Shown: in pieces, positions 1 through 64,000 of the stretch
Numbering within the stretch: position 1 is the first letter of the stretch
How the letters are laid out: the number at the start of each line of letters is the position of its first letter
NCBI RefSeq assembly: GCF_963675165.1
Contig: NC_087381.1
Coordinates: 5,023,378-5,087,377 of the forward strand
Direction of reading: 5' to 3'
From: Halichondria panicea
Lineage: Eukaryota > Porifera > Demospongiae > Suberitida > Halichondriidae
DNA length: 64,000 nucleotides
Program-made: the position numbers and the translations under genes
Notes under the pieces: generated by a model
Told to the model about the DNA's origin: nothing
Database searches by the model: none
The model's input: the letters and a program-made list of their open reading frames with translations, nothing else

Positions 1-1644
1 TTGTCAGATGTTGATATTTGGGATAATTTAGAATATGGTCGTTTTGGTACTTCCCAGGAGAAATTAGGGGAATATTCACCGGAGGTGCCACTTACAATTC
101 AAATACATTTACAGCCTTGTCCTCTTGGTTTTAATTTTGAGCAAGAGTCATTAAGTTGTGTGTGCCTACCCTTTCTTGTTGAAGCCTCCATACATTGCAA
201 CATCAACAGACAAACAGTCATTAAACCCACAGATCTTTGGATTAACGTTACCAACACTACTGCAATCATTCACCGACACTGTCCAATCGGATATTGTAAA
301 ACAGCCGGCATAGAATTTTTGCTCAACGACCCCAGCACACAGTGTTTGCTCAACCGTGATGGAACACTTTGTGGGAAGTGTGAGGGAAATATGAGTCAAG
401 TTCTGGGGAGCTTCAGTTGTAGAACGTGCTCTGATTTCTGGCTGCTGTTAATCGTACCTGTTGTAGTTTTGTGCGGTATTTTACTCGTCATTTTTCTCAT
501 GGTTTCTAATCTTACGGTTGCCACGGGAACAATCAATGGATTGATCTTCTACGCAAATATTGTTCAGGCGAACAAAGCGATTTATTTCAGCTCCCAGACA
601 AAGATTTCTACACAGATATGTAGCGTTTTTATCTCCTGGCTCAATCTGGATCTCGGATTCGAAGTGTGCTTGTACAACGGTCTAGACGCTTTTGTTAAGA
701 CAATTCTTCAACTAGTTTTCCCACTCTACATATGTGCTCTGGTGATAGTCATTATCTTATCAAGTCACTACTCTATTAGAGCCGCTAGACTCAGCGGAAA
801 CAATTCAGTTCAAGTCTTGGCAACTCTATTTCTCCTCTCATACTCAAAATCTATACGGCTTGTTATCACTGCACTATCTGTGACACGTCTTACTATTCAT
901 GACTACGTTAATGGCTTCAACACCACCAAGTTTGTGTGGCTGTACGATGGAAATGTGAACTATTTGCAAGGCAAACATGTTATCATTTTTTTGATTGGTG
1001 TTTTCATACTGATTGTAGTGTCACTCCCATTCACAACGTTACTGTTCTTTGTGCAATGCCTACAAAAGATATCCCATCTCAAATACTGTACGTGGGTTTG
1101 GAAAATGCAGCCACTTTTCGATGCTTACACCGGGCCTTATAAGAGCAAGTTCAGATACTGGACTGGACTTTTACTCCTAATTCGTGTGGTTTTGTACACT
1201 GTATACACAATGAATATTGATGGGGATCCATCCATTAACCTACTCGCTACTGTTATCGCAATTCAGTTACTTTTAGTACACTTAATAACTGTCGGTAAAG
1301 TTTATAAATCAAAGCTGTTGGGAATTCTGGAGCTATCTTTCCTGCTGAATGTGATCGTTCTTTCTGTTAGTAGCTTGTTTGCTGTACACATCAACAAAGA
1401 CCAAGAAATTGTAACTAATATTTCAGTGTTTCTGGCCATTGTTACATTTGGAGGGATTATGGTTGGGCATGCAGTTGTGTCACTGAAGTCTTCCAAAAAA
1501 TTGACTAACACTTTCAATAATAAGAGAACGAGGAAAGATGTGATTGAAAATGTGTCGGATATGCAACAGAATCGAGAATTGAGACCCATAATACTGCAGG
1601 TTGTGTCCCTTGACGATCTTCAAGATCCTCTTTTAGAGAATTAG
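1..1644 (+). CDS. Cys-rich multi-pass membrane protein (3' part of gene)
   Basis: The frame is open from base 1 to the stop at 1642-1644, so the 5' part lies outside the window; 547 residues are visible. Residues about 35-140 are extracellular-like, with many Cys in CxC, CPIGYC and LCGKC patterns, and N-glycosylation sequons such as NVT. From about residue 145 on there are roughly eight hydrophobic spans (about 145-172, 180-197, 235-258, 272-295, 328-352, 386-402, 412-432, 440-462, 475-495). The tail is polar and ends with an acidic 'DDLQDP' motif. I read it as a plasma-membrane receptor-like protein of a type expanded in sponges and cnidarians; its ligand is unknown. The membrane layout is seen directly, but family name and function are not established. 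A broken second copy lies at 33540-34104, which argues for a multigene family. Confidence 0.7.
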   Translation: MSDVDIWDNLEYGRFGTSQEKLGEYSPEVPLTIQIHLQPCPLGFNFEQESLSCVCLPFLVEASIHCNINRQTVIKPTDLWINVTNTTAIIHRHCPIGYCKTAGIEFLLNDPSTQCLLNRDGTLCGKCEGNMSQVLGSFSCRTCSDFWLLLIVPVVVLCGILLVIFLMVSNLTVATGTINGLIFYANIVQANKAIYFSSQTKISTQICSVFISWLNLDLGFEVCLYNGLDAFVKTILQLVFPLYICALVIVIILSSHYSIRAARLSGNNSVQVLATLFLLSYSKSIRLVITALSVTRLTIHDYVNGFNTTKFVWLYDGNVNYLQGKHVIIFLIGVFILIVVSLPFTTLLFFVQCLQKISHLKYCTWVWKMQPLFDAYTGPYKSKFRYWTGLLLLIRVVLYTVYTMNIDGDPSINLLATVIAIQLLLVHLITVGKVYKSKLLGILELSFLLNVIVLSVSSLFAVHINKDQEIVTNISVFLAIVTFGGIMVGHAVVSLKSSKKLTNTFNNKRTRKDVIENVSDMQQNRELRPIILQVVSLDDLQDPLLEN

Positions 1645-2281
1645 CATGCACTGGAACTATAATATATAATATCGGCTCTAGCACATAATAGAGTGCATGC
1701 ATGCAGTGACTCTTTGCAGTGTGTCTATATATTGACTTTTCTTCAGGAGTACCTAAATAATCCTTGTTTCATCACACTCTCTAGATTAACGCACAATTAA
1801 TGTTCATAACCTATGTTGCGTTCCAACAAGGCTGATGGAATAAGGTGTGGCCAATTTTGATTGGTTCCACATATCCTCCATTTTCTATCAGATGTGGCAT
1901 AAGCCCAACCACATGCATAATTATGTCACTCTTATTTTTCCAACATTCATGTTCGAAGCCTTAATTGTCAGGCAACCGTCTGCAAATGCATAGTGCATGA
2001 GTGTTAATTAAGGGATGCACAAACGCCTGCGCAAGTATGATTTATATAGGAAATAAAAGCACCACGGGTTCTGATGCCTCGGTGGAGGTGTCAAAGCTAT
2101 GTAACATAAAGCTATAAGCTATTATACTATCTATTGCTTAGATTTTAAATTATAATAATTCATGCATTAATTAATTTTGCTGCTGCACAGAGAAAATCGA
2201 AAAGTGGGTAATGATCGACCATGATTGTTGTCAAAAGGATCTATGCCTAAAAGTCCAAGTCTAAAATTAATGTACCCCACG

Positions 2282-2284
<3 letters not shown>
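1645..2284. other. Intergenic, no gene seen
   Basis: AT-rich spacer after the membrane-protein gene. I see no ORF with family resemblance and no clear repeat. Confidence 0.5.

Positions 2285-2315
<31 letters not shown>
2285..2315. repeat. (CA)n microsatellite
   Basis: Uninterrupted CA dinucleotide tract of about 15 units. Confidence 0.95.
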
Positions 2316-2317
<2 letters not shown>

Positions 2318-2324
2318 TTCACCG

Positions 2325-2455
2325 TGATGCTAGAGTCACCCCTTCACTGGTGTGGACAGAATGAGTAATCTCGTCTTTGGGTGCTACGTCATTAACCTAG
2401 CTGAGCAGCAGCCACATTTCCGGAGAGAAACGATCCTTTCACATGGAAAATTAAA
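2325..2455 (+). pseudogene. Degenerate copy of the last exon of the 16.6-kb gene
   Basis: This stretch matches the start of the second exon of the vWD-like gene (17395-17530): the shared order is 'TCACCCCTTCACTGGTGTGG', then a 'TACGTCAT' block, then 'CCGGAGAG..AACGATCCTT'. Substitutions and indels break the frame. It is one of four copies of this exon in the window (others at about 15060-15245 and 15870-16045, inverted, and the source at 17381-17700). Confidence 0.6.
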
Positions 2456-2694
2456 TGAGGAAAGATCCGGCAAGAGCACATGAGTATCTTACTAAGGGGA
2501 TTCTGTATCGGCTAGCTATGTACAAATCACATCATATATAAATTAAGTCGGTTAGGCTGACTATTGGGTACTACCTGATTCTTCCAGGTACTACCTCAAA
2601 AAAGGAATTTCACACCTATTAAAACGGCAATAAAAAGCAATTGGCAATAGTGTGCAAAAACAAGAATAAAATGTGAGTGCAACAGCCTATAAAT

Positions 2695-3662
2695 TTAAAG
2701 TGGGTACTGCTCAGCTATATTTTCTAAAAGTTTTTCAAGTAAATCCAATGCTCCAAACCTTCTTCTCCACAGAAACTCAATAAGATATGTGGGGAAGAGG
2801 TTACTTGAAGTATTCATGACTCCTTGCTTTCTCATCATTCGTTTAGTGCATGACCAATGTCCCTCTACACTCTGGGTGTGAGCCCCGGTCACTGGATCAA
2901 CGAAGTTCTCTGAGTGGTTCACTGTTTGGTGGGTGTATCCAGAGATGCCAACGTCAAAGTAGGCACGCCATTCATCAGATATGACAGTTGTTCCAGGCCT
3001 GATATAAGTTTGGATTATTGGCATGAGAGTTTGCTTCGTCCTGTCAGGAACGACCACCATGAAAGCATTGGATGTTCCTCGCTCTATACCACCAAACACC
3101 CAGTGGCCATCCGTGACCCGCCCACGATTGTACCAAATTTGGACTCATCGATCTCCACGATTTTGCCAGGTCCACCTATCGTAATGGGAGAAGTAATGAA
3201 ATAATTATACATGCAAACAGAATGTGACTTACCAATCGTGATAGGGTGGGCAAGGAAATACTCGGCGCATATATCCCGAAAGAAGTTGAACCAATCGATT
3301 GCAACTCTCTGTGAGACTTTAGCTTCGATACTAGCCTCAGTCACTCTTTGCTGCCTAGACCAGAGATATACCAGCCTTAGGATGGTTTCGAAAGAAAGCT
3401 TTGTCTTGCTAAAAAAGCTTTTATCACGAATGCTTACTACTGCCTGGCACCCTTTTCGGGGACATCTCCAGGAGAAAGAATTTTTTCTCTTTACAATTCA
3501 ACAACTAGAAGAACATTTTCGACAGTCCATTGAAGAAGCAAGAAGATTCTTCCTCTGTAGCCAGTACATGATGTCTTCCTCATTCGTAAGAACTTCCTTG
3601 AGGAGATCAGCGTACGTCCAAGTTCTAGGAGTAGACAAAAGTGGTGGAGCCGCAGTAGCCAT
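2695..3662 (-). pseudogene. Merlin (ISXO2-like) transposase, broken
   Basis: The start is the ATG at 3662-3660 and the stop lies at the 2695 end. The N-terminal part carries a CxxC...C zinc-binding-like segment. The DDE core shows 'VEIDESKFG', a second Asp in 'VISDEWRAY', and the closing region 'HTQSVEGHWSCTKRMMRKQG', all typical of ISXO2-type transposases. A 57-bp intron (3176-3232, GTAAGT..TAG) splits a Gly codon and restores the frame across 'HPITIG|GPGK'. Two lesions are visible: an in-frame TGA at 3498-3500 in the zinc-binding region, and a frameshift near 3132 just after 'DESKFG', after which the frame continues at 'VTDGHW'. The protein would cut and join transposon ends; this copy cannot make it whole. 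Confidence 0.88.
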
Positions 3663-3840
3663 TGAAGATTGAAAAATTGAGTGAAAGAGTTGCAGTTTGA
3701 TGAATGTGCATGGTGATTTCTTATATATGGTTCTGTTCCCTGATTTTGACCGGTATTGACATGCAACTATGGACTATGACTATGAATCCAATTAACACCT
3801 TTTAGCTGAAGCGATAAGTGTGAAATTCCTTTTTGAGGTA

Positions 3841-4036
3841 CAGTTGAGCCTCGGTTATCCGAACACCTTTGTCCCCGGGCCCATTCGGGTAAGTGAAATA
3901 TTCGGATAATCAAAAGCTGGCTTTTTGCCAGCCACGTGGGCAATTTCCTACTGCGCATGCTCAGATTGCACTATGCTCTGCATTCGGATAATCGAGGATT
4001 CGGATAACCGGGATTCGGATAACCGAGGCTCAACTG
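3841..4036. mobile_element. pogo/Tigger-like MITE nested in Merlin
   Basis: A 196-bp element with inverted ends CAGTTGAGCCTCGGTTATCCG, flanked by TA on both sides (3839-3840, 4037-4038), the TSD of Tc1/mariner-pogo elements. It lies inside the right inverted repeat of the Merlin copy, so it is younger than that insertion. Its ends resemble the two larger MITEs at 25702 and 39550, but differ at several positions. Confidence 0.92.
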
Positions 4037-4304
4037 TAGTACCTGGAAGAATCAGGTAGTACCCATTAGTCAGCCTAACCATTAAGTCAAGTGCTGCTGA
4101 CATTATTCATTGTACTTCACTAGATCAAACACGTATCACAGCGCCTATATAGCCACACATGTACAGAGCACTTAGCACATTACAAGCAAGGAAGACGATA
4201 GTGAATCCGTATGGCGCGCCGTGTGTTTCAATAACAATGTCTGCATATACATAGGCGTGTCCTGGTGTGAATATACCGACATAGCATGCACGTGCAATGA
4301 TCGC

Positions 4305-4660
4305 CTTATGCAGTGATCATGTCTGCACATGCAACCATTAGTCTCTGCACATGCAGTGATCATGTCTGCACATGCAACCATTAGTCTCTGCGTGTGCAGT
4401 GATCATGTCTGCACATGCAACCATTAGTCTCTGCACATGCAGTGATCATGTCTGCACATGCAACCATTAGTCTCTGCACATGCAGTGATCATGTCTGCAC
4501 ATGCAACCATTAGTCTCTGTGTGTGCAGTGATCATGTCTGCACATGCAACCATTAATCTCTGCACATGCAGTGATTATGTCTGCACATGCAACCATTAGT
4601 CTCTGCACATGCAGTGATCATGTCTGCACATGCAACCATTAATCTCTGCACATGCAGTAC
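4305..4660. repeat. Minisatellite in left end (about 43-44-bp unit)
   Basis: About eight tandem copies of a unit containing 'ATGTCTGCACATGCAACC', 'ATTAGTCTCTGC' and 'ACATGCAGTGATC'. Units differ by a few substitutions (CACATGC versus GTGTGC). The same array is found in reverse complement at 7985-8195. Confidence 0.93.
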
Positions 4661-5004
4661 AGTACAGGTGTACCTGAGTCCCATTGAGAAACATATACTT
4701 TGACCTGATGCAGCAGCTCTATTTAAAGCACGTGTATCAAAGATGTATTAAAAATTAATGATGGATATAATAGATGGTATGGACATGGATGAAGACGAAT
4801 CTGCCATTGAAGTACTCGGCTGGAACATATTTTGCATGTGCAGACATGATCATAGCCTCGACTCAAGTCCGCTTTACAGCGGCCTGGTATACCTTGTATG
4901 CGCATGCGCGAAATAATTCGTATATTTATCAGTATTACGCAAGTGATAAAATCTGACAAAGTACACAAAGAAAAAATACGTAAGACTGCGTGGTTGGTGG
5001 TAGA

Positions 5005-7450
5005 ATGTTCAAGACAATGGCAGCCACCAGAATATGCAGATTGTGCTGCAACATTGTTACTTCTACTCGCTGCTCAGCTCTGTTCAGCAAAGAGTCTGTT
5101 CAAAGATGCCTTCCAGACAGACTTGGCAAACTGCTAGAGCTGCCAGTTAGTGAGTGTGATGGGCTATCTTCATACATTTGTAGAGCTTGCACAAACAAAT
5201 TCCAGTCTCTGGAGTCTAAACTTAAAGCCTTTAAAAGTATGGCTAAGTGTGGTTTTGAGCAGGGTCGAAATAAGGCTTCCATCTGTAGTCCTATGGTATC
5301 AGGTAGGAAGAGAACTAAAGACACCAGTGGGCTTGAAGCATCACCTCACACAGTCCATGCTAGACCTCTAGCAAAACGTCTGACAGTAGGAGCACCTGGA
5401 AGAAGGCTTGCTTTCTCAACCAGGGAGGAACGTAGGTTGATTGCAACAAATCATATATGTAGATGACAGGAATCATCTCTTTTTCATAGCGCACACAGAC
5501 TGTCCTCGTCAGCCACCGCTGTTAGAGTTGACCAATCTCGAGCAGTTTTCTTCTGTTGACGGTATGTTAAACCACCTACAAACGAAATGAACGTAAATTA
5601 ATATATAGCCATTAACTTAAAGGTTCAGAAGGTGTTGCAAGAGATATTTCCAAGCCTGGTTCGACTGAAACAGTTATGGTGAGGATAACAGATCTGATAC
5701 TGTAAACACACCAAAATCACACTAATTAATTAAACAATATACAGATCACAGTGAGCTCACCCAGTACAGTGACTGCGGAAGTAGATGAAAGTCTCCAGAA
5801 ATTACACCAGGCACTGAATAGTGGCAACATTCAGTCTATTGCCAAGGCAGCATTTTCTTGCCCTTCACTGAAGGACCAATTGGTAGAGGGTGTGGTGAAA
5901 ATTCTTGACGACGAATGTTCCACTCTATGTCGTAACTCTGGGGAGTTTGTCTCTCTATTTCACCGGGTTCCAATTGACAATGTGGAAGCGTTATCGTGGA
6001 AACAGGCTGTGTCTGAACTACAGCGAAAGTCTCCGATTCTATTTAGGCTTATCCAGACGATCGTAGGACGTTCAGATCATAGGAACTTGCATAAACGCGG
6101 AGAGAGTCGTGTATGGCCACAGCAATTCTCTTGAAAGAGCGTAACACAAGAATGTGTGGTATTCAGTCGTTTCTGTCTCTCGTACTCTTCAACTGTAGAG
6201 TAAACAAAAAGGTTTGTACATGTACATGTACATGTATGATGTGTGTCCACTACGTATTTTCAGATACAGGTATAATTATTATATCACAGAGAGGGATTGG
6301 AAACGGAAGTTACCTTGCCACGTTAGGCCAGGGTTTAATTGAGGCTACAAAATGTATGTATGATTGTAACGTTAGTAAAATCTAGACTAGATAGTGCCTG
6401 CAGTATACTCCCAACTGTCACCTGAGGAACGTATGGATTGACACATGCAGTACACTGATAATTAAGTATTACCATTAGCTAGAAGCATACTCATAAAGAT
6501 CTCAGAGCATGACACTCTTTGTAGCTATTTTGAAAAACGTATTTTTTCCAAAGGATGCTCACCATTATAGAGGGCATGAGAATGCATGTTGTTTTAGGGG
6601 GGCTTTGAATGCATTAATTGCAGTGGTCTTAATTCCAGAAACATCGTTTCCCCAAGTGCTGCACAACCGTACACAGATTTAAAAATTAATGTAACGCGAT
6701 GCTACCTCCGTTTCCAATCCATCTCCTCTTATATAATTATGATTACATTGAATTACTCACAGGTATACTCCAGGCTGAATCATCTTAGTGTCACTATCAG
6801 TTACTGTGCCGTGTTGAAGTTGGTCACGAAAATCAGCAAGCTGTACCAACGTCCTATCGATGCCTGGATTGATGAGGGTGCATGTTTCAAGTTCGTGGGG
6901 GACAACGTTGCTAAAACAAAGGGCGTTAGAGACATTCGTAGTGACCATCATGGTGAGCTAGTGCAAATGTACAGTTTGTTGGCAAAGGACCATCTCCAGT
7001 CTCAACCTTTTCCCCCCTAACCTGGGTTCCCTAAAAATAACTCACTTCCTTCCTACAAAGGCCGACATTGAGGGCATCCAAGAAAATTTGGTCGTTCTAG
7101 TCGGTCAAATACTGTGCGAGTACATCAAGCCCCTCCAGCGGTACAAACGGTGTGTTGTCAGTCACATTAAGCACCCCCACAGCACAGAGATGGCCAAAAA
7201 ATCTGAGGTTGTAGTCCTTGATGTTCTACACAAGAATGAGGCAAAGGCCGCAGACATGATAGACATAATGATCGAGAAACATTCATACTTGAAAGATTCT
7301 ATTGAACTTACTGTTATGTCAGGTGGCGATCAGATGACTTGTGAAAGACAGCGATGTAGCAAAAACATATGCGAGATGCGGACACTCGCAGTGGACGATT
7401 GGAGCAGTTAGAGCCTTGTATAGAGGACTGGCACTGCCTTATGAGTATTC
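5005..7450 (+). pseudogene. ZAD-like zinc finger plus DUF6589-like transposon gene, frame-broken
   Basis: The first exon (ATG 5005) encodes a ZAD-like finger: 'CRLCC' followed about 50 residues later by 'CRACTNKFQSLE'. Further exons are supported by GT-AG boundaries: 5490-5561, 5633-5678, 5745-6211 and from 6763. The 5745 exon carries a helical region ending 'LLKERNTRM', and 6211|6763 joins in frame. The 3' exon has 'GDNVAKTKGVRDIRSDHHGE', 'HSTEMAKKSEVV', 'SGGDQMTCERQRCSK' and 'EPCIEDWH', the order I associate with DUF6589 proteins of transposable elements. Frameshifts lie near 6110, in the C6 run at 7012-7017, and near 7368. By inference it is the transposase or its partner. The DUF6589 name comes from motif memory and needs a profile search. 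Confidence 0.68.
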
Positions 7451-7472
7451 TGGGGGTAGGTGAAGCACTCAC

Positions 7473-7844
7473 TTGGACTTCTTATCGACCCGTTTGTTTC
7501 CACTGAGTATACCAGCAGGAACACCACGATCATGTAGACTAGTCACTTGATCTACCATTAGAGACACTAGGGGACAATACTACGCTCACTAGGAGGAGAA
7601 CTAATTCTATCCAGCTTCTTGTCGAATAAAAAAGGCAAAGTTTGGTAGCAGATAGACTTTCATATCCAGTAGGAACCCACAGGAAAACATCATTCCCTTC
7701 GTACAGCATCCGTAGAGTGTCAAGCTGTTTATCCCTCAGAACTAAATGACTTCTCTTCACACAAGAAAGGGCATAAGCCAGAGCGGAAGAGAACTCAGTG
7801 TCAGTCGAGCTAGTCATCTTTGCTATATGTAAAGTGTGTAACAC
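7473..7844 (-). pseudogene. RecQ-like DNA helicase exon, frame-broken
   Basis: Read on the minus strand, the exon shows 'LRDKQLDTLRMLYEGNDVFL', then a Walker A region 'VPTGY..KSICYQ' and motif Ia-like 'LVSLMVDQVTSLHDRGV', as in the N-terminal lobe of RecQ superfamily 2 helicases. The Walker A and the following block lie in different frames, so there is one frameshift near 7672 and another near the C4 run at 7573. The exon ends at a consensus donor GTGAGT (7472-7467). The remaining helicase motifs are missing, so this is a fragment. It faces the DUF6589-like gene tail to tail within the same inverted ends. Confidence 0.72.
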
Positions 7845-7984
7845 GGACCACTAAAATTAGAATACAAAATAGTATACGTGTTTATTTTACTGACAGTATC
7901 CACAAATACACGGATTACCCCCTTTTGGGGTAATGTAAGCGCATGCGCATACAAGGTAAGGCCGCTTCTAAAGCGGCCTCGAGG

Positions 7985-8195
7985 CTAACATGATCACTGC
8001 ATGTGCAGACATGATCACTGCACACGCAGAGACTAATGGTTGCATGTGCAGACATGATCACTGCATGTGCAGAGACTAATGGTTGCATGTGCAGACATGA
8101 TCACTGCATGTGCAGAGACTAATGGTTGCATGTGCAGACATGATCACTGCATGTGCAGAGACTAATGGTTGCATGTGCAGACATGATCACTGCAT
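7985..8195. repeat. Minisatellite in right end, inverted relative to left
   Basis: About five copies of the 43-44-bp unit, reverse complement of the array at 4305-4660, forming the inner part of the right inverted end of the transposon. Confidence 0.92.
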
Positions 8196-8879
8196 AAGGC
8201 GATCATTGCACGTGCATGCTATGTCGGTATATTCACACCAGGACACGCCTATGTATATGCAGACATTGTTATTGAAACACACGGCGCGCCATACGATCAT
8301 TGCACGTGCATGCTATGTCGGTATATTCACACCAGGACACGCCTATGTATATGCAGACATTGTTATTGAAACACACGGCGCGCCATAAATCCGCAATACT
8401 ATGCAGAGTAAGACGCTGTTGTTATGTAATTATTACGTAATGGAACATTCTAGAATATTCTGTAGTCTATATTTAACCATTGTGTTCGTTTTTACTTTAG
8501 CACATGTTCTTACTCCTGATTTTTGTCTCTTGTGTGCGACTGTCTATTATTATCTCTTGTTGTTGAATAGTCAACTAAACTAGCATAGACCTATATAAGG
8601 CAACTCCAAGTGATACTCTGGTTTCTGGTCCACCGCCCGCATCAGATTTTATTCTTAGATTTCTATCTCATTATTGGATTTCTATCTCATTATTTCTACT
8701 ACGCATGCGCAGAATGATCCATGTTGGTACAAAATAGTGTGATAATGATATTCATTTGAAAAATAATGAGTTCATAAGGTGAAATTGATAATGACACAAT
8801 GAGAAAAGCCGCCCGCCCGCTATGGGGGGTGATCAGTGCCAAAACCTCCAGTTCTTTTTATTTAGTACTAAAATTATTT

Positions 8880-9190
8880 GCATGGTGAAGTTCTACATAC
8901 AAATGACACGCTCTCTCTTGTTTGCATGGTGAAGTTCTACATACAAATGATACTCTCATTTGCATGGTGAAGTTCTACATACAAATGACATGCATGCTCT
9001 CTCTTGTTTGCATGGTGAAGTTCTACATACAAATGACATGCACGCTCTCTCTTATTTGCATGGTGATTTTCTACATACAAATGATACTCTTATTTGCATG
9101 GTGAAGTTCTACATATAAATGATACTCTTATTTGCATGGTGAAGTTCTACATACGATGAAAGTTCTACATACAAATGAGAAGTTCTACAT
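8880..9190. repeat. About 40-bp tandem repeat, left arm
   Basis: About eight variable copies of 'TTTGCATGGTGAAGTTCTAC' plus 'ATACAAATGA' and a short variable spacer (for example CTCTCTCTTG). Inverted copies lie at 9720-10070. Confidence 0.92.
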
Positions 9191-9719
9191 ACAAATAACG
9201 CTTTGTTAGTTTTACAATGACACTCTCATATATATTTGCATTGACTTGAAACCACTCCCTTTTTCATCTATAAGGAAGGGCTCGGATGAAAAAGGGAAGG
9301 TTGGAATACAATTAGAACAAACCACTATAACTACATAATGTGTGGGTGTTTATTCAGCTTTGATCCCAGACCGTCAGAAATGTATTTTATACTCGAGGCT
9401 ATATAGCAACAGAAATAGTACATGCGTGAGTGGTGGCACGCAAGTTGTTAGGACGTTAACATTGTGGGAGCGTGACATTCTTCACGCATGCCCCTATAGG
9501 ACAACTGTAAATTTATAGTGGCATGTTGAAGGAGGACACAATTAACATTATAGTATAGACGGACATTTTAATTAACATATCAACTACGTGTTGGACACGC
9601 CCGCTCATGTGGCAATCCTTTTTGGTCACATAAGTGGGCATGTCCAATAACGGAGTTAAAAAAATTACTCTCTCCCCTGAGCCTTTTCTTAGATGAAAAG
9701 GGGAGTAGTTTCCAGTTTA

Positions 9720-10070
9720 GCAAATTAACTATGCAAATGCAGAGTATCATTTGTATGTAGAGCTTCACCATGCAAATGAGAGTATCATTTGTATGACTTG
9801 TAGAACTTCACCATGTAAATGAGACTATCATTTGTATGTAGAACTTCACCATGTAAATGAGACTATCATTTGTATGTAGAACTTCACCATGTAAATGAGA
9901 CTATCATTTGTATGTAGAACTTCACCATGTAAATGAGAGTATCATTTGTATGTAGAACTTCACCATGCAGATGAGAACTTCACCATGCAAATAAGAGAGA
10001 GCGCGTCATTTGTATGTAGAACTTCACCATGCAAATAAGAGAGAGCGCGTCATTTGTATGTAGAACTTAT
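9720..10070. repeat. About 40-bp tandem repeat, right arm (inverted)
   Basis: Reverse-complement copies of the 8880-9190 unit, with 'TCATTTGTATGTAGAACTTC' followed by 'ACCATG'. Together the arms make most of the element a large palindrome. Confidence 0.92.
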
Positions 10071-10200
10071 ATGCAAATGATTTTAGTACTAAATAAAAAG
10101 AGCTGGAGGTTTTGGCACTGATCACCCCCCATAGCCCGCATGCAATTAGAAAAACTTCAGGACCAGAAACCAGAGTGTCACTTGGAGTGGCCTAACAACA

Positions 10201-10218
10201 GGTTATGCATGGGCCCAG
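10201..10218 (+). promoter_or_regulatory. Candidate primer-binding site, tRNA-iMet half-type with insertion
   Basis: Directly after the 5' LTR the sequence is GGTTATGCATGGGCCCAG. Drosophila copia primes on a cleaved initiator-Met tRNA through GGTTATGGGCCCAG; here the same two blocks occur, but with four extra bases between them. The position is right, but the extra bases would impair pairing. Confidence 0.6.
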
Positions 10219-10311
10219 ACACCTACCTGTACTGACAAGCTAGTATATTGATTGAGAGTTGGAAAACAGAACTGGAGTGTGACTGGCTGAGTAGAATCTT
10301 GTTATTCGAGT

Positions 10312-10980
10312 ATGGCTCAAGGAACGACGGACGACAAGTGGTCGATTGATAAGCTGGAAGGCTCGAATTGGTCTACGTGGAAATTCCAAATGAAACACAT
10401 GTTGCTGGCTTAAAGGACTTTGGGGTCACGTGGATGGCTCAGAAACTATCGGAGAAGAGGCGGCTATACTCGTACTCCAGCCCAGACAGCTGAATTTGAA
10501 AGAAGAGCACAAAGGGCATTCTCGTCCATTGTCATGACAATTGCTACATCCCGGCTCTATTTGATTACTTCATGTGATGGAGCAAAAGATGCCTGGGATA
10601 CTCTGCGTGATCACTTTGAGCGTGATACACTGGCCAATAAGTTACTCGTAAAGAAACAATATTTTCCAATGGAAATAGGAGAGAACACGTCAGTTGAAGG
10701 TCATTTAAAGCAGATGAAGGAACTGACAGATAGACTGGCCTCGATTGGAGCTCCTGTCGATGAAGAAGACCAGGTGGTGACGCTGTTGGGAAGCTTACCT
10801 CAGAGTTATTCGTCACTGGTGACAGCCTTGGAAGCTCGAGAGAATGTGTCTCTAAGCTATGTACAGCAGAGCCTTGTTCATGAAGAGAGCAAACTAAATG
10901 GAGAGCGCGGATCAAACCAAGATACGTCAGCTCTACTGGGAGGACATAAACGAAAGTTTCAGCGTGGCAGAATAACTCTG
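10312..10980 (+). pseudogene. copia gag, frame-broken
   Basis: The ATG at 10312 opens 'MAQGTTDDKWSIDKLEGSNW', the usual copia gag start (the 'KLxGxNWxxW' motif). A frameshift at about 10411 puts a TAA in frame; a compensating shift follows near 10470. The remainder is copia-gag (UBN2-like): 'TSCDGAKDAWDTLRDHFER', 'LLGSLPQSY' and 'EESKL'. Near 10977 the frame shifts again just before the CCHC knuckle 'CGEEGHIRRDC', whose first Cys is missing. Gag would package the RNA in virus-like particles. Confidence 0.85.
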
Positions 10981-12298
10981 TGGTGAAGAGGGACACATCC
11001 GAAGAGACTGTCCAAACCGACCGAGACATAAAGCAAAATCAGCTGAGTCAGAATCAGACACGGAGGAAACTGGTGCATTTACAACATCCAAGAGTACGTC
11101 CCAGACATCTGTAACCAGTAAGAGATGGCTGATAGACTCAGGGGCATCAAGTCACATGACCAACGCAAAGGAGCTGCTCACTGACTATGAGGAATTCTCG
11201 AAACCTGAGAGTGTGAGCCTCGGAGATGGTCGAACTGTGGACGCTATCGGTGTTGGAAAAGTTGACCTGTCCATGCAATTTAAAGTGAGTGATCCTAAAA
11301 GGTGTGTAATGTATCAAGTACTCTATGTCCCCAAACTTGCCTGCAACTTGTTTTCAGTAAGAGCAGCCGGAAATTTTCTTAAGTTTGGAAAGTCGAAATG
11401 CGGGATCAGAAACACAAGGGGACGTTTGCTTGGTCTCGTAGGGAAACTATATCAACTGGATTGCAAGACAACAACCCCTGAGTACGCGTCAGTTGCAGCC
11501 CGCAATCAGCAGGAAGAGAGTGCCGATCTCTGGCACCAAAGGCTAGGTCATGTGAACCAGCAGCAGATATACGATTTCGCCTCTCAAGACATTGTGAAGG
11601 GAGTAAGAGTCTCGAAGTCCCCAGATATCTCTTTCTGTGAGAGTTGCGTCCAAGGAAAGATGCAGAGGAAGCCATTTAAACCAATGGGAGAAATTCGCTC
11701 AACAAGAAAGTTGGAACGCATACACAGTGATGTGTGTGGTCCCATGCCAACGGAGTCATTTGGAGGAAAAAAGTACTTTGTCACGTTCATTGATGACTTC
11801 TCAAGGTGTTGCAAAGTTTACTTCATGCGACACAAATCTGAAGTGCTAGATAAGTTCAAGGAATACGAAGCACTCACAACAAATGAATGTGGTCTAAATA
11901 TCGGCACACTACGATCGGACAACAGAGGTGAATATGTTTCCAAGGAATTTGAAGCCTACTTGAAGAGCCAAGGGATTCGACACGAATTAACAACTCCCTA
12001 CTCACCACAACTGGCAGAGAGAATGAACCGCACACTCATGGAAGCTGCTCTATGTATGATTGCTCAAGCAAAATTATCGGATCGCTTTTGGGCAGAGGCA
12101 GTTGCTACAGCTGCGTACCTCAGAGATAGGATGCCTAGTCGAGCCTTCAAGATCAAAATCACACCATATGAGAGGTGGTACGCACAGAAACCGAAATTGA
12201 GCCACATACGAGTTTTTGGTTGTACAGCGTACGCACACATACCAGATTCGCAAAGAAACAAACTTGCAAAGAAGGCTGAAAAACGACGGTTTGTATAG
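10979..12298 (+). pseudogene. copia pol, part 1: protease and integrase
   Basis: One frame is open from 10979 to the stop at 12298. It holds the aspartic-protease site 'RWLIDSGASSHMT', the integrase zinc region 'LWHQRLGH...CESC', and an integrase core with Asp in 'HSDVCGP', Asp in 'TLRSDNRGEY' and Glu in 'AERMNRTLME'. Three residues seem to be missing just before that Glu. The frame ends at a 2-base shift at about 12294-12298, from which the RT frame continues without loss. Confidence 0.9.
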
Positions 12299-14138
12299 GA
12301 TACTGCTCTCAATCCAACGGATACCGACTAATGGACGAAACAACATCTAAAGTCGTCATTCGAAGAGATGTCGTTTTCAACGAGACTGTTTTTCAAGAGA
12401 CTGATTCACTAACTGATTTACAGACCCTAACTTCAGTACGAACGGAAACAGTACCCTGTACTAGTGAAGCTGAAACTGAAGCTGAATCTGAAGCTGAATC
12501 TGAAGCTGAACCCGAAGCTGAAGAAACTCCTGAACCCGAAGCTGAAGAAACTCATCGATACCCTAGTCGACAACGGGCTCAACCAGTGAGGTATGGTCAG
12601 GATGAGTACATTAATGCTGCAATCCTTGAAAACAACCCAGCCTCAGTAGAAGAAGCATTATCAGGTGATGACTCTGAGGGCTGGAAAGCAGCTGCTGATT
12701 CCGAATATCAATCCCTGATTGAAAACAAGACTGTAGAACTACCAAGTGGTCGAAAAACTATTGGAAGCAAGTGGGTCTTTAAGGCCAAACGAGGAAAGGA
12801 CGGTGAAGTGGAGCGACTCAAAGCTCACCTAGTAGCCAAAGGTTACACACAAAAATTTGGTGTAGATTATGATGAAACATTTGCACCAGTAGTGCGTTTC
12901 ACATCAATTCGAGTGTTACTAGCACTGGCTGTACAGAAGGACATGCTTGTCCACCAAATGGATGTTGTAACAGCCTTCTTAAACGGCACACTAGAAGAAG
13001 AGATATACATGGAGCAACCGTCCCACTATGTCGAGAAAGGCAAAGAAAAACTAGTCTGCAAGTTAAACAAGTCACTCTATGGACTGAAACAATCTCCACG
13101 ATGTTGGAACGCTGTGTTTACGGAATACATGGAGCAAGCAGGATTTGTTCAAAGCAGTGCTGATCCTTGTGTGTTTGTCCAAACTGAAGAGGGTGACCTA
13201 ACAATCGTTGCTGTGTATGTGGACGATTTAATCATCTTAACCAAGACACCTGAAAAGATGAAGGAGGTGAAGCAAAGTTTGGAGGGACGTTTTAAGATGA
13301 AGGATTTAGGAAAGCTCCACTACTATTTCCATAGACCACGATGAAGATGGGAAGTGTATACAAATGCATCAGAAGCAGTACATACAGGCAATGCTGGAGA
13401 AATTTGGACTGACTCAAGCTAATGCAGCTTTGACACCAGCTGATGTAAACGTAATTCTCAAAAGGGACGACGAAACCAGCAAACCAGTTGAGTATCAGTC
13501 ACTTGTAGGAAGTCTGTACACGTCCAGATACAGCTCAAGCAGTGGGAGCAGTGTCCAAGTTTAACTCGAACCCGAGTGAAGCACACCTGACGGCCGCCAA
13601 GAGAATATTGAGGTATCTAAAGGGAACAGCCGATCTAACACTGAAGTATGAGAAATCGAAGGCCGATGTACTAATGGGCTATTCCGATGCCGATTGGGCT
13701 GGAGACCAAGACAATCGTCATTCTACAAGTGGAAACCTGTTCTTGATAGCCGGAGGGGCAGTTTCATGGATGAGCAAGAAACAAACGATGGTAGCTCTAT
13801 CCACCGCGGAATCTGAGTATGTCGCTCTTAGTGTTGCCACTCAAGAGGCCGTGTGGATGAGAAGATTGCTCACAGACTTAGGAGTGTGCCAAAAGGTGCC
13901 GACTGTATTGATGGAAGACAATCAAGCAGCAATCGCTATTAGCAAGAATCCTGTGTCACATGCTAGGACGAAGCATATTGACATCAAATTTCACTATGTA
14001 CGTGAAGCTGTAAAGGAAGGGATCATTTCATTGACGTATTGTCCGACAGAAAAAATGGTAGCTGACTTGCTCACTAAGCCATTGAACCGAATTCGTTTCA
14101 AGTCACTTCGCGACGAAATGGGCATGTCTCAGGAATAA
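12299..14138 (+). pseudogene. copia pol, part 2: reverse transcriptase and RNase H
   Basis: The segment starts in frame 1 (to 13344) with an E/A-rich repeat, about residues 45-75 ('EAESEAESEAEPEAE'), then RT blocks 'GSKWVFKAKR', 'VHQMDVVTAFLNG', 'SLYGLKQSPR' and the catalytic 'YVDD'. A small deletion near 13327 moves it to frame 2 (13328-13564), and another near 13513 to frame 3 (13515-14138). The last part is RNase H, with 'SDADWAGD', 'STAESEYVA', 'EDNQAAI' and 'TKHIDIKFHYVRE'. There are no in-frame nonsense codons inside any segment; all the damage is indels. Confidence 0.9.
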
Positions 14139-14148
14139 CAATCGTAAA

Positions 14149-14160
14149 ATTAAGTGGGAG
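14149..14160 (+). promoter_or_regulatory. Polypurine tract
   Basis: ATTAAGTGGGAG directly upstream of the 3' LTR, in the usual place for plus-strand priming. Confidence 0.7.
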
Positions 14161-14366
14161 TGTTGTTATGTAATTATTACGTAATGGAACATTCTAGAAT
14201 ACTCTGTAGAACATTCTAGAATATTCTGTAGTCTATTTAACCATTGTGTTCGTTTTACTTTAGCACATGTTCTTACTCCTGATTTTTGTCTCTTGTGTGC
14301 GACTGTCTATTATTATCTCTTGTTGTTGAATAGTCAACTAAACTAGCATAGACCTATATAACAACA
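14161..14366 (+). repeat. 3' LTR
   Basis: 206 bp, TG...CA. Matches the reconstructed 5' LTR without substitutions; has an extra 22-bp copy of AACATTCTAGAATACTCTGT plus AG, a 2-base and a 1-base length difference. Confidence 0.95.
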
Positions 14367-14371
14367 GACGC

Positions 14372-16600
14372 TCCATCCCCTCATCTGCTCCTGGATCCGG
14401 TAATTGAGGAATCGTATTGAATACATGCATGAGAAGGTAGCTACCAATTTGGTCTGTTTGATGAGGACAGATGTGCATGTCGCTATATACTATGACAACA
14501 CCAGCACATTAATTGATTATTATGCATGCAGCAGAAAGTTTCTAGATGATATATATAAATTACAAGCTGCATGGTAAACTGCTTTATTGATGACTATGGT
14601 TTGATGAAGCATAGTTATTTCCTGCAACTTCAAATCATTAAGTGGTATAGCCTATAGCAACAGATACTAAAGTTCCAGGAAAAATAATGCAGTATATACA
14701 CACAGCAATTTTGAGAAGTTCCTTGGCATTCTACATTATAGTGTTAATAGACAGAGTCATGTGTGGCCACCATTGTTTATATTGATGTTGGTTGTGCAAC
14801 GACATGCAGGGCCTACGTTGTGCTTTAGAGGAATAATGTGGGAATAATAGGCGATTTGAAAGGTAGTTTGTAGCTGTTATAACTTGACTAAAAGAATGCA
14901 ATCCTTACATACAAGGCTGCATAACGTTCAATTCTGGTGTTGTCATAGTAGCGACACATCTGTCCTCATCAAACAGACCAAATTAGTAGCTACCTTCTCT
15001 GAATGCACTCTCCAATGCAATGTACGATTTTTTAATATATTATACACTCTTTTCGAACCAGTCTGCTTGTTTCCGGCGTACAGACACTGACAAGGCCATG
15101 CATCTTCGAACTACCAGGTGAGGTCATAGTACAAGCCGGTGAAGCATCTTTACTCTCCGTAAATGAGGCTGCCACTCAAGTTGATAACATAACGCTATAG
15201 GGGACGGATTGCCCATTCTGTCCACACCAGTGAAGGGGGTGCATGACTCTATAGCCTCACGGTTCCAGAATTAACCTGACTGTATAATTATAGTGTCATT
15301 TGTTTTGTAATTATTTTGTTCAGACATGCATGCAAGTACGATATCATAATTAAATGGGTTTTGGTTATAACTATGTACTTGGATCTATAGACAGTATAAT
15401 TAATGTAGGCAGTACAAATGGTGGCAGAGACTCGGACAGACTCATGAAAGTGACCTCCCTCATAGCTATATAATTGATCTCGTTGTAATTATTTACTTCA
15501 ATTATCATCAGTTTTCTGCTTCGGAAGTTCCATGCACTGCATATACTTTTCCTGGAGCTTTAGCTGTGGCTATATATACAACCTTATGAAACTATGGATT
15601 TATTGTGGCAGGAAATAGTTATTATGCTTAGTGTAATTCATCAAAACACTGCAATGCATACACAACCATGCAGTCATCATCAATTGCTTCTACATGTTTA
15701 ATTACAAAAGTACTAAGCTTTCAACCTTTAGATTATACATCATCTATAGAAACGTTTCGACAGCTTAAGCGTAAAACAGACCAAATTGGTAGCCACATTC
15801 ACTGAATGCATTTCGCACCATGTATACTGCTGTACAGTACCTGATCAATTACCAGGTCGTTATCTAGGTTCTTGTATCCTCGTTTATCGCACCGGCTTGT
15901 CTGTTTCCAGCGTACAGACAAGGACCATCTTCGAACTCCCATGCAGGTAACCTCTCCGAAAATGGGGCTGTCGCTCAGGTTGATGACGTAACGCTAAGGA
16001 CGGATTGCTCATTCTGTCCACACCAGTGAAGTGGTGACTCTAGCCTCATGATCACGATTCCATAATTGTCTGCATAGTGTGTATGTGAGGGAGGGGAGTA
16101 TGTTAAACTTTTGATCAGATGCACAAGCAAATTTAATTGCCGTGGAATAATTATCCACCAGTACTTCCATCAGGCCTAATCATTCGTACTGACCTGTATT
16201 AATTTCCAAAACCTGCCTATTATTCTCATAAATGATAAAGGTGCCTATTATGCCAGCATAATTCTCACCAAAATAATGTGCCTATAATTATAATGATTAT
16301 GCTCAAAATTATGCCCATGGAGCATAATCTACCAACCCCTTGTATGCATGGCAGTGTTTTGTACATAACAACAAAAATAATAATCACTAGATTAGTGGGC
16401 CACAGATATTAAAGTTCCTGGAAAAAATGCAGTATACACAGCAATTCTTGAGAAGTGGAAGCAGTGGTCACCTATAATTATATATTAGGTGACCACTAAT
16501 TGATTCCATTTCTCAAGAATTGCTAAAGTTGTTTGTGTCACAATATCAGTTAGGCTATAAAAGATAAGTCTCTTAGAGTGTGTTAGTACTGAGTGACTGA
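14372..16600. repeat. Scrambled repeat region with inverted copies of the neighbouring gene
   Basis: No intact gene. Segments at about 15060-15245 and 15870-16045 are inverted, decayed copies of exon 2 of the 16.6-kb gene ('CGTACAGACA', 'CACACCAGTGAAG' complement blocks). A second motif, 'CTACCAATTTGGTCTGTTT' with 'GACAGATGTG', occurs at about 14442, inverted at about 14960 and 15770, and again at about 18154. A direct repeat links 14655-14720 with 16400-16460. These look like remains of repeated local duplications. Confidence 0.6.
16440..16526. repeat. Short palindrome
   Basis: Arms 'AGCAATTCTTGAGAA' and complement enclose a second inverted pair 'GTGGTCACCTA' / 'TAGGTGACCAC'. It lies about 100 bp upstream of the next gene's start codon. 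Confidence 0.75.
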
Positions 16601-16623
16601 GGAGTTGACGGTCAGTGTGAGCC

Positions 16624-17700
16624 ATGGCTGGTGTGAGCATTGCTTGGTTCGTTGTGTGTCCTGCTATTGGGCAACCTTTCATGATCGTCCCTATCAGAGT
16701 GTCACAAAAACAGTTGGAAGTTCTACTAACAGATCAAATATCTCTCCGCTACGAGATCCACGGAGTTGCAGATAAATACTTCAACCTGGTTACAGATGAA
16801 TGCATTAGCGTCAACGCACACTATGCAGCTGTATCTAGCTCTCTAAACGTCGTCAATCAAATCGGTATGCGTGCCGTGGGCAATAATGGTCAGTGTAGGA
16901 ATATTCTGGTCGATGTTGACGGGTGGTAGTGCTTCTGTGAATGGTGTCGCTCTCGATTCGACTGGCCGATACATGAGTGCTAATATTTCCGTACGTCGCT
17001 ACTCCAATCGAGTTCGTATCTCTGTGCCTAACTGTGGTGAGTTGATGACTCTTGTGACGTGGGTGTTCTGTGAGTCTCGTACTATGGATGATCCTACGGC
17101 ACCAGGAGGACGCGTAACTGCCAATGCGATCAAGTTTTTTGTTTTAAGAGGTCTTAACTTTGAGCACAGAGACTCCCACGGTCTAATCGGTAATTATAAT
17201 TATACTTGTGTGATAATAATTATGCTAATTATTTATTTAATGTTGATCTCTCTTGGACGAAGCAGCCTATATGCCTTATTTACTAAAACTACGTGTACTG
17301 TACGTAACTTCGAATTCCCTCATGTCCTATAATACATGCTACGACTATACTATTAACCTCCTCCCATGGACACCCTACAGGTCAACACTGGAACCGTGAG
17401 GTTAGTGTCACCCCCTTCACTGGTGTGGACAGGAACGGTAATCCCGCCCCCAATCGTTACGTCATCAATCTGAGCAGCCCCATCTCCGGAGAGGAACGAT
17501 CCTTCACCGGCTACTTCACCTGGGATTTCGAGGATGGTCCTTGTCTGTACGCCGGAAACAGACAGGCCGGTCCGATATACGAGATACAAGAACCCAACGA
17601 CTTGGTAATTGAGGGACGTTACAACGAGCATGTGGTGGATAGTGCATTCAGTGAAGATATCTATGCATACGGTATGTTCAGAGAGAACATGTGTGTTTAA
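16624..17700 (+). CDS. vWD/ITIH-C-like domain protein (one frameshift)
   Basis: The ATG at 16624 follows a clean upstream stretch. Exon 1 is 16624-17189 and exon 2 is 17381-17700, joined by GTAATT...ACAG, which restores 'HGLIG|QHW'. The product of about 290 residues has 'SANISVRRYSNRVRISVPN', 'VLRGLNF..DSHGLIGQHWN' and 'VSVTPFTGVDRNGNP', reminiscent of vWD or inter-alpha-trypsin-inhibitor C-terminal domains, which share a 'HGLLGQF' motif. Around 16918 the frame shifts by one base inside 'GACGGGTGGT': one G fewer would give a continuous frame. No clear signal peptide is seen at this start, so an upstream exon is possible. Function unknown; an extracellular role is inference. Confidence 0.6.
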
Positions 17701-18470
17701 TGTTAAAGTAGCTCCCTCCCATTTTCTTATATAGTAGTGTATGAGACTGGAACATTGGGTGTGTTGATCGTTTTGTATTGTTAAGTAGAGGTATTTACCT
17801 TATGTTAAGTAAATGTATAAGTAGATGTATTTACCTTATGTTTGATTTTTGTGACGTAATGCCACCTATGCTTGGTTTTTGTGGAGAGACCTCGTGGAGA
17901 ACTGAACGCTGTGTGTCTATGTTATTAAAACTCAAGCGAACATAATATTATGCTATTTTCGAACACTTGTTCTCGAGGACAGCAGCTCAGAGCACTATAG
18001 TACATGTACCTAACTATAGACTAGGTAAGGCTTTAAGTCCGAACTCACGGCCAACAAAAAGATTCCTTGGCGGCCGGAGCGGACAAGACCAAACACTCAA
18101 CTATTGGAACAGATTTAGTTCAACACAACACCAGCACTTTAATGGATTTTTATGCTACCAATTTGGTCTGTTTAATAATGAGAACAGATCATGAGATGTG
18201 TCGCTACTAGAACACTAGTACCAGTCTTAATTGAATGTTATGCGTATACCGTAAACTCTGCTTTACTATTCGCACACTTATAAATGCATGGGGAAGTAAA
18301 AATTGCTAAAACAGTTATACAATATCTAGGTTAATAATTATAACTAAACCAAAATATTGACTACAGAAAGTGAAATTATGCATATATAGCTAAAAAAACT
18401 GGTGAGCTATAGCTAAACTATAACTAGTTGCATGACTTGCATGTGTTTAGCTGTTTTCAGTGCAAAGAGG
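17701..18470. other. Intergenic, repeat fragments
   Basis: No gene seen. Around 18150-18215 there is another copy of the 'CTACCAATTTGGTCTGTTT' repeat found at 14442 and, inverted, at 14960. Confidence 0.45.
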
Positions 18471-18474
18471 TTAA

Positions 18475-21400
18475 TTAATGTACGTGCTTTGTATCAATTT
18501 GCTCAGCAACGTCAAGGTTAGCAACTGCAGGAGACCTTAGTGCTGTAGTGAGGGCTGACCAGGTTGTGTAAGGGGTGTCAGCAGACCTTTCGGCCAACCA
18601 GTGTTCCAGCATGGCAGTGAAACAGGGCTCACAGTCCCTACAGTCAGCCTTAATGACCTATCAGAATTGAAAGCATAGGTCACTTAATTAGATAGTGTAC
18701 ATGCTGAACACGGTAACATATATCAGTACATTAATACCTAATTGGCATTTGCATGGTATTAGTGTTTTGGGAACAAGTTTTACTGGGGACACTCACGTCT
18801 AGTTTGGTCGAGGCAATTCCGAGCTGCAGCCCCACACTCTTCCAGCTGGCACGTACCTCCCAGGTATCTTCTCTTACAACCTTCAAGTGCTTGTCAATGC
18901 AGAGAGGACCTGATATATAAAGAAGCTTAAACTACAGTTTATATTGCTTATAAAATGTATATGTGACAGCAGAGAATGTCTTTGTTGGTTTACCTATACA
19001 GCAAGATTCTGATCTTTTAGTGGAGAGATCACATGTTTCTACAAAGTCATCAGGAATTGGAGCATCAGCTATTTTCTGAAATTGAATAGAGTTTTGAGCA
19101 ATGTATTGTCCTTTCAATCACTCGACATAATATATATGTACTGATACGATATATTTAATCCTTTTTGTGCTACCATAATTACAGAAGTATGTTAGTTTAG
19201 TAGCCAACTTGATTGTTCCTGATTTGGTCGATAATATCCTGGCACCCGACTGTGGGAGACTCAAGTGCTTCATAGTAGGGGTAGGGGTATCGGAGATATG
19301 GGAGAGACAATCACTTAGCATTGCTGAAAGGTAATTTTCCACTCCACTAAGCTGGTGGTCTTCTTTTATTGACTACGACAAAAAATCAATAAGCTCACGA
19401 GTCTCAATTATAATATATATACCTATATAATTATTGTCAGTTGTGAATACATACCTTTCTTTTTTTGTAGCAAAAACCGAGTTGAATAGCTAGACTATAC
19501 CATTTTGCAGCTGGGCACAATTCTTTTATAGCTGAAACTACTTCAGATTCTTGACTAGTTTCTTCATCTTGAAACTGGATACAATTTAATCACACCATGA
19601 ACACACTAGAATAGAAGCTTCAATCTAAATACATAATATTATAAAACCCACTTTCAGGAACCAGGTACTCATTTGAGGGGTTGCATGTACAGCGATTTTG
19701 CAGCTCTCACAGTTTAGGCTTTTAAGGTCTTTGGGATTAAGTACCACCACCAATGATTCGTAACCTATTCTCTTCTTGCAATTGCTTTGAGGGCATTTGA
19801 AAGCAAAATCATAGCCCTGTGACTGCTGGAATAGAGAACTCTGTCTCATTCTGTCGATGACGTCTTTGATTGATTTCTCTAGCATGTCTTTGATTAATGA
19901 GCAGCAAAACTGTTCATGGCCTGGTCCTGGGACTCGTGCTACTCGATACTCACAGTACTTGGCCCAGGAAAGCAACACAATATCAAAACGCCCTTGAAAT
20001 CGAAACGTGATTTTGTTTTTGTACACCACTTTATGTTGCTGTTTCCCAAGTAATTCAAGTGAATCTCTGTAACTATTTAGTAGGTTAGCAACTAGAGCGG
20101 AAACAAATCCCATTGGCACAAAACCAGTTTTAAAACGGACACAAAGGGGCTCTGGATCTTGATCAGGATTTGCTCCATCGAGAGGCTTATTCAACACCTC
20201 ACTAGTGGCTGTTTGAAGAACTGCTGGAAGAAAGTACCCATCGATCGAATCAACAACCATGGGAACAGCTATGTTTAGATGCTCCAACAACGGTATTCGG
20301 TCTTCAATGGGTAAATGATTTTTTTGAGCAGCAATGGCTTCAATGGTGTGATCTTTGGGAGAAAAGAAACCCTTTTGCGTAAACCGATCGAACACAGGTG
20401 CTTCTACTTGAAATTTAGTTGGATCATAAATATTAAAAATAAGTTCACTAATAGAAGTGAAAACTGCTTGAGGTTAACAGATGACAATATCCTTCGAAAG
20501 TTTGAGCTTTTTATCTTTCTGAAAGTACATTACTAACCCGATGTACTTGTGAAGGAATCTTAGAGCAACTTTCACTGTCTCCGCATTCATTTTGAATTTT
20601 TCACCGACATCAACACAGTCCGCAAATTCTATGACACTCCTTTTCTTTTTCTGAGCAAGAATTTTCAAGCAAATACTAAACATTAACCACCGTGCAGGGA
20701 TTTTATATTGTCGAAATTTTCTTTCAATAAGTTTTTTAATGAGTTTTCTGTAATCATCAATTTCAGGTTTGCCTCCAGACTTATTATTAATTTGAAAGAG
20801 AACTTCTTTTTTAATTAGATTAGAGTAGTTGATTAGGCCGTCCTTATAAAAAGGGGTTGTTTCCGGCTTTGAATGAAGTTGCTTATTAGTGTTTTCTACT
20901 TTCTTTGTAGCTGCCTCACCACCAGTTTTGATGTCATCCACATAGCTTCCCATAATCAATGCAAGTGAGTTGACTTTCTTATCTACCTCACTAGAACAAT
21001 CCTGGTCAGAGGTTACATACTTCTCTACCTCCTCGTCAGAGTGACCAAAGCATGTAATACTTGACAGAGCAGTGAAAATAACTTCTTCTGGTGTATAGGT
21101 GTAATTTTCACAGATTAATGCTTCCATATCGTTTTGGTGTCTGTACTTTGTCTCCTTTGCAGTATCCAATTCCCATAACAGTTTCATGAATACAAGGTAC
21201 ATTGCCGGTCCAATTATCAAGGATGGTAGTAATTCTAAGAAAGCGGGCTGACCGCCAACGTCAGTAATATTGATTATAGCATGTAGATTTAGTGATGTTA
21301 GATCTTCATTGGAAGAATCGCTTAATGAACACTGCTTTGAACGTAGCTCCTCAAAATCGTCATAAGCTTCATCAATTTCGCTTTTACTTAGAGATATATT

Positions 21401-21947
21401 ATTCTGAGCTTTAGGAAAGTAGACAGTGTCGGGTTCAGAAGATGGACAAGTGTTAGAATTTAAGTTTGTAGCAACAACTTTTTCTTCACATTTTCTTTCA
21501 CTAGTGTTGTAATCACATCAATATCAGATGGATCCCTCGGATGTACATAATCGCTTCGTTGAAAAGGATTCACTTTTGTTTCTTCTGCAGCAGCTGCTTG
21601 ACTCATATTTCTGGTTTCAGTCTGAGCATTTAAAAGAGACATGAGTGCTCTCAATTCTCTACCGATGTTTGATTCACCAAGTAGATGCCAGCTTTGTGCA
21701 GTTGACAGAGCTACTGATTCGTGATTGTAGCCTAAGAATACTTCTCTATATTCAGAAAGGCCAGTGCTTCCAGTTGGTCCATTTTTGGGATCTTCATCGA
21801 TATCCCATTTCATTATGCCAAGCAATCTACGAATAAAAGTTGACTTTCCTATTTGTCCTGGTCCAAGAGCAAGTATTTTGAGATAGAACAGTTCGATTTG
21901 GTCATCGTTTTTTATTGCTTCCTCATAGATTTTATCCTCCTTTATCC
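18475..21947 (-). CDS. GTPase-COR-like protein with C-terminal Death-like modules (5' exons missing; lesions)
   Basis: The large exon 21947-19652 begins after an acceptor (TTTTCAG) and encodes a P-loop 'GPGQIGKST', then a G3-like 'ITDVGGQPAFLELLP', then a long helical COR-like region and a Cys-pair segment 'CPQSNCKK...LNCESCK'. Downstream exons: 19574-19455 ('LCPAAKWYSLAIQLGF'), about 19362-19180, 19075-18994, 18909-18797 ('WKSVGLQLGIASTKLD') and 18657-18475 ('CFTAMLEHWL...WSALTTAL', stop 18477-18475). The exon pairs look like two Death-type folds. Lesions: a one-base shift in an A-run near 21479, and a TAA at 20476-20474 inside the COR-like part, with the frame open on both sides. The product would be a cytosolic signalling NTPase. 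It may be a recent pseudogene; the 19454/19362 junction phase was not resolved. Confidence 0.66.
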
Positions 21948-21959
21948 CTGAAAATTGGT

Positions 21960-22265
21960 TTTAATTTGTATTTGTTCATTTGTGTACACATAATTATTCA
22001 AGGTTGCAGATCTAGAGTCACAATAATAAGGACCTGTAGCTGTACTGTAACATGCATGCGCATTGTGAATTGGTGCATGATACTAAGTGCAAAGCAACTA
22101 ATAAACTGCTGTATATGTATGCATGTATGTCTCGCTCAGGAAAGTCACGCATCAGGAATGTGGAATTGGTTGTGGCTCTACTGTTGGTTAAATACCTAAA
22201 AACTGATCTACTATTCCACGGTAGAATAGAAGCTACACATGCTACACGACTGTATAGGTACCACT
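21960..22265. other. Spacer upstream of the GTPase-Death gene
   Basis: The acceptor at 21948 requires an upstream exon, but I find no convincing one here. It may have been displaced by the insertion at 22270-23660. Confidence 0.4.
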
Positions 22266-22269
22266 ATAA

Positions 22270-23660
22270 TAGCCTCCATCCCAGGCCGAGTTTTTGCTTT
22301 TATAACGGTTAGGCAAACAACTAGGCCTGGTACTAGTTGTTTGCGCATGCGTCAGTTATTCGTTAGATTCTGACAAATGGATATTCTCGTTCACTTTCGT
22401 GACATTTATATTTGTGTACTATCGTGTACTAGAAGTCAGTTCCCGTTTTATCATTATTGGAATTGATTGGAATGGCTCTTAGCTGAAGCTTCTCTCTTCT
22501 CTGAAGCTTAGAAAACATTATTCTGAAGACTGAACAACAAGGGAAGAGGTATAAAGCTTTGTCAAGCTTGTTAAGGTCATATATTTGTGTGTGGGCCCTA
22601 TGCTATCAAGCCTTGTTCATGTTTGGCAAGATCTAGGTAGACTATAGTTTATTAATATGGTGGATCAAGTGAAGAGTGTGAGCTAGAGAACTTGAACTTA
22701 TGCTGCCATCATCAGCTCGTCGACAATGACACTATAACCTGTTTAATACGAGAATTTTTATATGTATAATTATGTCTACATGTATTTAGAATGTCTACTT
22801 CTCTGTAGAGGAGCAATGGCTAATATCCAGCTATCCCAAAGTGGTCCTCTTGGCTATACTAACGGACTAGACTGGACAGTTTGAGGTAAGGGTTTAACCG
22901 TCTTTGGTTTCTTTTAATATTGTCCTATAGACCACAGGACTGGAGTATGACCTGCTCGTTCGAGCGTTGCTGGGTAGCTCAGAGGCATCAAGAGAATCTA
23001 CGTTTTCTCAAGCAAAATTTAACTGAGTTATGAGTTGGGGCCTAGAATCAGAGAAGTCCAGCAGCCTGCTAAGTCTTTTTGAAACGTAATTTAAAGGCAT
23101 TCAATCATCCTGAAGTTGCCCTGGGTCACTGTAATTGTGCTGCAGCACAACTGGCAGCTCTCTATGTGTATATTTTGTGTACTCACTCTGTGCATTTTCT
23201 GTGTACAAATTTCGATTATTGAATATTTTTGCCGACCACATATACAATGAAAATTTGACGCATGCACAGATAACTAGTACCAGGCTAGTTGGGCGTGGCT
23301 CGACCGTCTCCTGACGGGAGGTCGGGTTGCAAGCCTATCTGGGATTTGTTCTAGCGCCACTATAGTGGCGCCCTATCAGATTGCAGCATTTTTCACGTGC
23401 TTGGTTACACTTCCGTTTGCATCTAGTTGCAAAACCGCATGCAGTATGCTGTGGTTTACCCACGTCATCATGTCGGTTAACACCCACTTGAGAAGAAGAA
23501 TATTCATGGCAGTGTTACATAATGCTGCAGAACAAATCCCAGATAGGCTTGCAACCCGACCTCACGTCAGGGAGACGGTTGGGCCACGCCCAACTAGTAC
23601 CAGGCCTAGTTGTTCGCCTAACCGTTATAAAAGCGAAAACTCGGCCTGGGATCGAGGCTA
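22270..23660. mobile_element. Inverted-repeat element, TAGCCTC..CCCAGGCCGAG ends
   Basis: Inverted arms of about 66 bp (22270-22336 and 23594-23660) share 'CCCAGGCCGAGTTTT', 'GCTTTTATAACGGTTAGGC' and 'ACTAGGCCTGGTACTAGTT'. No transposase ORF is recognised. Single arms of the same family recur at about 27404-27455, and related ends occur in at least five other places in the window. Confidence 0.75.
23273..23608. repeat. Second inverted repeat inside the 22.3-kb element
   Basis: Arms of about 82 bp (23273-23355, 23527-23608) share 'GTCGGGTTGCAAGCCTATCT' plus 'GGGATTTGTTCT' and 'AACTAGTACCAGGC'. The right arm overlaps the outer element's arm, suggesting a nested or composite origin. Confidence 0.75.
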
Positions 23661-24227
23661 CTCCTATAACATGTTTAAAGTTACTCTTGAACGTTACCTG
23701 AACACAACCAGTTAGTTACCCTATACCCTTTACTTATAATTTATATGTTTGTGTAGGGAGCACCTCGAGAGGCTAGTGACCTACTGTGCTTCCTTTTCCT
23801 ATGTGTTGGATAAATCATTGATACGTGGGCGTGTATGGACCACGCCTATGAGACCGTATTTTAATCGGCACAGTACCTATTGCAGGTGATAGTGCGCATG
23901 CGTTAGTTTCCAGCCACGCGGTTCACAAATTAAGTTGAAAATTTGTGCCAAGAGGAACACCCGTCCTTCGGAAACAAATATTCACGATGTCACATGGGAA
24001 GATGTTTTTAAGAAGACTACTAACATCCCTGAAAGACTCAAACAAATGTAGACTCCTTTTTCTATTAGTAGACGTCTATTCTACTTCGATCATAATTATA
24101 AATTATTTTAGCCTACCCTTGTACAACCTAATAACCTCCTTTGACAGATTATTAGTGGCCCTACCTAATTACTGTGTTCCTTGACAGAATAGTAGTGGTT
24201 TCAAACTCCGGTTCTTTCTTTTTTCAG

Positions 24228-25576
24228 GATGATTGAGGAAGATACTCCCCCCTTAGCACTCCGTGGTTTCATACAGCACCATAACTACACGATAGAATCT
24301 TTTAAAGACTACTTCCAAGAGCACTTCTCAAAGATAGAGATCGCTGTGGATGAAATACTCAGGGACCTTGGAAGCAAACGCACTTGCATCGAAGCAAATC
24401 TCCTTTCTCCAAGCGACTACGCAAAATCATGCAGCGATAACAAAGTCGTGAAGTGCCATCGTTTTTCTTCTGAGCTACACGTAGGCCTGCAAGTGGAAGC
24501 TTTTGGCTTTAAGAGTGAGGTTATTGAGTCGAAATACTGTAAAGTAGCATCTACTTTAATGCAAGAAATGAGCAAAGTATTTCTTGATGAGGTGAGTCGC
24601 GTGAAAAAATTCCAAAGCATAGTAGAAGAGTTAGGTCGGATGTTCACTATGCAGCCCTTAACTGGAAATTGTTTCAGGTCTGATGGTGCAATCGTAGTAC
24701 AAAGTACACCTATTGCCGACTGGGAATTTAAAAATGAATTCTCTGGTGTGACTACATGTCCCGTTACCCAAAACCATCCGTATTTTATTTGCATGAAGCG
24801 TGGAAGGCTTGATCGCTCCCCAATGCTGTTAGTTTCTGTTGTTGGCTGCCATTACTTCCAAGTGTTTGGTGCTGTTTGGAATGGTGAAAGGTGTGTTTGT
24901 GTAGATCCATTGGGTTCCCCAGCTTCTCTGCTTTTTGTGCCACGTGACCCACATAATGGTGTCTTGAAGCTGGCTCGACTTTTGTCTATGATAGATAAAT
25001 ATCGCATGGATTAATTGAGTATTATAACAAACCAGATGAAGAGAGACTCGCAAACACAAGAGGGCCATACTGGACAGACGATGGCCACCTTAAGTACGGT
25101 CGGAAATTGGCAGAGATAAACTGGTTGTTGGCTACTATGGGGTTGAGGTTGTTGTGAAATTTGTTCGTGGTCAATATGGCGAAGCTGTCCACAAGCATCT
25201 CGCTTCTTTTAATTTCGCACCTAAACTCTTCACTTGTCGTCTACTACCTGGTGGGTGGTATGCAGTGGTGATGGAGAAGCTAAAAAGTTCTTCTGCGAGT
25301 TTCAGCGATAAGGCAAAACAATCATTGAAGACAGCTGTCAAAAAAATGCACGAATCTAACTATGTACATGGCGATCTACGAGAGCAAAACATCATGGTCA
25401 TGGACGACAAGACAGTTCGTATAGTGGATTTTGATTGGGCCGATACGGAGGGCACCGCAACTTATCCTCCAGAAATAAATATATCACACCTGTACAACTG
25501 GCACTGTGATGTTAAACCTGGAGAAAAGATACAAAAAGAACATGACACTCACGTAGTCGACCTCATCTGCAATTAG
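24228..25576 (+). pseudogene. PD-(D/E)XK nuclease plus protein-kinase-like protein (CRN-type architecture), in three frames
   Basis: An acceptor (TTTTTTCAG|G at 24227/24228) precedes the ATG at 24229, so a 5' exon is expected. Residues 1-260 (frame 1) end with a nuclease-like signature: Asp in 'RSDGAIVV' followed by 'ADWEFKNE', the D...E-x-K pattern of restriction-like nucleases. The frame then moves near 25010 and again near 25120. The last part (to 25576) is kinase-like: 'VVVKFVRGQYGEA' (Lys), 'YVHGDLREQNIMV' (HGDLxxxN in place of HRDLxxxN) and 'RIVDFDWADTEG' (DFD in place of DFG). No nonsense codons lie within the segments. Nuclease-kinase fusions are known among Crinkler-type effectors and related transposon-derived proteins. 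Biological role here is unknown; both assignments rest on motifs. Confidence 0.66.
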
Positions 25577-25701
25577 GTACATGACTGCACTGTTTACTTA
25601 TGTCAAAACCACGTTTGATTTCTGAGTAAATTGATTGTCTTGCTTGATTAGTTTTTAAATTTTGCGAACAGATCAGTCTATCTTCGCATGTGTAGAGTGT
25701 A

Positions 25702-26000
25702 CAGTAGAACCTCGATTATCCGGCCCTCCATTATCCGGAACCTCGATTATCCGGCTTGGCAGTTTTCTTGTTATCAGATCAGAAAATGGGGGTGTCCCTC
25801 AAACGCGCATGCGCGTTGCAGCTGTTACCATGGAGACATGCCTGCTTATCTTTTGCGCATGCGCAGACAACCATGTGGCACTGTTTTTTATCAATAAAGT
25901 GGGTGGATCAAGGCGTGGTTTATCTATTCGATTATCCGGCGTATTCACTTATCCGGCCTGCTTCTGGAACCAAGGTGTCCGGATAATCGAGGTTCTACTG
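25702..26000. mobile_element. pogo/Tigger-like MITE, 299 bp
   Basis: Inverted ends CAGTAGAACCTCGATTATCC with TA on both sides (25700-25701, 26001-26002). Near-identical in sequence to the copy at 39550-39857, which lies in reverse orientation. Confidence 0.94.
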
Positions 26001-26002
26001 TA

Positions 26003-27800
26003 TATATGGAAATTTGGTACTATCTTGTAGCATAATTTATGCTCGCATATTATTATTTCTAGCACTACGGTATGGATGAACAATCAAGTGTATATAGGAC
26101 GTGCATGACAGGGTACAATAAAGTAGGATGGCTGAACAATCCAGTGTAGGATAAAGAAGTTTGTGGTAGGATGGGGTCCGATAAGTGGTTGTGGCAAGAT
26201 ATACGACAAGGTATAGGATGGCCCGTCCTACCCCATCCTAGTATACCTTATGCCCTACCATACATCCTACAAAATGGCTGTGAAGAACGTGGTATATTAG
26301 TGCGACAGTAGGTACAGGGTCGGAGGAATAAGGGAATGTATAGTTGTTGCTTCGCATCTGGGCGTGACCGGAAACTGGTAAGTATCAACAGGAATGCTGT
26401 AAAATCTTCAGTTCATCACAGTTGGCTAAAAATACAGTGATATAATGACACTAGAAATTAATACTGTTATCTGCACAGCAGTACTGCGTCCATAATAAAT
26501 GCAGATGTTTAGAAGCGAAGATCTCAAACAAGAGCTTCCAGAAAGACTTAATAAATACTGCGTTGGATAAGCCTTCAGGTGGCATAACAAAGATTGTGTG
26601 TTCACAGTGCATCAAGAAACAGTAGAATCCTGACATTACTGGTCAGGATAGTAATCAGAAGTGTTGAAAGAAGAGCCATTCCACGTCAGTAGTTTTAGTG
26701 CAGGTAGTTCTATAAGATCGGCCCCTTGGGAAGGACACGAGTGGCACTGGGGCATCCTCTTTCAATGAGTTCGCACCCATCAGCTAGGAGGAGTACGACG
26801 GGGGTTGGAGGGGAAAGGTTCCATTTTGCTCCTGTATACAAATTAGTATGAACTTAAATTCATCATTTCCACTATACATTTTGTAACTCACAGTGATGGT
26901 CCACACAAAACTAGCCTCGATCCCAGGCCGCTTCCTTGAAGGCCGGTGAAGGAGGCTAACACAACACCAGTGCAGTGCCGTAATGTCATATCTTGATCCA
27001 GATACCAAGGATTGGGCTATAGGCTATAGTGTAAATTTTCCAATGATGAAAGGGTATTATTGATTTATATCGCTCACCTTGACAATACATCCCAGGCCCA
27101 GCCACTTGTGGACACCCCTGAGCATAGTATACATGCAAGAGATCAATGGCCAGACTCTACCAAGTGTATCTGGCAATCAATGGTCTAATCAAGCGCTTGT
27201 ATTAAATTGTGTAGTCAATCAAAGGTAGCCAACTGACATGATACATGTGATAGCAGAAACTTGAGAACCTAGGTCTGTTCTTTCACAAGAGTTATGCTCC
27301 TTCTTCCTTCGCACAAGACAGCTCACACTCGAACTCTAGCTAAGCCTATATATATCTCTGACAAATAGACCTATGACACAGAGTTCTTTGTGATAGTTGT
27401 TCACCTAACTGTTATAAAAGCGAAAACTCGGCCTGGGATCGAGGCTAGTACCAGTAGTCTTAGTGGTGACTACACATACTAGCTAGATCTATAATTATAG
27501 CTACACTGTAGCTAAAGCTATGAGAGTGGAAAAAACCAACAACGACATTTAGGGGTAAGGCCAAGTATCTTGCTGCTCTAGCAGTTCTGGAGAGACCGAT
27601 TCTAACTATGTAATTAGACGCGGCTCGCAGACTAATTTATAGATGTACGCATCCCTACCATCCTATCCTTTCTTCTAAAATCATACTTAAATACAACTCT
27701 GCGAGAGGCTTTTCATGCGCATGCCGCAGTCTGTAAAGTGGATGTAAACAGTACAACTTAAAGTACATGCACATCGTAGAATGCATGCACGATGAATGAA
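26003..27800. other. Gene-poor stretch with MITE fragments
   Basis: No gene recognised. 'AGCCTCGATCCCAGGCCG' occurs at about 26912-26931, and a 52-bp arm homologous to the 22270 element occurs at 27404-27455. Around 26090-26280 there is a low-grade inverted repeat built from 'GTAGGATGG' and 'CCATCCTA' blocks. Confidence 0.5.
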
Positions 27801-28114
27801 TTTACTGCTTACGTGCTCGCAACTTTTGTTCCAGATTGGTTGATAAATACAATGTCTGTGTGGTCCGACCAAGGACTATTTGTAGCTCTTTATAAGTTAG
27901 ATTACTTGTTCCACTGAGTAGATCCTTTATATTCAAAAACAATGGCATCACCTTCTGTAAAATTATTCCAAGGAGATTGGACTCCTCAGCTTCAATTTTG
28001 GTTCCATCTGTGCATTCAATGAACATTCTAATAATTTACCATCAAACGACACTCGTAGCAATACTATATTATTATATATTATTATAATCAGATCTACATG
28101 CACAAAAAATTTAC

Positions 28115-28450
28115 CAATTTCAAGTTCAGCCGATTTTAAAGGTATGTGCATATCCGAACGAGATTTGTCAGTGACAATACGCTTGTAGCTACCACAGTGC
28201 TTGGACAAGGACTTCAAAATGATCAATTCATTTGTTTTTGCTCCTCTGTAGTCGGCGTTATCAGCTGATATACTTTGATTATTAAAGCACCAGTTGTACA
28301 AGACCTGCCCAGGAGAAGACACCACAATAAACTCGGAATTTGGCATCCTCACCAACTTTAGCAAGCACATTCTTGGGATGCTCTTTAATGTGCCATTGCA
28401 CTGATCGTGCATGATTGGGTAGTGATCCTCTCTCTGGCAGTGTCCAGTAA
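28115..28450 (-). pseudogene. Ig-like domain exon of copy A
   Basis: Follows the Death exon after an acceptor (TTTTACTAG). It reads 'WHIKEHPKNVLAKVGEDAKF', then, in another frame, 'VVSSPGQVLYNWCFNNQSI' and 'GAKTNELIILKSLSKHCGSY', the order of an I-set Ig domain (strand B, the Trp of strand C, strands E-F). The usual 'YxC' near the end reads 'SYKRIV', so the second Cys is altered. A single shift near 28335 separates the two parts. Donor GTAAAT at 28114-28109. Confidence 0.6.
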
Positions 28451-28550
28451 CTAGTAAAAGGTGTATGAAGGCAAAAAGAGTTTATAAAATACATGCATTC
28501 ATACATATTTAGTGGAAGGAACAGACAGTATACAAACAGCATGAACATAC

Positions 28551-28892
28551 GTTATCTTTCAAGTACTGACAGATCTTGGTAGCAATCTCTTCCTTCCTCA
28601 GATCCAATAAGATCGTAATCAGTGCTCTGAAGGTTGCTCCGCTGGGTTCGTGACCCATCCAGATTGACAAACAGTTGATCACTGCCACTTGATTGCTCCT
28701 ACTAACATACATTTCTCGCTTTAAGTCAGCTTTTTCATTGTCAGTCAACTTAAGTGGGTTAAGGTGCAGCTCCACATCATCAAAGTGCATAGCTACTGGA
28801 GCAAGGTCGTCTTGTACAATCTCTCGATCCAACTGTTCGTCAGTGACTCCATGCTTGACCATCAACTCATGGAGGCTAGTGGTCCCTGGATC
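28551..28892 (-). CDS. Death-domain exon of copy A
   Basis: Open exon between an acceptor (ATATAG) and donor GTATGT. Ends with 'ATFRALITILLDLRKEEIATK', the last helices of a Death domain. Clearly homologous to 48476-48820 of copy B, with a handful of substitutions. Confidence 0.8.
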
Positions 28893-31800
28893 CTATATAC
28901 ACGGCATCACATAAGATGTAGAAAATTAATACAAGCCAAACAACCTATACTCTCGTACGTATATATACATTACACAAAGAAGCCAGTCTCTGAAGCACTT
29001 ATATAAAACCAAAATGGTCAAATAATACACTAAAATAGATGTTGTATATACAGCTATGGACAACGCACCATTTTCTCATAACCACTAATACTAAACACAG
29101 AGGGATCAATATCATCATGAGCCACACCAGCTAGGTCCTGTATGTGCACGAGGAGCACAGTGATGAAAGCACTTTACTAAATTCCACTCACAAGAGGGTT
29201 TCTCCCAGTGAAAGCGCTGTACTTGTTGAGAGTCTCCCTCAGACAGCTGTAAGTTCCCTCAGTCTCACTCCTCCACGTCTCAAGGACCTGAACCACCTCC
29301 TGTCTGGGACTGACTGACTGAATGTTGACAATGGAAGGGCTCAGGATTCTTCTGTACAACATGCAAGCAACTTGAATCAGATCTTCAATGTTGGCAACTT
29401 GATTGGCAAAATGAAAAATGAAGGCTTTGGAGATTTTTTCATCTTTCTTGGGATTCTTGTCACTGTGGATACACTGTATGGTGGTTTGATCGAGGCCAGC
29501 GTACGGCTCAAACTGTAAGAGGTGCTTGAAGGTAAAGCCAACTTGTTGTGTAGATTTTATTGTGCTTCTATGACAGATGACAGCTGCTGCATGTTGACCA
29601 GTGGGAGGTCAGAGGGCTGGATTTTTCAGAGGAGGATGCTTGACAACTTCATCTGGATCAATCACTGATTCAATCACATTCACACGGCCAAAACTTTCAA
29701 CAGTCTCACGGATTGTGCTCACAATTCTGGAGCGATGCATCAGACCTTCAGGCCGAACTGTGTCGACAGTGTGCATTTTGAGAAAAAGAGATTGGCCATT
29801 TTCAGCAAGCTCTAGATGTGCGATGATTCCATCATCGTTGCACCAGCAGATTCCACTCTTCCACACAGAGCAGAATCTCTGTAGGGAAGGAATATTGTGC
29901 AGTATTCTCGTGGCAGGGGCAAGGCGGAACGTGAACACTATCCTCAGAATGAGAACCTGAAGGCAGCAAGGATCAATAAACTCTGTGTAATGAGAGGTTT
30001 GGAGTATCCAACCAAAGTAGTACTTGATGCTTTGAGATTTTTTTCAAACTTGCTCTGGAGTTTCAATTCGAATCAACCCCGGAAAGAAGAGGTATCGAGT
30101 GTCAGAAGCATCTCTGTCAGTGGAAGAAGCAATCTCTTTCGAAATATAATCCAAGACTTGCTCGTCTATGATTTCGAAACACAGCTCAAAATGAGACATG
30201 TAGGCAATCAGCATCTCTATGTCGAAGACATCGAATGCTTTCTTAAATTTCGACAAAGGTACCACTCCAGTGCTTGAAGCTAGCTTGCAGTGCTGGCGGA
30301 AACTTTCAGGAGCAAACATGGTCCCAGTGACTCTGGACAGAAGCGTTGCTTGGTCAATCACTAAGAAAGACTTCTCTGGAGAGCTGTCGTTGCGGAGAAA
30401 CAAGAGGAGACCTCTTTTATGCAGCTGGTCACAGATCTCTACAAGGTGATGGACGGTGCTGGGTATGAAAGAAAGACTATCTTTGGCACGTTGTGACAGA
30501 TCCTCATTAAGATTGCTCTTAATTCTTTCGTAGACACTTCCTAACGGCAAAGCAAGTTCGTCTTTGAAGCTCTCGTCCAGGCTGATGGTTTCTGGAGAGC
30601 GGAGAATAGCGGAACTTTTCTGAATTTGTTTTCTTGCTTTTGTCATATCAACAGAATCAGCAAAACGGCAATCCATTGGGATGAACCCTGTGAACTCACT
30701 TTGGGAATTGCTTGATAATGGGGACAAAGATTCTCTCGTTGGCTTGTGGATCTTCTCCCATTTCCTTTACCTTGTCGGCATGGCTACCAACTACAATCAC
30801 GTGTGCTTTGTCTTTCAGATTAGAGCACTGGTTTTGGACGAGGGTCAACCAATGAATTGTGGAGTCAATAATTGCCTGCTCACTTTCTAAAAGCTTGGCA
30901 CATAGAATAATGATGGGTGGCGAGGTTTGAACAGCATTCTCCAGAATGGCACTGTGGCTCGTGTAAAACTCTTTCTGGCCAGCGAAATCAAAGTAGATGA
31001 TTCTTCCAAAGTCTTTAGTGTATACATCGTACGGTATGATCCCCACTGTCCTTGCATCGACACCATCTACAGGTTCTGCCTTCTGCACTTTAGCCAGAAA
31101 ACCTTTTGAGCTTAGAATGGACTTCAACAAAGTACTCTTTCCCACGCCACCGTTACCAGTGAGGAACACCGACAGAGGAAGGTGTGGGAGTTGCTCAAAA
31201 GAAAGTGTTCCTATGTGCTTTCTGTATTCCTTGTAGACATTGGCCGCCTTGGCTCCATGTCTCAAGAGGAGCTTTATGATATCTGGGTTGTTGGCCAAAT
31301 CGAGAGGTGTTTTGCCTTCTTCGTCGGTCATATTCGGATCACTGTGGCATTCTGCCAGTAGAAACTCTGCTCCTGTTTTCTGAGCATCCTTTACTGCTAA
31401 TAAGAGGATACCCGATCCGTCTCCAATTGAACGCTAGGTCGCCTCCTCGACTAGAATACAGATATAAAAACTTACAGGAGTGTAAGTAATAGGACTTACG
31501 TTTACTTGGTTTAATTCGTGAATTTGCAACATAATGCTTCGTTCTCTAGGTTTGCTTATATTATATTTGGAACCATTTCAACCATTTCAGAAGAGTGCGT
31601 AGTAGCAAAACTTGTCCATGCATGGAGTGCATGTTGCTACTCTATACTTATAGTACTTAGCTGTGTAATAGAACGCTAGCTATTGCATGGTAGCTGCAAG
31701 AGCTAATGAAAAGAAGCTGCAAGGCTCTACTCAGGATGCAGCAGCCATAGACTTTGTACTTCTGGCACATAAGGAGATGGAGCATCTTACTATGTATAGT

Positions 31801-32461
31801 ATTGTGGATTCACTATCGTTTAACCACATTTCCTTTCTTGTAATTATACATGTAATTGCTAAGTACTCTATACATGTGTGGCTGATAACGCGTTTTATAA
31901 TAGTGAATATCATGAGGAAAGTTAGCAGTGGTTTGTTATAATTGTGGCAATGCTTGTACAGGACGATACAGAATCAGATGCTCCATCTCCTCATATGCTC
32001 CTGATAGCAACTATCCTGTCATTGCAGTCATGGGGTCAGGTGTATCCCATTTCCTTTACATGATGGTAATACAACTCTTGTTCCAGAGGTATAATAATTA
32101 TTATAGCTTGCACAGCCGGCGCGTATAAGAACGTAATTATACTAACATCAAAACTATACTTTTTGTATCACAGTGATGAGTTATGGCGAGATACTTGACC
32201 ACTTCCCAGTGTCCACCTTTGTAGGCCAGAGAGAGTGGGGTGTCACCAGCCTTGTTGACTGTCCCTACATTGGTGCATGCATGCATGTGTAGAGTGATAG
32301 CAATAATCGTAATTATACTTCATACTTACTTTTAGGGTTACAATGCTGATCCTCCACAAAATATTTGATCATGTCCATGTGGCCATTGGCACAGGCCAGA
32401 GAGAGTGGAGCGTCACCAGCATCATTAACTGGCTCTGTATAATAAATGATGGAATTTCAAA

Positions 32462-32580
32462 TTATTGTCCACTACATCAAAATTTATGGCAGTAAACCTC
32501 CAGCTCCGAGGACGAGGGCAAAGCCCCGAGGCCAAGGACAATTTACGATTGCCATAAATTTGAATGTAGTGGACAATATA
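32462..32580. mobile_element. About 118-bp palindromic MITE
   Basis: Ends 'ATTGTCCACTACAT' and complement, then 'AAATTTATGGCAGTAAACC' against 'TTTACGATTGCCATAAATTT'. It lies in an intron of copy A. The 'TTTATGGCAGTAAACC' arm also occurs at 62418-62433. Confidence 0.75.
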
Positions 32581-32668
32581 TAAGTGTTATATTATTATAC
32601 CCACTGGAATCAAAACTGCTTGCTACCTAAGCCACCTACTGTACTTACTGGCCACAATCTATACTTAC

Positions 32669-32950
32669 TCAGAAGACATATCTTTCATTCCAGCAGCTTC
32701 CCTTAACTCCTCAGCCTGTTGCCTATAATTCTAAGAGCAAATGTTTAGCGTACAGTACAGGTATACATGCATGATTACCATCACTTACTTAGACTGAGTA
32801 GTTTTCACTCCAGCGGCCTCCATTAACTCCTCGGCCTGCCTAAGAGCAAAAAATGTTTGTACTGTAGATATACACTGGTACAATCATTATACTTACTTGG
32901 ACTCGATACTTTTCTCGCTAGCAGCCTCCCTTAACTCCTCACCCTGTTGC
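32669..32950 (-). CDS. Three tandem micro-exons, coiled-coil repeat
   Basis: Exons 32950-32897 (54 bp), 32839-32789 (51 bp) and 32722-32669 (54 bp), each between a pyrimidine-AG acceptor and a GTAAGT donor. They encode the repeated helical motif 'QQGEELREAASEK', 'QAEELMEAAGVK' and 'QQAEELREAAGMK'. All lengths are multiples of three, so exons can be added or skipped without changing frame. They lie 5' of the ankyrin exons of copy A. Confidence 0.65.
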
Positions 32951-32959
32951 CTATATAAT

Positions 32960-33535
32960 TGTTAGAGCAACAGCTTATATTTATTGCTGCCATTAAAGCA
33001 TTGCAGCATAGATTGCAGCAATCGTCACTTACTCAGCAGACTGTCTCTGTCCCATATTTTCAGTTTTCCACCCAATACATTCACCACCAGAGAGACCAAT
33101 GTAGCCTGCAGCTATATAATTATAGTAGCCAACTATTTCACTGGCTGGATATATCTAGGAAAATTAATAATTATTTTCACCACAGACATTCCATACACCT
33201 ATTGTTGTTGGTCTAGAGGGGACTTCCATTACACATGTGACCATGAATAGCTGTCCATAAAAACAAAATTGAAAGTGTAATAAACAAATCACAATCTGTC
33301 AAACAATTATGTTCTTTTCACAGAAAAATCCATAATAAGTACATGTATTAATTATTGTGGTAGCTCTAGACGTTGTTTGTTTTGTCAATTGCTAGTAGTC
33401 TAGGTGTTGCATGCTTTCATCTTATTACTTTATTCTTCTGCAACATCACGGCTGTTGAGGGTGGCGATTCTGTTTATGGCGGATCGGCTGATTATTGCAA
33501 TAGACTTATCTTATATCTCTATAGTGCTACTTTTT
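32960..33535. other. Spacer, possible fourth micro-exon remnant
   Basis: A donor-like 'GTAAGTGACG' on the minus strand near 33026, with 'GACAGTCTGCTGA' before it, could be the remains of another micro-exon. Nothing else is recognised. Confidence 0.3.
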
Positions 33536-33539
33536 TTGA

Positions 33540-34104
33540 TCGGTATTTCATACTAACGGTGTCTTTCCGTTCACAACGCTACTGCAATGTCTTTAGAAGA
33601 TATCTCATCACAAATACTGCGTTGGAAAAAATGCATCCACTTTTCGATGCCTACACTGAACCTTATAAGAACAAGTTCAGATACTGGACCGGACGTTTAC
33701 TCCTAATTCGTGTTGTTTTGTACACAATGAATATTGATGCATGGGGGTCCATCCATTAACTTGCTCGTTACTGTTATCATAATTCTGTTACTTTTAGTAC
33801 ACTTACATGTATAATAGCTCTCGGTAGAGTTTATAAATCGAAGCTGGTGCATGGAGCTCTCTTTCCTGCTGAATGTGATCTGTTAGTAGCTAACAAAGAC
33901 CAACTAATTCATTGTTTCTGGCCATTGTTACGTTTTGAATGGAGGGATTGTGATTGGGTATATGCAGTTGTGTCACTGAAGTCTTCAATAAATTCATTAG
34001 AAATTTAAATGTGTCAGATGTGCAACAGAATCAAGAAAATATGAAGCCTGTAGCGCTGCAGGTTGTGTCCCCTAACGATCTGCAAGATCCTTTTTTAGTG
34101 TGAA
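33540..34104 (+). pseudogene. Broken copy of the multi-pass membrane protein
   Basis: Matches the 3' half of the gene at 1-1644: 'HPLFDAYTEPYKNKFRYWTG' here against 'QPLFDAYTGPYKSKFRYWTG' there, then 'LLLIRVVLYT', and the same tail 'NDLQDPFLV' before a stop at about 34101. Indels after 33750 and several lost blocks break the frame. The upstream Cys-rich part was not found. Confidence 0.85.
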
Positions 34105-34326
34105 AATAGTATACATGTATCTCTTCATGGCGTATATTTAATCCAGCTATACATGTAGTGTAGATCTAGTTTTATTGCAGTGAAAGGTGTACACTTGAAT
34201 TGAATGCATGCATTGTACCGTATTACTAGAATGTTTTGCGAACATCAAACATGCGAACTGTTCGAGCGTTGATCACTTCGCAACAATAAAATCGCAAAAA
34301 CCTAACACGTTCCTTGCCAGAACGCA

Positions 34327-34526
34327 NNNNNNNNNNNNNNNNNNNNNNNNNNNNNNNNNNNNNNNNNNNNNNNNNNNNNNNNNNNNNNNNNNNNNNNNNN
34401 NNNNNNNNNNNNNNNNNNNNNNNNNNNNNNNNNNNNNNNNNNNNNNNNNNNNNNNNNNNNNNNNNNNNNNNNNNNNNNNNNNNNNNNNNNNNNNNNNNNN
34501 NNNNNNNNNNNNNNNNNNNNNNNNNN
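34327..34526. other. Assembly gap (200 N)
   Basis: Exactly 200 unknown bases, likely a placeholder length. Confidence 0.99.
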
Positions 34527-34989
34527 GCAATAATTATGCACATAATCTTCAGTGCGGCCTGGAATCGAGGCTAATCCCTTTAATTATTGCTGACTGTGCA
34601 CAATTGTTGCTGAATCAGCATTATTTTTTGCAAAATATTCGTCATGCCTAGCTGGGTGGGGCTCGATCTGCAGCTAACGCTGCTTTGCCTGCAAGTAGTG
34701 CTCACTAGTTAGAGTTGTGCCAAGAAGTATTGTTTAGTGCTGGTAGTTTCAGTACTTAATAAGACACAATTGATCAATTCGGCAGCTCAATTCTCATGAC
34801 CACCACTCCGTCCGCAAGCGAGTTATTCTTTCCAAATTTTTGGGAGCTGTTACTTTCTTACCCATCTGTAGGTCCATGTAGTTAGTTTTGTGCAAAATCG
34901 TCTTGTGCTTCGAGCAATAGCCGCCGATTATAGGTATCTGGCTAAGATAGGTTACTTACTCTATATACGTATTTTTATCTAGGGGGTAC

Positions 34990-36809
34990 CAGGGGCGATC
35001 CTAGGATTCAGTCAATGGAGGTGCTCATTGCGCGCAAAGCGCGCCGCAAAATTTTGACCACGCCCACTTCCGGGGGGGGGGGGGGTCACGCCCCTTTTGT
35101 CGGCAACGCCCACTGTTTTCTAGATGGTGCACAGTACTGACAGTATATACAACCAGTCTGCCCTAAGACCCCAAATGTTGTAAGACAGGAAGTGCTACAA
35201 GTTGCCTCATGAATATATTAATGAGAACAGTTTTTCTTTGTTTCTGATAAAAGTAAAGGTTTTTAGAGCTATCTAAGTTGAAATATGTAATAAGAAGACA
35301 GTTTAACATACGATAAACACTTTAAAATATGAATTTGGGTCAAACTGGCATTAAGTTGTGAAAACGATTGCGGAAAGTTCGAGAGTTTGAGCAAGCTGTT
35401 CACCATCAACGTAGCAAGCTAAAAATTGGTTGATCAAATCAAAAGGATCTAAATTACAACATATTCAAGGTAAATGCCATACAAATGAATGGTGTTTGCA
35501 AAGCAGTTACACAAACTTTGAAATAAATACACAACTTGGCAATAGCATAGAACACTTCATGAATGACTTCAAGCCTTCTAGCTTGCTGCTAAGCATGCAC
35601 ATGCATCAGATGCACTAGTTGATCCTTTAGGCAGTCTCTGGTTCCATTCACATCTGGAGATATGCAGCCATGAGTTCCACCAACCACAGAGATTATTCAG
35701 AATGAGCTAACTTTGAGAGTTTGCGCAAGCTGTTCACACTATCTCAATCCAGTCCAAACTTGCTGAGTCAATACATTCCATATTGAACTAATTTATCTCC
35801 TAGTAACAAGTTCTAGTTCAGTAAATGGTCTGTGTTATGAGCTTTGGAAATTCAGAAAAAAATCACCCTTCACTACAATCTGACAGAGTTGTAGGGTGCA
35901 TCATTATGAATCTCATTATATAATTATGAATTTCATTAAAACAATGTTTTTGTGATGTCATCCTTATGAAACCATTAAAATACTTGTGGTATGTATTTCC
36001 TGTCTTGTCTTGCAAATACTGAAAACTTGGGGGTCTTAGGGCAGACTGAACAGTGCAGTGCAGTACAGTGCCATCAGCAAATCAAGAATGTTTATGACCA
36101 GAAGCTCAATTCGCCTGGGATGGCAAACTCTAGCCAACTCTTCTTAAGGTATGTCAAATGTCAATGCAATCATGTCTAGTCTACTCTGTGTAAATGTAGA
36201 AGTGTAAGTGATGATAAACGTTTGTTCCTTTGCTTGATCTGACGACAGTCTTGATTCTTTTCTTTTCAGGCCACTAAAAGATTGATCAGCTTACCAGGAG
36301 GTGACAGGCAGCGTACAAAGTATGACCACCAGTACCTTGATGTTGAGGAAAAGAGACTTTGTAGTTTACATTGCAAACATTGATTATTATTAATTTATTG
36401 TACATACATGTCATGTAGGCTTAATCATATAATTATACTATACATTCATGTACCTCATGTACCTGGATCCAAGAACCTTGTTGTGCTACAGCAAACCACT
36501 TCCTGCTGCCTAGCCTTATTTATTGAGCCCCTCCCCACTCTTAGCTTTACTAGTTCCCATGGATATCCCAGTAACGATCGAAGTTTTTTAGGCCAGCTTA
36601 GCTAGCTAGCTAGATCTAACTGGTATAAAGTTATTGTAACTATCACTATTAAGCTGTAGATAGCTGCAGTAAGTGTAGCTTCCTTCTAGCCAGCCAGTGA
36701 TGGTTGAACTATCTACTTGAGCTTCTCTGAGTCTGTATAGGGTGCTGGAGCACCAGAGTCTGGATGGGGGTGCTGGAGCACCCTAAGCACCACCCTGTGT
36801 ACGCCCCTG
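34990..36809. mobile_element. 1.8-kb element with CAGGGGCG ends, inserted in the left end of the HECT transposon
   Basis: Ends CAGGGGCG (34990) and CGCCCCTG (36809) with a 5-bp direct repeat GGTAC (34985-34989, 36810-36814). Taking it out restores 'CTAGGGGGTACTCTTTTTG', exactly the sequence at the intact right end of the host element. The ends look hAT-like, but hAT elements usually make 8-bp duplications. No transposase ORF is recognised. A G14 tract lies at about 35078. Confidence 0.82.
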
Positions 36810-37083
36810 GGTACTCTTTTTGTCAACTGTATAGAAAATAAACATTCAGGGGTACACTTTTTGTCAACTGGGTATGGAAAATATATATTCAGGGGTCTTT
36901 TTGTCAACTGGTATAAAAACTGAATATATACACTTATCAGTTTAGGTCCAAAAAATAATTGTTTAGCTACTAAACTAACTACTCTTCTATATAATTTTAA
37001 ATGTACATGAACTGGAAAGAGTACCCTCAAATAAAAAGAGTACCCCCAAATAAATCCTAAGGTTAAAGTACACGTACTTTAAC
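36810..37083. repeat. Left inverted end of the HECT transposon (inner part)
   Basis: Reverse complement of about 42913-43222. Contains three variants of 'CTTTTTGTCAACTG', the block 'TTTAGGTCCAAAAAATAATT' and the inner palindrome 'GGTTAAAGTACACGTACTTT'. Confidence 0.92.
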
Positions 37084-37298
37084 CTCGCTTGTATTTCTAT
37101 TTAAAGCGCAGGCTTAGAGTTTGAGTGTATCCCTACTTACTGTACCAGTACAGCTCGCCAGTATAGTACAGTGCAGTACAGCATGTCTTCATGGTTATTA
37201 GAGTCCCTTAGAACACTTATCGACGATCTGAATACTGGGAACTCTGGTGTAACTACGCTGGAAGCTGCTGATAGTTAAGTTACAAGAGGAGGATAGAG

Positions 37299-38774
37299 TT
37301 GATGTATAGAGAATTGTTGGCTACAGAGATTGTTGATGGATCTTTGAGTCAAACAGAAACGGAAGCCCTGGGCTATGTAGCACAAGCTTATAAGGAAATG
37401 AGCAATTTGGTGGATATGCTGGTGGCACGACCAGTTGCGAGCAGATTTTGTACACCTACCTTAGCTTCTGGAGAAGTGGGAAGGCCTTCATTTCAGATTC
37501 CCTGTGATCAGCTCAGATACCTTATTGATTACCGTTTCTCTGTACCTCAAATTTCCCAGCTATTAGGTGTGTCAATTCGTACCGTTCGACGTAGAATGTC
37601 TGAGAACAATATGTCCATTCGATCAACTTATTCACAGCTCAGTGATAATCAACTGGAAAAGGTCATAGCTGACATCCAGCGCCTATTTCCTAACTGGAAA
37701 TCGACAAATGTATGGCCATCTCATTTCTCGTGGTATTCGGGTTCAATATCACCGGGTACAAGAGGCACAGTCTCGAGTTGACCCAGAAGGTAGTGTGTTA
37801 AGGAGGCTCCAGATTATCAGGAGGCGATGTTACTCCGTACCTGGTCCTCAACACCTATGGCGTATTGACGGACACCACAAGCTGATCCGGTAAGTTAAAA
37901 GTAGAGGTGTAAAGGTGTAATTACTCGTCAGTTTGGCCTGACATGACATTTCAATCTGCCCTATATAAAAATAGTATTTACATTTTGGTCTCAGGTGGAA
38001 GCTAGTAACCCATGGTGGGATAGATGGTTACAGTCGTTTGATAGTGTTCTTAAAGTGTTCCAGTAACAACAGAGCCGACACTGTTATGCAAGCTTTTTCC
38101 GAAGCTGTCCGCTATTATGGCAATCCAAGTCGTGTGAGGGCTGACCGAGGTGAGGAAAATGTTGTTGTTAGTGACTATATGATTGCCCTACGTGGATCTG
38201 GAAGAGGCAGCTTTATTGGTGGCCAAAGCGTGCATAATCAACGCATTGAAAGGCTTTGGCATGATGTGTTCAGCTCATGTATTATTGTGTACTACTCTCT
38301 TTTTTGTTACAAGGAAGATGTTGGTATATTAAACATAGATGATCCACTACACCTGTTTTCACTGCACTATGTGTATGTGCCTCGCATCAATGAAAGCCTA
38401 AAACAGTTCGAAAGTGCATGGAATAATCACCCATTGTCATCAGTGCGTAATCTGAGCCCAAATCAACTTTGGTTGACTGGCACGCATCCAGATTTCTGTG
38501 ATGATGAGGTAAGCTTACATTACAGTGATGTAAATGATTTACACTCCGTCACGTTGTTTAGGTATCATCACTCGATCAGTTTGGGTTGGATTGGAATGGG
38601 CCACTCACTTCTGACAATGATGGTGTTGTATGCGTGGATCCACCAGACGTACCTCTTACCAGTGACGATTATGAACAGCTGTGTATACAAATTGATCCTG
38701 TTCAGCTAAGTTCTGAGTATGGGTTAGATGTGTATGCAAGAACAATTCAATATGTGTACAGCCACATTAGTTAG
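37299..38774 (+). pseudogene. Integrase-like (rve/DDE) transposase, one frameshift
   Basis: Three exons: 37299-37889, 37995-38508 and 38562-38774, joined by GTAAGT..TCAG and GTAAGC..TTTAG with phases that keep the frame. The N-terminus has a helix-turn-helix: 'FSVPQISQLLGVSIRTVRRR'. The core has Asp in 'LWRIDGHHKLIR', Asp in 'VRADRGEEN' and Glu in 'HNQRIERLWHD', the DDE triad of retroviral-integrase-fold enzymes. A one- or two-base change near 37694 shifts the frame inside exon 1; the sequence resumes at 'MYGHLISRG'. An earlier ATG (37182) opens a 31-codon frame that soon hits stops, so I use 37299. The enzyme would cut and join the element's ends. Confidence 0.82.
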
Positions 38775-39549
38775 AGATAGATATTAATTTGTTGTGTGAC
38801 TTTGTGTGTATGAAACTGACAATAATTTATTATGATTATTACACTTATAACCGAGTGGGGGTGAGCTTCCATAACCATTAATTGACATCCTCTTTAATTT
38901 TATGATAATTGCACATAATTATATTCAGTTAACGGCCGGTTAATGAGAAATGAGTGTGATGTGAACACTAGCAGTTGAGCAAAGTAGTGAGTAACGGGTT
39001 GGTTAAATGAGTCAAAAAATGAAAAGTCACTGTTCAGTTCAAAGGATGCCAAGGCCATCGTTTCCTTTTAGGGAGAGTACAAAACACTGCTTGAACTGTT
39101 CATAATTGTCATGCTTGAAGGGAATCCTTATACGAAGGTCACATGTGCTGGCTGTTGCCAGCTGTCCTTCAATGAAAGTCGGCACAGGTCGTGTGGGGAA
39201 TCCAAGAGGAGGCTCTTTTGATGCTCCTGTAAAGAAAATGAGAATGTCTTCGACAGTTACCACCTCTCCATTTTCTGTAATAACGTCTCGATCTGCAATT
39301 AAGGGAAAAAAGATTGCCGCCGTAACCTACAACCTTTGAACAATATCCACTTAATTAAATGTGTATTGTTGAATGTATAAGTCACTTACAAAAATAAATT
39401 AATTATAATTACCTTCACATTCCTCAATGAAGTCTAGTAGAAACATGTTCGAGGATTAGTTTCAGAAGAAAAGTTGGCCTTCAGAAGTGACTACCTTTGT
39501 TGAGAACAGTAGCCTCAGCAACAAACAGAGGTTTCATCAAAAAAGAGTA

Positions 39550-39857
39550 CAGTAGAACCTCGATTATCCGGACACCTTGGTTCCAGAAGCAGGCCGGATA
39601 AGTGAATATGCCGGATAATCGAATAGATAAACCACGCCTTGATCCACCCACTTTATTGATGAACAGCAGTGCCACATGTTGTCTGCGCATGCGCAAAAGA
39701 AAAGCAGGCATGTGTCCATGGTAACAGCTGCAACGCGCATGCGCATTTGAGGGACACGCCCATTTTCTGAATTATGTAATCTGATTAAAAAGAAAACTGC
39801 CAAGCCGGATAATCAAGGTTCCGGATAATCGAGGGCCGGATAATCGAGGTTCTACTG
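39550..39857. mobile_element. pogo/Tigger-like MITE, 308 bp, in a HECT exon
   Basis: Inverted ends CAGTAGAACCTCGATTATCC with TA on both sides (39548-39549, 39858-39859). It is the reverse-oriented near twin of 25702-26000. Joining the flanks at one TA would keep the HECT reading frame open, so the target was an intact coding exon. Confidence 0.95.
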
Positions 39858-41899
39858 TACTTTATTATTGTTTCCAGAACACTCTGGTTTTGTAAACCCT
39901 CACACAGCTGATCCATTTCTGCCTTCGTCTTAATGAGAGTGTGATAGTCCCGTAAGGTTTTCTTCAAGTGGTCTTTATCGTTAACAGTCAGCAAACATAA
40001 TGCCTTACGGAATCCAGTTTCACACACAAGGGAATCGTTAGCCTTGTCTGGATTGTCGTCATCAAATAGAAATGTAAGGTCTTCGTCTTTGTCTGCTTTC
40101 TCAATCTAAAGATAAAAGTGCTTGTACTTACTTACTATAAATATACAACCTTACCTGCTCTAGCAAAACCCGAACTTCTGAATCTGCAACTTTCTTGTCA
40201 TTAACCACTTGTCCAATATACTGACCGGTAGCAATATAATTGTAGACGGAAGGGTGCAGCACTGGTAAGCCCGAACCACCTTGCACAATACACATGGCAA
40301 TCAACATTCCAATAGCTTTAAAGTCACCCCGCTATAAAAAAAGACAACATAAACATAAAATTGTATGACTAACATAGTGGACACATGACACCCGCCTCGA
40401 TTTAACTATAATCATAGGCACAGTGCTACGAGGACTAACCTGCAGAGCTGGTACATTCTTGTCTAGGAAACATTCACCGCTATCATTGGACACACAGTAA
40501 GAAGAAGAAACACCACTGGCAAACAGACGCCAGAATTCTCTAGAAGGACCACCGGTATCAACACCCTCTTCACCAACAAAGTGAACCTGTGAAAGTATTA
40601 TAGAAATGTTAATGTTCAACACCAACCCAAGTATCTACACTATATACTTGTACTGCAACAACATACCCGAAGTAGGTTAGTAGAATTGAATCGCTTCTTT
40701 TCAGCTGCTCTCACACCATCAACAACCACATGACTCCTCCTTACATCTAAGCTACAACGAGGGGTCATATCCCACTCCTCATCAGTACTCGGAAGCTTGA
40801 TACCATTTTTTTGCTGCAACATCACCACTACATCCTGCAGTGTGTCAACTTCTTCCTCCACGCTACACACAATAATTATATTGTACATAATATGCCAAAA
40901 AATCACGTCTAACACATACCCTTCTACAGCATCTTGCAGGCTTCTTGAAATTGCTTCTGACACATCACTTTCAAATGTTAAATCAACACTTGATGTAGCA
41001 GTTGAGATAGCCTAAAACACACATCAGTCACAGTAAGCCAGTCACATCGTATATGTAACAAGACAATAACAAATTACCCCTTGGCATGGCGTTATTGGAG
41101 AAAATGGGGGAGCAGTTGGAGAAGTAGGGGACCGTGTGCAGCCACCATCTTCTAGGAATTCCTCCATCTCAGAAGGAATGTAATCCCCACTTCGTAAATA
41201 CTCCGAACACTCACCTGCTTCAGGTGGGGAGCACTTGTTATCCCTATATACACAACAGTTGTTGGTACAGTTTTAACGCACAATCTAATAAATTACCTGA
41301 CACAAGCTTTGATGTGGCTTCTCATCAGGTGCATTGGTACTGACTTCTCGCAGTGCATACACTTTTCAACAGGAGCTATTCCCTACAATAAACAATGCCC
41401 AGTAAACAATAACACAAAAGTCACACAACTAAATAGCATACCAAGTCATCTTTGTCCACTAGTGGATCCAATGACAGGTCTTTCTGAATCGGCCTAACAA
41501 ACACTTTAGCCTGGCCAACAATACGACGCAGATACTCTGCAGTGTATCCGTCAGATGGTGGGCTAATGACAAATAGCTCTCGATTGTTGTGTTGCTGGGT
41601 GCGTAGTAACTCGTAGCCACCAGCGTTGCGTAACTTTGGAAATGCACTGGTGATTTCATCATGAAATTCGAAAGGCTCTCCAAAGTCAAGGAATGGTATC
41701 TTTTTCGGACCTAGACCTGCCCTAATTAGATCAATTTTCTCCATTGACGAAGGTGGAGTCAACTGGCCACAACTAGCTAAACAGATGAACTCGTGCTCCC
41801 AAAGGCTAAGTTTCACTTTTTTCGACTTTTTGGGCCCTTTTCCTTTTCTTTGCATCCAGGATGGCCGTTGCACTTGCGCAGTGTTACGACCAAGCATTT

Positions 41900-42150
41900 G
41901 CGAGCGAGGTTGCATCATCTGCTGATGCTGGAGAGGTTGCACACCACGATTAGCAGGTTGCATCATCTGCTGGAGAGGTTGCAGACCACTCACTTGATTA
42001 GCAGGTTGCATCATCTGCTGGAGAGGTTGAACACCACTAGCAGGTTGCATCATCTGCTGGAGAGGTTGAACACCACTCGGTGCTTGATTAGCAGGTTGCA
42101 TCATCAGCTGGAGAGGTTGCAGGCCACTCCTTTCAGGTTGCATCATCTGC
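41900..42150 (-). repeat. Coding minisatellite, Q/M-rich
   Basis: Tandem units of about 42-54 bp with 'GGTTGCATCATCTGCTGGAG' on the plus strand, encoding 'LQQMMQPA' repeats at the N-terminus of the HECT protein. Confidence 0.9.
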
Positions 42151-42912
42151 TGACGCTGGACACCCCTTCCTGCATATCAAAAACATAGCATGTGAATTCC
42201 CAAAGTGATTATATTAAGCTCTCACTTATGAGAGTTTTATTCTGCTGCATACTCTATAAGGTTAGGGGTACTTCCAAAGCTCTTACGACATTAATTTTTA
42301 GACCCCCCCCCCCTTAGTCTCGCGGACCCAGACCCTGAATAAGGGTCTGGCCAATTTCACCGTACAGAGTTGTGTTGACCGCGCCACAAATATTGTGGCG
42401 CTCTAAGTGGCTGATAAGTGTTTGTAGTAAGTTGTGAAACCGCACAGCTGCACCGCTAGCTAAAGTAGATTTGGCAAATCTAATTATGTGGTTTCACACA
42501 TCCGTCTCCACCCACTAACCAATTATCAATGTAAACAGCCACTTAGGCTCATGTGTAATTTGCCAGACGATAATATATCGGCTGGTCCACGAGACTACCC
42601 CCCCCTCTTAACATCACAAGTTTTGACACACTAGTTATTGAATGGTCACAGACCAATAGTTAAATCCCTCTAGCTCTAACTCTTCGTAATATAAATGATG
42701 ATACTATAAACGTAATCACACCTGCACTTCTTTCAGGAAGTCTTGTAAGAGCCTGCCTCAAGAAGTTTCTCGTAGCTTTCACTCCATCTGTATTATATGG
42801 ATAACCGTTTGGGTTTCCAGTAGCCATGTCACACTGCTAACAGAAGACTAACAGATAACAGTATCTTTGGTCTACGACTGAGCCACGTGTTGAAGCTTAT
42901 TGCGCATGTGCA

Positions 42913-43245
42913 CTAAAGGTTAAAGTACATGTACTTTAACCTTAGGATTTATTTGGGGGTACTCTTTTTATTTGGGGGTACTCTTTTTATTTGAGGGTAC
43001 TCTTTCCAGTTCAGGTATATACATTTAAAATTATATAGAAGACAGTAGTTAGTTTTGTAGCTAAACAATTATTTTTTGGACCTAAACTGATAAGTGTATA
43101 TATTCAGTTTTTATACCAGTTGACAAAAAGACCCCTGAATATATATTTTCCATACCCCAGTTGACAAAAAGTGTACCCCTGAATGTTTATTTTCTATATA
43201 TACCAGTTGACAAAAAGAGTACCCCCTAGATACAAATACGTATAT
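42913..43245. repeat. Right inverted end of the HECT transposon
   Basis: Uninterrupted right end. Starts with 'AAGGTTAAAGTACATGTACT' and closes with 'AAAGAGTACCCCCTAGATAC'. It gives the reference against which the insertion in the left end can be read. Confidence 0.93.
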
Positions 43246-43250
43246 ACTCT

Positions 43251-43735
43251 AATTTTGGCACTAATATTGCGCCATAAGGTAGCCTCTCCTTTTTCTTTTT
43301 TCTGTTCTTTATCACAATAAGACATGATAATGAGAGACATAATATAATGTAGCTGAACAGAAATTAATATTAAAAATTATATATATATCTTGTTCTTGTC
43401 TTCTTTGTCTTTGAATTGTGACCTTTTGAAGCATGATACTAGCTTATTAAATTGTGCATGAGAACAGTATGATACAGGCTGAATACAGGCCGTTTGTACG
43501 GGCTGTATGTGAACGGCCTGTTTAGTAGTGTCTACCCAACGGTCCCGTATCAGGATGTGGTAAACGTCCTGTAACGGACATGTAACGGACCTGACACGCC
43601 CCGTGGATTTTTGGCTGTGTAAAATACTGTTTTAATTAACGTTCAATGAGATAAAATACGGTAAATAATAAATTAATTGTCCACCCACGCGCCAACAGTA
43701 AATACCAGGCCCACTATTCAAGGGGCTGGAGTCGA
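43251..43735. other. Spacer, no gene seen
   Basis: AT-rich sequence without a recognisable ORF. A short block around 43480-43600 is rich in 'CGGCCTGT', 'GTAACGGAC' and similar motifs. Confidence 0.45.
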
Positions 43736-43739
43736 GGCT

Positions 43740-44690
43740 AGAGTCACTTTTCTTGGTTCAGATGTCAAAATTCAGAGGAGGTACGACATAGGTTGACCTT
43801 TTGCTAATGAGTTACTCCCGTATTGCATTCCTGCAGCATGACAGGATGTCACGCCCACATTTACCTAGAGGAGGTGTGGCCTCGCGTCATATTTTATCAT
43901 CAAGTTTCACGGAGGAATTGTGAGTGTACGGAGAAAGAAGAGAATATACGGAAGCACAACACCAAAACTTGCTCTCCTAGCTAGCTAAAAGACTACAAAC
44001 GATCATAGTACTCCACAGTAGTTATAAATAATGCCTAACTATATCCTGTGACATAAGAAAATGAATAGCATAGTCGTAGTTGAAGAAATGAGCTATAAAC
44101 TTACAGTGTAAGAGTTTGTTGCGCTTTCTATGGCTACTGTGTTAATGTAATACTTATAGTAGATACTAAGATTGATAAACTAGTAGAAAATGCCTCTTGG
44201 AGAGACTCCAGAAGAGATAAACACAAAGAACAGTAAAATAGCGCTGACGGTGCATAAAATACTTGTTGAGTCAACACAAATATCATGTGGGCGTGACATC
44301 CTGTCATGCTGCAGGAATGCAATACGGGAGTAACTCATTAGCAAAAGGTCAACCTATGTCGTACCTCCTCTGGTCAAAATTTGACATCTCCAATCAGATT
44401 CGCAAGAATGCAATTAAACTGTCACATGATTCCACTTCACAGAGGAGGTTGATAGTACTTGACCTTTGTCATTTTTAAAACTATGCCAGTAGGCAATGGC
44501 TAACTTAAATTCCTGTATACATCAACTAAAAATGTTATTTCAAGCACAGAGAATCTTTCAAATCTCACTTCAAATCTCACTAAATCTGTATAGGAGTAGA
44601 GATAATAGCCAGCCAGTTTTAGCATGTCACCACGCCCATTTCCGACACGCCCACTTTTGACTGTCTGAAAACCAAGAAAGTGACTCTGTT
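43740..44690. mobile_element. Inverted-repeat element (MITE-like)
   Basis: Arms of about 104 bp (43760-43862 and 44287-44390) share 'GAGGAGGTACGACATAGGTT', 'GAGTTACTCCCGTATTGCAT' and 'GACAGGATGTCACGCCCACAT'. An outer pair 'GTCACTTTTCTTGGTT' / 'AACCAAGAAAGTGAC' (43742, 44669) is about 280 bp further from the right arm, so the right side may hold a later insertion. No coding potential seen. Confidence 0.7.
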
Positions 44691-44750
44691 TGCCAGACTA
44701 CTCTCTCCCGGGAGGAGTCTGGCCTCGAGACTAGGCATAGATAGACCCAT

Positions 44751-46143
44751 TGCAGTGGGTGTGGTTATGACGTCACGCTTTGATACTTCAATGATAGCCG
44801 CCATTTTGGGGTACCACACATCAAACAGATATTAATTTTGTGCAATTTACAGGTAAAATTAGTGATTTTTGTACTTTTATAATTATTGTGGAAATCCTAG
44901 TAGTAGGGATAAAAACAAGAACTTCTACTGACTCCCAAGTGTCATCCCAAGTCAAAGAGACAACGAATTAGAGCTGAGCAGCCTGAGACAGAGAATGGCT
45001 TGTGTATTTTCTGCAGTTTTGCTGCCACGGTTCCTGTAACTTTTTCATAGAATGTTCAATTCACGGTTCATACTTGCACACACATGTCACGAATCATAAT
45101 TATAGCTAAATATAGCTAACACACATAAACTTGAAAATAACTCTATGTCATTGCAATGTGCAAATTTCCACTAGTACAGAGCCATCTTTTCACTCCTTGT
45201 TTTCAGCCGCATTTTGAAGGATCTAGCCCAATAATGATATCTAGCTTGTTCAGGTACTTCTTCTTGCCACCTTGGTCTTGTTTTAAAGATAAATAACCTT
45301 CTACAAAGGGTATCTTTTTGGTACTAAATACTAGCCAAATCGTGTTCATTGTACGTGAAAGTCTGCTGCTGGTACCTCAAAATATTTTTTAATGAGTGAC
45401 TGAGGCTGAGATATAGATATGGCAGGGTAAAGTGAAGCTATAATTATTCAGAGTTTAGACAGAGAGGTTGGAGTCCGCAATGGTGAGGTCCACGGAAGCA
45501 GCTAGATGGCCGTTGAAGGATGACTTCGAAGATCTGGCGCCTCTCAGACACATGATGGAGGATCTGAGTAGAGAGAAAGATATTCTACATCTTAGCCAGC
45601 CAATGGTGGTGCTGTATGGTTGCTTCCATTTGTCCGAGAGCATGCTGGCCAGGCGTTTGTAGAAGGCTCCAGCTGCTGGGCCAAGGCCACCTGTGGTAGC
45701 GAAGACCAGGGGGGTAATATAGGAGTGCTCCACTTCTCTTATACGTTGCCAGTTCATAGTGCCTCTTTTCAGGTTCTCATGGTGGCGATAAGATGCGGTT
45801 AGAGAGGAGTGTCTGTTCGAGGGAGCAAATGGGTTAAAAACCCTAACGTCAAAGAACGCTCTCTCGAAAGAACTTCCCCAAAAACCATTAGCCACTACAT
45901 CAAGACGGGCACCGTTCTGTCGATTTGCGGTGGTTCTGTTGAATGTTTCGCTTGTGATGGGTTGTAGAGACGGTTCAGTGGCCACTCCATGGCAAGTTTC
46001 TTTTAAAAGCGATGCTGTGATATCTCTCAGCTCGTTGTGTCTAATTGAGGGGAATCCTCCTCTGGGTACCTCAAAATGGCTGACATTCCAATGACATCAT
46101 TATTAATTACGTCACATTATTAATTACGTCACTGCAATGGGTC
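44751..46143. mobile_element. Inverted-repeat element carrying a polyprotein tail
   Basis: The ends pair 'GACCCATTGCAGTG' with 'CACTGCAATGGGTC', followed inward by TGACGTCA-type motifs and 'GCCATTTTGGGGTACC' against 'GGTACCTCAAAATGGC'. Between them lies a minus-strand coding fragment (45455-46068) that starts right at the right arm. No flanking TSD was identified with confidence. Confidence 0.62.
45455..46068 (-). pseudogene. C-terminal tail of a transposon/retroelement polyprotein
   Basis: The frame is open from about 46068 and its first ATG is at 45985. It reads 'GGFPSIRHNELRDITASLLK', then 'GARLDVVANGFWG', 'FFDVRVFNPFAPSNR', 'LVFATTGGLGPAAGAFYKRL' and 'ISFSLLRSSIMCLRGARSS'. I know this block as the C-terminus of long ORFs, common in cnidarian and sponge genomes, that accompany reverse-transcriptase-like elements. 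'RLDV...FDVRV' is suggestive of a PD-(D/E)XK nuclease, but that is inference. There is no RT part here, so the piece is truncated and cannot act alone. Confidence 0.6.
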
Positions 46144-47140
46144 TTTCCAACACATGCACAAATTGATATAAATGTTACAAAATAATCATCAATAAACGCT
46201 AAATTTCTAGCTGCAGTTTTAATGTTCATAGCTGCCAGTTCTGTTACCAAGTGCCTGAACACGTACAGACCAGATGATGTCAATTTGACCTTTGCGGTCT
46301 TGACATATACCTCCAGGCTCCACTATGGTTGAACATCAGAGAGGGAAGAGCTGGTGGGAGGGACTTTATCCTGCATTGAGGACACTATACTCCCATGCAC
46401 ACTCCTTTAATACACTATTATTTGTGTGGGGGGGGGGTCAGTTTTATAATCTCAAAGATGTGTAGCTATATAACGGCTGAATTTCAGTAGCCCTTGCTAC
46501 AGAATAGTAATTTATATCAATTAAATAATTAAACTACTTGCATGTGGGAGGTCATCAAAAACATGCACCATTCCCAACTGCAGAGTCTACTATACACACA
46601 CACATGTAATATATACCATACTCACAAACGATTTATCAGAGCAGTTTAGTCACTGGTTTTAATAATTAAATATAGACACGATCTTGGTACAAGATGAGGC
46701 CGACGCGTGATATCATGTGATTGGCACAATGGAAGTGCAGAGTGGAATTTTAGAATGGAAGTGCATTCCAGAGTGGAATTTCAGAGTGGAAGTGCATCAG
46801 TTCAAGAGTGGGATCTTAGAGTGGAACTGAATGGCCCCTACGGGCTTCCGTACCATTCCATGGAATGTTTATATCATAATTAAATTCATGACCCGCTATG
46901 GTTGTTATAATTACCAGTATACCAGTATACCAGTCCATGAAAATCCTGGTATACCAATTGCCACATTGGAACTTGACCAGGCGTTCTGTCTGTAACAAAC
47001 AGCCTGTTCTCGACACTATAGGCCATTTTAACAAAAAGAATAAAATTATTCCTTGCGTTAACTAGATAGGCATGCCCGTCCCCAAAAATAGGGGGACGGG
47101 TTACAGCCCTATCTACCATTCGTTCTCTCCTCTACTATCT
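46144..47140. other. Spacer with short local repeats
   Basis: No gene seen. Around 46725-46830 there is an imperfect tandem block of 'AGAGTGGAATTT' and 'AGTGGAAGTGCAT' motifs; a G9 run lies at about 46430. Confidence 0.5.
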
Positions 47141-47150
47141 ATGGTTCTAC

Positions 47151-47208
47151 TAGCCTCGATTCAAGGCCGATTAAAATACGTATTTTAATCGGCCTTGAAT
47201 CGAGGCTA
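47151..47208. repeat. Perfect 58-bp palindrome
   Basis: TAGCCTCGATTCAAGGCCGA and its exact complement meet at a central ACGT with no spacer. A 9-bp direct repeat TGGTTCTAC abuts both sides (47142-47150, 47209-47217), though the local sequence has further copies of that motif. It could be the two ends of a 'CCTCGAT..AGGCCG' MITE without a body. Confidence 0.9.
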
Positions 47209-48440
47209 TGGTTCTACTATCCATGGTTCTACTATCCGTACTAACTATGAATATCATTAATATTAGCCGCGGGCCTCTAACCACAAAGCTCAGCTTGCTG
47301 CATAGAAGGGAGGAGCTGGGAAGCCAATAAATGCATTACGTAAGGGCTATACAATCTGATTGAGCTCAATGCAATGTATTGGACCAACAGAACTAAAGTT
47401 TATGGCCGTTCAAAGATATAGAAATCTCTCCCACTGCATGGTTTTTGACCACCACTGCATGGTCTCTATGCCACCACTCTAGGTAATGTATAATGTAACT
47501 GACATGCCACAGTTATCTCATACTCACTGTTATTTCCATACAGCTATATAAGAAGATGAAAGTGGTAGAGTTGTCAGCGGAGTCCAGTCATGATGAATCA
47601 TCCACTGAGAGTGAAAGTGAAGAGAGCTTTATAGCGATGAGAGGAGCAAGAGCTATAACCAACACACTGATTGCTTTTATTGCAATAGTGTTTAACCCCC
47701 CCCCCCCTCCACACAGCCAAACTTATACACCCACAACACACACATGTACACACCACACCCACACCAGGGAGTGTGGAGCAAAGAGTGGTGGTGTATGGTG
47801 AAGTGCCACGAGCTAGTATGAGAGTGTCAGCTGGCAAGAACAAGAACATAATAAAATAATAGTCATAAACTCTGTACTAGTGGAACTATATACCCAATTA
47901 ATGGAAATTATAATTGTCTCTTCAGTTTGTTTTTGTGTTATGATTATATATACTATAATTGTTATATTTACAGGGAATAATCGGTATGAGAATAGAGTGC
48001 TGCGACTTTTATCGACGAGGTGTGTCCTCATTTATTTGAAGCAGGGTTGATAAAATTCATTCATAAAAAGCACATACCAAAATTGTAACTATATATAATA
48101 ATAATTATAGCTAATAATATAAAATGCAAAAATGTCATTTGTGTACAGGAGTCCTATATGTCTTACACATTGCTCTATAGTTTTAGTCAGTCATGCAGTC
48201 AACCTCGTGTTCAGCACTCATGATCATAAATCACTGGGCCTGCATGTAAAGAAAGTACTATAGTCACTCAAGCAGTACTGTAACATGAATTTGTCCGATA
48301 TAATTATATAATGCATGGAGCTGCATGGGCATGGAGTTGGAAATTAACGAGCTAGCACGCTGTATAACATGTATAAATAATTATAATCATATAATTATAT
48401 ATGCAAGCTTGCATGTAACATTAGCTAAATATAGTTATTA
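47209..48440. other. Spacer downstream of copy B, no confident gene
   Basis: Copy B's Death exon ends in a splice donor, so at least one more exon should lie here, but none is recognised and no Ig exon like that of copy A is seen. An S/E-rich plus-strand ORF at 47556 has no family resemblance. Confidence 0.4.
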
Positions 48441-48475
48441 TACAGTCACTGTATATATATGATTACTTTACGTAC

Positions 48476-51405
48476 CTTTATTTCATTCAAGTACTGAACA
48501 ATCTTGGTAGCAATTTCTGCCTTCCTCAGATCCAATAAGATCCTAATCAGTGCTCGGAAGGTTGCTTCGCTGGGTTCGTGACCCCTCCAAATTGACAAAC
48601 AGTTGATTACTGCCACTTGATTGCTTCTACTTAAATAAGTCTCTCGCCTCACGTCAGCTTGTTCATTGTCAGTCAACTTCAGTGGGTTGAGGTACAGCTC
48701 CACATCATCAAAGTGCATAGCTACTGGAGCAAAGTCGTCTTGTTTAATCTCTCGATCCAATTGCTCGTCAGTGACTCTATGCTTGACCATCAACTCATGG
48801 AGGCTGGTAGTCCCTGGATCCTATACACATAACATGTTGAGAAAATAATAATGTCTCTGAACTCACAGTAAAAGTTTCCGACTTATATACTGCGTACACA
48901 AAAAAGCAAGTCTGAAGCACTAGCTCACATCAAGGTGGGGAAGAATTACCCTAATTTTTGTACACAATATACAACGCACATATTGCTCATCACGACTTGC
49001 ACTGCTTCTAAATACAGAGAGATCAATATCATCATGAGCCACACCAGCTAGGTCCTGTATGTGCATACAAAGAATTGGTGAAAGTAATTATACATAAGCT
49101 AGTTGAATTCCACTCACCAGAGGGTTTCTCCCAGTGAAGACGCTGTACTTGTTGAGAGTGTCCCTCAGACAGCTGTAAGTTCCCTCAGTCTCACTCCTCC
49201 ACCTCTCAAGGGCCTGGACCACCTCCTGTCTGGGACTAACCGACTGAATGTTGACAACTAAAGCTTGAAATTGGCTTAGGATTCTTCTGTACATGCGACT
49301 GTTTCGAGCTACTTGATCAGGAGTTTCATTGTCTGAATTGGCAACTAGTTCGGCAAAATGGGAAATAAAAGCTCTGGAGATTTTCTCATTTTTTTTAACA
49401 TTCTTGTTACTGTGGATACACTGTATGGTGGCTTGATCCAGGCCAGCATACGGCTCAAACTGAAAGAGGTGCTCGAAGGTGAGGCCAACTTGTTGTGTCG
49501 ACTTGATAGTGCTTTTGTTGGAGGAGACAGCTGCTGCAATATCTTTGATGTCGACTAATGGGAGGTCAGAGGAATTTTTCAGAGGATGCTTGACAACTTC
49601 ATTTGGATCAATTATCGATTCAATCACATTCACATTTCGCCCAAAACTTTCAACAGTTTCACGGATTGTGCTCACAATTCTGGAGCGATGAATCAGACCT
49701 TCAGGTCGAACTGTGTCAGAGCGCATTTTGATAACAAGAGATCGACCATTTTCAGCAAGCTCGAGGTGTGCGGTGATCCCATCATCGTTGCACCAGCAAA
49801 TTCCACTCTTCCACACAGAGCAGAATCTCTGCAGGGAAGGAATATTGAGCAATATTTTTCTAGCAGGGGCAAGTCGGAACGTGAACACTATCCTCAGAAT
49901 GAGGACTTGAAGGCAACGAGGATCATAAAACTCTGTGTCTTGAGATGTTTCAAATATCCAACCAAAGTGGTACTTGATACTTTGAGCGTGTTTCCAAACT
50001 TGATCTGGAGTCTCGATTCGAATGAGCCCTGGAAAGAAGAGGTATCGAGTGTCAGACTCAGAAACAGAAGCATCTCTGTCAGTGGAAGAAGCAATCTCTT
50101 TCGAAATGAAATCCAAGACTTTCTTGTCTATGATTTCAAAACACAGCTCTAAATGGGACATGAAGGCAATCAACATCTCTATGTCGAAGCCATTAAATGC
50201 TTTGCTAAATTTCGACAAAGGCACCACACCAGTGCTTGAAGCTAGCTTGCAGTGTTGGCGGAAACTTTCAGGAGCAAACACGGTCCCAGTGACTGTGGAA
50301 AGAAGTGTTGCTTGGTCAATCACTAAGAAAGACTTCTCTGGAGAGCTGTCATTACGGAGAAACAAGAGGAGACCTCTTTTATGCAGTTGGTCACAAATCT
50401 CTACAAGGTGAGAGATGGTGCTGGGTATAAAAGAAAGAATATCTTGGGTGCGTTTTGACAGATCCTCGTTAAGGTCGCTCTTAATTTTTTCGTGTACTTT
50501 TCCCAACAACAAAGCGAGGTCGTCTTTGAAGCTTTCGACAAGGTAAATATAAAAGGTATGAGCATTCAGGCTGATAGTTTCTGGAGAGCGGAGAATAGCG
50601 GAGCTTTTCTGGATCTGTCTTTTCGCTTTTTTCATATCAACTGAATCAGCAAAGCGGCAATCCATTGGAATGAACTCTGTGAACTCAAACTTAGGGAATT
50701 GCTTGATAATGGGGGCAAAAATGCTCTCTTTGGCTCGTGGATCTTCTCCCATTTCCTTCACCTGGTCGGCATGGCTACCAACTACTATCACGTGTGCTTT
50801 GTCTTTCAGATTGGTGCACTGATTTTGGACGAGGGTCAACCAATGAATCATGGAATCAATAATTGCCTGCTCACTTTCTACAAGCTTGGCACATAGAATA
50901 ATGATGGGTGGTGAGGTTTGAACAGCATTCTCAAGAATGGCACAGTGGCTCGTGTAAAACTCTTTCTGACCAGCAAAATCAAAATAAATGATTCTCCCAA
51001 ACTCTTTTGTGTATACTTCGTACGGTATAATCCCCACTGTCCTTGTATCGACGCCATCTACAGGTCTTGCCTTCTGTAGTAGTTTAGACCAAAACCCTTT
51101 TGGGGTCAGAATGGACTTCAACAGAGTGCTCTTCCCCACGCCACCGTCACCAGTGAGGAGCACAAACAAAGGAAGGTGTGGGGGTCGCTCGGAGGAGAGC
51201 TTTCCAATGAGCTTGCTGTGTTCCTTGTAGACATTGGCGACCTTGGCTCCATGTTTCAAGAGGAGCTTTATGATATTAGGGTCGTTGGACAAATCGAGAG
51301 GTGTCTTGCCTTCTTTGTCAATCACATTCGGATCACTGTGGCATTCTGCCAGTAGAAACTCCACTCTTGAAGCAGGCCCGTACTTCACTGCTAGTAAGAG
51401 GAAAC
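48476..51405 (-). CDS. Ank-ROC-COR-Death protein, intact paralogue (copy B)
   Basis: The large exon 51405-49118 is open for 762 codons between an acceptor (TTCTAG|G) and donor GTGAGT. It is followed by exons 49054-48980 and 48820-48476 (Death; donor GTACGT). It carries an ankyrin repeat 'DKEGKTPLDLSNDPNIIKLL', Roc P-loop 'GDGGVGKSTLL', G3 'DFAGQKEFYTS', G4-like 'VGSHADQVKE', and a COR domain ('ICDQLHKRGLLLFL', 'YLFFPGLI'). Then come a middle region and the Death exon 'ATFRALIRILLDLRKAEIATK'. ROCO proteins use Roc-COR as a GTP-dependent dimer switch; Ank and Death parts suggest a signalling adaptor in the cytosol. Ankyrin exons continue upstream. C-terminal exons beyond 48476 are missing from my reading. 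Confidence 0.85.
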
Positions 51406-52004
51406 CTAGAATAGTACAGAAGTTAATTACTCAGGCTAACCCAACTTCGATTCATACTGTAATACCGTATAGCTGGTTATTTCGAGGTTTTTGAGGAACA
51501 CGAAAATTTAGTGCCTTGAAAATTGGTTTACATCCGGTATTGAAACCTCTCTACTGTGGGGTGTGGTCATATGTCATATGAACCGCTATCCTCGAAATGT
51601 ATATAGTGCCTCCAAAATAACCCGCTATATGGTAGATACATCATTATGACACTATAGAACCAATTTTGTAAGGTATTAATTTGATCAACATGACCTCCAT
51701 TCATATACATACATGCATAACAAAACGATGTGAAGAGTATGGAAAAAAACGTAAACAAGATATGGGTTGGCGGTACTTGGTGCATGAAAGCAGATTGAGT
51801 TGGCAATGAGCTCCAAAGCAAAATTAATATGAAGGAGTCAATTGTGCACACACTGGAACTAAACAGGAGTCAATTGCCTCTAGCCTCGTTTACACCATGC
51901 AGGCCTTTAATCTGGGTTGGAATCCGCGGTTTAAACCTAATCCGGATTCCAAAACACAATCAACAATCGATGCAAATCAAGATTACAATTTTACCAAAGA
52001 ATAC
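51406..52004. other. Intron of copy B
   Basis: No coding part recognised. A fragment at 51474-51535 resembles repeats at 54410-54500 and 60720-60800 ('GTAATTTTCGTGGG'-type blocks). Confidence 0.4.
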
Positions 52005-53516
52005 GGTTGGTACTGGATGTAAGAACCACGAAATAAGCTGTGTCAGCATATTATTATTCTATAGTATCTATAGTGTCCAATATGGTGTCTTGTGTAGTGA
52101 CCAATAGTGTCCAATAGTGTCGTTTAATATCTAGAATGATGTCAACAGTTGTTCAGTGGTGTCTATATGGTGTCCTATAGTGTCTATGGTGTCCTACAGT
52201 TTATCAGTGGCGTTCAGTAGTGCCCGTGGTGTCTATGGTGTCCAACAGTTTCTCAGTGGTGTTCTGTAGTGCCCGTGGTGTCTATGGTGTCCTACAGTTT
52301 CTCAGTGGCGTTTTGTAGTGCCCGTGGTGTCACAGGCACTACTGAACACCACTGAGAACCTGTCGGACACCATAAACACCACAGGCACTACAAAACACCA
52401 CTGAGAAACTGTTGGACACCATAGACACCACGGGCACTACCGATCACCACTGATAAACTGTATAGGACACCACAGACACCACGGGCACTACTGAACACCA
52501 ATGAGAAACTGTAGGACACTATAGGACACCACGGGAACTACAGGACACCACTGAGAAACTGTTGGGCACTATGGGACACCACAGACACCACGGGCACTAC
52601 AGAACACCACTGAGAAACTGTAGGACACCATAGACACCACGGGCACTACTGTACACCAATGAGAAACTGTAGGACACCATAGACACTATAGGACACCACG
52701 GGAACTACAGGACACCACTGAGAAACTGTTGGGCACCATATGTAGACACTATGGGACACCATAGACACCACAGACACCACAGGACACCACTGAGAAACTG
52801 TTGGACACAATAGACACCACGGGCACTACAGAACACCACTGTAGGACACTATATAAACACTATAGGACACCATAGATACCACGGGCACTACTGAACACCA
52901 ATGAGAAAACCGTAGACACCACCGGCACTACAGGACACCACTGAGAAACTGTAGGACATGATGGGGCATCATAGACACTATAGGACACCATAGACATGTA
53001 TACCACAGGCACTACAAAACACCACTGAGAAACTGTTGGACACCATAGACACTATGGGACACCACAGACACCACGGGCACTACTGAACACCACTGAGAAA
53101 CTGTTGGACACCATAGACACTATGGGACACCACAGACACCACGGGCACTACTGAACACCACTGAGAAACTGTAGGACACCATAGACACCACAGGCACTAC
53201 AGGACACCACTGAGAAACTGTAGGACATTATGGGGCACCATAGACACTATAGGACACCATAGACACCACAGGCACTACAAAACACCACTGAGAACTGTAG
53301 GACACCATAGACACTATAGGACACCACGGGCACTACTGAACGCCACTGAGAAACTGTAGAACACCGTAGATACTATAGTACACCATGGGGCACTACTAAA
53401 TAGCGTTGATAGACACTATTGGACACTATTGGACACTATAGATACTATAGAATAATGCTATATAGGTTAAAACGCTGACACAGCTTATTTCGTGGTTCTT
53501 ACATCCAGTACTAACC
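52005..53516. mobile_element. Non-autonomous, possibly Merlin-type element filled by a minisatellite
   Basis: Inverted ends GGTTGGTACTGGATGTAAGA (left) and the complement of GGTTAGTACTGGATGTAAGA (right), continuing through 'CGAAATAAGCTGTGTCAGC', about 43 bp. A perfect 8-bp TSD AAGAATAC abuts both ends (51997-52004, 53517-53524). The 8-bp TSD and the GGTT start match the Merlin copy at 2550. The interior is nearly all minisatellite. It lies in an intron of copy B. Confidence 0.85.
52080..53450. repeat. Large minisatellite with an orientation switch
   Basis: Units of about 48 bp built from 'GACACCACGGGCACTACTGA', 'ACACCACTGAGAAACTGT' and 'AGGACACCATA'. From 52080 to about 52332 the units are in reverse complement; from there to 53450 they run forward, with more than 20 units. 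The switch at 52332 makes a long imperfect palindrome. Confidence 0.95.
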
Positions 53517-53748
53517 AAGAATACAATTGACCAATTCAGCTAGTGCTGAAAGCTACAACGATTTGCCGATAATAATTATATTCACAAAATTAATGTCATC
53601 ACTAAAATAACTCGATCAAGTGTCTTGGCTGAGATCCAGAAGAGGGGCCCTTTCTCCTCAATCCAGCTCAACCCTCTACTATTAGCACTTTCATGATCAT
53701 TATCATGATAATTATATGCACATTAATTTTTTAATTCCGATTAATTAG

Positions 53749-53840
53749 ATTTTATTCCGCTGCGTTTGGCGTTTAATTTTGGGGTTCTGTAAATTTTACA
53801 GAACCCCAAAATTAAACGCCAAACGCAGCGGAATAAAATC
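53749..53840. repeat. 92-bp near-perfect palindrome
   Basis: Arms of about 45 bp: 'GATTTTATTCCGCTGCGTTT', 'GGCGTTTAATTTTGGGGTTC' and complement, closing on 'TGTAAATTTTACA'. It lies about 30 bp downstream (minus sense) of an ankyrin exon's donor. Confidence 0.93.
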
Positions 53841-53867
53841 AACTGGTTAGAAAGTTAAGGAATTTAC

Positions 53868-54122
53868 TTTTTGTATCACAGTGATGGATGATAGCGAGAT
53901 ACTTGACTACTTCCCAGTGTCTACCTCTGAAGGCCAGAAAGAGTGGGGTGTCACCAGCCTTGTTGACTGGCTCTGTGAAGACCGCCATCAACAACATAAC
54001 AGTCACTGATAAACACTTACTATTTGGATCAACATCCTTGTTCATGAGAGCCTTGACCATCTCCAGGTCACCACGGGAAAACTCAAGGGAGAGTGGAGTG
54101 TCTCCAGCCTCATTCACTGCAA
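53868..54122 (-). CDS. Ankyrin exon pair 1 of copy B
   Basis: Exons 54122-54021 (102 bp, 'VNEAGDTPLSLEFSRGDLEM') and 53972-53868 (105 bp, 'VNKAGDTPLFLAFRGRHWEV'), each one ankyrin repeat bounded by GT-AG. Lengths divide by three and phases match the other pairs at 58.0, 59.3 and 61.5 kb. Confidence 0.82.
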
Positions 54123-54606
54123 CTGTGTGAATACAAGCAAATTATGGAAAGCACGATGATGTTTGGCAATGGTTCGAATGAGGTTCATGCAGTAATATAC
54201 TACTCTGGAGTCAATTGCCTCTGTATAGCTCTAGAGATAGAACTTGTGCTTAATAATTGTATACATGCATTTTGTGTATATGTAATCTCCTGTCTGAACT
54301 GTACCAAGTGCTAGATCAAAATGGATATACATACATGTATATGCACTCCTGATGTATGTAAGAGGCTTTTTCTCAACTGATTTGACTGATACACGTAGAT
54401 TATAGCTACATGCGGGTAATTTTCGTGGGATAAATATCCGTTATTTTCGTGGGCAAGCTAATCTCCATGAAATTTTAACGTATAGGCGTGGCTTACCGGA
54501 ACCACTACAGTTGTGGTAAACCACTTGACAATATTTATGTCACATTGATACCGCACCCACCAGAAATGACGCAAAAGGGCGTAACCCTCGATTTTCGCGC
54601 GGGATG

Positions 54607-55295
54607 TTCCTTGTCTCTCTTGCTCAGCACCTACCTACTACTTTCCTAGATCCACCACTGCAATTCTCACCTCAACTTTGCTACAAAAGAAAAGACCTAG
54701 GCTTGTGCATAGCCAGCAACCTTTCCCGGTCACTGCATTATGACCTCATATCGTCTAAGGCCTACCGAGCTCTTAACCTCATCCGACGCATTTCAAACCA
54801 ATCAGAAACCAGTACAAAGAAGTCAATATACATAAGGCTAGTTCAATCCCAAGTCACCTACTGCTCCCAAGTCTGGAGACCAAATTTGATCAAGGACATT
54901 CTAAAACTGGAGAGAATCCAGAGGAGAGCGACCAACTCAACGATTATTCAAGTTCGTAAAGATCGAGGCTGTCCAAATTGAACCTACTACCACTAATGTA
55001 TATATACTGGTTTGAAATTCAAGATAATGTTTCTAGTTGAAGGAACCATAAGACAACTTTAACGTAAAAGACCATGTCAAATTTGTTGCTGGTCGCACCC
55101 GCTTCATGCAGTTGCAACAACAAACTCATTGTCAAAGCCAAACACTACAGCGCAAGTAGACACTTCTACCTCAATCGTATTGCAAGATTATGGAACTCGA
55201 TGCCTACCACGAATACCTGCAACTCCACTAACTCTAATCAAAAATACTCTCTATTACTACTTCTGCATGAGAGTACTTTGAACACAAAACTTTAA
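54607..55295 (+). pseudogene. 3' end of a non-LTR (LINE) reverse transcriptase
   Basis: The first part (to 54981) reads 'LGLCIASNLSRSLHYDLISS', 'KAYRALNLIRR', 'RLVQSQVTYCSQVWRP' and 'KLERIQRRAT', the C-terminal RT/thumb region of CR1/L2/Rex-like LINEs. After frame changes, 55074-55295 has 'HFYLNRIARLWNSMP', the usual end of such ORFs. The RT core and endonuclease are absent, as in a 5'-truncated copy. It lies in an intron between ankyrin pairs. Confidence 0.82.
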
Positions 55296-55299
55296 CTCT

Positions 55300-57980
55300 G
55301 ACAACCTACATGTACTTACCACTTAATGTGCCCATCATGCATATGCAAGATGTTCATATCTCCACATGTAAATGTATATTCAGATGTGTTGTACCTTGCG
55401 GCACAGTCACAATTCTGATTCATGAGTCTATTCATGCATGTGGCACACGTGGCAGTCAGTGAATTAATCTCCATTGAGTGTTTAATATCTAAGATAACCC
55501 CCTGTTGTTTCTTACTGCGTTCTTACTAACTTGGCCTATAGCATGGAGACGATGTTATTTGTTCAAAAAGAGAAATATTGCTTGTTAAATCAAGAATTTG
55601 TTATGGCATTGAGAAGAGTCTGACTGCAACGTTTGCCACGAAGTCATGCACATGCGTGAATAGACTCATGAATCAGCCGCCCTCCTTGTGGAAGGGCTTG
55701 ATTATGATTTACGATGGTGTATAATGGTTATGACGACGTGATTTATGATGGTATAATAATGACATCTTAATTACTATATAGATTTAAGATGGTATGACGA
55801 CGTGATTTACGATGGTGTAATGATTATGACGACGTGATTTATGATGGTATAATTATGACATCGTAATTACTATATCACGACGTGATTTAAGATGGTATGA
55901 CACAACGTGATTTTATGACATTGTCCACGATGGTATATCCTATCCTAAATTACTATATCACGAAGTCATATAAGGATTCACGTTGGATTTTAGATGAGGT
56001 AGTTTTGATAGGTTTGGCTTGCCATAAGGGCTAGTATACTCTCTTCGATACAAATCATATTCATCACATGGAATAGTTTTACCATGGAATGTAATTAACC
56101 ACAGAGCTCTTTTAATAGCCTCTACACAGGCTCTCCTACACAGGATCTCCTTTTTCTTTTTCTGTTCTTATCACTAAGATAAAACAGCTTTTTAATAAGT
56201 GCTGACATCAGCGTTTTACATTCAAATTGCACAGAATGCGACTCATCACCAACTGTGCAGATATTTTTCCATATCGTACACCCGGAAGTGTATTATTGCA
56301 CACTTGTTATTGCACACTAGGAAGTGATTCTTATTTGGTTTTCAGCAGTGAGAGAACAAGAAAAACATAGTTTACACACTTATAATCATGCATTGCAATG
56401 TTTATCAGTCTCGTTTCCTGTTTTCTGATGCTCTGTTTCACTTCTGTGCTCTTTTTGCAGTGAAGCTGAGGGTCAGGAAGTTGTCAGTGTTCATATTTAA
56501 TGCATCAAACAGGCATAAGTGTTGGGAGTGAGTGCTTTGAGCGGAGTATTGCACATGTAGAAGTGTACTGCACCACCATATAAGCCTGTTCAGGCTTGTA
56601 TAAAGTCGTTTTGGCTTCAAAAACGGTTATTACACTTTTCTTCAGTTATAGCGGCGCATGTTTCCTCTTCTGATACACTAGAGCATGATAGAAAGCAAGC
56701 ACATGCTGTTTATCCTTCAGAACTATCCATTTTCAAAACGGGTTGCTGGTTGTCAACGTTTTTCTTGTCTTTTTTTTTTGTCTGTTCTCTACAAAATCTT
56801 TAAGTAGCCTTTTGCAAGCTCTTTTGGTGTTCTAGAGTGTTATTTCTTTGTCTTTCTAGCTGTTTTCTTTCTCTTAAACTCGTCTTCAACTGGGAGAACT
56901 CAATTTTGTTGCTACGCATTCTTCTGGTTGATAAAGCAACCGCATGTTGCGCATGCGCAGATTCAACCTGCATTTTGGTTGCCAAGCAATAAATGCATTA
57001 TCCCATGGATACTGAAGATTGTCACGAGTCTGTGCCAGTAACTGCACGAGTGCCTGCATAATATCATAGTATTAATCGAACATTCAATGAGATAAAATAC
57101 GGTATTAATTGGAGGAATAAAGAAAGAAATAGACGTAGAGTTAGGAAAAAGGAGAGCCTGTATCAGGAAGTCGCGTGAGGGTAGAAGGGTGGTAGAAGGG
57201 TGGTAGAAGGGTGAAAATGAGCGTGGGCATGCAGTGCTAAAGATGTTAGACTGCCCACGCATGTAGAGATTTATGACTATAAAACTTCACATGCAGCAAG
57301 CTGGACATGGGCTTGGAATTGGAAGTTTGCAAGCACTTACCTTGGGCTTAGCTAGATCTACTAGTCTAGATCGTGTGTTCAGACTATCACCATCTATCTT
57401 TCTTGTGTCTTTCTAAATGCTAAATCTAAACTAATAGCTTATAGTCATCATTATCATCTAGCATGCAGTAGCAGGTAGCTACTAACTGCCACCAGAGCTA
57501 GCCACGTTCCCTGATCTGACTTGCAGCACAGCTTGCATGGTTGGTGGTTGTCTCAGTAACTAGCTCAGTACAGTACAGTACAGTACAGTACAGTCTGAAT
57601 GCGTGGGAGAAATACCTTATGTTATGATTGTGGGCTACATATAGCCCACGTTCATAAAAATCCTTGTGGATCCCAAACCAGGCCTTACTTTTTCTTAACT
57701 GTACGCTCATTTCATTCTTTGCTGCCTCACTTTGTCTATTCTTTTTTGCTACCTTCTATTTATGGATGAACAATGACAACAGCAAGAAAAAGTAAGGCCT
57801 GGGACGAGGCTACTCTTTTAATTGGCAAAATTTAGGATTGTTATCACTAAAATAACTCCATATTGTCTTAAATTGGCTGAGATCCAGAAGAGGGGTAATT
57901 TCTCCTTAACTTAGCTCAACCATTTTTATTACATACCATGTTTCAGGTATTCGTACACTGTGCCTTCTTTGTACAGAACC
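55300..57980. other. Intron or spacer with repeats
   Basis: No gene recognised. 55690-55980 is an imperfect tandem array of about 40 bp ('GACGACGTGATTTATGATGG'). 56030-56110 is homologous to about 59025-59100, and 57830-57925 to 53590-53700 and 59105-59215, marking the duplicated ankyrin units. A CAGTA pentamer array lies at about 57565-57595. Confidence 0.6.
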
Positions 57981-57991
57981 TATTAACATAC

Positions 57992-58252
57992 ATTCTGTAT
58001 CACAGTGATGAGTGATGACGAGATACTTGGCCACTTCCCAGTGTCTGCCGTTATATGCCAGAGAGAGAGGGGTGTCACCAGCTTTGTTGACTGGCTCTGT
58101 GGAAGACCACCATCAATAGCATAACAGACTCGCTACTGATAAACACTTACTATTTGGATCAACATCCTTGTTGATGAGAGCCTTGACCATCTCCAGGTCA
58201 CCACGGGAACACTCAAGGGAGAGAGGAGTGTCTCCAGCCTCATTCACTGCAA
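57992..58252 (-). CDS. Ankyrin exon pair 2 of copy B
   Basis: Exons 58252-58151 (102 bp) and 58096-57992 (105 bp), homologous to pair 1; the second exon ends at a GTATGT donor rather than GTAAAT. Encodes 'VNEAGDTPLSLECSRGDLEM' and 'VNKAGDTPLSLAYNGRHWEV'. Confidence 0.82.
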
Positions 58253-59297
58253 CTAATAATACAAGCAAATTGTAGAAAGCACGATGATGTTTGGCAATGG
58301 TTTGAATGAGCACTATATACTACTCTAATTTATGAGCTAAAGAATACGGGAGTCAATTGCCTCTGTAGCTCTATATAGACCTTGATATTATAATGTGATT
58401 ACTTGCTGCTTTGACTGTGAAAACATTCTTATGGGGTACCCAAAAGGTCTACATTTTAAGTAAGGTCTAATCTATCCAGCAAAATATTTATACATGCATG
58501 CATGCATGGGCTACTCGTTCTCAGGCCATTTTATGGAAAATAGGCCTGGGATAGATTTCTAACGATTATATACTCCTGATAATTATTATTCCTGATATCC
58601 ATAGCTAAACAAGCTTGTAGTCGATCACAAAGGGCATGCAGCAACTGGTAGCACAGAAACTTCAACCTTGTAGGGAACTACACAAAAACGTCCCTTCAAT
58701 CACAAAAAAGCTTGAACTTGATGCTCATTATTTTGATACAATGCAGTGCATAAGCTTCAATCAAACTTAACTGGCCATAGATCTATAGCTATACCACTGC
58801 GCTAGCTATAAATAGCTTTCGTCTAAGATATAAAATATAACATGGAGCTATTTCTATGATTACGACAGCTTTGTCAATACCCACACGTACAGTATACGTT
58901 TATAGTTATATAGTCATTGCATGGAATTCGCCAAAAAAGTGCGAATTCCACCCACGCGTAATCTTCTCCAGACGCCTACCTTTCGACCTAGAATTGAAAC
59001 ATCAGCCTGGCGACGAGGATAGGGCTAGGATACTATCTTTGATGCAAATTATATTCATCACGGATAATAAGGAATGTAATTAACCACAGAGCTCTTTTAA
59101 TTGGCAACATTTAATTGCTGGGATCATAGTCATCACTAAAATGACTCCATAATTATATTGTCTTGGCAGAGATCCAGAAAAGGGGTCTTTTCTCCCTTAG
59201 CACAACCCTATTATTACATACAATGTACAATGTTTCAGATATTCATACACCGTGCCTTCTTAGACTTTGTACAGAACCTATTAACAAAGTGATTTAC

Positions 59298-59556
59298 TTT
59301 TTGTATGACAGTGATGAGTAATGACGAGATACTTGACCAGTTTCCAGTGTCTACCTTTATATGCCAGAGAGAGTGGGGTGTCACCAGCCTTGTTAACAGG
59401 CTCTGTGGAAGACCACCATCAACAAAGTAACAGTCACTGATATAAACATACCATTTGGATCAATGTGTATGTTTTTGATAAGAGCCTTGACCATCTTCAG
59501 GTCACCACGGGAACACTCAAGGGAGAGAGGAGTGTCTCCAGCCTTATTCACTGCAA
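59298..59556 (-). CDS. Ankyrin exon pair 3 of copy B
   Basis: Exons 59556-59452 (105 bp, one codon longer than its partners: 'KNIHIDPNG') and 59402-59298 (105 bp). Same splice phases. Here 'VNKAGD' replaces 'VNEAGD' in the first exon. Confidence 0.8.
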
Positions 59557-59979
59557 CTATGAATACAACATGTGTCTAGCTTCTCGCTTTTGAGTTTTTG
59601 TTGGGTTGCTTTTGGTTGTAGATTTATAGTACAGTTTGCCCTCAAGGCAAGGGAGTTTATGAGGAATGCGGGTAGTTAAACCCCACCCAGTTGCTATGAT
59701 ACAAAAGTGGGGTATATAGCACTCTGATTTATGAGCTTTAATCTGAAGAAAATACTGGAGTCAATTGCCTCTGTAGCTCTATATAGAACTTGTGCTTACT
59801 AGGTAATTGCTACTTCGACTGTGAAAACATTCTATATAGGGTACCCAAAAGGTCTACATTTTAAGTGACAATCAACTGATGAAAGGTCTACAAATATTTA
59901 CATGCATGTATGGGCTAGCCTTAGCCGATTAGCCTTGTTCCCAGGCCGATTTAACCGAAAATAGGACTGTATCTAGGTG

Positions 59980-61530
59980 TGTCTATAACGATTGTAACTG
60001 TACTCTAAATACCGTATAATTATATACTTGATCAGAGGCCGTTCTTGTGTAAAGGATGCTCTCAAATAGTAGCCTCTTTTGCTTAATACTAGCAGCTAAG
60101 CAGCTAGCTACATGTACGCGTAGCTAGGTAGCAGCTTCTTTTGCTTCACAAAAGCTTTTTCATGGCAGAGTTCGAGTTTTTGCACGTGAAAATTAAATTT
60201 TTTTTATGACAAACTAAACGCTGTTGAATTAGCTAGAGCTAAAACACCTCTCTTGAACAATGGCCTCTCTCGAATTGTAGCCTCCTCTGCCAGCAAAATG
60301 AAACATTATTTTATGTTAACCATAAATACTGCAATCTGATTGGCTAAAGGAAGTGTTCTATCCAACGTATAAAATGATGTACTTATTTAGAAAATCATGT
60401 ATTTCACTTATGTATCAAAAATTAGATAAGAACATTTAAATCTGATTGGCTAGATTACCCATGGTTGCTATAAATTATGATCTAAAATGCTTAGACACTG
60501 CGAAGTTCCACATGATATAGAAGCCCCCAGGGCTAGTAGAACCGTCACTACGTTCGGGATACTACAACCAACCCTTTGGGCTTCTAAATCATGTAGAAAC
60601 TTCCTAAAACATTGTCTAACGATTATGTAGCCGCGACAAGCATATAATACGGTATGCTGTACAAGTATCGAGAAATGACACGAAAGATAATATAATATTA
60701 TAGTACCGTATAATTATATAGTGTGTAATTTTTGAGGGGTAAAACATTTGGTATTTGCTCGGCAAGTTGACCTCCACGAAATTTTTCCCCCATGAAAACA
60801 TAGGCGTGGTTTATCGGAATGCAATGCAGTCCAAGCAGTGATTTCAAATGAAATTTTTTACTCACGTTTCAAGTTGAACAAAATTACTCGCTATACGGTA
60901 TACAATAATACTCTTGATACTATTCCTGATATCAGGACATTAAGAGGAGTATCCAACTCCCACGCACATTCCATTCTACATCTAGGACTGAATACATCAC
61001 TAACACTTGTAGTTGTGTAAACTGGGCTGGAGGTACAAATCACAGTGTACGTGCGTATACTGATATCATTTTTACTAATTAACCACTATACCTACGCACC
61101 TGGCCACTTAAAATACGGTTTGAGAGTGACGTAGGATGACATACTTTACCGTAACGTGGTCTGTACTACAACTGCCATAGTTAGATATACTCCTCCTTGA
61201 ACTCCTATTCAGAATCATAAAGGGTAACCACTGGTAGCACATGCAGAGACTCCAAGCCATGTAGGGAACAACACAAAAACGCCCCTTCCTTCACACAGGA
61301 GTTTGACAGTGGACTTATGCTCTGATACAGCAGAACCTCCATAAAACGGACACCATCGGGGAACACAGCCTTTTGGCTATTATATAGAGGTAGTCTTCCT
61401 TGGTAGGTTTAGATTGCCAACTATTTTTATGTATGTTCTATATATGAGTACTAGTAATTTCTTGCTGCAAATAAATCTTGGAGCTTTGCGCTTTGAAAAG
61501 GCTGTACAATTAACAATTTGAAAATGATTT
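59980..61530. other. Intron or spacer with MITE fragments
   Basis: No gene seen. 60486-60606 is a palindromic element ('GAAGTTCCACATGATATAGA' against 'TCTAAATCATGTAGAAACTTC' complement). 60720-60830 repeats a block also found at 54410-54520. Confidence 0.5.
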
Positions 61531-61532
61531 AC

Positions 61533-61788
61533 TTTTTATACCACAGTGATGAGTGATGACGAAATACTTGGCCAATTTCCAGTGTCCACCTTTATATGCT
61601 AGAGAGAGTGGGGTGTCACCAGCCTTGTTAACAGGCTCTGTGGAAAACCACCATCAACAAAATAACAGCTACTGATAAACACTTACTATTTGGATCAACA
61701 TCCTTGTTCATGAGAGCCTTGACCATCTTCAGGTCACCACGGGAACACTCAAGGGAGAGAGGAGTATCTCCAGCCTCATTCACTGCAA
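61533..61788 (-). CDS. Ankyrin exon pair 4 of copy B
   Basis: Exons 61788-61687 (102 bp) and 61637-61533 (105 bp). Same phases and sequence as pairs 1-3. Upstream exons are not seen before the right edge. Confidence 0.8.
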
Positions 61789-62410
61789 CTGTGTATACAA
61801 ACAAATTGTGGAAAGCAAGATGATGTTTGCAATGGTTCGAATGAGGTTCAGCACTACTTAATCTGAAGAACACTGGAGTCAATTGCCTCTGTAGCTCTAT
61901 AGAATTTGTTGCTTCGACTGTGAAAACATTATGGGGTACCCAAACGGTATACATTTTAAATGGACAAGTCTACAAATTATTTACATGCATGCATGGGCTA
62001 CGAATAGCCTCGTTCCCAGGCTGATTTAACGGAAAATAGGCATGGGATAGAAAAAAACGTCTCTTCCTTCACACAGGTGTGTGACAGCTTGAACTTGATG
62101 CTCATTTGACACAACGTAGTGCATGCATAAGCTTCATTGAAATCAAAACTTAACTGGCCATAGATCTATAGCTCTATACCAGTGTGCTAGCTAAAATTTA
62201 ATAGCTATATTAAAATATAATATGGAGCTATTTTTGTGATTACGACAGCTTTGATAGTCAATACCCATGCACATGCACGTACAGTATACGTTTAGTTATA
62301 CTTAGTGTCTAGTACGTCATTGCATGGACTTCGCCACCAAATGTGCATTCCAACCTGAGATCCAGAAAAGGGGTCCTTTCTAGCTTACCCTATTATTAGA
62401 TACCATGCTC

Positions 62411-62474
62411 TAGGGATTTATGGCAGTAAACCCACCAAGCACGAGGTGTGGTTTACGTTACCATAAATCCCTAG
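62411..62474. repeat. 64-bp inverted repeat
   Basis: 'TAGGGATTTATGGCAGTAAA' against 'TTTACGTTACCATAAATCCCTA' complement; related to the arm of the 32462 MITE. Confidence 0.8.
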
Positions 62475-62489
62475 CAACCATAGTATGAG

Positions 62490-62727
62490 CAGTGGCGGAT
62501 CCAGGATTCTTGATAGGGGGGAGCTAAAATATTTTACTAACAATGACTGTGTTTCCTGCATGACTCATCAATAATTGTTCATGGCCATAATAATGTAACC
62601 GTAGAGCTACGTGCTATCCAGTGCATGCAGTGAGTTGATAGCTAGCTCTAGATTCTATTCTTCAGGCTTTTCATCAAGGCCAGGGTGGTGCTCAAGCCCC
62701 CAAAACTCCCCACTAGATCCGCCACTG
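62490..62727. mobile_element. 238-bp MITE with CAGTGGCG ends
   Basis: Ends CAGTGGCGGATCCAG and the complement of CAGTGGCGGATCTAG, flanked by a 5-bp direct repeat ATGAG (62485-62489, 62728-62732). Same end type and TSD length as 34990-36809. Confidence 0.85.
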
Positions 62728-62997
62728 ATGAGTGTTATATATCGTATGTGATTGGCTAGCTATAAGTGCGCATTTACTCCTCTACCATGGTAACTCACGT
62801 TCAAACTATCAGAAAGTAAAAAGAAAGCATTGTGGACAAGCTTGCTCTGTCAGGGTCAGCTATTGACTTCCTGCATGCATGGGTGGAGCTTAATATTACC
62901 GTTCCTAGGACATCCAAGACTTGCAATGCCAACATGGGGTATGCTAACTGCGTGAGCTCCAGATCTGATGTATGCCCGGCCCTTTCAGGCCTGCAGT

Positions 62998-63043
62998 CCT
63001 TGTTTCTTTGTGCAATAATAGTATTATTGCACAAAGAAACAAG
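62998..63043. repeat. 46-bp palindrome
   Basis: 'CCTTGTTTCTTTGTGCAATA' and its complement around a short centre; the surrounding sequence has no gene. Confidence 0.9.
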
Positions 63044-63137
63044 GGGAAACAAGGGCTGAAAGACTTGTAATAATCGATCCATATTATTAATACTATGGAT
63101 GCAATACTGAGATTATTACAAGTCTGTACAATAATAC

Positions 63138-63583
63138 CAAGAGTGCATAAGAAGAGAAGAGTGTCGAAGTACTGATACTTCTACACAAACACTGTGCACA
63201 AAGTAACATGACTCGCACGTGATAAAGTATTGTAAACTTACTAGTAATCTCCTAGTAAATGTTAACCGTGACGGTGTGGTAATCGAACAATTTCTAGCTA
63301 GTCGTTCGCGTTCAACGTTCAGAGCTCATGGAGCTGCTCACTGCACACTGATAGGAGACGATCTCTTCACAAAAATCATCTAAATAGAGACAATAGTCGA
63401 GTTGATCCTCTTTACTTGCACTCTTTACTCACTATTAACAAATTCTGTGCGTTGCGTAATTATGCGCAAACGTCATCAATTGCGAGTTGCTCACGTGCAA
63501 TTGACAGGATGTCACGTTACTTTGTGCAGTGTTTGTGTAGAAGTATCAGTTGTTCGACACTCTTCTCTTCTTATGCACTCTTG
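63138..63583. mobile_element. 446-bp MITE with long arms
   Basis: Ends CAAGAGTGCATAAGAAGAGA and complement; arms are about 85 bp. A 7-bp direct repeat ATAATAC abuts both ends (63131-63137, 63584-63590). No coding capacity. Confidence 0.85.
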
Positions 63584-63932
63584 ATAATACCATAGATAGA
63601 AGAGAAAGGGATTGGCAACGGAGTGCACTTCCGGTACCACCCGTATTTCGCCTCGAGGCTTACTTCTAACGTGAGTCTAAACATAAATAATTCATGAGAA
63701 TTTTTTTTGCTGTCTGTAAAAAAATTCTACAAGCAGTTCTACTGCTAAACATCAACTTCTGAATCACCTCATTTGTGTAGCGATTTGGGACATAGCACAC
63801 TACTTAGTAACACAACCTTAGCTATATCATAGGTGCTATAGGAACACAAGCATGAAAAAGCCTCTGACAGAGGCTCTTTGTACCTCTAGCTACTTCATGA
63901 AAATCAAGATTATATTTTAAATGATTACCTAC

Positions 63933-64000
63933 CATCAGGAGGCATGTGTTTAAGTGTTGGAGGGGTCTTTGAGAAGTAGGCATTAGACACAATAAGTTTC
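63933..64000 (-). CDS. Possible exon of a gene beyond the right edge
   Basis: On the minus strand the frame 'NAYFSKTPPTLKHMPPDG' is open to the edge and ends at a consensus donor GTAGGT (63932-63927). The family is not recognised. Confidence 0.3.

Follow-up and report, generated by a model that had tools for sequence, protein, structure and literature searches.

A HECT ubiquitin ligase gene recurs beside the transposase of IS3EU-type DNA transposons in the sponge Halichondria panicea

IS3EU-type DNA transposons of the sponge Halichondria panicea carry, beside their transposase, a gene for a HECT-type ubiquitin ligase. The window, a 64,000-nucleotide stretch of contig C5 in the 131-Mb genome, contains one such copy (34963..43276, no strand assigned), which has lost its left tip and holds nested inserts. 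Taken jointly, the anatomy of this copy, the pairing of the two genes across the genome, the conservation of the HECT catalytic cysteine and the rejection of neutral evolution for HECT are established with very little doubt. The whole is best explained, we think with good confidence, by a dead copy of an IS3EU-type element whose coding members carry a transposase and a HECT gene in mostly convergent orientation. A first-pass annotation of the window had already placed a HECT gene within a mobile unit; HECT membership, recurrent pairing and the rejection of omega = 1 bear that reading out, whereas its 5-bp target site duplication (TSD), exact ends and clean exons did not survive analysis.

The inverted ends are long, as had been proposed. 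The left terminal inverted repeat (TIR) consists of an outer piece (34963..34989, + strand), which lacks the outermost ~30 bp, and a remainder (36810..37085, +), and the right TIR (42917..43276, -) is complete to ..GCGCCATA. Positions 36810-37085 pair with 42917-43225 in blocks of 124, 70, 54 and 43 nt that are 96-100% complementary. A genome search that allowed up to 3 mismatches placed the family terminus TATGGCGCAATATTAGTGCCAAAATTAGAG at 51 sites, 25 of them forward and 26 reverse, with an exact match at 38, and the reversed pattern, used as a control, gave 0 matches. Because this terminus continues outward as TATATACG, the right end of the window copy lies at 43276, and the ACTCT that had been taken for a 5-bp TSD falls inside the TIR and is ruled out as a duplication. 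The family ends are TATGG..CCATA, ~30 bp further out than those initially proposed (34963..43245), and the element termini read TATGGCGC..GCGCCATA. Examination of 18 loci from the 51 terminus places yielded 16 readable end pairs; of these two-ended copies, nine were flanked by an exact 6-bp TSD, two by an exact 7-bp TSD and five by neither, and swapping flanks between copies gave 0/240. The TSD of the family is thus 6 bp; the window copy has none, since its left end stops at 34963 with the outer ~30 bp missing.

Judged by its termini, TSD and integrase-related core, the element is an IS3EU-type cut-and-paste transposon. IS3EU/GingerRoot elements have TA..TA termini, usually 6-bp TSDs and an integrase-related DDE transposase (PMC10045372), and all three features are shared by the element described here; its second gene is a HECT gene, and the words HECT and ubiquitin are absent from the main text of that paper. 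Fungal IS3EU elements have ends TAYGG..CCRTA, which fit the TATGG..CCATA found here, together with a 6-bp TSD and likewise a second enzyme gene opposite to the transposase (PMC12730594). In the fungi the accessory genes encode an alpha-kinase and a TET/JBP dioxygenase, whereas here the accessory gene encodes a HECT E3, and neither HECT nor ubiquitin occurs as a word in the main text of PMC12730594. Other classes were rejected: Ginger1 has a TSD of 4 bp and Ginger2 one of 4-5 bp (PMC10045372), against 6 bp here, and IS481EU elements have TSDs of ~4, ~15 or ~25 bp and, as reported for their H. meleagridis families, TGT..ACA ends (PMC10045372), against 6 bp and TATGG..CCATA.

Between the ends lie two convergent spliced genes, as first described, with the transposase on the + strand and HECT on the - strand. 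Exon 1 of the transposase (37183..37889, +) encodes the N-terminal part and the first Asp; it is frameshifted in the window and open, free of these frameshifts, in a copy elsewhere on contig C5. Exon 2 (37995..38508, +) encodes the integrase core with the second Asp and the Glu (RADRGEEN, NQRIERLW), and the last exon (38562..38774, +) runs to the stop. The core matches PF24764 at an E value of 2.9e-78, in agreement with the DDE integrase-fold transposase initially recognized. Profile searches with the N-terminal part, in which a member of IS3EU/GingerRoot would be expected to lack an HHCC zinc motif, returned weak helix-turn-helix matches only, and a PDB sequence search with the transposase profile returned nothing at an E value of 0.01.

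The HECT gene, on the - strand throughout, begins with exon 1 (42722..42827, ATG at 42827), followed by exon 2 (41442..42169), which encodes Q/M repeats and then a ubiquitin-like (beta-grasp) domain, and exon 3 (41297..41382), which encodes a C2HC zinc finger (CMHC..HIKAC). Exons 4 (41078..41243), 5 (40920..41011) and 6 (40667..40862) precede exon 7 (40440..40586), with the N-lobe motif GEEGVDTGGPSREF, and exon 8 (40155..40331). Exon 9 (39495..40105) is interrupted, exon 10 (39413..39480) is an approximate remnant that has lost 152 bp on its intron side, and the last exon (39039..39292) encodes the C-lobe with the catalytic Cys (ATASTCDL). The zinc finger, first described as UBZ-like, follows a C2HC pattern; the joined window exons best match zf_C2HC_14, weakly (E 0.19), and one of 39 relatives matched the TRAFD1/XAF1 finger at 5.4e-7. 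Profile comparison identified AREL1, SMURF2 and RSP5 as relatives, with which the protein has the HECT domain and catalytic Cys in common; it differs from these ligases in its N-terminal ubiquitin-like domain and C2HC finger and in being borne by a transposon. Genes of this kind carry "G2E3-like" annotations in fish and corals.

The gene had been described as a full HECT ligase. The HECT identity and the Cys in ATASTCDL hold, but the window gene is damaged and its two pieces score 19.5 and 13.4 bits against Pfam HECT, below the cut-off of 23.9. Partly joined exons from three subfamilies exceeded this cut-off, with 34.6 bits for those of a sister copy and 50.8 and 35.2 bits for the other two, the best stretches covering positions 24-168, 12-305 and 233-305 of the 306 in the profile. 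The C-lobe Cys aligns with the TC of AREL1, and the catalytic S-T-C is invariant in 6/6 subfamilies, a seventh and more distant subfamily having LTC.

Several insertions and losses mark the window copy. An insert of non-autonomous appearance (34990..36809), with ends CAGGGGCG..CGCCCCTG and the 5-bp duplication GGTAC at 34985-34989 and 36810-36814, splits the left TIR; it had been missed earlier, and the TIRs of the two other long copies, on contigs C1 and C5, are uninterrupted at the matching site. Two further inserts, at 42315..42597 in HECT intron 1 and a MITE-like one of 306 bp at 39551..39856 in HECT exon 9, likewise have no counterpart in the C1 and C5 copies, and no strand is assigned to any of the three. 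At 39492 the window HECT lacks 152 bp that are found in both of those copies. All GT and AG splice signals read in the window HECT are in place, but the 306-bp insert and the 152-bp loss contradict the statement that every HECT exon boundary is clean. With a frameshifted transposase and a HECT gene so interrupted, the window copy is dead. Elsewhere in the window, consecutive open frames at 10414-14135 resemble by eye a Copia-type retrotransposon (gag-like, integrase, reverse transcriptase), and two paralogous large frames at 30047-31433 and 49091-51430 (-) appear by eye to be of ankyrin/GTPase (Roco-like) type.

Each of the three long copies encloses HECT within its ends, and their flanks showed no relatedness at a BLAST E value of 1e-3, which supports the earlier assignment of HECT to the element. 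The C1 copy measures 6,426 bp and has a 7-bp TSD. The C5 copy measures 13,050 bp with its nested element counted, has an exact 6-bp TSD and holds both genes between its ends. In the C1 copy (L039, C1:9154500-9161300), most of the transposase is replaced at 4428-6239 by ~1.8 kb that gave no match to the window element, and HECT is kept. A HECT C-lobe search gave no match in the 14 shorter two-ended copies (1.0-3.0 kb). One base is lost from exon 4 of the C1 HECT; in the C5 HECT, exons 3 and 7 are broken and there is a nested insertion. A HECT gene both complete and open throughout could not be assembled, the three long copies all being damaged and the other subfamilies having been read as single exons; clean exons can thus not serve as the sign of recent selection for which they had been taken.

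The initial expectation that integrase and HECT genes recur together was borne out across the genome. PF24764 has at least 156 genome matches (150 of 234 candidates scored); we used the rows down to an E value of 2.6e-27, minus two second fragments, which gave 92 loci and left out 64 rows. Among the 244 HECT matches listed, a convergent HECT lay within 6 kb downstream of the transposase at 65/92 loci, with a median gap of 706 bp; a smaller set of HECT positions had given 40/92. Six loci had HECT on the same strand only, four at 2.94-2.99 kb and two from neighbouring elements, and 21 loci had no HECT among the matches listed. Upstream, HECT lay within 6 kb at 5/92 loci. When HECT was placed at random in 200 runs, on average 0.46 and at most 3 of the 92 loci were paired, which rules out chance pairing. 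Near-identical copies are numerous among the 92, so the 65 loci do not represent 65 independent events; sequence comparison separates at least seven subfamilies, between which HECT C-lobes are 19-56% identical. At C11:4410966-4418175, a second subfamily likewise encloses transposase and HECT within inverted ends, the left one with 3 mismatches.

Some loci have unusual arrangements. The four same-strand loci with HECT 2.94-2.99 kb downstream are C4:2654326, C4:3499349, C15:5971502 and C7:4194514. In a seven-locus subfamily whose transposase frames are open, six loci share 98.7-99.9% identity with the seventh along ~3.3 kb, and these copies may reflect duplication of larger stretches. At C9:2873900-2881900 (L088), two ~2-kb arms, 99.8% identical, form an inverted pair in which each arm has a transposase with a HECT C-lobe on its inner side. 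Similar inverted pairs, 7-27 kb apart, occur on C1, C8, C13 and C16, and such pairs could be composite or palindromic elements.

Selection on HECT, assumed at the outset, was examined with a pairwise codon model between subfamilies, in which omega = 1 was rejected in 7/7 fits with dS mostly saturated. HECT was compared in three subfamily pairs and the transposase in two. For HECT of the C1 copy against that of a C6 copy, 2dlnL was 306 over 454 codons at 60% amino-acid identity (two of the seven fits are subsets of this one), and for the transposase core of the window against that of C6 it was 157 over 165 codons, so that HECT gives the weaker rejection per codon. The C-lobes of two other subfamilies gave a 2dlnL of 22.3 over 80 codons, with an omega of 0.21 that is not a usable estimate. 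Values of omega are generally unusable because saturation affects the silent sites in most fits and because two fits ran away.

Beyond this genome, at least 3894 protein relatives of the transposase were found among 8000 candidates scored; HECT exon 2 had 45 relatives and one C-lobe had 5. Two scans of viral contigs for relatives found none. The scan of prokaryote contigs returned three transposase contigs (L089, L090 and L091; 3.4-4.2 kb), all from a Cycloclasticus MAG of a Poecilosclerida sponge; a HECT C-lobe search of these gave no match, and they are probably host DNA in the bin. Our literature search found no report pairing IS3EU with HECT, or a HECT domain with an integrase core domain, and Repbase may hold such an entry; among the titles and abstract openings listed, no report of HECT in a DNA transposon was found.

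These data suggest how the two genes might act together. The integrase-fold DDE transposase would cut and join the element, giving the 6-bp duplications, and the HECT protein would promote its spread as an active E3 ligase. HECT is quite probably a permanent accessory gene in one lineage of IS3EU elements, serving the element, and since selection has preserved it in several subfamilies, the element probably exploits the host ubiquitin system. The targets of HECT would be mainly host proteins, such as silencing or DNA-repair factors, and less the element's own transposase. Our preference for host targets is tentative; it follows from the host-modifying enzymes of the fungal relatives and from the HECT C-lobes, which are less alike than the transposase cores in 21/21 subfamily pairs. 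The TET enzymes of fungal IS3EU elements are said to let transposons escape methylation (PMC12730594). Helitrons and Helentrons with VTD or OTU deubiquitinases (PMC9741609) are also transposons with a ubiquitin-system enzyme; they differ in being rolling-circle elements, in removing rather than attaching ubiquitin and in having the domain within the Helitron's own frame. The authors of that work discuss both evasion of host limitation and the sparing of transposition proteins, so this precedent leaves the target of HECT undecided.

It is less probable, though a reading of some weight, that HECT ubiquitinates its own transposase or aids disassembly of the strand-transfer complex, and thereby limits copy number or helps repair. 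The compact, mostly convergent layout and the occurrence of the genes together in at least seven subfamilies would fit this, as would the weak correlation between transposase and C-lobe distances (Mantel r 0.50; 199/5040 permutations as high). This correlation suggests that transposase and HECT are inherited together, and HECT may have been swapped between subfamilies. The lower similarity of the C-lobes, however, fits shifting host targets equally well or better.

Host gene capture is common among transposons, and HECT might be a host gene carried passively, with no role for the element. The damage to HECT in three long copies and the 21 loci without a match are in keeping with this. The frequency of pairing, the conserved active site and the rejection of omega = 1 argue against it, as do the seven near-identical loci that retain HECT, and we regard passive carriage as very improbable. 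That the genes are ordinary neighbours, or that an element landed next to a host HECT gene, with the shared ends accidental, draws on nothing beyond the broken window copy and its missing left tip, and we discount it almost entirely given that HECT lies inside the ends of the C1 copy, that both genes lie inside those of the C5 copy and C11:4410966-4418175, and that the three long copies sit in unrelated flanking sequence.

Published transposons include some that take off ubiquitin or DNA methyl marks; the element described here would carry an E3 ligase of its own as a permanent second gene. HECT gene models beside integrase genes may belong to transposons, a warning for annotation. We also offer, as a conjecture held with considerable reserve, that a HECT with a ubiquitin-like domain could be the ancestral second gene of an animal IS3EU branch, in place of the fungal alpha-kinase or TET, reprogramming host ubiquitination so that transposition would escape silencing or repair; some expanded sets of host HECT genes may consist of such elements or of their domesticated relics. 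If the proposed role is true, DNA transposons may also attach ubiquitin, and the HECT gene would offer a handle on the host factors that limit transposition.
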